Of a stretch of DNA of 64,000 nucleotides, positions 1-64,000 are shown piece by piece. Position numbers and translations under genes: made by a program. The DNA lies in NCBI GenBank assembly GCA_944989445.1, contig CALYLW010001207.1:124001-188000 (forward strand), in the 5' to 3' direction. Each line of letters starts with the position of its first letter. Position 1 is the first letter of the stretch. This stretch comes from Ampullaceana balthica. Lineage: Eukaryota > Mollusca > Gastropoda > Lymnaeidae. Under the pieces are notes generated by a model. That model made no database searches, had not been told where the DNA came from, and worked only from the letters and a program-made list of their open reading frames with translations.

Positions 1-24
1 ATCTTTGTGAGGTTTAATTTTCAG

Positions 25-190
25 TGTGAGGCATCTTTAACCGTGTTCTTGGATAACCGGACGGCCGCTTCAGAGAGTGGTGTGTGATCCTTTGGAAGTG
101 AACATATTTGCTGGGAGAGTTTCCCGGGAGACCTGTGAAGAGCCTTATGCTCAAGTTATGAAATTTATTTTAAATAAATTTGCCTGACAT
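25..190 (+). other. Possible 3'-terminal host exon, low confidence
   Basis: A pyrimidine-rich tract ending TTTTCAG (18-24) looks like a splice acceptor. From 25 a frame runs 20 codons (CEASLTVFLDN..., ending ESGV) to TGA at 85-87, and AATAAA occurs at about 174. That is the arrangement of a last coding exon with a short 3' UTR. The peptide matches no family I recognise and the upstream gene would lie outside the window. Chance AG plus open frame is a real alternative. Confidence 0.25.
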
Positions 191-602
191 TTCCATAAAA
201 ATAGGAGTTAAACTAACATAGACAGTTGCCTTTAGCAGTTCTTAAAATTGATTATTTTTTCCCCATCAGATAAATAAACCAGATACAATTTCCATGAAAA
301 AAATTAATGTTAGAATCCCGTGGTCTCGTTTTTCATTGGTGACTTGATCTATTTTAAAATGAAACAACATAAACACAGGTATGCATTTCACAGCTATTTA
401 TATATATTTATTTCCAATTACATGGTATATTAATCCATTGAATTACTAATTCTAAATAAAGTTATGTGCAAAGTTGGGTATGCGGTCAAATGCGATCCCC
501 GTAAAAAAAAAGGTTTACTTGGCTGCGGTTTCCATTAATGATTAATTGTGTCATTACATTTTTTAGTTACAATGGAATCATATGTTTAAGAAAATATTAA
601 AT
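191..602. other. AT-rich stretch, nothing recognised
   Basis: No reading frame of note, no tandem repeat and no repeat shared with the rest of the window was seen. Confidence 0.5.
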
Positions 603-850
603 AACTACCGTATCACCCGTCGAAAATGACGGAAGTTTTCAGCTGAAATCTATTTATTTTATTTTAAAAAATGCCCTTTTTTTAGGGCGCCTACGGCGAC
701 AAACTTTTTCAAAAGCCCAACTAACTTTTCCTTGTTTAATAAATACGAAATATTAAACTTTCTGAAATGTACACAAAGTAGTTTATAATAGGGGTTGTAG
801 GGCGCCTACGGCGCCCCCTTTGTTTTTTTAATTTTATAATTAACCATCAT
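603..850 (-). repeat. Family G (GGCGCC) interspersed repeat
   Basis: Contains TAGGGCGCCTACGGCGCC next to AACTTTTCCTTGTTTAATAA and the phrase ATACGAAATATTAAACTT. The same ordered motifs recur near 4.2, 17.3, 22.7, 28.5 and 29.9 kb. A self-complementary CCGTC...GACGG piece at 618-632 recurs near 4500. The family is AT-rich apart from the two GGCGCC palindromes. Non-coding; class unassigned. Confidence 0.75.
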
Positions 851-865
851 CAAATCCTCTTTTTT

Positions 866-3835
866 AAATCCTTTATATTAACTCGTGGTGTCTGCGGCCG
901 ACCGACCGACCGACCGACCTTGTCGCCAAAACTTTTGATCGATTTTTAACCCACTTGCTCGCAAGATAGCGAGCTGAAATTTTGCAGGCAGTTTTCGTAC
1001 CGATGATAAAAACAATGTATCAAAATTTCAGATCGATCGCATGTACCGTAATTAAATTATTGATTTTTTAGATTATTTTATTTATTCCTATGTATCATGC
1101 TATTTTTTGAGATAGAGCGTCGTGGTGCGTATTATATTGAACAACCTTTCTGTCGCGCAATAAGGTGCGTATTTTATTGACAGCTCTTTTTATAAACATA
1201 TTCCTGATCGGTGCGCATTATATTAAACATGTTTTACGACACAACTGCAATTTTGTATTTCTGGATGGTCTGGCGCTGCGTATTATAATGAACATTCTTT
1301 TAATTACTTCTCGTACATAAAGGATTTATAGTCAAAAACTTGGTTTTTTACGGGTTTTTCTTATTAAATCCTTTATATTAACTCGTGGTGTCTGCGGCCG
1401 ACCGACCGACTTGCTTGTCGCCAAAACTTTTGATCGATTTTTAACCCACTTGCTCGCAAGATAGCGAGCTGAAATTTTGCAGGCAGTTTCGTACCGATGA
1501 TAAAAACAATGTATCAAAATTTCAGATCGATCGCATGTACCGTAATTAAATTATTGATTTTTTAGATTATTTTATTTATTCCTATGTATCATGCTATTTT
1601 TTGAGATAGAGCGTCGCGGTGCGTATTATATTGAACAACCTTTCTGTCGCGCAATAAGGTGCGTATTTTATTGACAGCTCTTTTTATAAACATATTCCTG
1701 ATCGGTGCGCATTATATTAAACATGTTTTACGACACAACTGCAATTTTGTATTTCTGGATGGTCTGGCGCTGCGTATTATAATGAACATTCTTTTAATTA
1801 CTTCTCGTACATAAAGGATTTATAGTCAAAAACTTGGTTTTTTACGGGTTTTTCTTATTAAATCCTTTATATTAACTCGTGGTGTCTGCGGCCGACCGAC
1901 CGACCGACCGACCTTGTCGCCAAAACTTTTGATCGATTTTTAATCCCACTTGCTCGCAAGATAGCGAGCTGAAATTTTGCAGGCAGTTTCGTACCGATGA
2001 TAAAAACAATGTATCAAAATTTCAGATCGATCGCATGTACCGTAATTAAATTATTGATTTTTTTAGATTATTTTATTTATTCCTATATATCATGCTATTT
2101 TTTGAGATAGAGCGTCGCGGTGCGTATTATATTGAACAACCTTTCTGTCGCGCAATAAGGTGCGTATTTTATTGACAGCTCTTTTTATAAACATATTCCT
2201 GATCGGTGCGCATTATATTAAACATGTTTTACGACACAACTGCAATTTTGTATTTCTGGATGGTCTGGCGCTGCGTATTATAATGAACATTCTTTTAATT
2301 ACTTCTCGTACATAAAGGATTTATAGTGAAAAACTTGGTTTTTTACGTTTTGTTTTTATTAAATCCTTTATATTAACTCGTGGTGTCTGCGCGCCCGCCC
2401 TGGTCGCCAAAACTTTTGATCGATTTTTAACCCACTTGCTCGTAAGCTAGCGAGCTGAAATTTTGCAGGCAGTTTTGTACCGATGATAAAAACAATGTAT
2501 CAAAATTTCAGATCGATCGCATGTACCGTAATTAAATTATTGATTTTTTAGATTATTTTATTTATTCCTATGTATCATGCTATTTTTTGAGATAGAGCGT
2601 CGCGGTGCGTATTATATTGAACAACCTTTCTGTCGCGCAATAAGGTGCGTATTTTATTGACAACTCTTTTTATAAACATATTCCTGATCGGTGCGCATTA
2701 TATTAAACATGTTTTACGACACAACTGCAATTTTGTATTTCTGGATGGTCTGGCGCTGCGTATTATAATGAACATTCTTTTAGTTACGTCTCGTACATAA
2801 AGGATTTATAGTGAAAAACTTGGTTTTTTTACGGTTTTTTTTATTAATACCTTTATATTAACCCGTGGTGTCTCCTTGCTTGCGCCCTTTTCGCCTTTGT
2901 CACCAAAACCTTGGATCGATTTTTAACCCATTTCCTTGTAAGCTAGCGAGCTGAAATTTTGCAGGCAGTTTTATACTAATGATAAAAACAATGTATTAAA
3001 ATATAAGATCGATCGCACGTACCGTCATTAAAGTATTGATTTTTTAGATTATTTTATTTATTCCCATGTATCATGTTATTTAAATCCTTTATATTAACTC
3101 GTGGTGTCTGCGGCCGACCGACCGACCTTGCTTGCTTGCTTGCTTGTCGCCAAAACTTTTGATCGATTTTTAACCCACTTGCTCGCAAGATAGCGAGCTG
3201 AAATTTTGCAGGCTGTTTCGTACCGATGATAAAAACAATGTATCAAAATTTCAGATCGATCGCATGTACCGTAATTAAATTATTGATTTTTTAGATTATT
3301 TTATTTATTCCTATGTATCATGCTATTTTTTGAGATAGAGCGTCGCGGTGCGTATTATATTGAACAACCTTTCTGTCGCGCAATAAGGTGCGTATTTTAT
3401 TGACAGCTCTTTTTATAAACATATTCCTGATCGGTGCGCATTATATTAAACATGTTTTACGACACAACTGCAATTTTGTATTTCTGGATGGTCTGGCGCT
3501 GCGTATTATAATGAACATTCTTTTAATTTACTTCTCGTACATAAAGGATTTATAGTCAAAAACTTGGTTTTTTTACGGGTTTTTCTTATTTTTTGAGATA
3601 GAGTGTCTCGTTGCGTTATATATTGAACAACCTTTCTGTCTCGCAATAAGGTGCGTATTTTATTGACAACACGTTTTATAAACATATTCCTGATCAGTGC
3701 GCATTATCATAAACATGTTTTACGACACAACTGCAATTTTGCATTTATTTGATTGTCTTGCGTGCGTATTATAATGAACATTCTTTTAGTTACTTCTCGT
3801 ACTTAAAGGATTTATATTCAAAAACTTTTTTTATT
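866..3835 (+). repeat. Family A tandem array of ~500 bp mobile-unit monomers
   Basis: Head-to-tail units start with AAATCCTTTATATTAAC at 866, 1366, 1860, 2361, 2846 (diverged) and 3082. Full periods are 500, 494, 501 and 485 bp. Each unit has a GACC microsatellite near its start, an inverted repeat GCTCGC-6-GCGAGC, the phrase CAAAATTTCAGATCGATCGC and four spaced copies of a TGCGTATTATATTGAACA-like motif. The right end carries ATAAAGGATTT, the inverse of the left end, about 35 bp before the boundary. The 2846-3081 and 3591-3835 parts are two halves of one older unit interrupted by the 3081-3590 unit. No coding capacity. Confidence 0.9.
3081..3590 (+). mobile_element. Family A unit inserted into an older family A unit
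   Basis: A complete unit interrupts a diverged one: the host left half ends CATGTTATT (to 3080) and resumes TTTTGAGATAG (3591), contiguous in intact units. TTATT flanks the insert at 3076-3080 and 3586-3590, which looks like a 5 bp target duplication. This shows that the monomer moves as a unit, not only by satellite expansion. The transposition class is unknown; no transposase for it is visible. Confidence 0.7.
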
Positions 3836-4577
3836 ACATTGATTCCTTTTCCAAAATTAAAATATGAGCGAAAGCAATGACGTCATATAATATTTTTTTA
3901 CAGCGCATCTATAATTTGAACACCTTTTGATGTATTGGTGCAGTAATTTGGTTTTCCCTGCTTTCTAAAATTAGTAGCGTCAGGACCGACAGACACTACT
4001 TGCGTGACAATTGCAAATTATATAGTTTAATGTGATTTTAGTTGATTGCATTTGCTGTTATGTGTACCAATTTCTATTACTTTCGATGGAAAATTGATTT
4101 AACAATATATTACTCTAGGGGTTATATGGTACCATCCGAAATGTAGGCAATACTATATGTTACAGCAGAATCCCTGCGGCTATTTGGGTAAGAACCCAAA
4201 GTAACTTATCCTTGTTTGATAAATACGAAATATTAAACTTCATGAAATGTACACAAATCATTTTATAATTATAAATCCTCAAATCCTTTTTTAACATCGT
4301 TCCTTTTTCCAAAATTAAGATATAAGCTAAAATATTTACGTCATGTAATACTTTTATTACAGCGCGTCTTTAATTTATAATTAATTTGCACACCTTTTGA
4401 TGCACACCTGGTATTAAATATAAGATCAAACAATGATGTCATAGCGTTCCACATCTAGTGACTGACTTTGACTATTATTTTATTTACTAGAATTTTATCA
4501 ACCGTCAAAAATGACGGAAGTTTTCAAAATAAATACACAGACTAAAAATTAACGTAATAAAGAACTTTCATTTATTT
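3836..4577 (-). repeat. Family G copies, fragmented
   Basis: 3836-3960 and 4190-4530 carry the family G phrases CCAAAATTAA, ACGTCAT, ACAGCGC(G/A)TCT and CACACCTTTTGATG, in the inverse orientation to the 17.0 and 22.4 kb copies. The intervening ~230 bp is AT-rich and unassigned. Non-coding. Confidence 0.65.
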
Positions 4578-4586
4578 NNNNNNNNN
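4578..4586. other. Assembly gap of nine N
   Basis: Nine undetermined bases inside a TTTATTT run. True size unknown. Confidence 0.99.
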
Positions 4587-4839
4587 ATTTATTTTCATTT
4601 GATTCATTTATTATCATATTGAAACAATTTTATGCGGAACGTTCGAAAAGAGTTGTATTTGGTGCAGTAATTTTTGGTGCGCACTATTGAATAAATCAGC
4701 ATTACACCCAAAAAGCATTACATTACTACGGGAATTATGTATGTTGATATTATATTATTTTACCAAATCGAATAGCAAATAAAGTTGACGTCGATGTACA
4801 CAAATAATGAGACGGATGTTAATCACAATATTTTACACA

Positions 4840-5090
4840 TGAAGAGCTTAAGGGAAGAAATGGCTATGTCACATTTTTGTAGTTTTGAGATATTCAAGTT
4901 TCAAAGTTCAAAATTATACAGATTTCTTATAAATTAACTAAATAGATTTGAATTTCTAATAAGTTAAGATACATAATTTAATCATACATTCTCATACAGA
5001 ATATTCTATTTTCGACCCTCTATCAGATACAGAGGATAACTTAAAAATTTCAAAAATGTCACATAGCCGTTTTTTCTTTTGTGCTCTTCA
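4840..5090. mobile_element. Short hairpin MITE with ~45 bp inverted ends
   Basis: The left end TGAAGAGCTTAAGGGAAGAA continues into GGCTATGTCACATTTTTG; the right end is its imperfect inverse, CAAAAATGTCACATAGCC to GTGCTCTTCA. The element is 251 bp and AT-rich inside. I could not settle the target duplication. Flanks 4587-4839 and 5091-5700 show nothing recognisable. Confidence 0.7.
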
Positions 5091-5704
5091 CATCTTTTCG
5101 GCTATAGTTATTGTGGACTATTTTCAATTCAATGTTAGGTATTTAATATAAAATTCTTTAACAATGCCATAATTAATTCAAATTAAGTATGTTCTAATGA
5201 TTAAATGTTATATTTCTTAGATGTCAAAAACCATGATCGCAAGGTAAAATATTATTCTTACAAAACACATAATTTAATAGTCGGTCAAAAAGTCTAAACG
5301 TACGCCATTTATGTTAATGACTGAGTTTTCTTAATCCTGCACCTACATGAATTTACTTTTAGAAATACGGCCCTCTGTGGGAAAAAAACCAAAACAACAA
5401 CTTCGGCCATCTCTGATTTAGTATGAAAATGGGTGGAATATACTTGGAATGACTTTCTGCAGACGCTTTAAGGGGACTTATGAAAGAGAAACATTAGTTG
5501 CTTTAAAGATTTTGTATGTTAGAACGTAAAATTGGAATCTCAATGAGTATTGAGTAAGTAAACGAGTAAAAAAACATTATTGCTAATTATTATCTTATCT
5601 TATCTTCTCCTATATGTTACAGAAGCTCCTTCTATACAGAGGATTATTATGTTAAAGAATAATACTGATTTCATAAGAATAACCCCCAAAAATAAAATAT
5701 TATG

Positions 5705-6314
5705 TAGGGCTGCGGAAATGAACTATTAATTTCTCCATTTATCGTTACAAATTTTAGCGATTAATTTTTTTAACGATTAATCGACCCATCACTTATAAAA
5801 ATACTGGATTTCGAAAAGTAAAATATTTCGGCCAATAAATATAAACTACCGGTAATTTCCGGACGATTACAGGAACATTTTGGTTTTAAACTATTGACTG
5901 ACGTGAATGTTCAAAATGTTGATGAAGCTTGCTGTGTCCATTAAGAGAAATCGTTTGCCTACCATGCAATGTTCCCTCTAAGTCTTAGCTTCGTTGGTCC
6001 GTGTGCAAAGTTTAAAAAAAAATTCGTGTGGAAATTTGCACAACGTCCATTTTGTGTGTGCAATCTTTTACAAAATTTAATGCGCGGTGATTTTAAACTC
6101 CTGCGCTGCTTAAAGGGAATATTGCTAGGCTGGTTATATTGTCAATAAGACCCGCTTATTACTTGAACCAAATAATGTCTGTTTGTGATGTTGGTTAAAA
6201 TATGTCTTATAAAGCAGACATTCCAGTGTTATTTCGACTTTTGACAAGTATTTTAATAAATGTTACTTATGACTCCATACATTTCAATTTTTGGCTTTAA
6301 TTGAAATTAACGAT
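5705..6314 (+). mobile_element. Internally deleted hAT element, 3' end lost
   Basis: Starts TAGGGCTGCGGAAATGAAC, similar to the start at 9791. Its 3' part (6128-6314) matches 9345-9725: a GGCTGGTTATATTGTCAAT phrase and AGACCCGCT, where the hAT dimerization domain ends in the longer copy, then AATTGAAATTAACGATTA. Almost all of the transposase is missing, so this is a non-autonomous derivative. It is cut at about 6315 by a family A fragment. Confidence 0.65.
5967..6128. mobile_element. TTCCCTCTAAG MITE, copy 1
   Basis: Inverted ends CAATGTTCCCTCTAAG and CTTAAAGGGAATATTG bound about 160 bp containing GTGTGCAAAGTT and TTTGCACAA. A second copy is at 9505-9675. It sits inside the deleted hAT just before the GGCTGG phrase. 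Confidence 0.65.
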
Positions 6315-6750
6315 TACCGATGATAAAATGAAGTTTCAAAATTTGAGATCGATCGCATGTACTGTAACTAAATTATTGAATTTTTAGATTATTTTATTTA
6401 TCTCTATGTATCGTGTTATTTTTTGAGTTTAGAGTGTCGCGGTGCGTATTATATTGAACAACCTCTCTGTCTCACAATAAGGAGCGTATTTTATTGACAA
6501 CACTTTTTTAAAACATATTTCTGATCGATGCGCATTATTTTAAACATGTTTTACGACGCATAACTACCATTTTTGGATGGTCTTGCGCTGCGTATTATAA
6601 TAAACATTCGACTAGTTGTGTCTCGTTCCTGAAGTATTTATAGTCAAAAACTTGTTTTTTAAAGTTTAAAAAAAATTACTTTTGCTTTTCCGCCCGCGAA
6701 CCCAAGACAGAAACGGCTGTGATGTTAATATAAGGGATTTAAAAAAAATT
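6315..6750 (+). repeat. Truncated, diverged family A unit
   Basis: Begins mid-unit at ACCGATGATAAAATGAAG, then GATCGATCGCATGT, and retains the spaced TGCGTATTATATTGAACA-like motifs. ATTTATAGTCAAAAACTTG marks the right end. AATATAAGGGATTTAAA at ~6735 is the inverted start of another unit. Confidence 0.75.
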
Positions 6751-7580
6751 ATTCTGCTGAGAGTTCATTTTACATAGTCAATAACAATGACAAGATGACA
6801 GAAGTGTTGATGCAATCCGTAACTCTAAGATATTTTGTGTCTAAACTTTCTGCATATTTTCTTCATAAAGTCCTGGACAAAAACTCTACTTTAATTTGAA
6901 CTTCCCAGAGAACATTGTACTTAATTATTTAGGGCATATATTAATCAAGTAGCGAAACAACACGAAACAAACAATGGACAAAAAAAATGCCTTTCTTTAA
7001 CTCTGGACCTGACACAATATTTTACATCCCATTTGTTCTCTATTAAATTGCAGAATACAAATCCGTAAACCTTTGCCAACACTTCTCTTTTCGTCATTAA
7101 GTTTCTTTATTTGTAGTTTCCTAAACCCATTACGCTTCACTAGCATTACAACTCATTATCTTTACAAATAACTCTTAAAAAATCAAACTATGTTATTATG
7201 CAAATCATTACAAACTACTTTTTTTTTCATTTGAATTAATTTCAATTACATTTATATCATTTCTTCCTCTATTAGATGAAATCCACAGAATGATTATTTA
7301 TTACAAGAAATAAAAAGCAAACAAAAATTCAGGTTGCAGGATAAGATGACGAATATATGTATAAATATAACAGTAGCCATTTGCAGATCCTCAATTTTTA
7401 CAAGTAGGGCGTGGAACTGGTAGCTTACACTAGCCAGGAAAGTCAAATACACTAAAACATGCAAATCTAGAGTTAAAATAGGAAGCAATAGTCTTCTGTA
7501 TGGGTGGAGCATCTGTAATTGATCAGTTTTAAATAAATTTTTAAAAAATGAAAATTTAAAAAAAGTAAATTTACAACATA
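6751..7580. other. AT-rich, no gene recognised
   Basis: A minus frame spanning 7294-7773 lacks any recognisable domain and lies largely over repeat DNA. I do not call it a gene. Confidence 0.45.
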
Positions 7581-7584
7581 TAAA

Positions 7585-7775
7585 CAGGGTATGAGTTAGC
7601 CTGACAGGACGAAACAAAACAGCGAACGCGTTTCGGCAAAGAGCCTTCCTCAACGAACAAATAGTACACAAATTAAACGAATATAACGAAATAAAACAAT
7701 AAAATAAAAACATAGCTGTGGTGAAATCCAAATATTCCAGTAGAGAGTCCAGTCTCATCCCCTTTATTTCCACAA
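7585..7775 (-). repeat. GGCTCTTTGCC repeat, copy 1
   Basis: AAACAGGGTATGAGTTAGCC, then CTGACAGGACG and TTTCGGCAAAGAGCCTTCC recur at 21672 and 46117. Read on the minus strand it has the small hairpin GGC-TCTTT-GCC followed by GAAACG. Such pieces are common in retroelement remnants; class not assigned. Confidence 0.6.
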
Positions 7776-8014
7776 AAAAACAACTAGTTTTTCCATGGAT
7801 TCTAACACAATTAAATCATATCGGTAACATTTCCCCCATAGAAGAGCATCAAACTAGGAATAAGCGATTTATAAGGCTTAATACATTTTCAAATAAGGCT
7901 TAACACATTTTCATAAGCTTTTTCTAATAATTTATAAAATCTTAATGCTGTAAAGATTTAACATTTAACAAAAATAATAAACCAAATCGCCAACAATCAA
8001 AGAGTTAAAGTGGT

Positions 8015-8165
8015 GAACATTCCCATCCAGTTTTATGTATAGGATGGCGCATGTTGAATATTATCTGTAAATTATCATTTAAAATAATAACTAGAGAAAA
8101 ATCATCCTTCCAGCCTATCCAAATAATACATTTCTCAAACAGTTTATTGTAGTTTAACCAAGGTA
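8015..8165 (+). repeat. Short dispersed repeat shared with 14.8 kb
   Basis: Matches 14808-14945 through the phrase AAAATAATAACTAGAGAAA, CCAAATAATA and TTTCTCAA(A/T)CAGTTTATTG. Non-coding. 7776-8014 holds nothing recognised. Confidence 0.6.
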
Positions 8166-8221
8166 ATAAAAATGTATTACTAATTTTTTTTTAATCCAAT
8201 AATTAACTTGTTTACTACCTC

Positions 8222-9410
8222 TTCAATCCCTCCATAATTGTACGCTTGCAAAGTGCCACGACCCTTACCCTCTATCTTTAAAGCTCTGGTTTCGACAATT
8301 CATTTTCATTAAACTTCATACATTTCAGAATACACAATGCCACCAATTTTGTTAAGGTAGTAATGACCAAAACACACTGGGAGGAAACGGATTATTCGCG
8401 TCTGAATCTATTCATGAATTGGAGGAATTTTGAGAACGTGTACAACTTGCAGTGACTCTGGCAATAGAGAAGGCCGAGGATGATGTCAGTGGACAAAGTT
8501 GTTTCATGTCAGGGTTTGTTGAAATACTGGATAGCAGCTACGATTAATGTGTTACCTTGTCATCTTTTTAAACCAACTTTGATATTTCTTTTTTTTTAAT
8601 TAAACAATCAGAATGCGTTTCGTGGAAATTTTCTTTAAAGTCTGCTTTGAATTTGTTAAAGTCATAAATATCATCTACAATTTATTTACATCACCAGACT
8701 TCCTTTAAATTTCTCATTTTTATTTACTTTAACGACAAATTACTAGTTGCATTATAGTATTAGAAAACGACATAGTGCTTCCAAAAAATGTCAATGATCA
8801 GGTTTGCGTCAGTGTTCCATATATTTATCAAAGTCACCATACCATCTATGTTTTTTTTTAAATCAAAGATAAATCCTCTTATCTAAATTAAACCCACTTC
8901 TCGATTAACCAGATAGCCTAAAAATGTTACAGATGCTCATCTCTCCTTAAATTATATATATATATATATATTTTAAAACTCTATAACAATTTATATATTT
9001 AAAAATCATATAACATTGCAAGCTACTCCTTTTAATTGAAGTTTACCATCTAAGATAGTCGGCCTTGGAGAAAAATGTTTTAAAATGTTTTATATCTCTT
9101 ACCTTATGTGATCAAGAACGATTTCTATGAGGTACAATTGTTTAAACAGCATGTTGACAACATAGACAAGGTTAATACGCATCTTTTTGTTTGTCTTATG
9201 AATGTACTGAAAGTTCCTGAATCCATTAACCCTCTACAATGGTGGAAACTTAATGAACCCCGATATCCAATAATGTCATTCCTTGACAAGACCGTTTTGT
9301 GCATACCAGTTACCTCAGTTCCATTTGAAGGACTGTTCAGCTCGGCTGGTTTTATTGTCAATTAGACCCGCTCATCACTTGAACCAAATAAAGTCAACAC
9401 AGTTTGTCTT
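8222..9410 (+). pseudogene. ZBED-type hAT transposase remnant, copy 1
   Basis: hAT transposases excise and insert DNA with 8 bp target duplications. The secure part is the C-terminal dimerization domain in the frame open from 9108: INPLQWWKLNEPRYPIMSFL, then a CIP.TSVPFEGLFSSAG stretch. A TAG at 9363-9365 breaks the frame just after IVN, and the next codons still resemble the family's usual RSSL tail (TRSSLEPNKVN). The 8222-8560 part aligns with 25090-25460 but has stops and shifts in every frame. The middle is AT-rich and decayed. Catalytic residues are not recoverable by eye, so it is certainly inactive. Copy 2 is at 25.1-27.8 kb. Confidence 0.8.
8951..8972. repeat. (TA)n microsatellite
   Basis: About 11 TA units inside the hAT remnant. 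Confidence 0.9.
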
Positions 9411-9504
9411 TTTTCGTAGTGGGTAAAGAGATGACATATAAAGGAGACATTCTAGTGTTATTTAGATTTTCAACAAGAACGTTTAATAAGTGTTACTTAT
9501 GTTC

Positions 9505-9675
9505 CCTATAAGCTGCGCGGCTGCGCAGATATTTGAACGATGCCGCGTAGCAGTTTTGTCTACAACGCAGTAAATTTTGTAGAATATTGCACAAAAAATG
9601 GTTGCTGTGCAACTTTGCACACGTGTTTTTTTACTTTTCACAGGGACAACCGAACCTTAGAGGAACATTGCTTTT
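9505..9675. mobile_element. TTCCCTCTAAG MITE, copy 2
   Basis: Ends TATGTTCCCTATAAGC and CTTAGAGGAACATTG are inverted. Internal GTGCAACTTTGCACACG is itself near-palindromic. It lies downstream of the hAT stop at a different site from copy 1. Confidence 0.65.
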
Positions 9676-9900
9676 TACATCACACATTTTAATTTTTGGA
9701 TTGAATCGAAATTAACGATTAATTAATAATTATTTTTTCAAAAGTTAAATATAAATTTTAATTAATTGTTAACAGCTCTTATATACATATTAGGGCTGTG
9801 GAAATTAACCATTAATTAATCGATTAATCATTAAAAATGTAATCCATTAAAACTAATTTGTTTGATTAAAATTGAATTTAAATTTAAGAAAATATTTCTA
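9676..9900. mobile_element. hAT 3' end, then another hAT-like 5' end
   Basis: AATCGAAATTAACGATTA leads to a terminus ...AACAGCTCTTA near 9779, inverse-like to TAGGGCTG. At 9791 a new TAGGGCTGTGGAAATTAACC begins, followed by ATCGATTAATC, so two related elements lie end to end. Exact ends and duplications are uncertain. Confidence 0.5.
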
Positions 9901-11339
9901 TTTTTTTTTCAAAAGGCTCAAAAGGAATGGAAAATATGCATTTAGGGTCCTAGAGCCTACTGTATAGCTTAATATGCGCACATTAAGCACTTATGAACCA
10001 AGTTTGGTCAAGATCATTCCACTAACTCAGTAGCTAATGTTTAAAATATTTTTAAATAGCTCATATTACGGGAAAAACGACATTTTGGGCACCCAGACAT
10101 AATATTTTGTCATTGTCCTTCACGGCAGTAAATTCAACAACCTCCAAAATGTTTATGTCGATCGGATAAGTCATAGAACGTCTTACATTCATTTATATAT
10201 AAACTACTTGAAAATATTTATATACGAACATTGATTACATCCCATTACTGTTAAAAAATTAAAAAACAGCGAAAATTAGTCATTTATAACCATTTAGCTT
10301 TATATAACAGTATAAATGTGTTAAAAAACAGTTCATTTTTTACAGTATAAATTAATACCGAATTTTATTGTAAATAAACATAAATTACATTAACTTACTG
10401 TTTTAAAAGAAAACGGTAAAAAATTGTCATTTACTGCAGTTTAGTGTAAAATAATGGTATAAATGTGATGCTATATATTACGCTGTCTACAGTGTATCTC
10501 TGGTTCTTCTTACGGTCGAGCCGTATAAATAAATAAATAGCCCACAACAAACACTTTTTAATTTACGAATTCTAGAGCAGGTAACCATGTTACACCATGT
10601 TTTGGCAAGAGTTATGGGAAAGGAAAGTAAAAGTAACTTTTGTGCAGAGAGTATGTAGTAACATTTTTAAAAAAATACTTTCAAACCCCTTAGCATTGTT
10701 TTGTTCGAATACATCGCATCTTTGGGTGTTTGGGGTTCGATGTGCTTGAAATAACTTTATAAAGACATCTTAAGTGAACTTATAAAATGAGGAGCATTAG
10801 TTGCTAACAATATTTGCTATAAAATTTCGTATTTAAGAACATACAAACAAAATATACCATGGAATATTGAGTGACGAAACGAGGAAGTGGAACCTTTACT
10901 CTTGCCAATGATGAATACTGGATTCACAAGAAGAACCCAAAAAAAATGAAATACTATGGAAATTTCGCAAGTTTGCTATTTCGGGAATTTAAAACAAAAA
11001 AAATAATTATAGATACAAATATTGGACCCAATGTATTAAATACCAAACATAAATTTAAAAATAATAACCAAATAAAAAAAATGTAAATTTGTTTGTGGTT
11101 GTTGTTCGTCCGTCGTAGTAAATTAATGTTATGATGTCAGAACGACCGGGTCAAACAGTCCGGGGTCGTAACGTCTTGAGGTCGAAACGTTATGCAAAGA
11201 AATATTGTTGTCACCATGAGAGAGTCCTACAATTAGCAGAAATTACTCGGCTATGTGAACAAGAAATACATGGTTAATATGCAACGCTGTTTTTCTCATG
11301 AATGCACTAATTGTAGACACAGTTTAATACTTATAAATG
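9901..11339. other. AT-rich; no gene recognised
   Basis: 10260-10460 has loose internal repetition of ACAGTATAAAT and TTAAAAAACAG phrases. The frame at 10871-11086 is low-complexity K/N-rich and is not supported as a gene. Confidence 0.4.
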
Positions 11340-11420
11340 GTCTCAATTAAGAAAACTAACTTTTGCTTAATAAAAAATGGGGATAGGGGAATGCTAGCAA
11401 GTTATTGTGGCATTGTGGGC
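11340..11420 (+). repeat. Family E 5' fragment
   Basis: AACTTTTGCTTAATAAAAAA then GGGGATAGGGGAATGCTAGC matches the start of the family E copy near 16440. Confidence 0.55.
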
Positions 11421-11551
11421 TATCTTAAATTATAGACAGAAGCGTAGCTAGGTTATCAGCGCCCATGACTAATTCATTTTTTCCGCCTTTGAGAAATAGG
11501 GCTAAACACTAGATTGTACACAATAAATTGATTATTGAGTGATTAGCCCTT

Positions 11552-11580
11552 GGCAACTGCCCCGATGCCAAGCAGTTGCC
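11552..11580. other. Perfect 9 bp stem inverted repeat
   Basis: GGCAACTGC (11552-11560) and GCAGTTGCC (11572-11580) surround an 11-base loop. It could form a hairpin in RNA. No T-tract or gene indicates a role. Confidence 0.6.
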
Positions 11581-11733
11581 ACGTTTCTGTTTCAAGATTA
11601 TTAGACTTAGAGCGTGTTTCTCGACATTAACAACTGTAATTATATTTTTGCATAACTCAAGCTAAACCAGCAGGGTATATTTTATGTCCAAACTTTGTGT
11701 TTTAACGTGTGTCTTCTAAACAAATAAACCCTA

Positions 11734-11910
11734 CTAGACACCTCGCGGTGTAGCATACGCCGCAGACTTGCTTATGGAGAGTGCAAAGAAAGTGAAAAAA
11801 GAACGGACACAAACTACAGCACGAAGAAATCAAAACAACGCGAGTGAACATCGGTTAGGGGGGGGACTGCCAACTCATTTGTGGTTTCGAGACATTTGCA
11901 GGCAAAATTC
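11734..11910 (-). mobile_element. Helitron-like 3' end, copy 1
   Basis: On the minus strand GTCTGCGGCGTATGCTAC then ACCGCGAGGTGT forms a GC-rich imperfect hairpin followed after about 10 bases by CTAG, and the next base is T. Helitrons end in CTRR after such a hairpin and insert between A and T. Internal sequence (TTCTTTGCACTCTCC region) matches 39080-39140. The 5' boundary is not clear and no Rep/helicase gene is present. Confidence 0.55.
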
Positions 11911-12047
11911 GGTACACCCCTAACTTCTATGAAGTCAGCTATAAAACGATAATCGGTTTAAAATCAGAGTTACATAATCGATAATCGGTTTTCAAAAAGA
12001 AAAAAAAACCAACAACACTCAATTTTACAACCCTAAATATGACTAAC

Positions 12048-12387
12048 CCTCACTAGGGTGGGCCAATCACAGTTTATTTTGGAAGGAATGGTAGTAATAT
12101 TTATGGGAGGCGGGTAACAACAAACTCAGTGTGCATGTCTTCACGTTTACTCGCTATTTTTATTTACTTAGTTCTGCTTTTTGTGTCTGTACTCTCATAC
12201 CCCCCAACCGTCTATGATGAGCATGTCTGCGGCGCATGCTACGCCGCGGGTCTCTCCAAAGTTTCTTCTTTTCATTCACTCACAGTCGTTTGCCCAAACC
12301 CACCCCATGTTAACAACTGTGTCTTTTAGGAAGTCTTCACCCGTCACTAAATCATTTGCGGCGTCTGCTACGCCACGGGTCAGCTAG
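12048..12387 (+). mobile_element. Helitron-like non-autonomous element, copy 2
   Basis: Starts near ACCCTCACTAGGGTGGGCCA, a version of the GACCCTCGCTAGGGTCGG phrase at 38941. Two hairpin ends occur: GCGGCGCATGCTACGCCGC at 12230-12248 and GCGGCGTCTGCTACGCCACG at 12358-12377, the second followed by CTAG (12384-12387) and then T. Overlapping small frames read different phases of repeat DNA and are not genes. Confidence 0.55.
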
Positions 12388-12680
12388 TCTTGGCTATAAA
12401 GGGGTAAAAGAACGAGCACAAAAAGACATTTATAAACATTTTAAAAAACCACAATATTTTCGCTGGGGCTTGAATCCAGGACCTTCTCCATAAAAGGCGG
12501 ACGTGATAAGAAGTACACTGCGAATCTCACGTTAGTCTTTGAAGGAACGATGCAAGTGAAACGAGAGGACCATTGTTGGTCTCGATATATTGGTCGACCA
12601 CAGCGAGGGTCATTCGTCACGCTCGGTTGCACATACTTGCGTCGTGGTGTCTCGCATGGTCTCATGAAGAGAATTATATA
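12388..12680 (-). repeat. tRNA-derived SINE-like segment, minus strand
   Basis: On the minus strand 12545-12465 reads TTCGCAGTGTACTTCTTATC and ACGTCCGCC, then GGTCCTGGATTCAAGCCCC, resembling tRNA box A and box B spaced as in a tRNA, followed by GCGAAAATATT. The flank carries GACCCTCGCTGTGGTCGACC, the companion phrase of the 38.7 kb copy. It is too diverged to be a working tRNA. The parent may be a tRNA-Val or Lys type; this is inference. Confidence 0.5.
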
Positions 12681-13470
12681 TATAGATAGATTACAACAAT
12701 CCCACCCTTACCTAGTCATCGATATTCACATAATATCATCGGGCACAAAAAATATCTTATTCGTTTGACTAATGTTATGCTTAGACTTGAAATATAAAAT
12801 AGATGATTTGTAGACCTTTTCTATAAAGGAAAATAATATATCAAAAGCTATTTCGGAGCAGACGAATGATAAAACTTTTCCACAAAAAAATATTGTAGTA
12901 GATTCCTAGAACAATCCAGTGACATTTCACACTATTTGCTGGTATTAATTTTAAATATTTGTAATGTTTAAATATCTTGGTGCAAAGAAATATCACTGGT
13001 TTTACGGCTAATATATAGTATTTACCTTCAGAAGGTTAACGGGAAGTCATTAACATGACATAATTAATTTTAATTTAGAGGATCAATCTCTCAGCACTTT
13101 TTACTAGACACGTTTGGTTTATGTTATTATTTACGTGAAAAGAAAATGAGCCCTTTTGCTTAAGAGTTATGAAAATGTAATGGATCTTTGTTATTCTGGT
13201 AGAGGATTTAGAGAAAACCATCCGTTATTAAAGTAGAAACAACAAAAAATTAATAGGCATCTTTAAAAGCTATCATGTTTTTTTTAAAAAATTATTTCGA
13301 CTACCTTGATATTTTTTTTTATGAAGAAGAGGTTTGATGTCTCACTGTCATACTCTTGTGAAGCGTTTATACTCATCTCTAAAATTTTTATGAAACTGTG
13401 AGATCCACAATAAAAATACTGTCACATCTTTAACTTGCAATCCTCGAAGCAAGCACGGTTTCTGCGCTTG
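12681..13470. other. AT-rich, nothing recognised
   Basis: No repeat shared within the window and no credible frame was seen. Confidence 0.4.
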
Positions 13471-13492
13471 TATATATATATATATATATATA
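13471..13492. repeat. (TA)n microsatellite
   Basis: About 11 uninterrupted TA units. Confidence 0.95.
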
Positions 13493-13889
13493 AGACTTTT
13501 TATCTTCAAATCTTACTTGCTTTAAATTTTTATTACTTGTCAGAACCGCACCAAAAAGCACCACTACATACCTATTTTATATTACGTGTTTTCCTAAGAC
13601 AACATAGGGGGCTAAATTTATTTTATAATATAAATAATTATCTTTTTCTGCCAAATAAATTATGATACACACTAATACAATGTCATAAACCATTATGACA
13701 TTATTGATTTGTATTATATAAATTTTATATTTGACGTAAACTAATATCATGAATTAGAAGAATTTAATTCAAAACAGATATAGATTTTTAAAATAAAAGT
13801 TATTTGAAATTAATGAAACTGTGAATTTAATAAATTATCTATAATCTATATTTATGTGTACTAGTTCTAACAGCAGCATGTTATTATCA

Positions 13890-13975
13890 TACAATTGTAA
13901 GTTACTCAAAAGTGGCTTGCCACTTGAATTCGCTCCCTTTAATTAGGGATACAATGTAATTGAAACGTTAGTTCA
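13890..13975 (-). repeat. Palindrome AAGTGGCNTGCCACTT (family P/E marker)
   Basis: AAAGTGGCTTGCCACTT is followed by GAATTCGCTCCCTTTAATT. The same palindrome plus GCTCCCTTTAAT arm recurs at 16513, 21975, 46697, 48145, 53880, 56987 and 59346. It probably marks an element end. Confidence 0.7.
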
Positions 13976-14169
13976 TATAAACACAAAAAGAGCTCGGAAC
14001 TATTACATAGCACAATATATCAGTAATATAATGAAGTATCTGTTTGGTCAATTGTATGGTACATCAACTAATATTTTCTCAAAATACTGGAAAGTTCAAA
14101 TATCAATTACAAAATCCTGTATTTCAAAAGCTATTTCCTTTTCATTAGATTTGAGATAATTCATTTGGT

Positions 14170-14400
14170 ATTATTAAAAGAATGTTTAAATTTATACACT
14201 GTGCTTTGTGATACGTTATGACGTATAATACACCATGACTTGTGATATCCTGTTACCTATAATAAACCATCATTGTGATATCATGTGATGCATCATGCAC
14301 AATACTTTGTGTTATCATATGACAAATGATACACCATGTCTTGTGATACAGTGTAACGATGCACTATGGACACGATATGCGATATCATTCGTGATACTAC
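14170..14400. repeat. Degenerate TGTGATATCATG-type repeats
   Basis: Phrases TTGTGATATC, ATACACCATG and GTGATAC recur with irregular 40-60 bp spacing. Low-complexity and non-coding. Confidence 0.5.
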
Positions 14401-14612
14401 TAACATGTTATTCAATTTATAGGTCACATATACCAAGCAATCTTCCAGGACTGAATACATTTAAAACATAAATTAAGTCACCTCCGTTAAAATGTAAAGT
14501 CATTATAGACATGGTTCACACAAACTGATGTCAAACTGTTAGCCACTTTTGTCTGTGACCAGATGGTGTGCATTTATGTCTGTCTGCGTGTCTTTGTGCA
14601 TGCGTGTTTATT

Positions 14613-14642
14613 AGTGTGTGTGTGTGTGTTTGTGTGTGTGTG
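14613..14642. repeat. (TG)n microsatellite
   Basis: Interrupted GT/TG run. Confidence 0.9.
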
Positions 14643-14807
14643 TTGAAAACTTAATTGCCTTATTACAGATGAATGTAGGATTGCTGAATAATTGTTTGCT
14701 TTACGATTTCTGCAAATACGAGGGATGAAAATGTTAAACGCCAACCGGAATCTCTTTTAAATCAATACAAAATATGTGATTGCTGTCTACTTCCAAACAG
14801 TTGTTCT

Positions 14808-14945
14808 CAGACAATTTTATGTGTAGCATGGCACAAGTTGCATATTATCTTTAAATTCTATTTTAAAATAATAACTAGAGAAAGAAAAGCATAAGTCTAA
14901 CCCTACCAAATAATATATTTCTCAATCAGTTTATTGTTATTAATA
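14808..14945 (+). repeat. Short dispersed repeat shared with 8.0 kb
   Basis: Same phrases as 8015-8165. Confidence 0.6.
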
Positions 14946-15084
14946 TTAAGAGTTACTCTTTTCTCATCATCAATGTATATAAATGATTGTTAAACTATTT
15001 TAAAATTTAAAAAAAAATCATGTAAACAATTTTTGTAAACCCAAATATTCGGTTTTTCATAGCATTAATGATTGCCTTATCCAC

Positions 15085-16400
15085 GTTGTGACATTGTCAA
15101 CGTCACCCATGAACATTTTACAATGAATTGAATGAACAAACTTGAACGAAGTTCAACGAACGGTGTAGTGTGTACCAAGCGAACAGTATTGTACTGAGTG
15201 TGTATTGTGATGTACAAGAAGTCGTGACCTAGAGCCAATATAAAACTGTTCTTTCATTCAGACGATTTCTGTTTATTATGCTGTTAGTTAACTACGTAGT
15301 TTGTTATCTTATTTAGTAAATTAATATCTATAAATGTAAATTTTTAACTGAATATAATCTACTCGTATAGAAATTGATTCTTTTACTATATTTTGCATTG
15401 ATTTAAATGATTTCATGATCTACGCTTGTTAATTTGTTTATTTTGTTATATATTAATAATTTAATGTATCCCTTTACTTTTTTACTTAACATGTTTTGTA
15501 TAATTATAATGTTCACAGTAGACAAGAGTTTTAAAATTATAAGACTGAAGAAGATATAACACGTGAGGCAAGCAACAGTTTTATTTTTAAGTTCGCAAAT
15601 CAAATCGCAATTGCAACTGCTATTTAAAGTTTAACGGAAAAAAACACAGAATATTAAAGTATTACAATGATATAATGTGTATCATATAAGTAAAAAAAAA
15701 TTAAATGTAAATACTGCATTGAAATTATTGAATAATTGACTACTGTCTACGTACTAATCAATGCCAAAGAATTTAAAAACGAAAACCAACTCTCAGCCTG
15801 TCCCAGTTTCCAAGGCTCCTGTTTAGCTATAAAGGTTTTAGTATAAACTAATATTTACAAATTTAACTTAAAATTATTATTTTAACATAAAATTATTATA
15901 TCAGCTATCACAATGAAAATAATTTAATGACATGTGAAAATAAAATAATATAATTACTAATAGTAGTTACTAGTTACTAGTAAGTTGTAACATGGTACTC
16001 AGCAGTACTTGTTACCTTTAAGTTTGTAGTTTGTTTCTTTAATTTTCAAGTTTCGAAAAATTAAGTGTTTGTCATATCCAAATTTTTTTAAAGAAGAATA
16101 ACATCCCAAGTTTTTTTCGGCGACAAGCCAGAACGCTTATCAACATTTGTCTGTCCCGCTGTGCTGAATGCTCTCACTATCCATTCTTGTTGAATATACT
16201 GATTTCTGGTTATTGGATTTTACTTTTTATATAATTGTTTATAAACTTCTTAATATTAATTAAATTTAAAAATTTCTTAACTAAAATGATATTCGGATAT
16301 TATCCGGATCTGCCATAAGTTTTTGCTGAATCCGGATAGTGGCGAAATCCCTGATATCTGGTCCGGGTATCCGGCATGTCGGGTATCCGGCTGTCCCCTA
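15085..16400 (+). repeat. Family D element, forward copy
   Basis: ACATTGTCAACGTCACCCAT, a TTGAACGAAGTTCAACGAAC stretch and GTGTAGTGTGTACCAAGCGA match the complement of 38340-38490. Both copies end in iterated CCGGATATCC-like motifs (16290-16390; 37920-37960 and 38610-38665) and a terminus resembling AGGGGACAGCCGGATA. The interior is AT-rich without a frame, so it is probably a non-autonomous DNA element. 15403-15603 minus is a shadow frame. Confidence 0.6.
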
Positions 16401-16424
16401 ATTTTAATATTTATAAAAACGTCT

Positions 16425-17345
16425 TAAAAAAGAAGACGAACTTTTGCTAATTACAAAGTGGGCATAAGGGAATGCTAGCTAGTAATTAAAATTGTATCTC
16501 AAATTGAAAATATAGAAGTCAAGTGGCGTGACACTAGGATAAAATAGATTGTCGTTCTATATTACGATATTACTATACCTTCGATCTTCATTACAATTAA
16601 TAAGACTCCATTTCATGTTATAGAAATTATAAATATTTCATGGTTTTCACATTTTAAAATAAAACTGATACTCAAAAATAAGTGTGAATTCAAATGTATT
16701 ATATTTATTTACATTTTTAAATAATATTCAAAGAAATATTATTAAAACACAGTTTCTTAATATTATGTCCCATAGAATTTAATTGACATATTAATGGATT
16801 AAAAAAATTCGATCTTATTCAAAATAGTGAACTCTCCCCACAAGAAAATGACATTTTTAACACATGGGACTTGGTGCTTTTTGGTGCATCACGCAATTGA
16901 TATACAATTGTAATGCAAGCCTATTTTGATTATAGTAATAAACAAAATAATTGTCCAAGTCACTGGCTAACTGGCTAGCTAGGTACATGTTGAACGCTCA
17001 GGAACGATGTTCAACAGTCTAAAGCAATTAAAAAATGGCGGAGTGAATAGCACTGTAAAAATTTATTATATGACGTCATTGTTTGATCTTATTTTTTAAT
17101 AAAGTTTTGCATCAAACTGTGTGCAAATTAATTACAAATTAAAGACGCACTGTAAAAAAATAGTATATGACTTTATTGTTTTAAGTTATATCTTAATTTT
17201 GGAAAAGAGAACGGTGTAAAAATAGCATTTGACGATTTATAAAGATAAAATGTTTTGTGAACATTTCAGGAAGTTTAATATTTCGTATTTATCAAACAAG
17301 GATAAGTTACTTGGGCTTTTTACACCTATTAGGCACGCTACAACC
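16425..17345 (+). repeat. Family E plus G composite, copy 1
   Basis: Co-linear with 21890-22755: TTTGCTAATTACAAAGTGGG, GTCAAGTGGCGTGAC, GGTGCTTTTTGGTGCATCAC, then family G phrases ACTGTAAAAA, ATGACGTCATTGTT and AGGAAGTTTAATATTTCGTA to CTACAACCCCTAG. The consistent pairing suggests that E and G are halves of one ~900 bp element. Confidence 0.7.
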
Positions 17346-17369
17346 CCTAGTTCTTAAATATAAAGTACA

Positions 17370-17560
17370 AGGTTGTTGTAGGGCACCTAAGGTGCCCACT
17401 TTTTTCAAAAGCCCAAGTAACTTATGTGAGTGTCATTGCATGTGTTCGAATCAGTGTGTCCGACAACCAAATAATCACAGTTCACGGCTTATTTATGGGT
17501 AATATTCCTTATTTGATAAATACGAAATATTAAACTTAAATGTACACAAAGTATTTTATA
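17370..17560 (-). repeat. Family G fragment, inverted to its neighbour
   Basis: GTTGTAGGGCACCTAAGGTG with TTTTTTCAAAAGCCCAAG and ATACGAAATATTAAACTT, in the orientation opposite to 17240-17345, giving a head-to-head pair. Confidence 0.65.
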
Positions 17561-17804
17561 TGTTGAAAATTAATCTTTAGCACTGACACATCTGATGTAT
17601 ACTCCATGGTATAGCTCACAAAATTATCCAAAGGACTCAAAATGTATATACGACATACATAATGACGTCACACGTTCCTGCAGTTGTTTGGGTAATGTTA
17701 GTCTTGAAACCAAAAAATTATGATTTCACTTCTATATTAAAATTCTTTTTTTAAAAAAAAAGCAGAGTGATGTCCCTTACAGTTACCGATTGACCTGGGC
17801 TAAT

Positions 17805-17808
<4 letters not shown>

Positions 17809-17859
<51 letters not shown>
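17809..17859. repeat. (TA)n microsatellite
   Basis: About 25 TA units. The minus frame across it is a repeat artefact. Confidence 0.98.
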
Positions 17860-17860
<1 letters not shown>

Positions 17861-17997
17861 CTCCTGAGCGACCATGTTCTAATGAGCACGACCCTCGCAG
17901 TTGGCAAGCGTGGTGGAATTTAAAAAAAAGGGGGATGGGGGGTGTGTGGCAACAAAGCTTCACGCGTTCACTTTCTGTTCAGTTGCGATTTATTTTT

Positions 17998-18023
17998 AAA
18001 TCCCTTATATTAACTTCGCGGCC

Positions 18024-18107
<84 letters not shown>

Positions 18108-19003
18108 CTTGGGCTCGGCGGACGGGCGGGCGGAAAAACAGAAGTCAAAAATGACCCACTTCCCATGATCCGATCGAACTGAAATTTTGAACACGGACCC
18201 GTCTAACCTAACAATGCATTGTATCAAAATTTCAGATCGATCAAACGTACCGTAATTAAATTAGAGCATTTTTAGTAATTCAAATATCACTGTTTGTTAT
18301 TGTTTTTTTTCTGCCAGTTCCACGTGAGTTTGAGTTGACGCCGACCGTCGTGTTGACGCCGACCGTCGTGCCGACACCCCCTCACATCCCACCCCCCATT
18401 TATTAAAGACAAGGGACATCACTCGGTGTCAGTCTGTAAATGTTTGAAAATAATCAATACTGTTAGTTATGTCTCATATATAAGGGATTTATAGTCAAAA
18501 ACTTTGTTTTTACGAGTTTGTTTATTAAATCCCTTATATTAACTTCGCGGCCGTCTCTCTCTCTCTGTCTTAGGGTCGGCGGGCGGGCGGAAAAACAGAA
18601 GTCAAAAATGACCCACTTCCCATGATCCGATCGAACTGAAATTTGGCACACTGACCCGTCTGACCTAACAATGCATCGTATTAAAATTTCAGATCGATCG
18701 AACGTACCGTAATTAAATTAATGCATTTTTAGTTTATCCTTATATGAGGTATGTAATTCAAAATTCACTGTTTGTTATTGTTTTTTTTCTTCCAGTTTCA
18801 CGTGAGTTTGAGTTGACGCCGACCGTCGTGTTGACGCCGACCGTCGTGCCGACACCCCCTCACATCCCACCCCCATTTATTAAAGACAAGGGACATCACT
18901 CGGTATCAGTCTGTAAATGTTTGAAAGTAATCAATACTGTTAGTTATGTCTCATATATAAGGGATTTATAGTCAAAAACTTTGTTTTTACGGGTTTGTTT
19001 TTT
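17998..19003 (+). repeat. Family B, two head-to-tail units
   Basis: Units begin AAATCCCTTATATTAACTTC at 17998 and 18527. Each contains GGCGGGCGGAAAAACAGAAG, AATGACCCACTTCCCATGAT, TTTCAGATCGATC, duplicated GACGCCGACCGTCGTG and a right end ATATAAGGGATTTATAGTC. Ends and the ATTTCAGATCGATC core are shared with family A, so B is a related subfamily. Non-coding. Confidence 0.85.
18024..18103. repeat. (CT)n microsatellite, ~80 bp
   Basis: Expanded in the first family B unit; the second unit has only about four CT units at the same place (18553-18567). It produces spurious L/S and R/E frames. Confidence 0.98.
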
Positions 19004-19490
19004 AAATCCTTTATATTAACTCTTGGTGTCTTCTTGAGGCAGGTGGTGCCCAAAAAACTTTGGATCAATTTTTAACCCTTTCCTCGTAAGCTAGCGAGCT
19101 GAAATTTTGTAGGCAGACTCGTGCCGATGATAAAAATGAGGTTTCAAAATTGCAGATAAATCGAAAATACCGTAATTAAATTAATGAATTTTTAGATTAT
19201 GTGTTTGTATCTCTATGTAACATGTTAATTTTTTTTTGCTATAGTGTCGTGGTGTGTATTATATTTAACAACCTTTCTTGTCGCTCAATAAGGTGCATAT
19301 TTTATTGACGAGATTTTTTATAAACATATTCCTGATCGGTGCGCATTTAACATATTTTACGACACATAACTATAGTGCTGTATTTTTTTTATTGTCCTGT
19401 GCTGCGTATTATAATGAACAATTAAAATTCTTTTAGTTATGTTTGGTATATAAATATATAAATGATTTATAGTCACAAATGTATTTTTTA
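19004..19490 (+). repeat. Family A unit, diverged, adjoining family B
   Basis: Starts AAATCCTTTATATTAACTC, keeps GTAAGCTAGCGAGCTGAAAT, the spaced TGCGTATTAT motifs and ATGATTTATAGTCA. It is head-to-tail with the two B units, a mixed array. Confidence 0.8.
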
Positions 19491-20940
19491 CGGTATTTTT
19501 AAATTTATTTTTTGAACAAGTCGTATATTTACATTTATTTATGTAAAAATTACAAACATTTTCTCCACCATCTTGCAATTTTTTCACAGGTATTCATGTA
19601 CTATAACGATATAATTAGATCTCTTAGCACTACCACAATAACAAAAACACTGCTCATCCAATGAATATGAAAAGAGACACAACTTTCACAATGCAGCTCA
19701 GTTTTATTTACAATATGTGACGATTGATTTCTTGTAAAATAAAGGAGACGCATTCTTTAAAACTTTTGAAATAACACAGGTCATATGACACGGCTGCCAA
19801 AGAACCTGTTAACAAGACAAAGACTTACACCATGCCACTAGAAAATATAACACCCATAAAATATAACACATCACCACCAATGATTTCAGCCATCAAACCT
19901 CAACACAATCATAATACTTACACATAAAGATCACCATTAGGGACTGAGGTGGTTTATAAAAAAACACACAACACAATTTAATGTTTAATCGGGTTGTCAG
20001 CTGGAGAACTTTGGCCTCAATATTAACAAATTTCACATAAATTAAACCGAACTTAATACTTAATAGTACTGGCAACTAAAATTAAATAGACCATGAAACT
20101 ATTTGAAACTTGCAATTCAATACATTTTAAAAAAATAACTTGTAATAGGTACCAATGGCTTTTGATGGAAAATAACTCAAGAGACTCATAATAAAATAGG
20201 AGTCTAACTCAAATGGTATAAGTTATGTGTTGTTATATAGCTATGACAAATATAAATATTATGGTGCCCCCACCCCCATCTCATTAACACAACCAATATT
20301 ATTAAATTTGACAATCTAAATTTTAAAAAAAATAAAATTAGACGAGGCTTCTATTAGGAAAGTCAGATTTAAGTCCAATGCAGAACATTAGAACATGGGA
20401 AATAAGACCAATCACCACCGAAGCAACACAAAAAAAAACACACAAAAAACTCACAACCCAGTAAATGTATCTAATCGACACTTCCATTTCAGCCCAAATA
20501 TGATCCGATATATCTTTTAAATAGAAATGCTGAGGTAAAGCAATGCTCAGACTAAGCGACTAAGCACAGTGCCCTTGGTTTCTGAAGTCATAAAAAACAG
20601 TGCCCGAATCAATAAAAATAAAATATCCGTCTAAACTAATCAAAAGTACAAAATATATATCTCTTATAGCTACACTGTAGCCACGACAACAACCAGGGAT
20701 GTTCATAATTCCAAGAAGATGGTACAGTCTTTTAATTTACATTATCTTAAACAGCCTGTTTTTTTTAAAGATGGAGCTAAGATTAAACACAATGAAAACC
20801 AAAGCTTATAAATACACCTGTCATTAAAAACAAGGACGTTTCTCTCGTATTTACACTGAGATATAAAAAAAATCGTATTTCAAAAAAATTCAATGTTAAT
20901 TTAACAATATTTTTACTCAATCCCAAACATGACATTTCTT
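19491..20940. other. AT-rich, no gene recognised
   Basis: Several short A- and CA-rich tracts. No credible frame and no repeat shared within the window. Confidence 0.4.
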
Positions 20941-21249
20941 AGAATTTTGTAGTGTAGGACCATGAACACATCATGCTCTAATAATCTTTGACCGATAAGA
21001 CCACACATCACATACCCCTATCTATAGTGAAGAGGCAACCATACAGCCGCCTAAATCTGATAGATGGGAAGCAGCAGCATGTGGGTGGGAGTGCTCAGTG
21101 TATACAATACAATATACAACACAGATGACTAAGACCCAGATCCTATATTTATACCATGGTCACTCACGACCTCACGACCTATGCCAGTATTTCTACCCCG
21201 TACAACTTAATACCCCTAACGGTCAAGCGCGTGAACATTCTACGCTCAT
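20941..21249 (+). repeat. Segment duplicated at 23049-23380
   Basis: TGTAGTGTAGGACCATGAAC through GAACATTCTACGCTCATGCAC is nearly identical to 23049-23380. Only scattered differences are visible. Confidence 0.85.
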
Positions 21250-21496
21250 GCACAGGTACCATGGGTGACCAAATCGTTTAGTTGGCACAGGTAACATGGG
21301 TGACCAAATCGTTTAGTTGGCACAGGTACCATGGGTGACCAAATCGTTTAGTTGGCACAGGTAACATGGGTGACCAAAATCGTTTAGTTGGCACAGGTAA
21401 CATGGGTGACCAAATCGTTTAGTTGGCACAGGTACCATGGGTGACCAAATCGTTTAGTTGGCACAGGTACCATGGGTGACCAAATCGTTTAGTTGG
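21250..21496. repeat. 35 bp minisatellite, ~7 units
   Basis: Unit GCACAGGTACCATGGGTGAC followed by CAAATCGTTTAGTTG. Two alternating variants (GTACC / GTAAC). A decayed unit follows to ~21540. The duplicate segment at 23.4 kb has only the first few bases of one unit. Confidence 0.95.
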
Positions 21497-21671
21497 CATG
21501 GGTCGTGTCCCTGACCAAAAGATGACCCATGGATAACAGATTTCAAGAGCTAAATATGACCATGGGTCATGGCAACTCATATTACGTCTGTTGTACTAGG
21601 GGTTCTAGACATGTTTTGGGGGACGCTGCCACAATAATTCGGGTGAGACTACAACCAGGCTTATAAATTAC

Positions 21672-21845
21672 AAACAGGGTATCAGTTAGCCTGACAGGAC
21701 GTAACAAAACAGCGAACGTTTCGGCAAAGAGCCTTCCTCAACGTACAAATAGTAAAAGCTAGAAAAGCTTAGCTGTGGTAAAATCTAAATAGTCCAGATT
21801 TTCTCTACTGGAATATTTGGATTTCACCACAGACAATTTTTTTAA
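21672..21845 (-). repeat. GGCTCTTTGCC repeat, copy 2, with long hairpin
   Basis: The 21672-21755 part matches 7585-7670. At 21770-21835 GCTGTGGTAAAATCTAAATA and its inverse TATTTGGATTTCACCACAG, plus CCAG...CTGG, form a long imperfect hairpin. Confidence 0.65.
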
Positions 21846-21889
21846 AAATATTTTTTATTTCGTTATATTCGTTTTATTTGTGTACTGAG

Positions 21890-22755
21890 AGCTCCACATT
21901 TTGCCAATTACAATGTGGTGATAGGGTTATACTAGAAAATAAATTTGACATTTTCTCTAATTGTAGAGATCGAAATCAAGTGGCGTGCCACTTGGATAAA
22001 ATAGAATGTGGTCTAAACTTAACCTCTTACGCTACATTTGGGGTCTTACAATTAATTAGACAAAGATATATTTTTTAGAAATTATATAAATTTCATAGTT
22101 TTCATATTTTTAAACAAAAAAGATATTGAAAAATAAGTATTTAATCGAATTATTATATATATTTAAGTTTTTAATTAATATTAAATGAAACATTTATAAA
22201 ACACAGCCTATTAATGTTATATTTCATAGAATTTAATTGAAATTTTAATAAATAAAAAATTAAACATATATTTTTTTTTGTCTTACTAACTCAGTTTGCA
22301 CAAAAAATGCCACATCAATCACATGTGTCTTTGTGCTTGATGGTGCGACAAGTACTTTAAATATAATTGTTATGCATGCCTAATATGATTATTTTAATAA
22401 ATAATATAATAACCCAAGTCACTGACTGATTGGATGTATCATTGTATTCTTATCGCTATGACGTCATTTGTTGAGCTTATATTTTAATGCACGGTGTGCA
22501 TCAAAAGGTGTGCAAAATAATTATAAATTAAAAACTCGCTGTAAAATATTATTATATGACGTCATTGTTTTAGCTTATATTTTAATTTTGGAAAAGGGAA
22601 CGATGTAAAATAAGGATTTGAGGATTTATAATTACAAATTACTTTGTGTACATTTTAGGAAGTTTAATATTTCGTATTTATCAAACAAGGATACGTTATT
22701 TGGGTATTTGACAAAAAGAGTGGGTGCCATAGGCGCCCTACAACCCCTAGTTGTA
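21890..22755 (+). repeat. Family E plus G composite, copy 2
   Basis: Co-linear with 16425-17345. Carries the palindrome CAAGTGGCGTGCCACTTG at 21976 and GTGCTTGATGGTGCGACAAG. It ends in GCCATAGGCGCCCTACAACC. Non-coding; the frame at 21878-22078 is not conserved in copy 1. Confidence 0.75.
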
Positions 22756-22873
22756 AAATATAAAGTATTCGCTCCAAGCATTTATATTTTTTTATTTTTT
22801 TAGTTTAAATTTCATATTTTATTGATTTTGTATTCATTTAAATGTATATTGTAATTATTTTTATAATTTAATA

Positions 22874-23567
22874 TAGTATCTAACAAAAGATTCTAATATT
22901 TTAAGTTTATAATTTCATACAACTCTAACAAAAGGAACATTTGAATAAGCTAGATTAGCAAAAGAAAACTGCAATACGTAGATTGTATATATTATAAACA
23001 GAATAACATAAAATAAAATGATCAAAATGTTTCTTAAATGTACGTGAATTTTGTAGTGTAGGACCATGAACACATCATGCTCTAATAATCTTTGACCGAT
23101 AAGACCACACAGCACATACCCCTATCTATAGTGAAGAGGCAACCATACGGCCGCCTAAATCTGATAGATGGGAAGCAGCAGCATGTGGGTGGGAGTGCTC
23201 AGTGTATACAATACAATATACAACACAGATGACTAAGACCCATATCCTATATTTATACCATGGTCACTCACGACCTCACGACCTATGCCAGTATTTCTAC
23301 CCCGTGCAACTTAATATTCGTCATGGTCAAGCGCGTGAACATTCTACACTCATTGGTCAGCCTGGCCGGGCCATGCACAGGTACCATATATATAGTATCT
23401 AACAAAAGATTCTAATATTTTAAGTTTATAATTTTATATAACTCTAACAAAAGGAACATTTGAATAAGCTACATTAGCAAAAGAAAACTGCAATACGTAG
23501 ATTGTATATATTATAAACAGAATAACATAAAATAAAATGATCAAAATGTTTCTTAAATGTACGTGAA
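22874..23567 (+). repeat. Insertion flanked by 175 bp direct repeats
   Basis: 22874-23048 and 23393-23567 are the same 175 bp (TAGTATCTAACAAAAGATTC to TTAAATGTACGTGAA) with a handful of substitutions, offset 519 bp. Between them, 23049-23392 is a copy of 20941-21262. Non-coding. Confidence 0.85.
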
Positions 23568-23952
23568 AATGTATTGAAAAGAGTTTTTTAACCGTTATAG
23601 TTAACTGGCAACAATTTAATAGGCATTAACTAAAAACGAGAATATTAATAAATGTTGAAGCGTACAATATACAATATTTTTGATATATTCATTTAATATA
23701 ATAAAAACAAAAAACATATGAAATATAGAAGTGTAAAGTCTACAACATGTTCATATATTCATTTTATGTATAAAAAGAAATTCATAACAAAGAATCAAAA
23801 TACTCATTAAATTTTTTTAACATCGTATTCAACTTGATCGCTCAACTGATCCTAGGCTGTCAATAAGGACGTATACATACCATAGCGATGACTTACGTAC
23901 CTGTAGTGTCGAGAACACGGAAATCACCTCGTACCAAGAAAAGTCATTCACA

Positions 23953-24885
23953 AAGACGCCGACAATATCTATCTCTCTCAAGTGTGCTGGGACCACCCAA
24001 GTTAAAGACGCCGTCAATAACTGTCTCTCTCACGTGTGCTGGGACCACCCAAGTTAAAGACGTCGACAATATTTGTCTCTCTCAAGTGTGCTGGGACCAC
24101 CCAAGTTAAAGGCGCCGTCAATATATTTCTCTCACAAGTGTGCTGGGACCACACAAGTTAAAGACGCCGTCAATATATGTCTCTCTCAAGTGTGCTGGGA
24201 CCACCCAAGTTAAAGACGCCGACAATATCTGTCTCTCTCAAGTGTGCTGGGACCACCCAAGTTAAAGACGCCGTCAATAACTGTCTCTCTCAAGTGTGCT
24301 GGGACCACTCAAGTTAAAGACGTCGACAATATCTGTCTCTCTCAAGTGTGCTGGGACCACCCAAGTAAAAGACGTCGACAATATCTGTCTCAAGTGTGCT
24401 GGGACCACCCAAATTAAAGTCGTCGAAAATATATGTCTCTCTCAAGTGTGCTGGGACCACCCAAGTTAAAGACGCCGACAATATCTGTCTCTCTCAAGTG
24501 TGTTGGGACCACCCAAGTTAAAGACGTCGACAATATCTGTATCTCTCAAGTGTGTTGGGACCACCCAAGTTAAAGACGTCGACAATATCTGTCTCTCTCA
24601 AGTGTGCTGGGACCACCCAAGTTAAAGACGCCGACAATATCTGTCTCTCTCAAGTGTGCTGGGACCACCCAAGTTAAAGACGCCGACAATATATGTCTCT
24701 CTCAAGTGTGCTGGGACCACCCAAGTTAAAGACGCCGACAATATATGTCTCTCTCAAGTGTGCTGGGACCACCCAAGTTAAAGACGCCGACAATATCTGT
24801 CTCTCTCAAGTGTGCTGGGACCACCCAAGTTAAAGACGCCGACAATATCTGTCTCTCACAAGTGTGCTTGGACCACCCAAGTTAT
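23953..24885. repeat. 52 bp minisatellite, ~18 units
   Basis: Unit GACGCCGACAATATCTGTCT, CTCTCAAGTGTGCTGGGACC, ACCCAAGTTAAA. Units vary at CGCCGTC/CGTCGAC and CTCTCAAG/CTCACAAG. Short frames here follow the repeat and are not genes. Confidence 0.97.
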
Positions 24886-25477
24886 AAAGCCTCAAATATA
24901 TAACAGTTTTAGGGTAAACCATACATTATAATTTTCACCCTTAAATCGATTATTTTGTGTCATAGCATTTTTATTAAATAAATTGTATCTAATCGTTAAC
25001 AGAAACAAAACTCTATTTACATTCTTCCAATTATTCATCACATCCTAATTACCATTGTGTACTTGTAGTCCTGACGCATGTTGCTAACATTATGAATCCC
25101 TCTATAATTGTACGGTCACAAAATGCCCCGCTCCCTCACCCTCTATCTTTAAAGCCCCTATTCGGATCTTTCATACTTATCAAACTTCCTATATTCGACA
25201 CTCACAATGACACCAATGTTGTTGAAGTAGGAAAGACCGAATCACCAGAGGAGGAAACTGAGTATTTGGGTATCAATCAATTCACAATCAGAGGAATTTT
25301 GAGAACGTTTACAAAGTGTAGTGACTTTTGCAATAGATAGAGTAGGCCGAGGATGATGTCAGTGGATAAAGTCTTTTCATCTCAGAAAAATACATATCAA
25401 GGATTTTTGAAATACCTTATGGAAGCATTAAATTTAACGATTGATTTGTTACCTCCTTATCTTTTTTTTTACATCTA

Positions 25478-26841
25478 CAGTCGAAACCGCTTATGTCGAC
25501 GGCGTTGGGGTATGAAAAATGGCGTCGACATAACCGATGATCGAGATAAAGGAAAATCAATATGGCGGCAAAATATTAACATGTGCTTGAAATTTCTTTA
25601 TGTACATGATTAATTAGTTAGCGTTAATTAGTGATGGGATGATTTATCGGAATCGTATCGGAACCCTAATATTTCTTCACTCTTTCCTAAGTCTAAGGTT
25701 GTAATTAATGTAATGACCGTTCGTTTTTAAGGACCGTTTAAAATTTAAATATAACTATAACCATGGTTCCCACTCAGGAAAACGGGAAAAAGTCGGGAAT
25801 TCTTAAAAATAAATTCTCGGCCTTGAAAGTCGGGAAAAGTTATGACTAATCGGGAATTTATATATATATATATACATATATATACACATGTATCTATATT
25901 TATGCCGAAGTAAAGGACTTTGATTACGTCTCTGTCATGTTTCGATTCCATTTATTTAATGAAAAATAAGTTACCAGTTTATAATTGTCTGCGCATGCGC
26001 TAAAAGGTTAAAGTTTACGCTTCGCCGTGTCACAGTCGCGTTTGCGAATTTAAAATACAAATAACAAATCAATATGGTTATTTTAAGTTTAATGCTTTTG
26101 ATGTATATATATTTATGCCGAAGTAAAGGACTTTGATAACGTCTCTGTCATGTTTCGATTCCATTTAATAATTTTAAAAAAAGTTACCAGTTTATAATTG
26201 TCTGCGCATGCGTTAAAAGGTCAAAGTTTTCGCCTCGCGTCGTCCCATGGCGCGTGTCACAGCCGATCGCGTTTGCAATGCCCGTCGAATCAGCAAATAA
26301 AAAAAAATAAACATATCAATATGGTAATTTTAAGTTTAATGCTTTTGACGTGCAGGATATCTGTTACTATCAGAACGCTCTCGAATTTCCTCAGTCAATC
26401 AAACTTGTAATATAAATAAAACTATTGTGGCCTTGACCGTTGATCACAGCACGCTGTGGGCTGTGTGTACTGACACAGTACTGTGTTAATCAGTTTCATC
26501 GTCACGCGCGTGTTAGTGTCACAGTCACTTATCTTACTGGTAACAAAGCAACAACAACAAACTTTTAAAAGAATAATAATTTATTAATTTTTTTATTTAA
26601 TTATATAAAAACCACCGTCGATTCTCGATACAAACCTTTATTTTCAACCGACGAAAATCGAGTTAAGTTGCAAATTTGGCCCTCTTTTGTGCTCGAGATA
26701 CTAGGTTTCGGCGACATAAAAGAATCGACATTACCGATGAGAAAATGCTAAGACAAAGAGAGAATTTGGCGGTTCCAATAAAAAACGTCGACATAATAGG
26801 GTGGTCGATATAACCGAGCTCGAGATAAGTGGGTTCGACTG
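25478..26841. mobile_element. Non-autonomous pogo/Tigger-type element nested in hAT
   Basis: Starts CAGTCGAAACCGCTTATGTC and ends GAGATAAGTGGGTTCGACTG, imperfect inverted repeats, with TA on both sides (25476-25477, 26842-26843). CAGTCGAACC-type ends with TA duplication are typical of pogo/Tigger elements of the Tc1/mariner group. 1,364 bp, no transposase. Inner inverted arms repeat GTCGACATAACCGA phrases. Two ~212 bp direct repeats begin at 25894 and 26106 (TATGCCGAAGTAAAGGACTT). Confidence 0.8.
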
Positions 26842-27179
26842 TACTTAATTTATTTTATTTTATTCGTTTTAGCTATAATAATGCGTTTGGTTGATATTTT
26901 TTATACTTCTGCTTTGATATTTTCCTAAAGTAATAAATATATATTACCAACAATGTTTTTACCTCACCCTGCTCCATTGCACTTTCTCATTTGTTTACTA
27001 TAATTACCAATTATTATCTGTCTAAAAAAAACAATTATATTTTATAGTGTTTAAAAACAATGTCATTGGTTTGCATTAGTTTTTCATATCTTTATTAAAT
27101 TCACCAACACCTTAGTTTACAAATGTGAATAAATAAAAATGTAATACTCTTAGCTAAATTAAACAAACTTTGCTATTAG

Positions 27180-27572
27180 TCAGATGGCCTAACCATGGCA
27201 CATATATCCAGATAGCCTAAACATGGTACAGATATCCTGATAGCCTAAACATGGTACATATATCCAGATAGCCTAAACATGGCACAGATATACAGCTAGC
27301 TTAAACATGATACAGATATCCAGATAGCCTAAACATGGTACATATATCCAGATAGCCTAAACATGGTACCGATATCCAGATAGCCTAAACATGGTACATA
27401 TATCCAGATAGCCTAAACATGGTACAGATATCCAGATAGCCTAAACATGGTACAGATATCCAGATAGCCTAAACATGGTACAGATATCCAGATAGCCTAA
27501 ACATGGTACAGATATCCAGATAGCCTAAACATGGTACAGATATCCAGATAGCCTCAACATTTTACAGATGCT
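27180..27572. repeat. 28 bp minisatellite, ~14 units
   Basis: Unit CAGATAGCCTAAACATGGTA, CAGATATC, with variants CATATATC and GGCACAG. The homologous place in hAT copy 1 (8908-8935) has a single unit, so the array expanded inside this copy. Confidence 0.97.
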
Positions 27573-27775
27573 CATCTCTGATGACAACATATTTTTAAAA
27601 ACTTTAAGACCATTTCTAAATATTATCTTTTTTAAAATGGTATAGCATTAAAAGTCTTTTCTATTGATCGAAGTTTACAATCAAAGCTAATCATCGTTGG
27701 TAAAAAGGATTTTAAATAATTCATATCTCCTTTATTCCTATTTCCTACTTGTGAGCAAGAACGATATTTATAAAT

Positions 27776-28433
27776 AGCCAGAACTAAGAACATGAACTTT
27801 GGCTATTAAAAAGTGGGGGATAGGGAAATACATTATTTCATCTCTCGTAGAATAGCAATAGCCTCTCGCATAGCTTGTCCAACATAGCACATTTTATAAA
27901 TCCGAAAAAGTTCTTATTTTTTCTGAAAATACTATTACTTGTTTGGTTTTGAGTATACATTTTTCATCACACAACCTCTCCAATTAAGTTTGCATCCAAA
28001 TTAAAACCAAAAGTACCAACAAACCAACATCTCCTATTTGGAATAGTAGTTTACAGAAAGACACAGCACTTCCCTCAACATCTTTATTTTTATGAATATA
28101 CAATTTTAAAAAAATATATTCCTTCTGTGTTTTTTTAATGAGAGGTTAATATTTTCCATTAGCAAGAAGACTGGCCACAAACTGACAAAAGATATAATTT
28201 TATCGAAGAAATGCTCAAATAAATCTTTTGACAATTATGACATTCATAAAAAAAACCCTTCAACTCAAAGCCCCTGCATACAAAATAAAAAAAACGCATT
28301 AAGCTAACATTGTCCATGCTAGGTCAAAATGATCATTGCGCTCTAATGTTCAAAAATTATCTAAAATTTTAAAAATTCTTAAAATTTTTCTGACATTTTT
28401 CGTCACACGACGCGTAAGATAAATATTAATTAC
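27776..28433. other. AT-rich; family E start fragment then nothing recognised
   Basis: 27800-27835 (TTTGGCTATTAAAAAGTGGG, GGATAGGGAAATAC) resembles a family E start. The rest has no feature I can support. Confidence 0.4.
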
Positions 28434-28960
28434 TAGGGGTTGTAGGGCGCCTATGGCGCCTACTGGGGCTGTAGGGCGCCTACGGCACCCACTTTTTTCA
28501 AAAGACCAACTAACTTATCCTTGTTTGATAAATACTTAATATTAAACTTACTGAAATTTACACAAAGTATTTTATAATAGGGGTTGTAGGGCGCTTACGG
28601 CACTCACTGCAGCTGTAGGGCGCCTACGGCGCTAAACCTTGTTTGTCAAAAGCCCAAGTAACTTATCCTTGTTTGATAAATATTAAACTTGCTGAAATGA
28701 ACAAAATGTATTTTATAATTATAAATCCTCAAATCCTATTTTTACATCGTTCTCTTTTCAAAAATTAAAATATAACCTAAAACAATGACGTCATATAATT
28801 TTTTTTTACAGGGCGTCTTTAATTTATAATTATTTTTGCTACTTTTTTGCGCGCCTTCCGATGCACGCCTTGTATTAAAATATGAGCTAAAAATGACGTC
28901 ATATCGATACACATCTTTCAAGCCAAGTTTTTTGTACAGTTTTGCGCTCGCAAGCAGTAG
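28434..28960 (-). repeat. Family G with tandem 145 bp core
   Basis: TAGGGGTTGTAGGGCGCC occurs at 28434 and again at ~28579, each followed by CTTATCCTTGTTTGATAAAT and ATTAAACTT. Then come CAATGACGTCATATAAT and GCGCCTTCCGATGCACGCC. Two core units in tandem. Confidence 0.8.
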
Positions 28961-29452
28961 AGTTGAAATGATTGACAAAGACTATTGGGACATCAATGTT
29001 TCAAACTTAGATACTTTTTTTAGGAGTTAGAAAAGCCGGGGAAAAATGAGGTCAGCTCGTTGGTAAAAATCACCGATATAAAATACTCCTCTTAATATTT
29101 ACATCTATTTGGTGGAATATTTTCGCTACAGATTTTAGTTCATTGGTCAAACAATGCGCGAATACAAGTTGTTCAGAGGAAAGAAAATAATGGAAAGTAC
29201 TTTATAAATAACAACAACTGTTGGGTAGGTCAGACTAACCTTGTTGGACAGTAAAGTTTGAGTTGGTTAGTTGAATGAAGTTTGAATAATATAAATACGT
29301 TCGTCATTCTAGAGCACGTTTCACAAAATTGAAATTTCAGCCAGAAGAATTTCTGCTGCATTTTCGCATAGCTTGCATTATGTTTTATCTGATTCTTATT
29401 ACTGTCGTGCAGTACGAATAAAAATAGCATAAACATGTTTCTTTTTATGCTC
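28961..29452. other. No gene recognised
   Basis: Left flank of the 1.5 kb transposon. Frames on both strands are short and unconvincing. Confidence 0.4.
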
Positions 29453-29455
29453 TGA

Positions 29456-30966
29456 GGGGCCGTCCATAAATGACGTCACGCACCTAGGGGGGTGAGTGGG
29501 GTCACACTTTTGTGACGATGCGTGACGAGGGGGAGGGAGGTGGTTGAAGAAATGTGACGTCACATCAAAAGGGTAACTTTAAATAAAACTTCTACTGAAA
29601 TATTTGGTCGCTTACAATTTATTTAATGATTTTTTTAAATTTTTAAAATCAGTGCTTCTCAATGTGCCGGTCGGTAGGCCATCAGACGCTGGTTGGCGTA
29701 AGCTATCAAGACACTAAAATTAAGTCTAATTATAATTCTCATGTTTGAGAATCCACAAGATATCGTATGAAATTGTTACACTGCGTTGTTTGATGTTGAC
29801 ATCAAAGCATTTGTGATGTAACCGCAGCTCCATGTAAAAAGATGATTTGAGGATTATTAATAATATTATACTTTGTGTACATTTCAGGACGTTTAATATT
29901 TCGTATTTATCAAAAAAGGATAAGTTACTTGGGCTTTTGACAACAAAAAAAGTGGGCGCCGTAGGTGCCCTACAACCCCTATTATAAACTATTTTGTGTA
30001 CATTTCAGGAAGTTTAATATTACGTATTTATCATACAAGGACAAGTTAGTTGGGCTTTTAAAAAAGGTGGGCGCCGTAGGCGTCCTAAAAAAGCGGGCGC
30101 CGCAGGCGCCACGGCACCGCAGCACAACCTAGTTTTCAATATCACAGAAAGGATACTTGATACAGACAAATCACGATTATTGTCAATCTTGTCAATATAA
30201 ATGAAAGTAGGGTAGATTTAGATGTCTTCGTATAGTACGTAGGTAAGAAATCATCATAGTTGTCAAATTTTTTAAAAAGTGCATTTTCTGGAAGGAACCG
30301 GTTCAATAATGGGCATATGGTCCAAGCGTACACGTACACATGACATATTTTAATATATCTAGTGGATTGTAGAGGATGTTATATGTCCCAAATGAGTCTG
30401 CATTACCCCCAAGAATTCCCTTTTTGACCCCAGATGAGGTTATTTACCTCTGTTCGTCGACCTCTTTCTTACGGCATGCCCGTCAGTCAATTGAGGGATT
30501 TTTTTAGAATACATTTTAAAAGTGTTATTTTTAAATGATTTTTTTTCTAAACAAAGACTTTAACCGTGATGATTAATAGTCAATGTTTAATTTGTATGCA
30601 TTTAAATAAAATATAATCTAAGGATGTTAACACAGTTCGTTTTCTGAAGGCCGGTTAAACGTTTATAAAAAAAAGCTTCACGCGGGCTACGATATTACAA
30701 TATAGATCTTCACTAAATAAATAATAAATACTTTAATGACAATAAAAGGGATTTGTAACATACTTGTTTTCAAATAGAGAATAAACTGTTGTTTTTTTGG
30801 GTTTTTTTTGTTTGTTTTTTTGGTTTGGTTTTGTTTTTTTTGGGGGGTCGAAGATTTGTGACGTACTTTTAGAGGGGGGGTATACGTTTTTGTGACAACG
30901 CTTGACGGGGGGGGGAGGGGGTAAATTATCGGCCGAAATCGCGTGACGTCATTTATGGACGGCCCC
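29456..30966. mobile_element. DNA transposon with GGGGCCGTCC ends, TGA duplication
   Basis: Left GGGGCCGTCCATAAATGACG TCACGC and right GCGTGACGTCATTTATGGAC GGCCCC are inverted. TGA flanks both ends (29453-29455, 30967-30969). G-rich tracts with GTGACGA... / TTGTGACAACG lie just inside each end. 1,511 bp without transposase. Superfamily not assigned. It carries a nested family G copy at 29820-30125. Related ends occur at 43680-43795 and 47655-48020. Confidence 0.8.
29820..30125 (+). repeat. Family G, two core units, nested
   Basis: Two tandem cores each with AGGA(A/C)GTTTAATATT and GGGCGCCGTAGG(T/C)G(C/T)CCTA. In the same orientation as the 17.0 and 22.4 kb copies. Confidence 0.75.
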
Positions 30967-30980
30967 TGAGTCGGCGCTCG

Positions 30981-31118
30981 ATGGAGACGAAGACTGTTGA
31001 TAATGCACTGGAGAGAGTGAACAACATCAAATATGAGAAAGAAATGTCATCATCCAGTATATCACAGGTCTCGCGAATGTACCGCAGCTGGAAAGAGCAA
31101 ACCGGCTGGCACAGCTAG
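30981..31118 (+). other. Short open frame, possible exon, low confidence
   Basis: ATG at 30981 opens 45 codons (METKTVDNALERVNNIKYEK ... to GWHS) ending TAG 31116-31118. It begins just after the transposon's right target duplication, so an older frame may have been interrupted. A second frame over the same DNA is also open (ITGLANVPQLERANRLAQLG), which weakens the call. 31119-31481 has nothing recognised. Confidence 0.2.
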
Positions 31119-31483
31119 GCACAGCCAAGTCTGAAATCGATCGCCCACCAATGACCCCAGTATATGGTTAAATTGTGGCTAAAAGCATGTTTTATGAATA
31201 GGTAAAGGCGTGTCTGAGGCTACCAGGTCAAGGGAGCTTTACTGCAATGTGAGCGGTTGAGCAAGAATGATCCACACTGGGAACTGCCTCATAGCTACCA
31301 ACCCCCCATAACGTAAATACGATTTTAAGCTTAATCATTTTTCCTAGCTTAATTTTACAATAATTTTTTTTAGTCTACATTCAATAAATCATTTACAAAA
31401 CACAAAATATTTATATTATGTATCTTATTTTAAAAAATAAATTATTATGGGTTCTTCAAAATATAAATTACGATTTTCACATA

Positions 31484-31511
31484 GAGTAATTTACCACCTC
31501 GCGAACGCCAT
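31484..31511. repeat. Left terminal inverted repeat of pogo-like element
   Basis: GAGTAATTTACCACCTCGCG AACGCCAT pairs with the right end; TA precedes it. Confidence 0.9.
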
Positions 31512-31840
31512 ACGCTAAAAATAGCACCATTTTCGGCTTTCATGCCCTAGTTACTAAACCGTTCGACACAAGGTAAAAACGAAAGTACCTACAAGTAGTA
31601 TGACAACAAGGCTACTATAATGACACAGCATTGTTGTATTACAATGCGGGGTTAGAGTGTAAAGTCCAATTTAGCTGACCCAGTTAGCTACCGCCTGCCG
31701 AACACTTTTTTGCTTAATTTACTTCAAAGCAGACACTTTTACCTCAAAGCAGACACAAAACAAAAATCATCAAAGAATCAATTTTTAGTTAATAGAGTCA
31801 ATAAATAACACTGGAGATGTCAATAATAATGTAATAAACG

Positions 31841-31846
31841 TTTATT
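31841..31846 (-). promoter_or_regulatory. Candidate polyadenylation signal of the pogo-like element
   Basis: AATAAA on the minus strand about 75 bases beyond the PHD-frame stop and inside the element's inverted ends. Confidence 0.5.
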
Positions 31847-31920
31847 AAAGAAATTAGATCCCGAATAACTTAGATCTATATATACAAAATAATACTATAA
31901 GTAGATCTATAATCTATAGT

Positions 31921-33137
31921 CTAGTCAGGGCAGCAAACAGTGCACACAAAAGTGCCTTGCTTCAAAGATGCACAATTTTTCGTGCACTGTGCATGCCACC
32001 AGCCATCACACACATCACATTGGACCCAAACCTCTGTCCCTCCCCCTTTTTTGCACCCATGACACATTCCTTCCAACAAGAAATTCTCTTTTTTATCTAA
32101 AGTATCGTCATCTGCAGCGATGTCAAGCTCCATTGTTTGAACCAACTGTGGGTCCTCACTGCTGCTATCAGATAGATCTATTACTGGATACTTCTTTACT
32201 TTCTTGGACTCCACTATTTTCTTTTTTTTAATCTGCTCTTCTTCTCTCTTGCGTCTTTTTTCTTCCCTTTCTTGCTCTATTTTCCTTTTTGTAGCCTCTT
32301 TTTGTGCATCCTTTCTCTTTTTGCTTTCTTCCCTCTCGATCTTTCTTTTCAGTTTATTTTTTTCTATTTCTTCTTTGTCTGTTATTTTCTTTTTTAATGC
32401 TTCTCTAAACTCTTCTCCACTGACCAAGTTTGGCATGGTTGGAGCATTTGATGTTTTCTTCTTGTTTTTATTCCTTCTAACAAAAGCAGGCAGCTTCAAA
32501 ATGTCATCTACTGTCAAGTTAGCTTTGACTGTGCAGTTTTTGGGTTCTTCTAGACTGCACGTTTCTATTAGCCCCACAGCTAAGGCTTGAAACTTGTTAA
32601 ATTTCTCTTCTTCCTCTTTGATAAGGTTGTCTCCTGCAGTACTTGTCATTGTCAGTTGACAAAAAAATTTATTAAATTGGTTGCGACCCATTTCATCATA
32701 TAAAAAGTTTGAATAGTCATGGAGTGCTTTAAGTTGTGCAGCAGACAAATTGGACTTTGGTGGTGGGGATAATGCAGGTAATGATTCTGGTAGGGAAGAT
32801 TTGTCTATGATAGACTTATTTTCATTCTCAAATGGGCTGTTTCCCTGTATAATGGTCTGGGTGATTACGTGTGTTTCATTCACAATCGGTTTTGTCTCAA
32901 TGAGTGCCTGTGTGTAAGATTCGATTGGTTGTGTCTCAATGATTGCTTCGGTGTAAATTTCTATTGGCTGTGTCTCAGTGATTGTTACTGTGTAAGATTC
33001 AATTCGCTGTGTTTCAGTGGTATCTACTGTGTCGGGTTCTATGTGTTGTGCCTCGATGATTGCTTGGGTATCGTTTGAGATTGGCTGGGACTCAATCAAT
33101 TTATTGTCATTTATGGTGTGCTGGTGGTTTTTTTATA
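31921..33137 (-). CDS. Transposon protein C-terminal part with PHD finger
   Basis: The frame is open from the A7 tract (33128-33134) to TAG at 31921-31923. Taking TTG at 33099 as residue 1 gives 392 residues. No ATG opens it, so it was probably joined to the upstream transposase. Residues ~18-85 are imperfect repeats of ETQPIESYT; ~225-310 are K/E/R-rich and likely coiled-coil with nuclear-localisation potential; ~318-345 acidic. The end is a C4HC3 PHD finger with all eight ligands: C346, C349, C361, C364, H369, C372, C386, C389, and the usual aromatic (W367) before the histidine. PHD fingers of this type often read histone H3 tails; that this one does is inference. No damage is visible inside the domain. 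Confidence 0.85.
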
Positions 33138-34396
33138 AAAGGGTCGGCTTTCGTAGGGACTTTATCGCTGTTGGTGGGTTGGGCAACATTATGAATTCCC
33201 AATGGTGTTGAGCCGAATACAGCACTAGGACCAAGCTTCGGGGATTGCAGAATTCTATATGGATCATATGGTAGTATTCCAGCTGCTTTAAAGCTTTGCG
33301 CAGCAATGGAAGGTGTGGTGGCCTTTAGCCATACTGGCTTTAAAACTTTGGCAAAGCTCTCCAGATTTACTCCCTCCCCATGCTCACTTATATGGTGTCG
33401 TATGGCGTCTGACCAAGCTGGTTTGATTGCACCAAAAAAAGCTTGATCGAGAGGCTGAATCAAGTGACTCGCATGCGGCAACAAACAATATAAGACTATA
33501 TGGTTGTCATGACATAGCTGTGATGTCTCAACCAGTGCAGTGTGGCTAATGTGACCGTCTACCAGTAGAACTACAGGCTTCTGTACATGGGCTGTGGCTG
33601 GAATAAAGCTATCTCTTAGCCAAGAATAAAAAATCTGTGCTGTAATCCAGCCATTATCAGACACTTGTAGGAATGCCTCTGGGAAGTGATCTAATAAATT
33701 TTTGGACGGTATTCTCTTGTAGGGGTATATTAACAGGGGACTGAGGAAGTGTCCACTTGCGCTGGCACATGCAAGAAATGTCACTTGTGACTTCACACCT
33801 GCAGTAACATTGTACACATGTTTCGACCCCCTGCATGCGATGACCTTCCTGCTTTTGGCATCAAAAGAAAAGCCTGTTTCGTCTGCATTGTAAATGCGAG
33901 TGGGGTCACTAAGTAGACTGGGGTCAATGCTGTCAACACACCATTTTAAATCATTAAACCACTTTTCAATAGATTTTATTGTAACCAGGGCTCTCTCCTT
34001 TCCTAGTGATTGGGGAGTACGCAGTGTCAATTCAGGATTGCGTTTAAAAAAATTATATAGCCATGATGATGTTGGCATTTCGGTTTTGCTCTTTGAAGTA
34101 CAATTCCTGGTATTTAAGATTTGTTTGGCGATTTGCCTCACCTCATCGCCATTTTTTCCAAAGCCTCGCTTGGCTAGCTCTATTAGCCATTTAGCTAATT
34201 TGACCTCCTCTTCTGGCGTGAGGAGGATCTGTGCATAGGCTATGACAGGCCGCTTGCCTGTAAGTGTGTCGTGAAGAGTGGCAAGTGGAATGCCAAACTC
34301 ATTCGAAGCTTTTCTAATAGAGAGCCGCTTTTCCCTAATACTAGCCAATGCCGCATTAATTACTTCTGGGCTCTGTTTTGTTCGTATGCTAGACAT
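33107..34396 (-). CDS. Pogo/Tigger-like DDE transposase
   Basis: Cut-and-paste transposase of the Tigger/jerky type, 429 residues. Residues ~8-50 form a psq-type helix-turn-helix (INAALASIRE...LATLHDTLTG); ~60-135 a CENP-B-type second DNA-binding region (LTPEEEVKLAKWLIELAKRG); ~165-330 the DDE_1 catalytic core. The acidic triad is present: D172 in YNADETGF, D280 in VLLVDGHISH, D317 in IQPLDQAFFGAIKP, the last two 37 apart as expected. ATG at 34396 is preceded on the minus strand by a TTTCAG acceptor-like tract, so a 5' UTR intron is possible. TGA ends the frame 20 bases after the A7 tract; a shift there leads into the PHD frame. Confidence 0.93.
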   Translation of the reverse strand: MSSIRTKQSPEVINAALASIREKRLSIRKASNEFGIPLATLHDTLTGKRPVIAYAQILLTPEEEVKLAKWLIELAKRGFGKNGDEVRQIAKQILNTRNCTSKSKTEMPTSSWLYNFFKRNPELTLRTPQSLGKERALVTIKSIEKWFNDLKWCVDSIDPSLLSDPTRIYNADETGFSFDAKSRKVIACRGSKHVYNVTAGVKSQVTFLACASASGHFLSPLLIYPYKRIPSKNLLDHFPEAFLQVSDNGWITAQIFYSWLRDSFIPATAHVQKPVVLLVDGHISHTALVETSQLCHDNHIVLYCLLPHASHLIQPLDQAFFGAIKPAWSDAIRHHISEHGEGVNLESFAKVLKPVWLKATTPSIAAQSFKAAGILPYDPYRILQSPKLGPSAVFGSTPLGIHNVAQPTNSDKVPTKADPFIKKPPAHHK

Positions 34397-34499
34397 GGCT
34401 TTAAATCTGAAATATAATTATATTGTAGATTCTATTAAAATTTTCATTCAAATATAAAATAGGAGTCTAGATAGATCTATAGACTAGACCTAGATCTTT

Positions 34500-34998
34500 A
34501 GCTTAATTTTCCTACATGAAAAAGTGTTCGCAACGAAGTAATATCCTACAATAAAACAAATATTTAACTAAATTTTTCTGCAGAATAAAAGTGTTCGGTA
34601 CGAGGTAAAATCCAACGTTAAACTTACTACGTCGCGAACACCCCTTCGAAACGAACATTGATATTAAAAATCATTGTAAAGTATAACAGCGTGGTTACTG
34701 ATCTATTTCTAAGTGATAATGCAATACCAAACAATTGTGTTTACCAAAGCGAACAGGAAAAGTAGTCTTAACCCGGAAATCAACTTCGTTCTTCCTAGGG
34801 ACGCTGACAGCATGCACGGTGCAAGGATCAAAATGTTTACGCACATTTACTCACAAAATAGTGAGTCCCTGCAAAGGAAACGATGAAATGATATTGAAAA
34901 AAGAACTACTTTCGACTTACGGGTGTTCGTTTTCGTGTTAGACGGAAAATAAAAATACAGAGAACGCTTTATGAAATAGTGTTCGCTACGACATAGCG
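34500..34998. promoter_or_regulatory. Subterminal repeats, candidate transposase-binding sites
   Basis: AAAGTGTTCGCAACGAAGTA (34521), AAGTGTTCGGTACGAGGTAA (34589) and AGTGTTCGCTACGACATAGC (34979) are direct repeats; GCCGAACACTTTTTTGC near 31697 is a partial inverse. Repeated subterminal motifs often bind transposase. The open frame at 34735-34941 is not a gene. Confidence 0.55.
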
Positions 34999-35020
34999 TT
35001 CGCGAGGCGGTAACTTACTC
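34994..35020. repeat. Right terminal inverted repeat of pogo-like element
   Basis: TAGCGTTCGCGAGGCGGTAA CTTACTC, followed by TA (35021-35022). Confidence 0.9.
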
Positions 35021-35022
35021 TA

Positions 35023-35396
35023 TATCTTATTTTTTCAATTTTGTAACACTAACTCAGGATAAATACATGAGCACCGTGATTTGTAGTGCGTCATTTACGG
35101 GAAACACAATATCAAAGCACGTCCAAAATGATTAAATTAATTTGTAAACATGACGTGTTCTCTCCATAATTTCCTTATTTCTCCATTTTTGTAGGTAAAG
35201 GATATTTTATTGCACGTGTGTATTTGTATATAGTTATTTGAAAACCATACATTTCATGTTGAACATTTCATGGTTGTATTTTCTTAGAAATTTCACAACA
35301 GTAACAGTTAAAAAGCAAGACTAACAAGAGTTTCTCTTCACATCGATTAAATCTTTCGCCTCTTATTAAAGATTTATCCGAGATTTCGGTGAGACT
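35023..35396. other. AT-rich, nothing recognised
   Basis: Right flank of the pogo-like element. No feature seen. Confidence 0.4.
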
Positions 35397-36182
35397 TTGA
35401 AGTTATACGTGCATTCAGAGGATTCTGCATGTGTGAAGTTTTTCAGCTACATAAGAGTAATGTTTAAAAGAATTACGGTAAAGGGTGTGTCACTTTCAAG
35501 TGCACACCACCCCAACATACTTTCCCTAACAATTTATGGAAAAGAAGTGTATAACATTACGCCACCAGAAATAATAGACTGTTTAATAAAAGAAATAAAA
35601 ATAACATGGAGGGACGTAAAGGCTCTCTACCAATTCGAGAATCCACTCAAGTGGTTCCTCAAACTTGGACCAGAAGCAGAACATAAGCACTTCGAAAACT
35701 TGCACTGCAAAACATTTCAAGTTGGAGTTGCACAGCAAATTAGTTTTGAACATGTGGGCACAGAAAGAAGGAAGGTGATTGTCCACTGGGTCCCCCCAAC
35801 CTTGCCTAAGGAGGGGGTGGAAGAAATGCTCTCGTTTCTGAGCAAGGAAAAAGTAGAGGCACACCCTCATAAAGGTAGACCGGACGGTGGACAGTCCTTT
35901 ACAGACCGGACAATGAAACTTGTGTTCCACACTATATTTACCTAGATTGTGGACAGGTGAAAAATAAGAGAGTGCTGCTCCTGGTTCCTGGCAGAAAAAC
36001 TCAGTTAGCATATGTAAATGCAAATGAAATCTTTGTTCAAAGTTTGAACTCAGATATAAATATAAATTAAAATTTACGAATAAAAATACTTTCTATTGTA
36101 ATATCTGACGTGCATCACATTCTATTTTCTATGAACCCCGCACAAAAAGGCATTGCTATCGACCTACTGAATATGAGGTTGT
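35397..36182 (+). pseudogene. Gag/ORF1-like retroelement protein remnant
   Basis: The open frame 35397-35945 (first ATG 35460) has WRDVKALYQFENPLKWFLKL, then RRKVIVHWVPPTLPKEGVEE. This is the look of RRM-like nucleic-acid-binding domains in retroelement ORF1/gag and ZCCHC3-like proteins. About 35880 the frame shifts: another frame continues with YIYLDCGQVKNKRVLLLVPG past the TAG at 35943. After one more stop it keeps NEIFVQSLNSD and VHHILFSMNPAQKG to a TAA at about 36181. The same C-terminal peptide occurs on the minus strand at 57307-57540 and 59666-59899 (NEIFLQSLNSDVHMKG). No reverse transcriptase is nearby. Family assignment is inference. Confidence 0.55.
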
Positions 36183-36490
36183 AATTGAGACAACTTAAGC
36201 GGCAAGATTAATGAGAAGATCGTAATATTATTTTATGTAACTTAAATTAAATTGCAATCTCCAAGTCTATGCGACATAGTTTATTAATTTGTATTGCTTA
36301 TATGTTGTATTGCCAGTAACTAAATAGTATACATCGAAATATTAATTTCGAAGAAAAAATAAATGTCAGAATCCTAGTTATTTCAAATTTAATAAACTAT
36401 AAATTTAATACATTTACTGTCATGTATTGCCATGCGTAATTGTATATGTTCCTATTAGATTATATTCAATATGTCTATCCTAGTGGCATG
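36000..36490 (-). repeat. Family P, inverted copy
   Basis: Matches 53870-54370 and 56960-57500 in reverse: GTTTGAACTCAGAT, TTGAGACAACTTAAGCGGCA, TACATTTACTGTCATG, ending near AGTGGCATGCAAGTGC, a damaged form of the palindrome. Overlaps the 3' part of the gag-like remnant. Confidence 0.7.
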
Positions 36491-36494
36491 CAAG

Positions 36495-37400
36495 TGCTGC
36501 CAGCGCTAGGTTTTTCAATCTAGATCTAGGTTTTTTCGACCTTGTCTAGGTTTCTAGGTTTTTTATTTCAAAAATAGCCATAATCTAGGTTTTTCTTTAA
36601 AAAAGTAAATAAACGATGTTTAAGTACAAAATATAATAAATATGTGCAATTAATATCCTAAATAAATTCGATTTTTTCAAAAATAAAATTAAGCATTAGA
36701 TGACAACAGATTTTTCAGCCGCTCTGTCATTTTTCATTATGATATCTATACCTCTATCATACTATCCCACTGAATTGGAAAGATGGCGCTTCTGCAGTGC
36801 CATCTGTCTAAAGCAGGGGTCTCCAAACTACGACCCGAAGGCCAGATGCGGCCCGCGAGGCCCTCTCATCCGGCCCCTGGAGACCTTTTAATCTCCTGCT
36901 TTCAGTGCGGGTCGCAGGAACACTGGACCAGCAAGTGTGGCAGGAAAACTTCAGCTGGAGAGGGGGTGGGGGATAAGACAGGAGAATGTTCGAGGGATCA
37001 CAAAGACAAGCCAGGTGTCCCAGCGACAAAGCCGGTGGCAGCCCCATTAGCGGCCCTCGCTACAGCCCACCTCCAAATCTTAATCTCCAAAAAAGATACT
37101 ATTTTTACCTATAGTTTACCACAAAACTGTATGTAATCGGCCCCCAAACTGGTGTTTGACAGTTAATGCGGCCCTCCGGCTGAAAATTTTGGAGACCCCT
37201 AGTCTAAAGTAATCTGGTACAAGTTAAAACAGCTTGAATGAGCCAAAATATTCAATTTTATTAGACCTCATAACAAACATAACAGCTCTACCATTTTATT
37301 GTGCCTGCGTTGAGAGAACATCCTTCAAGTATTCATGGTATAAACCAAATATAATCTAATACAACTTTCAGATAGATATAGTTATAAAAGTGTTTAAAAA
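36495..37400 (+). repeat. Family K (CTAGGTTTTT) copy 1, split by a hAT MITE
   Basis: TTGTCTAGGTTTCTAGGTTT, AAATAGCCATAATCTAG, TGGTACAAG(T/A)TAAAACA(G/A)CTTGAA and CTGCGTTGAGAGAA match 46895-47335 in order. The inserted MITE occupies 36814-37201. Non-coding. Confidence 0.85.
36814..37201. mobile_element. hAT MITE with perfect 8 bp target duplication
   Basis: Ends CAGGGGTCTCCAAACTAC and AATTTTGGAGACCCCTA; GTCTAAAG flanks both sides (36806-36813, 37202-37209), the classic hAT duplication form. The uninserted relative near 47150 reads CATCTGTCTGAAAAATTCTGG. 388 bp and richer in GC than its surroundings. Inside, one frame encodes CFQCGSQEHWTSKC, a CX2CX4HX4C zinc knuckle like those of retroelement gag proteins. 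Confidence 0.92.
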
Positions 37401-37900
37401 TAGTTTATAAAAGCGTCGTAAAACTGCCGACAGCCGAAAAAACATCTTGTAAGTTTTAAAATCATGAAAAAAGTAAAAATATAATTTTTAAAACAATTAT
37501 TGATTAGAGATTTCAAATCAAAATGACAAGGAGGATCCTTTGTCCATTGTAGATGTAATGCTAAATCCGACATGTCAACAAGAAAAAACGATTAGAAATT
37601 TAAAACTACTTATGATTAAATCATCAGTAAATGTTTAGTGTAAAACAATTAATAAATAGAAATTTAAATTACGTTAGTATGTATAATGTCAACAACACAA
37701 AGTTTATTAATGAAAATTACTAATGATAAATTATCTATAAATATGAAATCATGTCTACATAGACTTACATACTAGTAATATAAAGTTTTTCAGTACTCTG
37801 AAGTGACTCCTTTATTAAAACTACTAAAATATTTGTGCAAACATGGACAGCAGCTTGTTTTTATTTGATGCAGTGTATGATTGGTTTTAGAAACATAGTG
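37400..37900. other. AT-rich, nothing recognised
   Basis: No frame, tandem repeat or shared repeat seen. Confidence 0.4.
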
Positions 37901-37909
37901 TTTATAAAA

Positions 37910-38670
37910 TACTTATGGTAGATCCGGATAGGATCCGGATATAGGATCCGGATATCAACTGTGATTTGATTGGCGAACTTACACATTAAAATTTTGCTTG
38001 TCTCACGTGTTATATCTTATTCAGTCGTATCATTTTTTAAACTTTAGTCCATTGTGAATGTTAATATTATACAAAATAATGTTAAGAAACAAATTAAGTA
38101 ATACATAAATTATTAATATACGGTTAAACAAAATAAACAAAGTAACAAGCGTGGATCATGAAATCATTCGAATTCATGCAAAATATAGTAGAACAATCAA
38201 TTGCAATACGAGAAACAAATGTTAAGTTAAAAAGTTACAAGTACAGATATTACTTTACTACATACGATTCAAACGAAGTTAAACAACATCATATTAAAAT
38301 GTAATCTTTCGAATATAAGAGCGGTGATTTATTGTGGCTTTAGATCATGACTTTTTGTACACCACACTACACACTCTGTACAACACTGGTCGCTTGGTAC
38401 AAACTACACAGTTCGTTGAACTGCGTTCAAGTTGTTCATACACTTCATTGTGAAATGTTCATCGTTGACGTTGACAGTGTCATAGATTGTCAAAGTAGAT
38501 AGCAAGTACTCCCCATAAGTTGGATAATAAATATTTTAATAAATAGTATTACATACTAAAAAGAAAGTAGTAAAGTACTCCCCTTTAGCTGTTACATTTA
38601 AATGTGGAGATATCCGGATGCAGAATCCAGATCCGGAAAATAGTAAAAGACCATATCCGGCCACCCCTTG
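37910..38670 (-). repeat. Family D element, inverted copy
   Basis: Inverse of 15085-16400 but shorter. GGATCCGGATATAGGATCCG iterations at one end and CCATATCCGGCCACCCC at the other; TTGTTCATACACTTCATTGT and ATCGTTGACGTTGACAGTGT in between. Confidence 0.65.
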
Positions 38671-38697
38671 GTATCTATGTGCAAATAAACATGACGA

Positions 38698-39180
38698 ATG
38701 ACCCTCGCTAGGGTCGACCAATTAAGCGAAGTTGGTGCAAAAAAAAGGGGGGAGGGGGTATGTTTCGAGACGAACAAAGCTTCTTAAGTTCATAGAATTA
38801 CAGGTTCTCCGTACTGTAGTGCTTATCACGCCCGCATCACACGCGGCAGGGCCAGGGTTCAAGCCACAGCGAAAAAATTATTTTAAAATTTTTAAAGTGT
38901 GTGTTGTGCCCATTCTTTTCCCTCTTTTTTTGCGGACATGGCTGACCCTCGCTAGGGTCGGCCAATCCCAGTTTATGGTTGGCAAGCTAGGGTGGTGGGG
39001 AGGTAGAAAACCGCATTGCAAATGTCTCGAGACCAACAATGCGTCGGTGGTACCCCAACCGACGTTCACTCACATTGTTTTGATTTCTACGTCTGTAGTT
39101 TGTGTCCGTTCTTTCCCCCCTTTCTTTGCACTATCCAAGAGCAAGTCTGCGGCGCATACTACGCCGCGGGTCGTATCTAG
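38698..39180 (+). mobile_element. Helitron-like composite, copy 3
   Basis: Two GACCCTCGCTAGGGTCG(A/G)CCAAT phrases (38701, 38943) and a 3' hairpin GCGGCGCATACTACGCCGC (39150-39168), then GGGTCGTATCTAG ending at 39180 and followed by T. This is the best Helitron-like 3' end of the three. The unit between the two phrases contains a tRNA-like segment. The frame 38732-39226 runs through repeat DNA and is not a gene. Confidence 0.6.
38806..38875 (+). other. tRNA-Val-like segment (SINE head or tRNA relic)
   Basis: TCTCCGTACTGTAGTGCTTA then TCACGCCCGCATCACACGCG and GGGCCAGGGTTCAAGCCAC keep the D-arm/box A, an anticodon arm with CAC in the anticodon position, and the T-arm/box B (GGTTCAAGCC). The acceptor stem is not complementary, so it is not a functional tRNA gene. 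A related segment is on the minus strand at 12465-12545. Confidence 0.6.
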
Positions 39181-39740
39181 TAGTAGCTATTGTGGCAATC
39201 CAGACATACACTCACAAGGGACGTAACATATTTCCACAATTTTTAAAAAAATGTTTAATTACAATTTTAAAATAAATAGAATTTAAACAAAATCCCTAAC
39301 AATAAATAATCAAATCTTAATTCCTTTTAGCCTATATAATCATACCTATGCCTGCAACATCAAATCACTTGTCTCGGTCCACATAGTAATTAAATTTGAT
39401 CTGCTTGTACGATGTACCTCCGTAGAGGAGCGGTATATCTGTCTAGTGGTGCGTGATGTTCTTGCTGTGACGTGTAGACGTGTAGGGGTGACCTTTCGAT
39501 GGATAGCTGGGGGGGGGGACTCTTTGGTGTGAATCCACGTGTGAGAAAATACCGTTCAGCTTAAGCAGGCAGGGAAGCTGCAATCAGTGTTCAGAAACAC
39601 GTGGTCTTCCTGGGTGGTGGAGCGTTAAACTCTCCCGATGAGTGACACAAGTAAATTGGAGGGCCTCGCTCCTTCTGTGTATAATACAAGGTAGGGGAAA
39701 AAATCTCGTCCATTGAACCAGCTGAACTTTCCAACACGGA
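39181..39740. other. No gene recognised
   Basis: Moderately GC-rich in 39400-39700 without a clear frame. May include the outer part of element Q, but I could not align it. Confidence 0.35.
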
Positions 39741-39883
39741 CTTGATGTCGACACTTGTTCCATTGGTCACCGGTGCGTAGTTTCAATACGGCAATGTAAC
39801 AGTACGGACGTCATGGATGGGCGTCAAGTGGTCACGCAGTGAACAGTGACTGTAAACAGGGAAGGACTGCTGGTAGATGTTAC

Positions 39884-40163
39884 AAAAATAACAATAAATA
39901 TATGTAAAAACAAAGTTTTTGACTATAAATCCCTTATATATGAGACATACCTAAAAGTAGTGATTATGTTTAAACGCGACATTTACAGACTGAAACAGAA
40001 TTATCTCACCTGGTTTTAAAACCGGCGTAGGGACGGTAGGGGGTGTTAACATAGACGGTCGGCGTCAACGTGTGAACTGAACTGGCACGTGAAAGAATTA
40101 TAAACACATAGTCAGTTCGGATGTCCGATTAAACTTACAAAGCAAGTTAATATAAGGGATTTT
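39884..40163 (-). mobile_element. Family B unit inserted into element Q
   Basis: Q runs uninterrupted in the 55.7 kb copy (TAACATCTACCAGCAGTCC next to CTTCACTTGTTTTTTTAT). Here ~280 bp separates those parts. The insert has ACTATAAATCCCTTATATAT at one end and AATATAAGGGATTTTTA at the other, plus GACGGTCGGCGTCAAC. Confidence 0.75.
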
Positions 40164-40576
40164 TAAAAAACAAGCGAAGCCAAACACAATGTAGAGCTCG
40201 AATTGCCACTATTTCTCTAGTGAAGCTGTGGGGTTATCTTTCCCACAAAAACGTAAGATCGCTGTTGGTAATCAAAACTACAGTTCCGAACTTGTCCAAA
40301 AGAGAACAAATTTTTTCCAAGTACCAGCTTGTATAACTTATTGTCAATGAACGCTGATTGGCAATTATCTAATTTTGTTAGGTTTCAGTCAATAATGCTA
40401 GTCCACTTCTGCACCCGAGGTATAACATCGAGAAGTTTCCCTCACATACTCCAAACTAAATAAAATAGAAAATAAGGGAAGGGTGGAGTTTTACCATGTT
40501 TTATTATCTCCTTGTTTTCGTTTTGGGGGTCACAGAGCAGGAAATTTAACACGAGGCTTAAGGGTCCCGTAATTTT

Positions 40577-41026
40577 CGTCACTGGTGATATTGGTTATCT
40601 CTGTCTGGTATCACAGGTGATATGGGTTATCTCTGTCTGTTATCACAGGTAATATGGGTTATGTCTGTCTGTTATCACAGGTGATCTGGGTTATCTCTGT
40701 CTGTTATCATTGGTGATATGGGTTATCTCTCTCTGTTATCACAGGTGATATGGGTTATCTCTGTCTGTTATTACAGGTTAAATGGGTTATCTCTGTCTGT
40801 TATCACAGGTGATATGGGTTATCTCTGTCTACTATCACAGGTGATATGGGTTATCTCTGTCTGTTATCACAGGTGATATGGGTTATCTCTGTCTGTTATC
40901 ACAGGTGATATGGGTTTTCTCTGTCTGTTATCACAGGTGATATGGGTTATCTCTGCCTGTTATCACATGTGATATGGGTTATTTATGTCTGTTATAACAG
41001 GTGATATGGGTTATCTCTGTCTGTTA
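40577..41026. repeat. 32 bp minisatellite, ~14 units
   Basis: Unit TATCACAGGTGATATGGGTT, ATCTCTGTCTGT. The inverted copy at 54856-55125 has about eight units. Confidence 0.97.
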
Positions 41027-41289
41027 TCAATTCCCGCTTTCATGTCAGAAACTAATGGATATGTTACTGTTGTCTGTCCAAAATGTCTAATTGTAAGATT
41101 TGTCTGTATGTAACAGTTATCTGTCTGTAAGTTGTGTCTGTATGTTACAATTATGCATTTTCTTCTTCTATATGACAGTAAATATATTTAATTCATAGTT
41201 TCTGTAATTAAATAGAATAAGATTTTAAAAATCAATTTATTCGTCAAATTAAATATTGCTCTATATATTATTATTTTGTGTTTAATAAA

Positions 41290-41920
41290 ACCTAACATTT
41301 AAGAAATACAATTGATCCTGCACGTGGAAGAAAATCAGAAGCCCCGAGCCTAATGCTCTTCGTGGGTCTTCCTGGAAGAACCACCAACCCCGCTATCTGC
41401 CCCCCTCCCCCTACGGGGACGTAACAACTGGGAACCCCCCCCCCGGAGCGATCGCTTCTGAAGCGGCCAACTGGGCATCCAGGACATAAAGTCAAAGATG
41501 CCTCCCACTAATGTTGACCTCACAATTAGGGGTGGAATTTCTCTACTACGACCCGCTACCACTTTGGGGCCACCCCGGCAAAGCAAACGATTCCAAATGG
41601 TTAGAACCGCCGATAAGCGGGGGATCATTAATGACCTACCTAGGGTGCAACTCCCACTGGAAGGTTTCCTCAGAGCTGGCGTCCACTGCGTTCTTCGCGG
41701 TTCCTTTTACTAATCCGTACTGGCCCTCCTGGCCCTAAACTGGCACCGCTCAATGACATTGCTAGTAAAATGAAGGAGACGAAACGGTCGTTTCGGATTT
41801 ACCCGACCCTCAACGGGTACTTTGGTTTTCATCATCGACAATGTATCTAAGATGCTTTGTCTAAGAACCGTACATCGACTGTAATCATATGTGACTAGCA
41901 CCTAACATATTGGTCTTCTT
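41290..41920. other. GC-richer island of unknown nature
   Basis: Markedly more GC-rich than its flanks, with poly-C tracts (41434-41445) and several overlapping 60-90 codon frames on both strands, none with a recognisable domain. It could be a fragment of an unrecognised retroelement or an exon-rich relic. No rRNA or tRNA match is apparent. Confidence 0.3.
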
Positions 41921-42399
41921 CATTGCCTGCCAGGAGTTGTCGGTTTCGGGTCACGGGTCATGGTCAGGAATTCAAATGAAACATTTTTTTTTAAATCTGA
42001 AAGTAAAGAATACACTTGCCTACATACATCTCATCTGACAGTTAAACTACTCTCTGCCCTAATAATCATGTCTGCGACAACTCGTTCAAGAACATTTATT
42101 CCCGTACTGCCCTTATTATTGATCTTTTCTGATAGGTCTATTTAGAAGTCAATTGTGGAGCCACGTTTCTTTGTAAAATATGTTATCGAAACTGTTCTAT
42201 GGTCTATAGAGTTTTTATGACTTTGAACTAAAAAGATGTTGCGCCAATCAAAAAACATGTAAGTGTTTATGACAGTAACTTACTCAAACAATTTGTGGGG
42301 CTTCTTGAAAAGTGGAAGAACTACGCTTTAGCTTATAGGTGAATACAACACTATGTTTACCAGGTTAAGTGAACACTAGTTATTCATTAGCACGTTACC
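41921..42399. other. No gene recognised
   Basis: A 61-codon frame at 41960-42145 lacks support. Confidence 0.4.
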
Positions 42400-42840
42400 C
42401 CCCATTCAAGGGAACGAAGTTAAGTGGCAGGGGCAGGCCACTTATAAAAATAAAAAATAGAAAATAACCAAAAGTTGCTCGGAGTATGAAACTGACATTT
42501 AATAATTGACAGTGATTAAATTAAATTCATAGCTTCCATAATTTTAATTTAAAATGATTTTAAAAATCCCCTATTTCGTAAAATTACATAGTTCTTATGT
42601 TTAATTTTGTGTAACATTATACGTAAGATTTACGTAATACAAATCAAGAATACTGTTTATCATAGACAATATAGAAACATTGAATGCAAATTAAAGACAT
42701 TTTTTATGGTCTTCTAATTTATCTTGCGGATTAATTTGTTTTATGTACAACATCATATAAATAGATCAGTACTGGTGCTTTTTAGTGCGCGCTGACAGAA
42801 AATACGAAATTATTTCAAGTCAGATAAGACAAAGAAAGCT
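42400..42840 (+). repeat. Family P, diverged copy
   Basis: GGGAACGAAGTTAAGTGGCA with GGGGCAGGCCACTTATAAA (the palindrome split by a small insertion) and GGTGCTTTTTAGTGCGCGC followed by AAAATACGAAATTATTTCA. Confidence 0.6.
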
Positions 42841-43679
42841 TTTTTAATGTAAAGATTTTCCCCTTGTTCTTTACTTTTTAAAATTATTTCTATTAATACA
42901 TTTATATATTTTAAAAGTTATTTTTTCTCTATATCTTCTTAAATTGAAATAATATTGATGTAATAAAGCAAAGTTTTCATTTGTACAATTACTGATGATT
43001 TCATTGTCAATTTCCGACGATTCTATAAACACTAACACGCACACATGTACAGATTTAAGTAATGTACACAATCTAAAGTAGACTGCGTATACAACAATAA
43101 TATATATGTGTTAAATACAAACTTGATACAATTATAAAGTAGACTGGTATCTATTCAAAATGTACCTAAAATAACGAGCTATGAGCTCGTCAAAAGAAAG
43201 TTAAAATAATGCAAAGATCAATAATTATTTAACGGAGTTTACAAAACGAATATATTCCTTAAAGTATTTTGTTAGCTTCAAAAATGTATTTCTTCTTTCA
43301 TTAAAAAATAGTATTTATTTACTCCTAAGTCTTATTTAAATTAATTAATTTATGAAATCTATCTAAGATAACTGACGTTTATGAATTGAGAATGCATATT
43401 TGGGGTCTGGTAGATTTACGTTTTAGGATTTAATTGTTGTGTCACGTGATATATACCCACTCCTGTCTGGTCGGCAGGCAGCTGGAATGACGGCTTTTTT
43501 GGGTATTAATCTAGGAATTTTTTATTATTTTTAAAATTAATAAAATGCAGGAAAGAAGAAGTAAAAAAAGTATCAAATGTTATAGGAATAAAAAAGAGGA
43601 TTATGAAGCCATGTAAAACATAAAATAAATTGTAAAAAATTGAATTTGTCAGTTGAACTTTCATTTAAAGTAGCGCGTT
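42841..43679. other. AT-rich, nothing recognised
   Basis: No credible gene or repeat; the minus frame 42871-43071 has no support. Confidence 0.4.
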
Positions 43680-43795
43680 TTGATATGACGTCACATTTCT
43701 TATACACCCCCTCCCCTTCGTCACACATCGAAACAAATGCGTGACCCCCTCGCCCCCCTCTAGGCGTGTGACGTCATTTAAGGGCGGCCATTAAC
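43680..43795. mobile_element. One end of the GGGGCCGTCC-type element
   Basis: ATGACGTCACATTTCTTATA, CGTCACACATCG, then GTGTGACGTCATTTAAGGGC GGCC matches the right end at 30890-30966. Left end not found. Confidence 0.6.
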
Positions 43796-45229
43796 CGTTT
43801 AAAATAAAGGACAGTTTAAACTTTAAACCATTCCATAGCAGGAATGACGTCATTATTTCTTAGTTTTTAAGACCTACAAGGGAATGTACCACATTTAACC
43901 ACAACACGTCTTTTGGAGACGTCGTGATTACCTCTCTTGTATGATGCACGTCAACTCAGTATATTAAAAAAATGTTGGGAAAAAAATAATCTCTTGAGCT
44001 TACAGACTCTACAGTGATGATTAAATGGGATTTTAAATAAATGACACGTATGTTGCCCTTTATCTTAATCGTAACGGGTAATAAGTTAATACTGAATAAC
44101 TGAAATTACGGTTAACTGATCCTGATTTAAAAAAGACATGATATATTGCAAAACGTTTTGGAAAAAATTTTTTTTTAAATCTCACAACACATAACAACTT
44201 AATGGTTTCTTTGAATTAGCTCTCTTCTGAGATCGTATCAACGCAAGGCGGGTAACATACTATCATATAGTTTTAAATGGTGACTTTTTAAAAAAATGTA
44301 TGTTTATGATTTACTGAAAAGTTTAAGATATGTAATTGAAGAAAAAAACATGGTTCCAAAGCAAAAATGGTTTTTTATTAAGTTCGTAACTGAGTGACAT
44401 ATAAATACGAGTCTGTAGCAATGAGTAAATTTCAAGAGGGTTAATAGACATATAAAAGTTACTAGGATAGAAAGGAAATGTTTTATTTCATGGATTAATA
44501 ACTAACAAAACAATAATTGCTTTGGGCAGAACTAGTGACGTCATTTACAATTCGTCCGTTTCGCGATTAACAATAAATAAACTAAACGGCTTCCATTTTA
44601 TTCTGTTTTTATTTCTAATTACTTTGATTAATCTAAAAAAATATATACCACTGTTCACATATGTTTATGTTATGTAAATGATAACGTATGCACATTTATT
44701 TGTTTAGGCTTTGGTGCGTTACTCCTCTAAATCTCTTTATCACGACAGATATGAATGAGTTACAGAGGTATAAAGGGAAATAATATGTTGTCTTCTTTTT
44801 AAGTTTTTAAAATAGAAAAATTATTTTCCTTATCCATGTTTCTTTTTTTTTAAATTTTTCTAATTTTTCTTTTCTTATGCAAATTGCTATAGAGTTAAGA
44901 AAATATTTTCATTTCAGTTATTTAATTATTATTATTTTTTTTTCTAAGGGAAGTATGAATTTATGACAATCATAGATATGTTACTGACATGTAAACGTCG
45001 ACAGTATGTACTATATTATTCATGTTCATACATACATTGGTGCACTATCAATATCACCTCAGATTAGCCAAACGTACAATTATTTTTAATAAGATCAATG
45101 ATCAATACGTACTAATAAATTAGTTATATCCTTTATTGAAATAAAAGTGTTATTTATATTATGTTGCGCAGGGAATACTTTGTGCTCATGTTAATAAAAA
45201 GGTTTCCCCACAAACGTGTATTGAATTAC
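43796..45229. other. AT-rich, nothing recognised
   Basis: No supported gene or shared repeat. Confidence 0.4.
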
Positions 45230-45544
45230 GTGAGCTCATGAAACGACTAATATCTATAAAACATGTGAGCTCATGAAACGACTAATATCTATAAAACATG
45301 TGAGCTCATGAAACGACTAATATCTATAAAACATGTGAGCTCATGAAACGACTAATATCTATAAAACATGTGAGCTCATGAAACGACTAATATCTATAAA
45401 ACATGTGAGCTCATGAAACGACTAATATCTATAAAACATGTGAGCTCATGAAACGACTAATATCTATAAAACATGTGAGCTCATGAAACGACTAATATCT
45501 ATAAAACATGTGAGCTCATGAAACGACTAATATCTATAAAACAT
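45230..45544. repeat. Perfect 35 bp minisatellite, nine units
   Basis: Unit GTGAGCTCATGAAACGACTA, ATATCTATAAAACAT. The nine units occupy exactly 315 bp and I see no variant base. Confidence 0.98.
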
Positions 45545-45840
45545 GCCTGATTCATGTATCAAAAACCTAAACTGAAATTATTTGCCTTTCTTTCCATAGC
45601 TATTGAACATTGGTTAGAATGAAGGTTATTATTACTGCCGTAAAAATATTTATTTTAAAAATTGTTTTAATTGTCTCTATAGGGCAATCTTATTCAATTA
45701 ATTGAATCAAGTTTATAAAATCAATTTCAAAAGTTATTCCGGCGGTTAGAAAGTTTTATTTTTTATCAGATTAATATATCTTTCATAGTTTATTTAAAGT
45801 TACTGTAATTTGCATGCTTCAGAGTAAGCTCAGCGCTAAG

Positions 45841-45955
45841 TTTAGTCATATTAGAACTAGATTAGCCAAACTGAAATTGAGTCATATTAGAACTACATTA
45901 GCCAAACTGAAATTGAGTCATATTAGAACTACATTAGCCAAACTAACTGAATTAA
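45841..45955. repeat. 36 bp minisatellite, ~3 units
   Basis: Unit GTCATATTAGAACTACATTA, GCCAAACTGAAATTGA. Confidence 0.95.
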
Positions 45956-46116
45956 CAAATAATTATTGACATACATTTACCAACGAAATATAACTTTTAA
46001 GGCAGTAAACATCCACTGCAAAGCGCGGGAACATATCATTAGTATATATAGAGATACATATTATATATACTTTTGCATCCTACTCTACATTTGGATTAGT
46101 AGATGGATAACATTTA

Positions 46117-46200
46117 AACAGGGTATGAGTGAGCCTGACAGGACGTAACAAAACAGTGAATGTTTCGACAAAGAGCCTTCTTTAACGAACACATCTATAA
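46117..46200 (-). repeat. GGCTCTTTGCC repeat, copy 3
   Basis: AAACAGGGTATGAGTGAGCC, TGACAGGACGTAACAAAACA and AAAGAGCCTTC match 7585 and 21672, with more substitutions in the hairpin. Confidence 0.6.
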
Positions 46201-46210
46201 GCCTGATTGC

Positions 46211-46365
46211 CAGGGCCGGATCAAGATTGCACTAGGCCCCTGGCTGCTTTTTCACCCTGGGCCCGATCCGGCCACCTTTATTTTACAATATTATAAGTTT
46301 GAAACCCATAAATCATTGGGGGCCCCTGGCTTTAGCCCAATCAGCACCCCCTTAATCCGCCATCG
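46211..46365. mobile_element. 155 bp hAT MITE with perfect 8 bp duplication
   Basis: Ends CAGGGCCGGATCAAG and CTTAATCCGCCATCG are imperfect inverted repeats. CTGATTGC flanks both sides (46203-46210, 46366-46373). It inserted immediately beside the GGCTCTTTGCC repeat. Confidence 0.88.
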
Positions 46366-46689
46366 CTGATTGCAGTCTCACCAACATTTTGTTTACATTT
46401 TGTAGATTATTCAAATTTGTTTTTGTGTGTACGTGTTTGTCATTAGAAAATGAAAATGAAGTGAGGAGTTTTTGATTATTATTGAAATGAAAATATAAAA
46501 CACAAATACATTCTCAAGTACATAAAAATGTATTAATAGGATTTTTTTTTGTTGTCATTAAAGAACAAATGCAATCTGTACATTAAATGGCTTTTTATTG
46601 TGATGTCTGACAGAGTTAATATATTTAATGATGCATATCTAATGTCTAGTTGTACAAACGACCGAACACTTAGCAAGATGCAAATATCT

Positions 46690-46750
46690 ATACATCTAAG
46701 TGGCATGCCACTTGACTTCGCTCCCTGTAATGAGGGATACTATGTCAAAA
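46690..46750 (-). repeat. Palindrome AAGTGGCATGCCACTT
   Basis: Followed by GACTTCGCTCCCTGTAATGA. Perfect 16 bp palindrome; family P/E end marker. 46374-46689 has nothing recognised. Confidence 0.75.
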
Positions 46751-46894
46751 AATCCCCTATTTCCTCAAACCCCTTGTGACTACTTAGTCTGTGACTTAAA
46801 AATTATTTTCTGCTTTTTCATGCGAGATTCTACATTCCTCACTGCAGCTGGGCCTCACCTTTTTAAAAAAGTTTTTTTTGTTCATTTTATTCAA

Positions 46895-47335
46895 CCTTGA
46901 TCTAGGGTTTTTTTTACCTTGTCTAGGTTTCTAGGTTTTTTATTTAAAAAATAGCCATAATCTAGTTGTTTTTTTTAAAGTAAATATTCGATGTGAAAGT
47001 ACCAAAATAATTAAATATGTTCAATTAATATCCTAAAAATTAGATTTTTCAAGAATAAGAAGTATTTTGCAACAGTATTTTTAGCCACTCTATGATGTTA
47101 CATTATTATATCTAAAGCTCTATGCTACTGAATTCGAAAGGTGGCGCCATCTGTCTGAAAAATTCTGGTACAAGATAAAACAACTTGAAGGAGCCAAAAT
47201 ATTTAATTTTATTAGACTTTTACAGCTCTACCATTTCCTTATGTCTGCGTTGAGAGAATATTCACTCAAGCATACACAGTATTAGAGTACAGACTATAGA
47301 TAATCTAATACAACACTCAAATAGACATAGTTATA
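46895..47335 (+). repeat. Family K copy 2 (uninserted allele of the MITE site)
   Basis: Co-linear with 36520-37390 and lacking the hAT MITE. Confidence 0.85.
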
Positions 47336-47654
47336 AAAACCCCTTTTCCTATCTCGTATGCATCAACAAACACATAAAAATTATCGTTTTTTCCGTCCAG
47401 AATTTGGAAGTGGAATAAATCAAACCAGGAAAACCAAATTTTAAAACTCATATAAAAATGCAAGACGAGACATAAACAACGGATAAAGGTAGGACTCAAT
47501 AGTCTCCTGTATAAAAGGACCGCCTGTAATAGATAAAATAAGATTGATTCCAAGAATGCTGATATGATTGCCATTTATAAGGAAGATGGCATACGTGATG
47601 AATAAAAACATATAAAAGTATATGCTACAAATACTTTTGTAGAACATACTAATA
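47336..47654. other. No gene recognised
   Basis: Two overlapping minus frames (47317-47574, 47441-47647) in different phases are F/L-rich and unsupported. Confidence 0.35.
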
Positions 47655-48020
47655 CCTCAGGGGCCGACCATAAATGACGACATGCGTCGGGGGGGGGGTG
47701 TCACACTTTTGTGAGATGTGTGACAATGGGGAGGGTTTTTTTTAATTAAGACTTGTGAAGTCACATAAAAAACTCGCAACTTTAAATGAAAGCTCCACTT
47801 AAATATTTGATTGCTTACAATTTATATAATGACAATTTAAATGGCTTCGCACGTGTAACGATATTAGACTGTAGCGTCACACTTAATATACACTTAAATG
47901 ACAATAAAATGATTTGAAACATGCTCATTTTCAAATAGGAAATAAAGGGGGGGGGGTTAAATAATTTTTTTCGGGGGGGGGGTGGGTAAGGTTGTGTGAA
48001 GCTTTGTGACGTCATATTTG
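47655..48020. mobile_element. GGGGCCGTCC-type element, decayed copy
   Basis: CAGGGGCCGACCATAAATGA, poly-G, GTCACACTTTTGTGAGATGT and AGTCACATAAAA, then GGGGGGGGGGTGGGTAAGG with GTGACGTCAT at the far end. Parallels 29456-30966 with most of the interior missing. Confidence 0.7.
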
Positions 48021-48650
48021 TTTATTTTTAGTGTGTCTAGGATTTTTCTTTCGGATCTAGGTCCTTTTCGACGTATTGGCCAGGTTTTTCCCACAAGTAT
48101 CACTTGCAGCACTGCATACACCTCTTGCAGTTAACTACTTATTCAAGTGGCTTGCTACTTGACTTCGCTCCCTTTAATGAGGGATAAAATGTTTTAAAAA
48201 ATGAGTTATTCTTAACCCTAACATAAGGCCAGTATTGATAACACCTGGGAAATTTCCAAAATCGTGGAAATTTTTTAGCCCGATTTATAGAAATGGGAAT
48301 TGGGGAATTTATAAGTATTTGGCCTTAAAAATGGGAATATTTGAGATTGTCAAATTTTTAAAAATAAATACACACTTGAATGACAATAACATAAAATCAT
48401 TTGAAACATGCTCATTCTAAAATAGGAAATACCTTCTTTAGGGTGGTGAGGGGGGTGGTGACGTCAAATTTGTTTATCTCTAGCGAATCTAGGTTTTTTA
48501 TATCGGATCTAGTTGTTTTTTTAGGCGTGTTGGCTAGATTTTTACGCGCTTCGCCAACAGGATTTAATGCATGTGGGAATTTTGAGTTTAATCTGGGAAA
48601 TTTTTTTTACTCTTGCCTGGGAAAAGTTGGCACCTTGAGTTAGCAGCACT
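48021..48650. repeat. Family K fragments and a palindrome fragment
   Basis: TCTAGGATTTTTCTTTCGGA TCTAGG (48035-48062) and TCTAGGTTTTTTATATCGGA TC (48488-48509) are family K pieces; CAAGTGGCTTGCTACTTG with GACTTCGCTCCCTTTAATGA lies at 48145. Small frames are unsupported. Confidence 0.55.
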
Positions 48651-49830
48651 GGCTGTGGTGATTATTCTGTGCTTGCACTTGAACACAAGTAATAAAAACT
48701 TGAATGAATATATTAAAACACAGTTTCCAACTAAGAATTTCCTATTGTTTAAGCAAGGGAAATCATTCTAGAGTCTTACCAAGAATGTGTCAATATAATG
48801 CGCAACGCGTCACAGTCTAACATTCGCATTCACAGGGCAGGAAAACTCCAATAACAATAATTCTAGATTACATTAAAAGTAATTTCAAATCAATAATTCT
48901 GAAACTAATAAAAAAAAACTTTGCTATCTACAACTTGCAGCTAAAATTACGGGATTCGAAAAAAAAGAGATTTTTCAAAGAATCCTCCTCCAACATTGTT
49001 CTAAATATTATTAAATATCGTTTAGCGTTTGTTGCGACCCGATATATGTTATGGTTGGCGAGAAATTGATAAAATACTGATATTTTTTCGGTTTTTTTTC
49101 CCCCGGAAATCCAGTAAATCTTTTAGGTATTCTTTTGGCCGTATACAATATGCACTGCACATCATTGGGAGGTTCTTAACATATTTTCAAAAGACCCGAA
49201 CCCTCTATCTGGTATGGTTCAGGAGGAGTGACTGTTCAAAGCTCGAAAAGACTGGCCAGACATTTCGAATCTATAAACGCAATTCCCAAGGGAAATTGAG
49301 TTAAAAATCCAAAATCCAATCGTGTGTTTTCAGTTTCAAAATTATTTCAAATCGTTGATTAAATCTGAGTGGGAAGCATCCAACTGCTGACAATAAAAAG
49401 TATGTCTTCATATCTTACTTCTGCTTCTGATAAATTTTGGAGCTCACTGAATTCTCTTCGTCTAAAATTTTAATTGTACTGTAGAATTTTCGTCACACAA
49501 GCAGAAATGACAGATTTTTTTTTCTTTTAAATTCAATTCATCAACTTGAAGCTGAAAATAAATTTATTTAAATTTTGAGTTTATCTGTCAGGTAAGACAG
49601 GTAAGTTTTAGATTGCATTTAATTGGATCATTAAGAATCATTTATAACTCTCAAGAAATCGAAAACTGAGTTAAACAGTTTATAAAACATTTTTAAACAG
49701 ACACTCTTGACAACAGACGAACTTCTGTATGAAGATGCACAATTAAATTCGTTATCCTCTTAAATACAAAACTGTGTAAATAATGTGTCAGTCAATGATC
49801 TGCTTTTTCATTCAGTAGATAGATTTTAAT
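48651..49830. other. AT-rich, nothing recognised
   Basis: The 91-codon frame at 49029-49304 has no domain I recognise and no splice or repeat context to support it. Confidence 0.35.
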
Positions 49831-50403
49831 TACCATATATATTCGTTCTATAGCCCGTTCGTTCATTAGCCGACACTTTTGGAAGGAAAAAGTATTAAAA
49901 GTGTATAACCCGATCGCAAGCCGACCCCCAAAAATAATAGGACAGCTTTTAAAAAAATGGTACACGTTTTTTTAAAACTACAAGCTAAATCGGTCATTAT
50001 GATTGTTTACTCTGTACTGCCTATCTTTGTCTTTCTGCTCTTTGTTAAGCAAGAGTTACCGGTATTTTAAAAAAAATAGTTGGTAAACAGTGACGAAAGT
50101 GCGTACATTAAAATACATGGTTGAAAACAAAATTGTACAACAATTTATTAAAATGTTCACAAAAATAAATGAAATGATTAAATAAGGTAAGTGCTGATTT
50201 TTAATAATATAATTATAGCTTCTGATAGAGCAGTCGAATCTTGTAGATTGTAGAAAAGGACATAGATAATCTACAATAACAACACCGATATTCAATATCC
50301 ATGCAGAAATCACCTATGACGCGCTCATAAGCCGACATCCCCCCCCCACACTTTTTCCATTAGATTTTTTTTTAAGTCGGCTTGCGAACGAGTATATACG
50401 GTA
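49831..50403. mobile_element. MITE with TACCRTATATAYTCGTTC ends
   Basis: Left TACCATATATATTCGTTC, right GAACGAGTATATACGGTA, inverted. Subterminal AGCCGACAC / AAGTCGGCTTGCGAACG also invert. The TA at each end may be the target duplication (Tc1/mariner-like). 573 bp, non-coding. Confidence 0.8.
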
Positions 50404-50795
50404 AATATTTTAATGACTTATGTAGGTATGCACTTAAATGTGTGGCAACTAGATGCTGACGATGGATGATACAGTGTACTGTGAATGAATCCGGCACCTT
50501 ATGTGTTTAATATACAAGAAAACCCTTGTAGCGCCCTATTATCGATGGAGCATCATCTGTGACTAATGATAGGATGTTACGTAGATGATTTTCTTTATTA
50601 AAAAAAACAACTCATCCAATAAATGAAATTTTGATTCTCTTTTAGTATTCAGTTTGTATAAAGTGGACAAATAAATATGCTTTGAAAATTTAGGTGTTTT
50701 TTTCCTTTGTTAACCGTACATATGCTAAAATAGTATTGTCAAATTTCCTGGCAAAGATTACTCATCTAACTAAATAGAAAATGAGATGTTATTAA

Positions 50796-53239
50796 CCCTC
50801 TATTACACAATGTGACCATTTGGTAACAAAGCGAAATAATAATTATTTCACTAATGCTTGATTAGTTTTTAATTTTTCAGACTGGTTCCCCTTTTATTTT
50901 ATCATGTTTTGAACTTTTATACCGGAGAACTCTTCACTTAGACCATTTCGTATTTTTGTAAGAGCAACTTTTAGTTGGTCACAGTGGGCTACACTTGTGT
51001 CTACCGAATCTAGTAAGTACAAGTGTTCGTTTTTTATCGCATAATGAAAGTTTCTGTTCGAAAAAATATTAAATGGTAACATTAATGTTTATACAATAAT
51101 TATGTGAGCTTATGTTTGATATTTGTCATCAACGTTTGATAAAATTTGAAAAAAATGGTATGTGACCATTTGGTAACAGTGCGTCTATGTGGTTATTTTT
51201 TTGGGGTGGTTTTTCTTGTTGGAAAATGACAACATACTAAAGCTAACATTTTATAAGCGATATAAATAGTGTTTTATTTATAGAATATTTATAAATATCA
51301 AATATTTATGTTAGCCTTTTATACTTTTATAAAATTAACAAGTTTTACAATCTTTAATGTTAAATTAAAAATAATTTTAAAATTCTTTTTTATAAATAGA
51401 ATTATAAATAGAATTAGACATATGGATGATAATCAATGATATACAACATATATATTTTGTACATTTTCTATTTGTTTGTTTTTTTCCTCTCAAGAATTCA
51501 AATACCAAAGTCTTGTATCCATCAAGGTTTCTTGGAAAAAATAAAGATGTACATGTTTGTGCCATTCCTGAGGACCCAGATGATAATGAACTATCTTAGG
51601 AAGATGACTATGATGTAGATGAAACTTTTAATCCAGAATCAGAGCACAACAGAGATTCAGGTAAATTTACATAATTTTTAAAAATAAAATATTATGTCTT
51701 ATATCTTTTGAAAGAATAATTAAATATCATTCAATACAATTGTTGACGTAAACACTAAAAAAATAATAATTCAATTTGTCCTTTTCAGACTCAACAACAC
51801 CAGTCTCTGAGAGGGATATGAATGAAGAACCTGGTAATTTTTAGGTACTGCAGTCCAACCACAGGCAAAAGTATCAAATGGACATTTTGTTAGCAGCAGA
51901 ATTCTTTCCTCAAGATCCTGTTTTTGTTTTTTTTTATCGCTGTTGCAAAAGAGCATCAAAATCCTATAGACTACTTTAGGGAAATTATTGATGAATAAAT
52001 AATGGATAATTTTGTAATACAATCAAACATTTACAGAGCTCAGACAAATATGAACCAATATTTGGATGCTAATGAACTGGAGCAGTTTACTGGAGTTTAT
52101 TTATGATGAGCATCATAGTTCAAATGCCAAAAGCAGTTGTTACTGGGGAATTGATACTCGTTATGACAAGGTGGCTAATAAAAATATATCTATAACAATA
52201 TAACCCCAACAGTTTAAAAAGTGTGTGTGTTGTTCTATTACTGGAGTGATTCATAACTTTGAATGATACTTCTGTAAAATTCTGCCGTGTAAAATAGAAT
52301 TGGTTATAGGAGCTTCTGGAAACATTGTGCTCCGTCTAGTTATCAATGTTACCAGTAAGAAATAAACAACACTCAATGATTGTTTTCAAGTGGATATTAT
52401 GAATATGGCAGTAGTTTAGGCATGACTGATCTATAGGAATGCCTGTAGTAATGCAGATTGGGACCAAACAAATATCCTTTCTCTACTTGATTTCAAGACA
52501 GATCGCAATATGCCTAATGAAAAAAGGTAAAGTAGGGTTTAGAAAATGTGCTCATCATAGAGCCAAAGAAATGACAGATCCTACAGCAGCTGTTTAACAA
52601 ATACCAGTAAGACCTGACTATGTTGGTCATTTTCCTGAGCCAATTTACAAAAAAGAAAGATGCAAGAGATCAAATTGCAGGGAATTTTTTTAAAATGAAA
52701 TGTGTAAAAATTAGTAACATGTACTTATGTACTATTTAACTTTTCAAGACGCACAAGTCAAACAGTTTCAGTAGACTCAAACTAGATTTGTATGTAGGTG
52801 TATAAATTTTTACTGGCCTTTATGAAGGTATTTTATTAAAAAATATTATTAGATTTTCCTTTATTTTGTTTTTATTTATGTTGTAAAATAATGATTTTTG
52901 TTATCCTTACTATTATTTTCATGAATTATTGGAGCAGTATATTCAACATATAAACATGTAATTGTAATCAAATTAATGTTTACACTTATTGGTGTTCACA
53001 ATTAAATCATCATCTTTTAAAATTATTATAGTTGTCATGTTCCTATATATTCTGTTTTACTCTTTTTTTTTAAAAACTTTTAGACGCACTGTTACCATAT
53101 GGTAACATACCAATAAAATCACAATTTTATAAAAATAGTATATTTTGCTTCCATATTATGTTTATATATGTCCAATAGACATATAATATCCAATCAAATA
53201 TTTTTTTCCCATGAAAACCTAAAAGTGCGTAATAGAGGG
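50796..53239 (+). mobile_element. Full-length decayed piggyBac transposon
   Basis: Ends CCCTCTATTACACAATGT and AAAAGTGCGTAATAGAGGG are inverted repeats. TTAA precedes the left end (50792-50795); after the right end stands TAAT, explained by loss of one T from TTAA. Subterminal TGGTAACAGTGCGTCTA (51171-51187) and TAGACGCACTGTTACCA (53082-53098) are inverted. 2,444 bp, the usual size range for piggyBac. Confidence 0.85.
51480..52730 (+). pseudogene. piggyBac transposase remnant
   Basis: Scattered frames give the family's landmarks in order: an acidic start (PEDPDDNEL, EDDYDVDETFNPESEHNRDS, 51560-51660), then SSCYWGIDTRYDKVANKN (~52130), GASGNIVLRLV (~52310), LIYRNACSNADWDQTNILSL then LDFKTD (~52430-52500), and a C-terminal cysteine-rich tail (ERCKRSNCREFF, ~52650). 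Stops and frameshifts separate nearly all of these. 51660-51780 looks like a short intron or AT insertion. No expressed protein is possible as written. Confidence 0.82.
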
Positions 53240-53869
53240 TAATATAGCTGCACAATGAACCTACAACATCTTTAGCAATTTCATCAAATTCTTCTTTGCA
53301 GTGCTATTTTTCTGAACCACATTTTCTTGATATTATCAGGTGCTGGCTTGTGTAGCTCAGTGCGTATTACTTCACTTACTACCGGTATAATTAGTTTTCA
53401 ACTAATAGTATGAGGTTTTTTTCTGTTTCTTATGAAGCCAGCAAGCCATAGCCATCTTGTGTGTTGCGGTTGCAAATATTTTTGTCAAAGTCAGTTGGTT
53501 AATTATTTTTATCTTTCAGAATTCGAAAAGAGGATAAATCCTTTTCTTTTTTATCATCATAAATTTTAGTCAACGTTCATGTAGCTTAGAATGCTTAATA
53601 GCTTCGCGAATACATACATCTAATTTTCTAAATACTTTCTTCTTTATTTGATGCTATCACCACCTCTTTAAAGTTATTCTCCGCACCCAACCCCCCCTTT
53701 TATTTTAAAACTACATCACCGCACCCCATGGATTGCTGCAGCGCCCACCACTATGCTAAGCCATAAAGGAACAAAATGAACTAGCCACAAGAAATTGTTT
53801 AAATCGAGCTCCTTCTATACTGCTGGTAGAAAGAAGAAAGAAATTCATTGAAATTATTATCCCTTATTA
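53240..53869. other. No gene recognised
   Basis: AT-rich flank of the piggyBac copy, with a C-run near 53686-53697. Confidence 0.4.
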
Positions 53870-54370
53870 CAGGGATCGAAGACAAGTGGCTTGCCACTTA
53901 AATAAACAGAATTCCATCTTCAAATCATTCACCTCTGCTTTTCATCAATTAGACAAAGCAAATGATGATGTGAAATTCATTATATTTATAGCTGTCTTAA
54001 TTTTAGGAAAGTAGGTTTCTAAAAATATTTTTTTCCTTCAAATACTAAAATTCTATAGATGATAGTAATGTACCTGCAATACAAAGTGTAGGCAATATAA
54101 TTAAGTAATACTTTGTCGTACGGATAGATTGCAATTAAAACGAAGTTAAAGAAAATAATATTATGTTCTTCTCATTAACACTGCCGCTTAAGTTGTCTCA
54201 ATTACAATCTCATATAAGTAAGTTTATACCGGTGCTTTTTAGCGCGGCGTGTATGGAAAATACAGATTCATTTGACGTCAGATATTACAAAAGGTCAAAT
54301 TTTAATTTGTAAATTGTTCCTTGTGTGTTTTATGTGAGTTCAAACTTGTGTTAATGATTTCATTTCCATT
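53870..54370 (+). repeat. Family P copy
   Basis: GACAAGTGGCTTGCCACTTA, then GCCGCTTAAGTTGTCTCAAT, GGTGCTTTTTAGCGCGGCGT and CATTTCCATTTAAATATGC. Parallels 56960-57500. Confidence 0.8.
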
Positions 54371-54855
54371 TAAATATGCTGTATGTATTTTTTTCGAATG
54401 TCTTATTGAATTTACTGACTAAACAACATAACAATAAAACAACATTATCAAACTAAAATACAACACTAAGAATCAGGAAACTCTAACAAACTGAGAGACA
54501 ACACTTACAATCAAACAACTCTTACAGACTGACAGACAATAGTAACAAACAGACAACTTTTACACACAGACAATTCAAACATCTCTACAATGTAGGGATT
54601 ACAAAAAATGAGAATATGTTGACATTAAACAACCTTAACAATAAGAACAAACTTATAGACATACAACACAAACCAACTTAAACACAGACAACCCAAACAT
54701 ATCTTGCAAACTGATAGACCACACTAATATTAACAAATGTAACAGACAGAAAAAACTTACAGACAGATAACTGTTTAATACTGACAACTCTTACAATTAG
54801 AAATTTAGGACAGACAACACTAACATATCCATTAGTTTCTGACATGAAAGCGGGA

Positions 54856-55125
54856 ATTGATAACAGACAGAGATAACCCATATCACCTGTGATAACATAC
54901 AGTGATAACCCATATCACCTGTGATAACAGACAGTGATAACCCATGTCACCTGTGATAACAGACAGAGATAACCCATATCACCTGTGATCACAGACAGAG
55001 ATAACCCATATCACCTGTGATAACAGACAGAGATAACCCATATCACCTGTGATAACAGACAGAGATAACTCATATCACCTGTGATAACAGACAGAGATAA
55101 CCCATATCACCAGTGACGAAAATTA
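54856..55125. repeat. 32 bp minisatellite, ~8 units, inverted
   Basis: Unit ACAGACAGAGATAACCCATA, TCACCTGTGATA, the complement of the 40.6-41.0 kb array. Confidence 0.97.
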
Positions 55126-55410
55126 CGTGACTCTTAAGCCTCGTGTTAAATTTCCTGCTCTGTGACCCCTACATTAAAAACAAGGGAGATAATAAACATG
55201 GTTAAACTCCACCCTTCCCCTAATTTATTTAGGTCGGATTGTGTGAGAGAAACTTTTCGATGTTATACCTAGGGGGCAGAAGTGGACTAGCAGTGTTGAC
55301 TGAAACCAAATGAAATTAGATAATGGCCAATCAGCGTTCATTGACAATAACTTATAAAAGTTGGTAGATGAAAAAAATTGTTCTCTTTTGGACAAGTCCT
55401 GCCCTGGAGT

Positions 55411-55658
55411 TTTAGTCACCAACAGCGATCTTACGTTTTTGGTCACCAACAGCGATCTTACGTTTTGGGTCACCAACAGCGATCTTACGTTTTTGGTCAC
55501 CAACAGCGATCTAACGTTTTTGGTCACCAACAGCGATTTTACGTTTTTGGTCACAAACAGCGGTCTTACGTTTTTGGTCACCAACAGCGATCTGACGTTT
55601 TTGGTCACCAACAGCGCTCTTACGTTTTTGGTCACCAACAGCGAACTTCTTACGGGAA
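55411..55658. repeat. 27 bp minisatellite, nine units
   Basis: Unit GGTCACCAACAGCGATCTTA, CGTTTTT. Because 27 is a multiple of three, every stop-free phase stays open, giving spurious 90-154 codon repeat proteins on both strands. Confidence 0.97.
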
Positions 55659-55786
55659 AGATAACCCCACACTTTCACGAGACAAAATAGTGGCAGTTCG
55701 ATTTCTACATGGTATTTGGCTTCACTTGTTTTTTTATAACATCTACCAGCAGTCCATCCCTGTTTACAGTCACTGTTCACTGCGTG

Positions 55787-58145
55787 ACCACTGGGCGCCC
55801 ATCCATTACGTCAGTACTGTTACATTTCCGTATTGGAACTAAGCCCCTGTGACCATTGGACACCCATCCATCACGCCTGTATATTGGCTAGTAGGGATTA
55901 AGGATGGATTATTTATGGTTAGGGATTTAGTAGATGTTCAATTTATTTTAAAGTCCTATTGGCTCTTTATGACAGACTCATTTGACCCACTTTGCTGTTG
56001 GTTACAGTATTATTGTAATTTGTTGTTGGTAACAGTACTATTGTAATTTGTTGTTGGTAACAGTATTATTGTAATTTGTTGTTGGTAAACATTAACAAAA
56101 AATGTTAATACTTTTTTCCCCAAATGGCAGTGAGAGAGAAAATAACGAGAAGTACAAACTGAGGGGGAGGGCTGAACACAGAGAGAACATATTAGAAAAA
56201 AAGGGAGTGGTGAACACAGACAGGTCACAGCAGAAAGAGAGGAACGGGTGAACACAGAGAGGACAGAGTAGAAAGAGATTGAAGGATGAACACAGTGAGA
56301 ACACAGTAGAAAGAGAGGGGATGGTGAACACAGAGATTTCACAGTAAAAAGAGGGGAAGGGTGAACACAGAGAGGACGGTAGAAGGAGAGGGATTGGTAA
56401 TCACAGAGATTTCATAATAGAAAGAGAGGGAGGGATGAACACAGAGAGGACACAGTGAAAAGAGAGTGACATTAAAACGTGGATATTGCTGACGCCCTTT
56501 CGTTGCTGAAGATTATTGCGTATTACGTTCTTGTGAGAACTGCCAACTCTGAGTTTATACCCGCGACTCTCTGTACTCAAGCAGAGCACGATTGCCGCTA
56601 GACAACTGTGTCCCCTTATTTATATATCATAAACACATATAAAGAAAAATTCACAATATATAAGGAGTTGTAACTGATATTTGTTCATACACTTACACTT
56701 CTACATTTATATAATTGTCGTTTATACTATAGACTTAAATTTACAAGAAACTAATTATCGTTTGAATGGTCCAAGGGAGGTAAGGCTACACCATACGCTA
56801 ACCGTTAGTAACTAAGCCATAAAGGACAAATATACTGAAATGCAGATTTGACATTTATATATATAATGAAAAAGATGAACTAGTGACACGAATTGTTTAA
56901 ATAAATCGAACTAAGTCTATACTGGTGGTCGGTAAATACTTGCAATTTATTAAAATGTTTTCCCTTTATTAAAGGAATGGAAGTCAAGTGGATTGCCATT
57001 CGGATAAACATCTTATATGTATACCGTGTAGTAAGTACGTGTCAACAATTACGCATGGCAATGCATGACAGTAAATGTATTAAATATATAGTTTTCTTAA
57101 TTTGAAATAACTAGGATTCTGTTCATATGTTTTTTTCTTTGACATAAATAATTTGATACAGACTATTTAGTTGATTGCAATACAAAGTGTAAGCAATACA
57201 AATTAATAATACAATGTCGCACAGACTTTCTAGTTGCAATTTAATGGAAGTGAAGGTTAATAATATTTCGATCTTCTCATTAATCTTGCCGCTTAAGTTG
57301 TCTCAATTACCACCTCAAATTCAGTAGGTCGATTGTGGTGCCTTTTGGTGCGGTGTTCATAGAAAATAAAATGTGATGCACGTCACATATTACAATAATA
57401 AGTAGTTTAATATGTAAATTTCCCTTCATATGTACATCAGAATTCAAACTTTGAAGAAAGATTTCATTTCCATTTGCATATGCTAAAGGAGTTTGTCTAA
57501 TGTGATATAGAATGTTCAGGCAAAAACTAAAAACAATCAAACAATATCAAACTATTAGACATCATTAACAATCAGACAACTCAAAAAAACCGAGAATCTA
57601 CACTTGCAATAAAAATCTCTCATAGGCAGACGGATAGCAACAACAAATAGGCAAATGTTACATTCAGACAATACTGACACTCAGACATATATTTTATTTT
57701 TGAAATACAAACCGTCAGAAAAATCTAATAGACAGACAACCCTACAAATCATACATAATCTTACATAATGACAGACAACATTAACAATCGATCAACTCTT
57801 ACAAACTGACGGACAACAATAACATTAGTAAATGTAACAGACTGACAAGTCTTACCTACAGACAACTCTTACAAAATTACTGACGCCAATAACCATCAGA
57901 CAACTCTTACAGACAGACAATGAGGACAGACAACACTAACTTATCCATTGGTTTCTGACATGAAACCCAGAATTGATAACAATGGTAAAATTGACTTTGG
58001 ACGATGTATACGCTTAACAATTTGCTTATTTCCTTTGATATAGAAATCGTGTGAATCCAGAAGAAAGGTCTAATATGGGGGAGCAGCCATTACCATTTCT
58101 AAAAGTTTTATTTGTGTTGCTTTTTTAATAATAATTTTTTTTTAC
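55787..58145. repeat. 2,359 bp tandem duplication, copy A
   Basis: Bounded by ACCAC (55787-55791 and 58146-58150). Contains the end of element Q, a 28 bp repeat of three units (~55995-56090, GTTGTTGGTAACAGTATTAT), a GAACACAGAGAGGACA-type ~36 bp array (56170-56470), family P (56960-57500) and the AACAATCAGACAACTC repeats (57540-57930). Small frames within it are identical in copy B and are repeat-derived. No gene recognised. Confidence 0.95.
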
Positions 58146-60504
58146 ACCACTGGGCGCCCATCCATTACGTCAGTACTGTTACATTTCCGTATTGGAACTA
58201 AGCCCCTGTGACCATTGGACACCCATCCATCACGCCTGTATATTGGCTAGTAGGGATTAAGGATGGATTATTTATGGTTAGGGATTTAGTAGATGTTCAA
58301 TTTATTTTAAAGTCCTATTGGCTCTTTATGACAGACTCATTTGACCCACTTTGCTGTTGGTTACAGTATTATTGTAATTTGTTGTTGGTAACAGTACTAT
58401 TGTAATTTGTTGTTGGTAACAGTATTATTGTAATTTGTTGTTGGTAAACATTAACAAAAAATGTTAATACTTTTTTCCCCAAATGGCAGTGAGAGAGAAA
58501 ATAACGAGAAGTACAAACTGAGGGGGAGGGCTGAACACAGAGAGAACATATTAGAAAAAAAGGGAGTGGTGAACACAGACAGGTCACAGCAGAAAGAGAG
58601 GAACGGGTGAACACAGAGAGGACAGAGTAGAAAGAGATTGAAGGATGAACACAGTGAGAACACAGTAGAAAGAGAGGGGATGGTGAACACAGAGATTTCA
58701 CAGTAAAAAGAGGGGAAGGGTGAACACAGAGAGGACGGTAGAAGGAGAGGGATTGGTAATCACAGAGATTTCATAATAGAAAGAGAGGGAGGGATGAACA
58801 CAGAGAGGACACAGTGAAAAGAGAGTGACATTAAAACGTGGATATTGCTGACGCCCTTTCGTTGCTGAAGATTATTGCGTATTACGTTCTTGTGAGAACT
58901 GCCAACTCTGAGTTTATACCCGCGACTCTCTGTACTCAAGCAGAGCACGATTGCCGCTAGACAACTGTGTCCCCTTATTTATATATCATAAACACATATA
59001 AAGAAAAATTCACAATATATAAGGAGTTGTAACTGATATTTGTTCATACACTTACACTTCTACATTTATATAATTGTCGTTTATACTATAGACTTAAATT
59101 TACAAGAAACTAATTATCGTTTGAATGGTCCAAGGGAGGTAAGGCTACACCATACGCTAACCGTTAGTAACTAAGCCATAAAGGACAAATATACTGAAAT
59201 GCAGATTTGACATTTATATATATAATGAAAAAGATGAACTAGTGACACGAATTGTTTAAATAAATCGAACTAAGTCTATACTGGTGGTCGGTAAATACTT
59301 GCAATTTATTAAAATGTTTTCCCTTTATTAAAGGAATGGAAGTCAAGTGGATTGCCATTCGGATAAACATCTTATATGTATACCGTGTAGTAAGTACGTG
59401 TCAACAATTACGCATGGCAATGCATGACAGTAAATGTATTAAATATATAGTTTTCTTAATTTGAAATAACTAGGATTCTGTTCATATGTTTTTTTCTTTG
59501 ACATAAATAATTTGATACAGACTATTTAGTTGATTGCAATACAAAGTGTAAGCAATACAAATTAATAATACAATGTCGCACAGACTTTCTAGTTGCAATT
59601 TAATGGAAGTGAAGGTTAATAATATTTCGATCTTCTCATTAATCTTGCCGCTTAAGTTGTCTCAATTACCACCTCAAATTCAGTAGGTCGATTGTGGTGC
59701 CTTTTGGTGCGGTGTTCATAGAAAATAAAATGTGATGCACGTCACATATTACAATAATAAGTAGTTTAATATGTAAATTTCCCTTCATATGTACATCAGA
59801 ATTCAAACTTTGAAGAAAGATTTCATTTCCATTTGCATATGCTAAAGGAGTTTGTCTAATGTGATATAGAATGTTCAGGCAAAAACTAAAAACAATCAAA
59901 CAATATCAAACTATTAGACATCATTAACAATCAGACAACTCAAAAAAACCGAGAATCTACACTTGCAATAAAAATCTCTCATAGGCAGACGGATAGCAAC
60001 AACAAATAGGCAAATGTTACATTCAGACAATACTGACACTCAGACATATATTTTATTTTTGAAATACAAACCGTCAGAAAAATCTAATAGACAGACAACC
60101 CTACAAATCATACATAATCTTACATAATGACAGACAACATTAACAATCGATCAACTCTTACAAACTGACGGACAACAATAACATTAGTAAATGTAACAGA
60201 CTGACAAGTCTTACCTACAGACAACTCTTACAAAATTACTGACGCCAATAACCATCAGACAACTCTTACAGACAGACAATGAGGACAGACAACACTAACT
60301 TATCCATTGGTTTCTGACATGAAACCCAGAATTGATAACAATGGTAAAATTGACTTTGGACGATGTATACGCTTAACAATTTGCTTATTTCCTTTGATAT
60401 AGAAATCGTGTGAATCCAGAAGAAAGGTCTAATATGGGGGAGCAGCCATTACCATTTCTAAAAGTTTTATTTGTGTTGCTTTTTTAATAATAATTTTTTT
60501 TTAC
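58146..60504. repeat. 2,359 bp tandem duplication, copy B
   Basis: Same content and order as copy A at +2,359; no difference found in the stretches I compared. Ends at ACCAC (60505-60509) and then unrelated sequence. Confidence 0.95.
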
Positions 60505-60509
60505 ACCAC

Positions 60510-60889
60510 GCAACTTATCGTCCAATAAATTCTAAAACTTCATTTCGCGAGTTAAAATTAAACCCATTATTTCACACGCTTACTATACAAACTGTATCAC
60601 TGTAATTCCCTGTATGCTTTTTGTCTCTGACTCTTTAAATTTAACGTCAATAAGTTGAAAGTGAAAAATTGCAGTAAAATATCTCCGTTATATGAACTGA
60701 CTCAGTTTGTGGCACAATTGTTATTTATAAATTAACAAATGCAATGAAAAATTTTCAATTACACTTATTCTTTTATTTTATAACATGTATTATGAAAGTT
60801 GTTATGTATGATCTAATACTTATACTCGAAATTTAGTCCAAGTAGATAACACCTACAGGGTAATTACAACACATACACATTCTGAACCC
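60510..60889. other. AT-rich, nothing recognised
   Basis: No feature seen. Confidence 0.4.
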
Positions 60890-61072
60890 CCCCCCCACAC
60901 ACACACACAAACACACACTGATACACACACAATGAATCACACACAGACACTGATACACACAAACCCACACACTGAAGCAGACACTGATACACACAAACCC
61001 ACACACTGAAGCAGACACTGATACACACAAACCCACACACAATGATCAACACACGAACTTAAAAGCACACAC
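60890..61072. repeat. (CA)n and 34 bp CA-rich minisatellite
   Basis: Poly-C and CACACA lead into ACACACTGAAGCAGACACTG, ATACACACAAACCC units. Minus C/V/S-rich frames are artefacts. Confidence 0.95.
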
Positions 61073-61280
61073 AAAGAGACTAGATGTCAAAACTTTTATT
61101 TTTAGAGTAATAAAGGTGTATAACGTCGAGATAAGTCAAAATCTCCATTTTAATTTTAGACTTCATTACAAAACTTCCCCTTATATTCTTTTTACGAGAA
61201 AGTACAAATGAATATGTGCATGTTTATCTTGGTGTATTGGAACAACACTTTTTTAAAATTATTATTATTTTTTATCTGAT

Positions 61281-61392
61281 AGCCATGAAACTTTGGAAGT
61301 TATCTTGATGTATTGGAACAACACTTATCTGAAGTGTCTTGGTAGGTGCGGATTTCCATGTAATGGACACGACTGCAGTGTGAGTCACCACT
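61281..61392 (+). other. Possible internal host exon, low confidence
   Basis: A pyrimidine-rich tract ending TTTTTTATCTGATAG (to 61280) is followed by an open stretch ending at a good donor, TATG|GTATGTA. In the frame beginning CAT GAA ACT it reads HETLEVILMYWNNTYLKCLG then RCGFPCNGHDCSVSHHYG, cysteine-rich and higher in complexity than its surroundings. TTATCTTGATGTATTGGAAC is partly repeated at 61227, which could instead mean repeat DNA. No family recognised. Confidence 0.3.
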
Positions 61393-62529
61393 ATGGTATG
61401 TATACATTGTTAACAATCAGCAGTTATAAGATGAGCGATGAAAATAAACATTACTTTAAAATCTTTCATGATTGTTATTGTTTTTAAACATAACATGTTT
61501 ATATGAAAATATTTTATACACTAGCGTATCACCCGTCAAGTTTCAGTGTTGTTTCTGCTGTTTCGTGTAAAACGTACGAATATTCCAAGATACGAACGAA
61601 GGCCATCACGGAAGGAATTTTTTTCCATGTACCACAGTATATAGAAACGATTTGAAATGGAATACCATTTCAATTTTAATGTTTGAAAAATACCTTAGAT
61701 CACTTCAGCCATTGAAAAGAGGAACACAAAAATTTAGATAAATCTCTATGATAGTTTAAAGATCATGGTTTTCTGTTATTTTGCATAAAATAATAGATTA
61801 ATCTTATTTATGAATATAATTGCTTGTAAATTTAGATTTTATTTACAATCGTATTTACGTCTTAATATTATTTGCTGAATTTTGTAAACAAATTATTAAT
61901 AATATCAATATTAACATTAATATATTTTATGACGAAAAGTTAACGATTCATTTCCCTTGATACTTTTCTTGTAATATTTATTTAATTACGCGTTTTAAAT
62001 GGCTTCACGAGTGTTACCATATAAGAGCGCAGCCTTACAAACTTTTTAGCTGTGTTATATCACAATTTGGGGGCGGCTAATTAATTTCTTGTGACTACGT
62101 GTGAAAAGGGGGAGGGAGAAAATCGGATACTAAAATAGATAGAGGTAGAAAAAAATATTTTTGAAAACGTTTTTATTAGAATATAAAATAATTTTGAATC
62201 CATAAGTTCAAGAACTTTAATTTAATATGACTAAAAAACGTCGGGCGGGCGCTTATGAGGTTTTACATATGCAGTTCGCTCGTACTTTCACTTATAGATC
62301 TCTCTTTTGCCTTCTCAATTATAAATCTTTAATTTTTATACCAAACACCCGCCCAACGATTTTAATCATATTAAATGAAAGGATATGAAATTGTAACTTT
62401 TAAATTATTTTCTTCTTTTTAGTCTTCCTATAAAAGCTTGTTTTTAAAATCTTTTTTTTTCACCTCTATTTATTTTATTCTTTTTAGTATAAGTGTAAAA
62501 TCAATAAGTATATATAAAATTGTATTTCT
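61393..62529. other. AT-rich, nothing recognised
   Basis: No supported feature; CGTATCACCCGTC at 61525 echoes 608-620. Confidence 0.4.
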
Positions 62530-62770
62530 TTAAACGAATCGCGTGTTTACAGACTGAAACTAACTACACTTCTCCTGATGTAAACACGGGGAGTATTCAT
62601 CAATGGCTGGAGTGAACTGGCACGTGCTGTCAACAATGGCAATTGGATACAGATGCTATATAAAGATAAACTAAGAAATGCAATAATTTTATTACGGTAC
62701 ATTCGATCGATCTGAATTTTTGATACAATGCATTGTCTTCCAAGATCTATCTGTGGTGAAATTGTGAGAT
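62530..62770 (-). repeat. Family B fragment, inverted
   Basis: TTTACAGACTGAAAC, AACTGGCACGTG, TTACGGTACATTCGATCGAT and TTTTTGATACAATGCATTGT are inverse to 18200-18460. Confidence 0.65.
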
Positions 62771-62796
62771 CACTAGAACTTTCAAAAGTGGTTTAA

Positions 62797-63022
62797 TTAT
62801 ACGTTGGATATATCGATTTTGTTATAGTGTCACGGTGTGGATATATTGATGTTGTTATAGTGCTCTGTTGTGGATATATCAATGCATTTATAGTGCCACG
62901 GTGTGGATATATCGATGCATTTATAGTGCCACGGTGTGGATATATCGATGCATTTATAGTGCCACGGTTGGATATATCGATGTTGTTATAATGCCACGGT
63001 GTGGATATATTGATGTTGAGAA
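62797..63022. repeat. 33 bp minisatellite, ~7 units
   Basis: Unit GATGCATTTATAGTGCCACG, GTGTGGATATATC, with variants GATGTTGTTATAG. 63023-63685 holds nothing recognised. Confidence 0.92.
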
Positions 63023-63685
63023 GTTTAAATGACTAAAAACTATTGGCGGCGAATTGTTGCTTCTGTGTACAACAAACTCTATCAAGACACAGATACATCG
63101 TAAACTACATGCGTTTAAAAACCAAACATTGAACTGCTTCATGCTCGTGGCCTAAAGTTAGTCTCGTTATTTCCATGAGAGCGGTTACGTCCTCTCACGA
63201 ATTATATACAGCACCATAGCAGCTGCAGCTTGAACGAATTGACTAGCAGTCAGATCATATAGAAACAAAAGCTTAATACTATGATATTAGTTGACTTTGC
63301 TGAAAAACATACATATCCTTGATGATTGATTCCATAAGTTTACCCCTTTTTTAACATATGTAAAGTCTACAGATCTAGATCTTCCATTTACAATTTTAGT
63401 TTCGTTGCAAATAGAATTATTCTTTTTAAAATTTTCTCCATGTTAAGATCCTTTCTCTCTGCGTTATTTGTGATGTCATGAGTTGAACGTAGATCATATT
63501 GTCTAAGAAACCTTTAGAAGACACGCATTTACACAGTAATCAGACAACTTAACAATTTAATATTTAATTATGTGGTCATACCTTGTATCAAAAACTGACA
63601 GGTCGGAAATAAACAATTCTCTCTTTCCTGGTCACTCTGAACTGAACAAATATAAGAATGAAGACAACAAACAGTTCAACTCATA

Positions 63686-63873
63686 ACTCCAGCCTCTTGA
63701 TGTTACTCTGGGCATGAAGCCAACCCTTTGATGTTACTTTGTGATTCACGCCAGCCTCTTGATGTTACTTTGAGCATCACGCCAGCCCTTTGATGTTACT
63801 TTGTGATTCACGCCAGCCTCTTAATGTTACTCTGTGCATCACTCCAGCCTCTTAATGTTACTCTGTGCATCAC
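63686..63873 (+). repeat. 31 bp minisatellite, six units, leader-like
   Basis: Unit GCCAGCCTCTTGATGTTACT, TTGTGCATCAC with variants. It abuts the retrotransposon-like frame that follows, as a tandem 5' UTR monomer array would. Confidence 0.92.
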
Positions 63874-64000
63874 TCCAACTCCGCCAAGGCCGGTCCCAAG
63901 CCCGGGTGCAAAAGGAGGAGGGTTGGCGTGAGGCCAGCGACCTCACCCGTAAAAACAAATTGCTACAGAAACGTCAACAAGAAAAAACAAACAAATTTCA
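63860..64000 (+). CDS. Start of a probable non-LTR retrotransposon ORF, cut by window end
   Basis: One frame is open from ~63862 to the edge: HHSNSAKAGPKPGCKRRRVG followed by VRPATSPVKTNC and NVNKK. The basic, GC-richer sequence GGCCGGTCCCAAGCCCGGGT with GGAGGAGGGTTGGCGT is reminiscent of the 5' end of RTE-type (craniofacial-development-protein-2-like) elements, upstream of an endonuclease. The catalytic domains would lie beyond 64000. No ATG is visible in this frame near the start. Assignment is by recall of the phrase and is not certain. Confidence 0.5.

Follow-up and report, generated by a model that had tools for sequence, protein, structure and literature searches.

The window, the whole 64,000-nucleotide stretch of Ampullaceana balthica DNA analyzed here, contains a 3541-bp element (31482–35022, minus strand) that runs from TA to TA and whose ends are common to 36 other end-to-end copies in the genome. 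As located by an inverted-arm search and an end-pattern scan, it is bordered by a left terminal inverted repeat on the 3′ side of its gene (31481–31511, plus strand) and a right terminal inverted repeat (34993–35023, minus strand), arms of 31 nt that are 90% complementary. With as many as three mismatches permitted, the 26-base end pattern is confined in the window to the element's two ends, and 100 window shuffles gave no matches. TA adjoins both ends, and all 37 end-to-end copies (the window copy counted) are bounded by TA, in agreement with the paired inverted ends and TA duplications described in an earlier, sequence-only reading of this DNA. Both termini also carry arrays of the end motif: five copies in the left array (31491–31756), at 31491(+), 31559(−), 31688(+), 31719(+), and 31739(+), and five in the right array (34524–35013), at 34524(−), 34591(−), 34624(+), 34979(−), and 34996(−). 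When the arrays were rechecked with the end sequence alone as the query, five inner sites matched at 12 or more of 16 positions over both termini; the shuffle control for such inner sites gave a mean of 0.01 and a maximum of 1 in 300 shuffles.

The whole coding region lies on the minus strand. In the window copy, a transposase frame that extends from an ATG to a premature stop (33107–34396) and a second frame that encodes a PHD finger (33132–31921) are parted by a single extra A in a run of seven (33128–33134, minus strand). A comparison of run length across the 37 end-to-end copies shows six A residues, the in-frame length, in 29, seven in three (including the window copy), and five in one, with the run unreadable in four; six of the 37 retain an unbroken frame of 824 amino acids through the finger. 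The transposase and PHD frames are one gene. The sequence-only reading was therefore right about the fusion partner and mistaken in treating the two as separate frames, one directly downstream of the other, as they are one gene with a one-base split. Because of this frameshift, the window copy as read is unable to make the fused protein; the extra A may be an assembly error at this site. Programmed frameshifting was considered and is not supported, since the distribution among the 33 readable copies is the pattern expected for slippage in an A-run.

The N-terminal part of the protein is composed of an HTH_psq DNA-binding domain (34265–34369, minus strand; Pfam E-value 1.9e-8), a CENP-B-type DNA-binding domain, HTH_Tnp_Tc5 (34022–34219, minus strand; 3.1e-6), and a DDE_1 catalytic domain (33383–33787, minus strand; 2e-19), all of which exceed the Pfam cut-offs. 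The catalytic aspartates, D172 (33881–33883), D280 (33557–33559), and D317 (33446–33448), lie on the minus strand exactly as previously proposed, with D172 just upstream of the Pfam DDE_1 match and a triad spacing of DD36D. The predicted model of a relative, P0006, matches the Mos1 transposase with an E-value of 2.6e-8, a model-based likeness that supports membership of the wider Tc1/mariner group only. Two further regions are predicted between the transposase and the finger. A small conserved helical domain (32557–32745, minus strand) is suggested by sequence similarity to helices 566–622 of the P0006 model, which have pLDDT blocks of 75–91, and a lysine/glutamate-rich stretch of approximate limits (32190–32425, minus strand), which matches helix 665–739 of the same model, is predicted to form a single long helix.

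Placement of the element in the pogo superfamily appears safe from its sequence features, which include a DDE_1-type domain with a DDxD triad, N-terminal HTH domains of the psq and Tc5 types, and terminal inverted repeats with TA flanks. Assignment within the superfamily is mixed. The Tigger type combines CENP-B_N with Tc5 in the available portions of a published classification (PMC7386202). In the window protein, Tc5 is found with HTH_psq in place of CENP-B_N, for which no Pfam match is listed at E ≤ 1; weak, below-cut-off CENP-B_N matches occur in the relatives P0041 and P0044. The DD36D spacing fits the Tigger range of DD29–36D, a spacing that is common to other families too. The HTH_psq and HTH_Tnp_Tc5 combination of Fot/Fot-like elements is matched by the window protein, whereas the DD35D of almost all their members is not. 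Among the relatives, DD36D is shared by the nearer P0004–P0022, and DD35D is found in the more distant P0023–P0044 (P0025 is without the region). Of the earlier label "Pogo/Tigger-like," the pogo part thus holds, and the Tigger part agrees in Tc5 and DD36D and lacks a listed CENP-B_N match.

The C-terminal finger (31930–32064, minus strand) contains all eight C4HC3 ligands, in order and with PHD spacing, as had been claimed, and two tryptophans at positions that we take to be those of the methyl-lysine pocket in TAF3, ALFIN-like proteins, and BPTF. The match of the window protein to the Pfam PHD profile (PF00628) is below threshold (E-value 0.011; 16.1 bits versus a cut-off of 24). In the 18 relatives scanned, PF00628 exceeds the cut-off in P0032 only (24.4 bits), and among the matches listed it is annotated in 4 of 120 rows. 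A profile built from 17 fingers of the family, in turn, matches solved PHD fingers at 2e-10, ranking TAF3 (2.1e-10) and ALFIN-like (2.7e-10) ahead of KDM5B, BPTF, KDM5A, and DIDO1. The sequence-only reading had allowed that profile searches might match neither DDE_1 nor PHD; both were matched, the latter by the family profile. The structural check that it proposed, modeling the finger for features of H3K4-methyl recognition, gave a model with a pLDDT of 75.9, whose nearest structures are AL3 with H3K4me2, TAF3 with H3K4me3, and AL1 with H3K4me3. The finger is thus predicted to adopt a PHD fold. TAF3, ALFIN-like, KDM5B, and BPTF fingers are known readers of H3K4 methylation, a status also stated for several of the top-ranked solved fingers by the titles of their structure entries, and both the sequence and the predicted fold of the window finger resemble those of an H3K4-methyl reader.

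The combination of transposase and finger recurs in molluscs and insects. A first search found the finger in 15 of 43 relatives, with a cysteine replacing the histidine ligand in P0037 and P0044, and a second in 101 of 117, the latter fraction being biased upward because the query alignment held finger-bearing proteins only. P0006 and P0007, which are nearly identical to each other, have the same layout as the window element, with 43–44% identity over 99% of the length, and this layout is also found in more distant relatives. Five distant relatives are present in the snail's own genome; of the two examined, one carries the finger in frame, and in the other it lies a short way downstream in a different frame. 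Capture of the PHD segment in this one copy, a possibility raised earlier, was looked for and not found, as the fused frame is present in other copies and in relatives. The eight ligands are invariant in 23 aligned rows, which were chosen as finger-bearing and include the window protein. In the set of 117 finger-bearing proteins (the window protein, the 15, and the 101), 106 have both pocket tryptophans, the window protein among them, and finger identity co-varies with DDE identity (r = 0.88; none of 999 permutations as high). A search of viral contigs confirmed no relatives, and phage records searched at the DNA level yielded no match.

In the genome of A. balthica, 108 stretches match the element, and 40 left ends were scored out of 307 candidates. 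The collection of further copies recommended in the earlier reading yielded the 37 end-to-end copies and their six intact fused frames; eight of the 37 have internal losses and two have internal gains of >100 bp. The 400-bp flanks of 21 copies, the window copy included, are unrelated, except for matches among the L020 and L029 flanks and within L015. Divergence among 21 copies averages 1.15%, indicating recent spread of what is a cut-and-paste DNA transposon active in the recent past. In a selection test on the 21 copies, which gave no clear signal, shared changes comprise 26 amino-acid and 10 silent changes (dN/dS 0.72), and singletons comprise 124 and 18 (ratio 1.90). Decayed copies occur alongside near-identical ones. 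The 37 insertion sites are A/T-rich TA targets without enrichment for promoter-like sites, with a flank GC content of 0.332 versus 0.337 and a CpG ratio of 0.76 versus 0.90 against window tiles as the sole background. This target preference neither supports nor excludes guidance by chromatin.

We consider it reasonably probable that the element is a pogo-superfamily transposon whose single 824-residue transposase reads H3K4 methylation through its C-terminal PHD finger, with its action biased by chromatin. The protein is ordered as HTH_psq, Tc5-type HTH, DDE domain (DD36D), small helical domain, long basic helix, and PHD finger. By analogy with the family, binding to the terminal inverted repeats and to the subterminal repeats would fall to the N-terminal HTH domains, and excision of the element and its insertion into TA to the DDD triad. 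The finger, judging from its sequence and predicted fold, would bind the K4-methylated H3 tail and could thereby tether the transposase–DNA complex at active chromatin, favoring certain locations, or certain chromatin states, for its action. Histone-guided target choice, as suggested in the earlier reading, would follow from such tethering. Two other accounts have next to no probability. A host PHD fragment captured in the window copy only, or a chance adjacency of unrelated frames, would fit the two separate frames of that copy and its weak single-sequence PHD score, but is refuted by the six copies with one frame through both parts and by the shared layout of P0006, P0007, and more distant relatives. 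A domesticated host gene would fit the annotation of some relatives as ordinary genes; at the window locus, the inverted ends, the TA on both sides, the dozens of near-identical copies elsewhere, and the decayed copies refute this account.

It is rather unlikely, although worth weighing, that the finger recognizes a partner protein, H3 without modification, or a histone mark other than H3K4 methylation, and that it acts in transposase assembly, regulation, or stability instead of target choice. PHD fingers vary widely, the fold matches also include BAZ2A/B, ORC1b, and Pygo, and in five of the 15 relatives (P0014, P0027, P0028, P0029, and P0031) a lysine or arginine replaces the pocket tryptophan before the histidine; the finger of PiggyMac, moreover, binds the H3 tail whatever its K9 methylation, in the portion of the report available (PMC8086355). 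Against this stands the family profile, whose top solved fingers are those of TAF3, ALFIN-like, KDM5B, and BPTF. Improbable in our estimate is a finger that serves, like the cross-brace domain of piggyBac, to recognize subterminal motifs and aid end assembly without a histone role. The approximately 10 end-motif copies in the non-coding termini would suit such a domain, as would the near-neutral charge of the window finger and its placement after a lysine-rich helix, and the piggyBac domain itself combines a PHD-like cross-brace fold with binding to a repeated end motif, according to the same partial source (PMC8086355). However, the finger carries a net negative charge in 14 of 15 relatives, both pocket tryptophans are widely retained, histone readers lead the profile and fold matches, and two HTH domains are already present for DNA binding.

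The reading of a transposase with an H3K4-methyl-reading finger can be extended, tentatively and with less confidence than doubt, to a whole pogo lineage in animals, molluscs and insects at the least, with a built-in reader that steers insertion or end assembly, a one-protein counterpart of RAG1/RAG2 that was independently acquired. If so, the recent copies would represent a natural chromatin-targeted transposase. To our knowledge, chromatin choice by cut-and-paste transposons is largely an open question, and the conserved reader-like finger, the recent copies, and the relatives without one or both pocket tryptophans together offer a direct test of chromatin-steered insertion.

The following comparisons draw on the available portions of the cited papers. 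Similar to other members of the pogo superfamily (PMC7386202), the element has a DDxD triad, N-terminal HTH domains, a TA target, and terminal inverted repeats of <40 bp; it is 3.5 kb long, and its 824-residue transposase falls in the reported range of 300–977 residues. The difference is the C-terminal PHD finger: "PHD" is absent from the main texts of three pogo papers as available (PMC7386202, PMC7325037, and PMC9219625), and in the accessible part of the open-licence literature no description of a pogo transposase with a PHD finger was recognized. Among other superfamilies, a PHD finger is reported in the DDE transposase of the animal transposon Rehavkus (PMC6446971), which differs in being Mutator-related, with 9-bp target duplications and a minisatellite. 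Ginger1-9_HM, the only row with PHD in the table seen (PMC2836005), likewise has a C-terminal PHD finger in a cut-and-paste transposase, but its DDE domain is Gypsy-integrase-like and its finger is accompanied by a Ulp1 protease domain. In RAG1L–RAG2L transposons, which also occur in molluscs, a PHD finger serves a DDE recombinase, and the fingers of RAG2 and sea-urchin RAG2L bind methylated H3K4; there, a separate protein with a kelch propeller bears the finger, and the recombinase is of the RAG1/Transib rather than the pogo type (PMC7204232, PMC8355894). PiggyBac and PiggyMac (PMC8086355) are DDE transposases that likewise have a cross-brace zinc finger at the C-terminus, and piggyBac ends carry repeated motifs, as do the termini of the window element. 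They belong to another superfamily, however, in which the piggyBac finger binds DNA and the PiggyMac finger the H3 tail, and the DNA-binding finger of piggyBac is positively charged, unlike the mostly negative fingers of the relatives.

The fingers of TAF3, ALFIN-like proteins, and BPTF resemble that of the window element in ligand pattern and in the two pocket positions, which in the alignment are occupied by W and W in ALFIN-like 3 and by M and W in TAF3; they differ in belonging to cellular chromatin proteins. The family of the window element is an additional example of a DDE transposase served by a PHD-type finger, alongside those of RAG2, Ginger1, Rehavkus, and piggyBac.

The inverted ends noted in the sequence-only reading are present as 31-nt arms (31481–31511 and 34993–35023) that are 90% complementary, and the minus strand of this region holds a complete transposon-like unit. 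A 26-base end pattern (three or fewer mismatches) occurs within the window only at the two element ends and was matched in none of 100 shuffles of the window sequence. The non-coding termini contain repeated sites of a motif similar to the inverted-repeat core, 10 of them with at least 12/17 matches versus a shuffle mean of 0.19. Because this 17-base consensus was built from its own sites, the scan was redone with only the end sequence as query and the end cores excluded, yielding five inner sites at ≥12/16 (shuffle mean of 0.01), a number reached in 0 of 300 shuffles. The transposase probably binds at these repeated sites.

The first frame (34396, ATG, to 33107, minus strand) matches HTH_psq, HTH_Tnp_Tc5, and DDE_1, each above the Pfam cut-off, and its catalytic aspartates lie exactly where they had been placed, at positions 172, 280, and 317. 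The second frame (33132–31921, minus strand) ends, also as claimed, in a C4HC3 finger with all eight ligands (C-x2-C-x11-C-x2-C-x4-H-x2-C-x13-C-x2-C). The finger frame had been described as directly downstream of the transposase frame; the two do adjoin, at a seven-A run on the coding strand (33128–33134), but they are not separate, and together constitute one gene, as in the intact copies. Given the A-run lengths and intact frames of other copies, the element normally encodes the fused protein, and the window-copy frameshift is either ordinary decay in a slippery A-run or a local assembly error. A 39-bp tandem repeat (32893–33065), specifying repeated TETQPIES-like peptide units, lies in the linker that joins the transposase to the finger. 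Between DDE and finger there is also a conserved small helical domain (32557–32745, minus strand), for which the window frame scan at E ≤ 1 listed no Pfam family and whose counterpart in the relative P0006 (566–622) is well predicted.

The own-genome search returned 108 matching stretches; eight rows contain an open frame of 831 codons, six of them without a stop inside the match. Forty copies were fetched, comprising the 20 best of the 108-stretch search after the window and 20 of 22 further places. Both ends are reached by 36 of these, giving 37 end-to-end copies with the window's, all with TA at start and finish; L029, L036, L039, and L046 each lack one end. At the A-run junction, 29 of the 37 have the in-frame length, three have one base more, one has one base fewer, and four are unreadable. 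In six (L014, L018, L019, L020, L022, and L024), a single 824-aa frame runs uninterrupted to the finger at its end, and in L029 the frame that includes the finger is 826 aa long. All eight ligands are readable in 28 of 37 copies. With the fused frame present in other copies and in relatives, the finger is not a local capture, a possibility raised by the sequence-only reading. The first 21 copies differ pairwise by 1.15% on average (range of 0.14–3.08%), which indicates that the element spread recently. GC content within 50 bp of the insertion site is 0.28.

A protein search with the joined window protein matched 43 relatives, with named sources being Physella, Biomphalaria, Aplysia, Plakobranchus, Batillaria, Haliotis, Dreissena, and two insects; the closest of the named relatives point to a gastropod host. 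Fifteen of the 43 have a complete cross-brace finger at the C-terminus, ending 0–8 residues before the protein end (named sources: Aplysia, Biomphalaria, Dreissena, and Haliotis); among these, the His ligand is replaced by Cys in P0037 and P0044, and P0006 is almost identical to P0007. By eye, four others (P0011, P0013, P0015, and P0018) have a partial finger. No finger is seen in the remaining 24, several of which are truncated or broken copies. The predicted proteins P0011, P0013, and P0018 end at approximately the same point within the finger, directly before W-x2-C, which may reflect an intron there in some relatives. The catalytic triad is altered in 8 of 41 aligned relatives, so some are not working copies; a ninth lacks the region. 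A second search, whose query was an alignment of finger-bearing relatives and therefore favors such proteins, matched 769 proteins, and counts cover the 120 listed, 117 of them new. With this bias, the finger is found in 101 of the 117 new proteins among the matches listed; there, named sources of a complete finger are Photinus, Zophobas, Aromia, Anthonomus, and Plutella, and the His ligand is missing from the Diabrotica protein. The window's own genome also contains five distant pogo relatives (29–33% identity), of which two were fetched: in L051 the finger is in frame, and in L052 it follows shortly downstream in a different frame.

The eight ligands are invariant across 23 aligned rows, all picked as finger-bearing and one being the window's. 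In 117 finger-bearing proteins (the window's, 15 from the first search, and 101 from the second), finger identity correlates with DDE identity (r = 0.88; 0 of 999 permutations as high), falling to 0.39 below 50% DDE identity and to 0.08 below 35%. This correlation indicates that finger and transposase have moved together, as far back as the signal is visible.

Most likely, the HTH domains would gather the element ends via the repeated motifs, the DDD triad would cut and paste into TA within A/T-rich DNA, and the finger, we infer, would keep the transposase complex on H3K4-methylated nucleosomes. The main rivals are that the finger has a ligand other than methylated H3K4, or that it binds DNA, as does the PHD-like domain of piggyBac, described as recognizing a repeated end motif (PMC8086355). 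The roughly neutral charge of the window finger (pI 7.7) is compatible with DNA binding, but 14 of 15 relatives have a finger of negative net charge, and the two tryptophans at the methyl-lysine pocket positions are conserved, both of which argue against it.

Two further features were observed in the window. An exact 300-base repeat (55787–56086 and 58146–58445, spacing of 2359 bases), with an identical 133-aa frame in both units (56010–56411 and 58369–58770), is either a local or an assembly duplication. A 191-aa frame (35370–35945, plus strand) adjoins the element; the Pfam scan gave no match for it, and it may belong to a different mobile element.

The element had been called Pogo/Tigger-like. 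The pogo superfamily fits, but the names of its DNA-binding domains (HTH_psq and HTH_Tnp_Tc5) are more like those of Fot-like elements than of Tigger, whereas its DD36D spacing is unlike that of nearly all Fot-like elements; for this reason, no family is assigned. Public databases already list the proteins themselves, with names of a general kind, and the domain combination is therefore visible to any domain scan. A term search did not find "PHD" in the main texts of three pogo or Tc1/mariner surveys (PMC7386202, PMC7325037, and PMC9219625). The present analysis adds how a recent element is built, that its finger is conserved, and the finger's probable ligand class, alongside the PHD fingers reported in Rehavkus (PMC6446971), Ginger1-9_HM (PMC2836005), and RAG2/RAG2L (PMC7204232 and PMC8355894).
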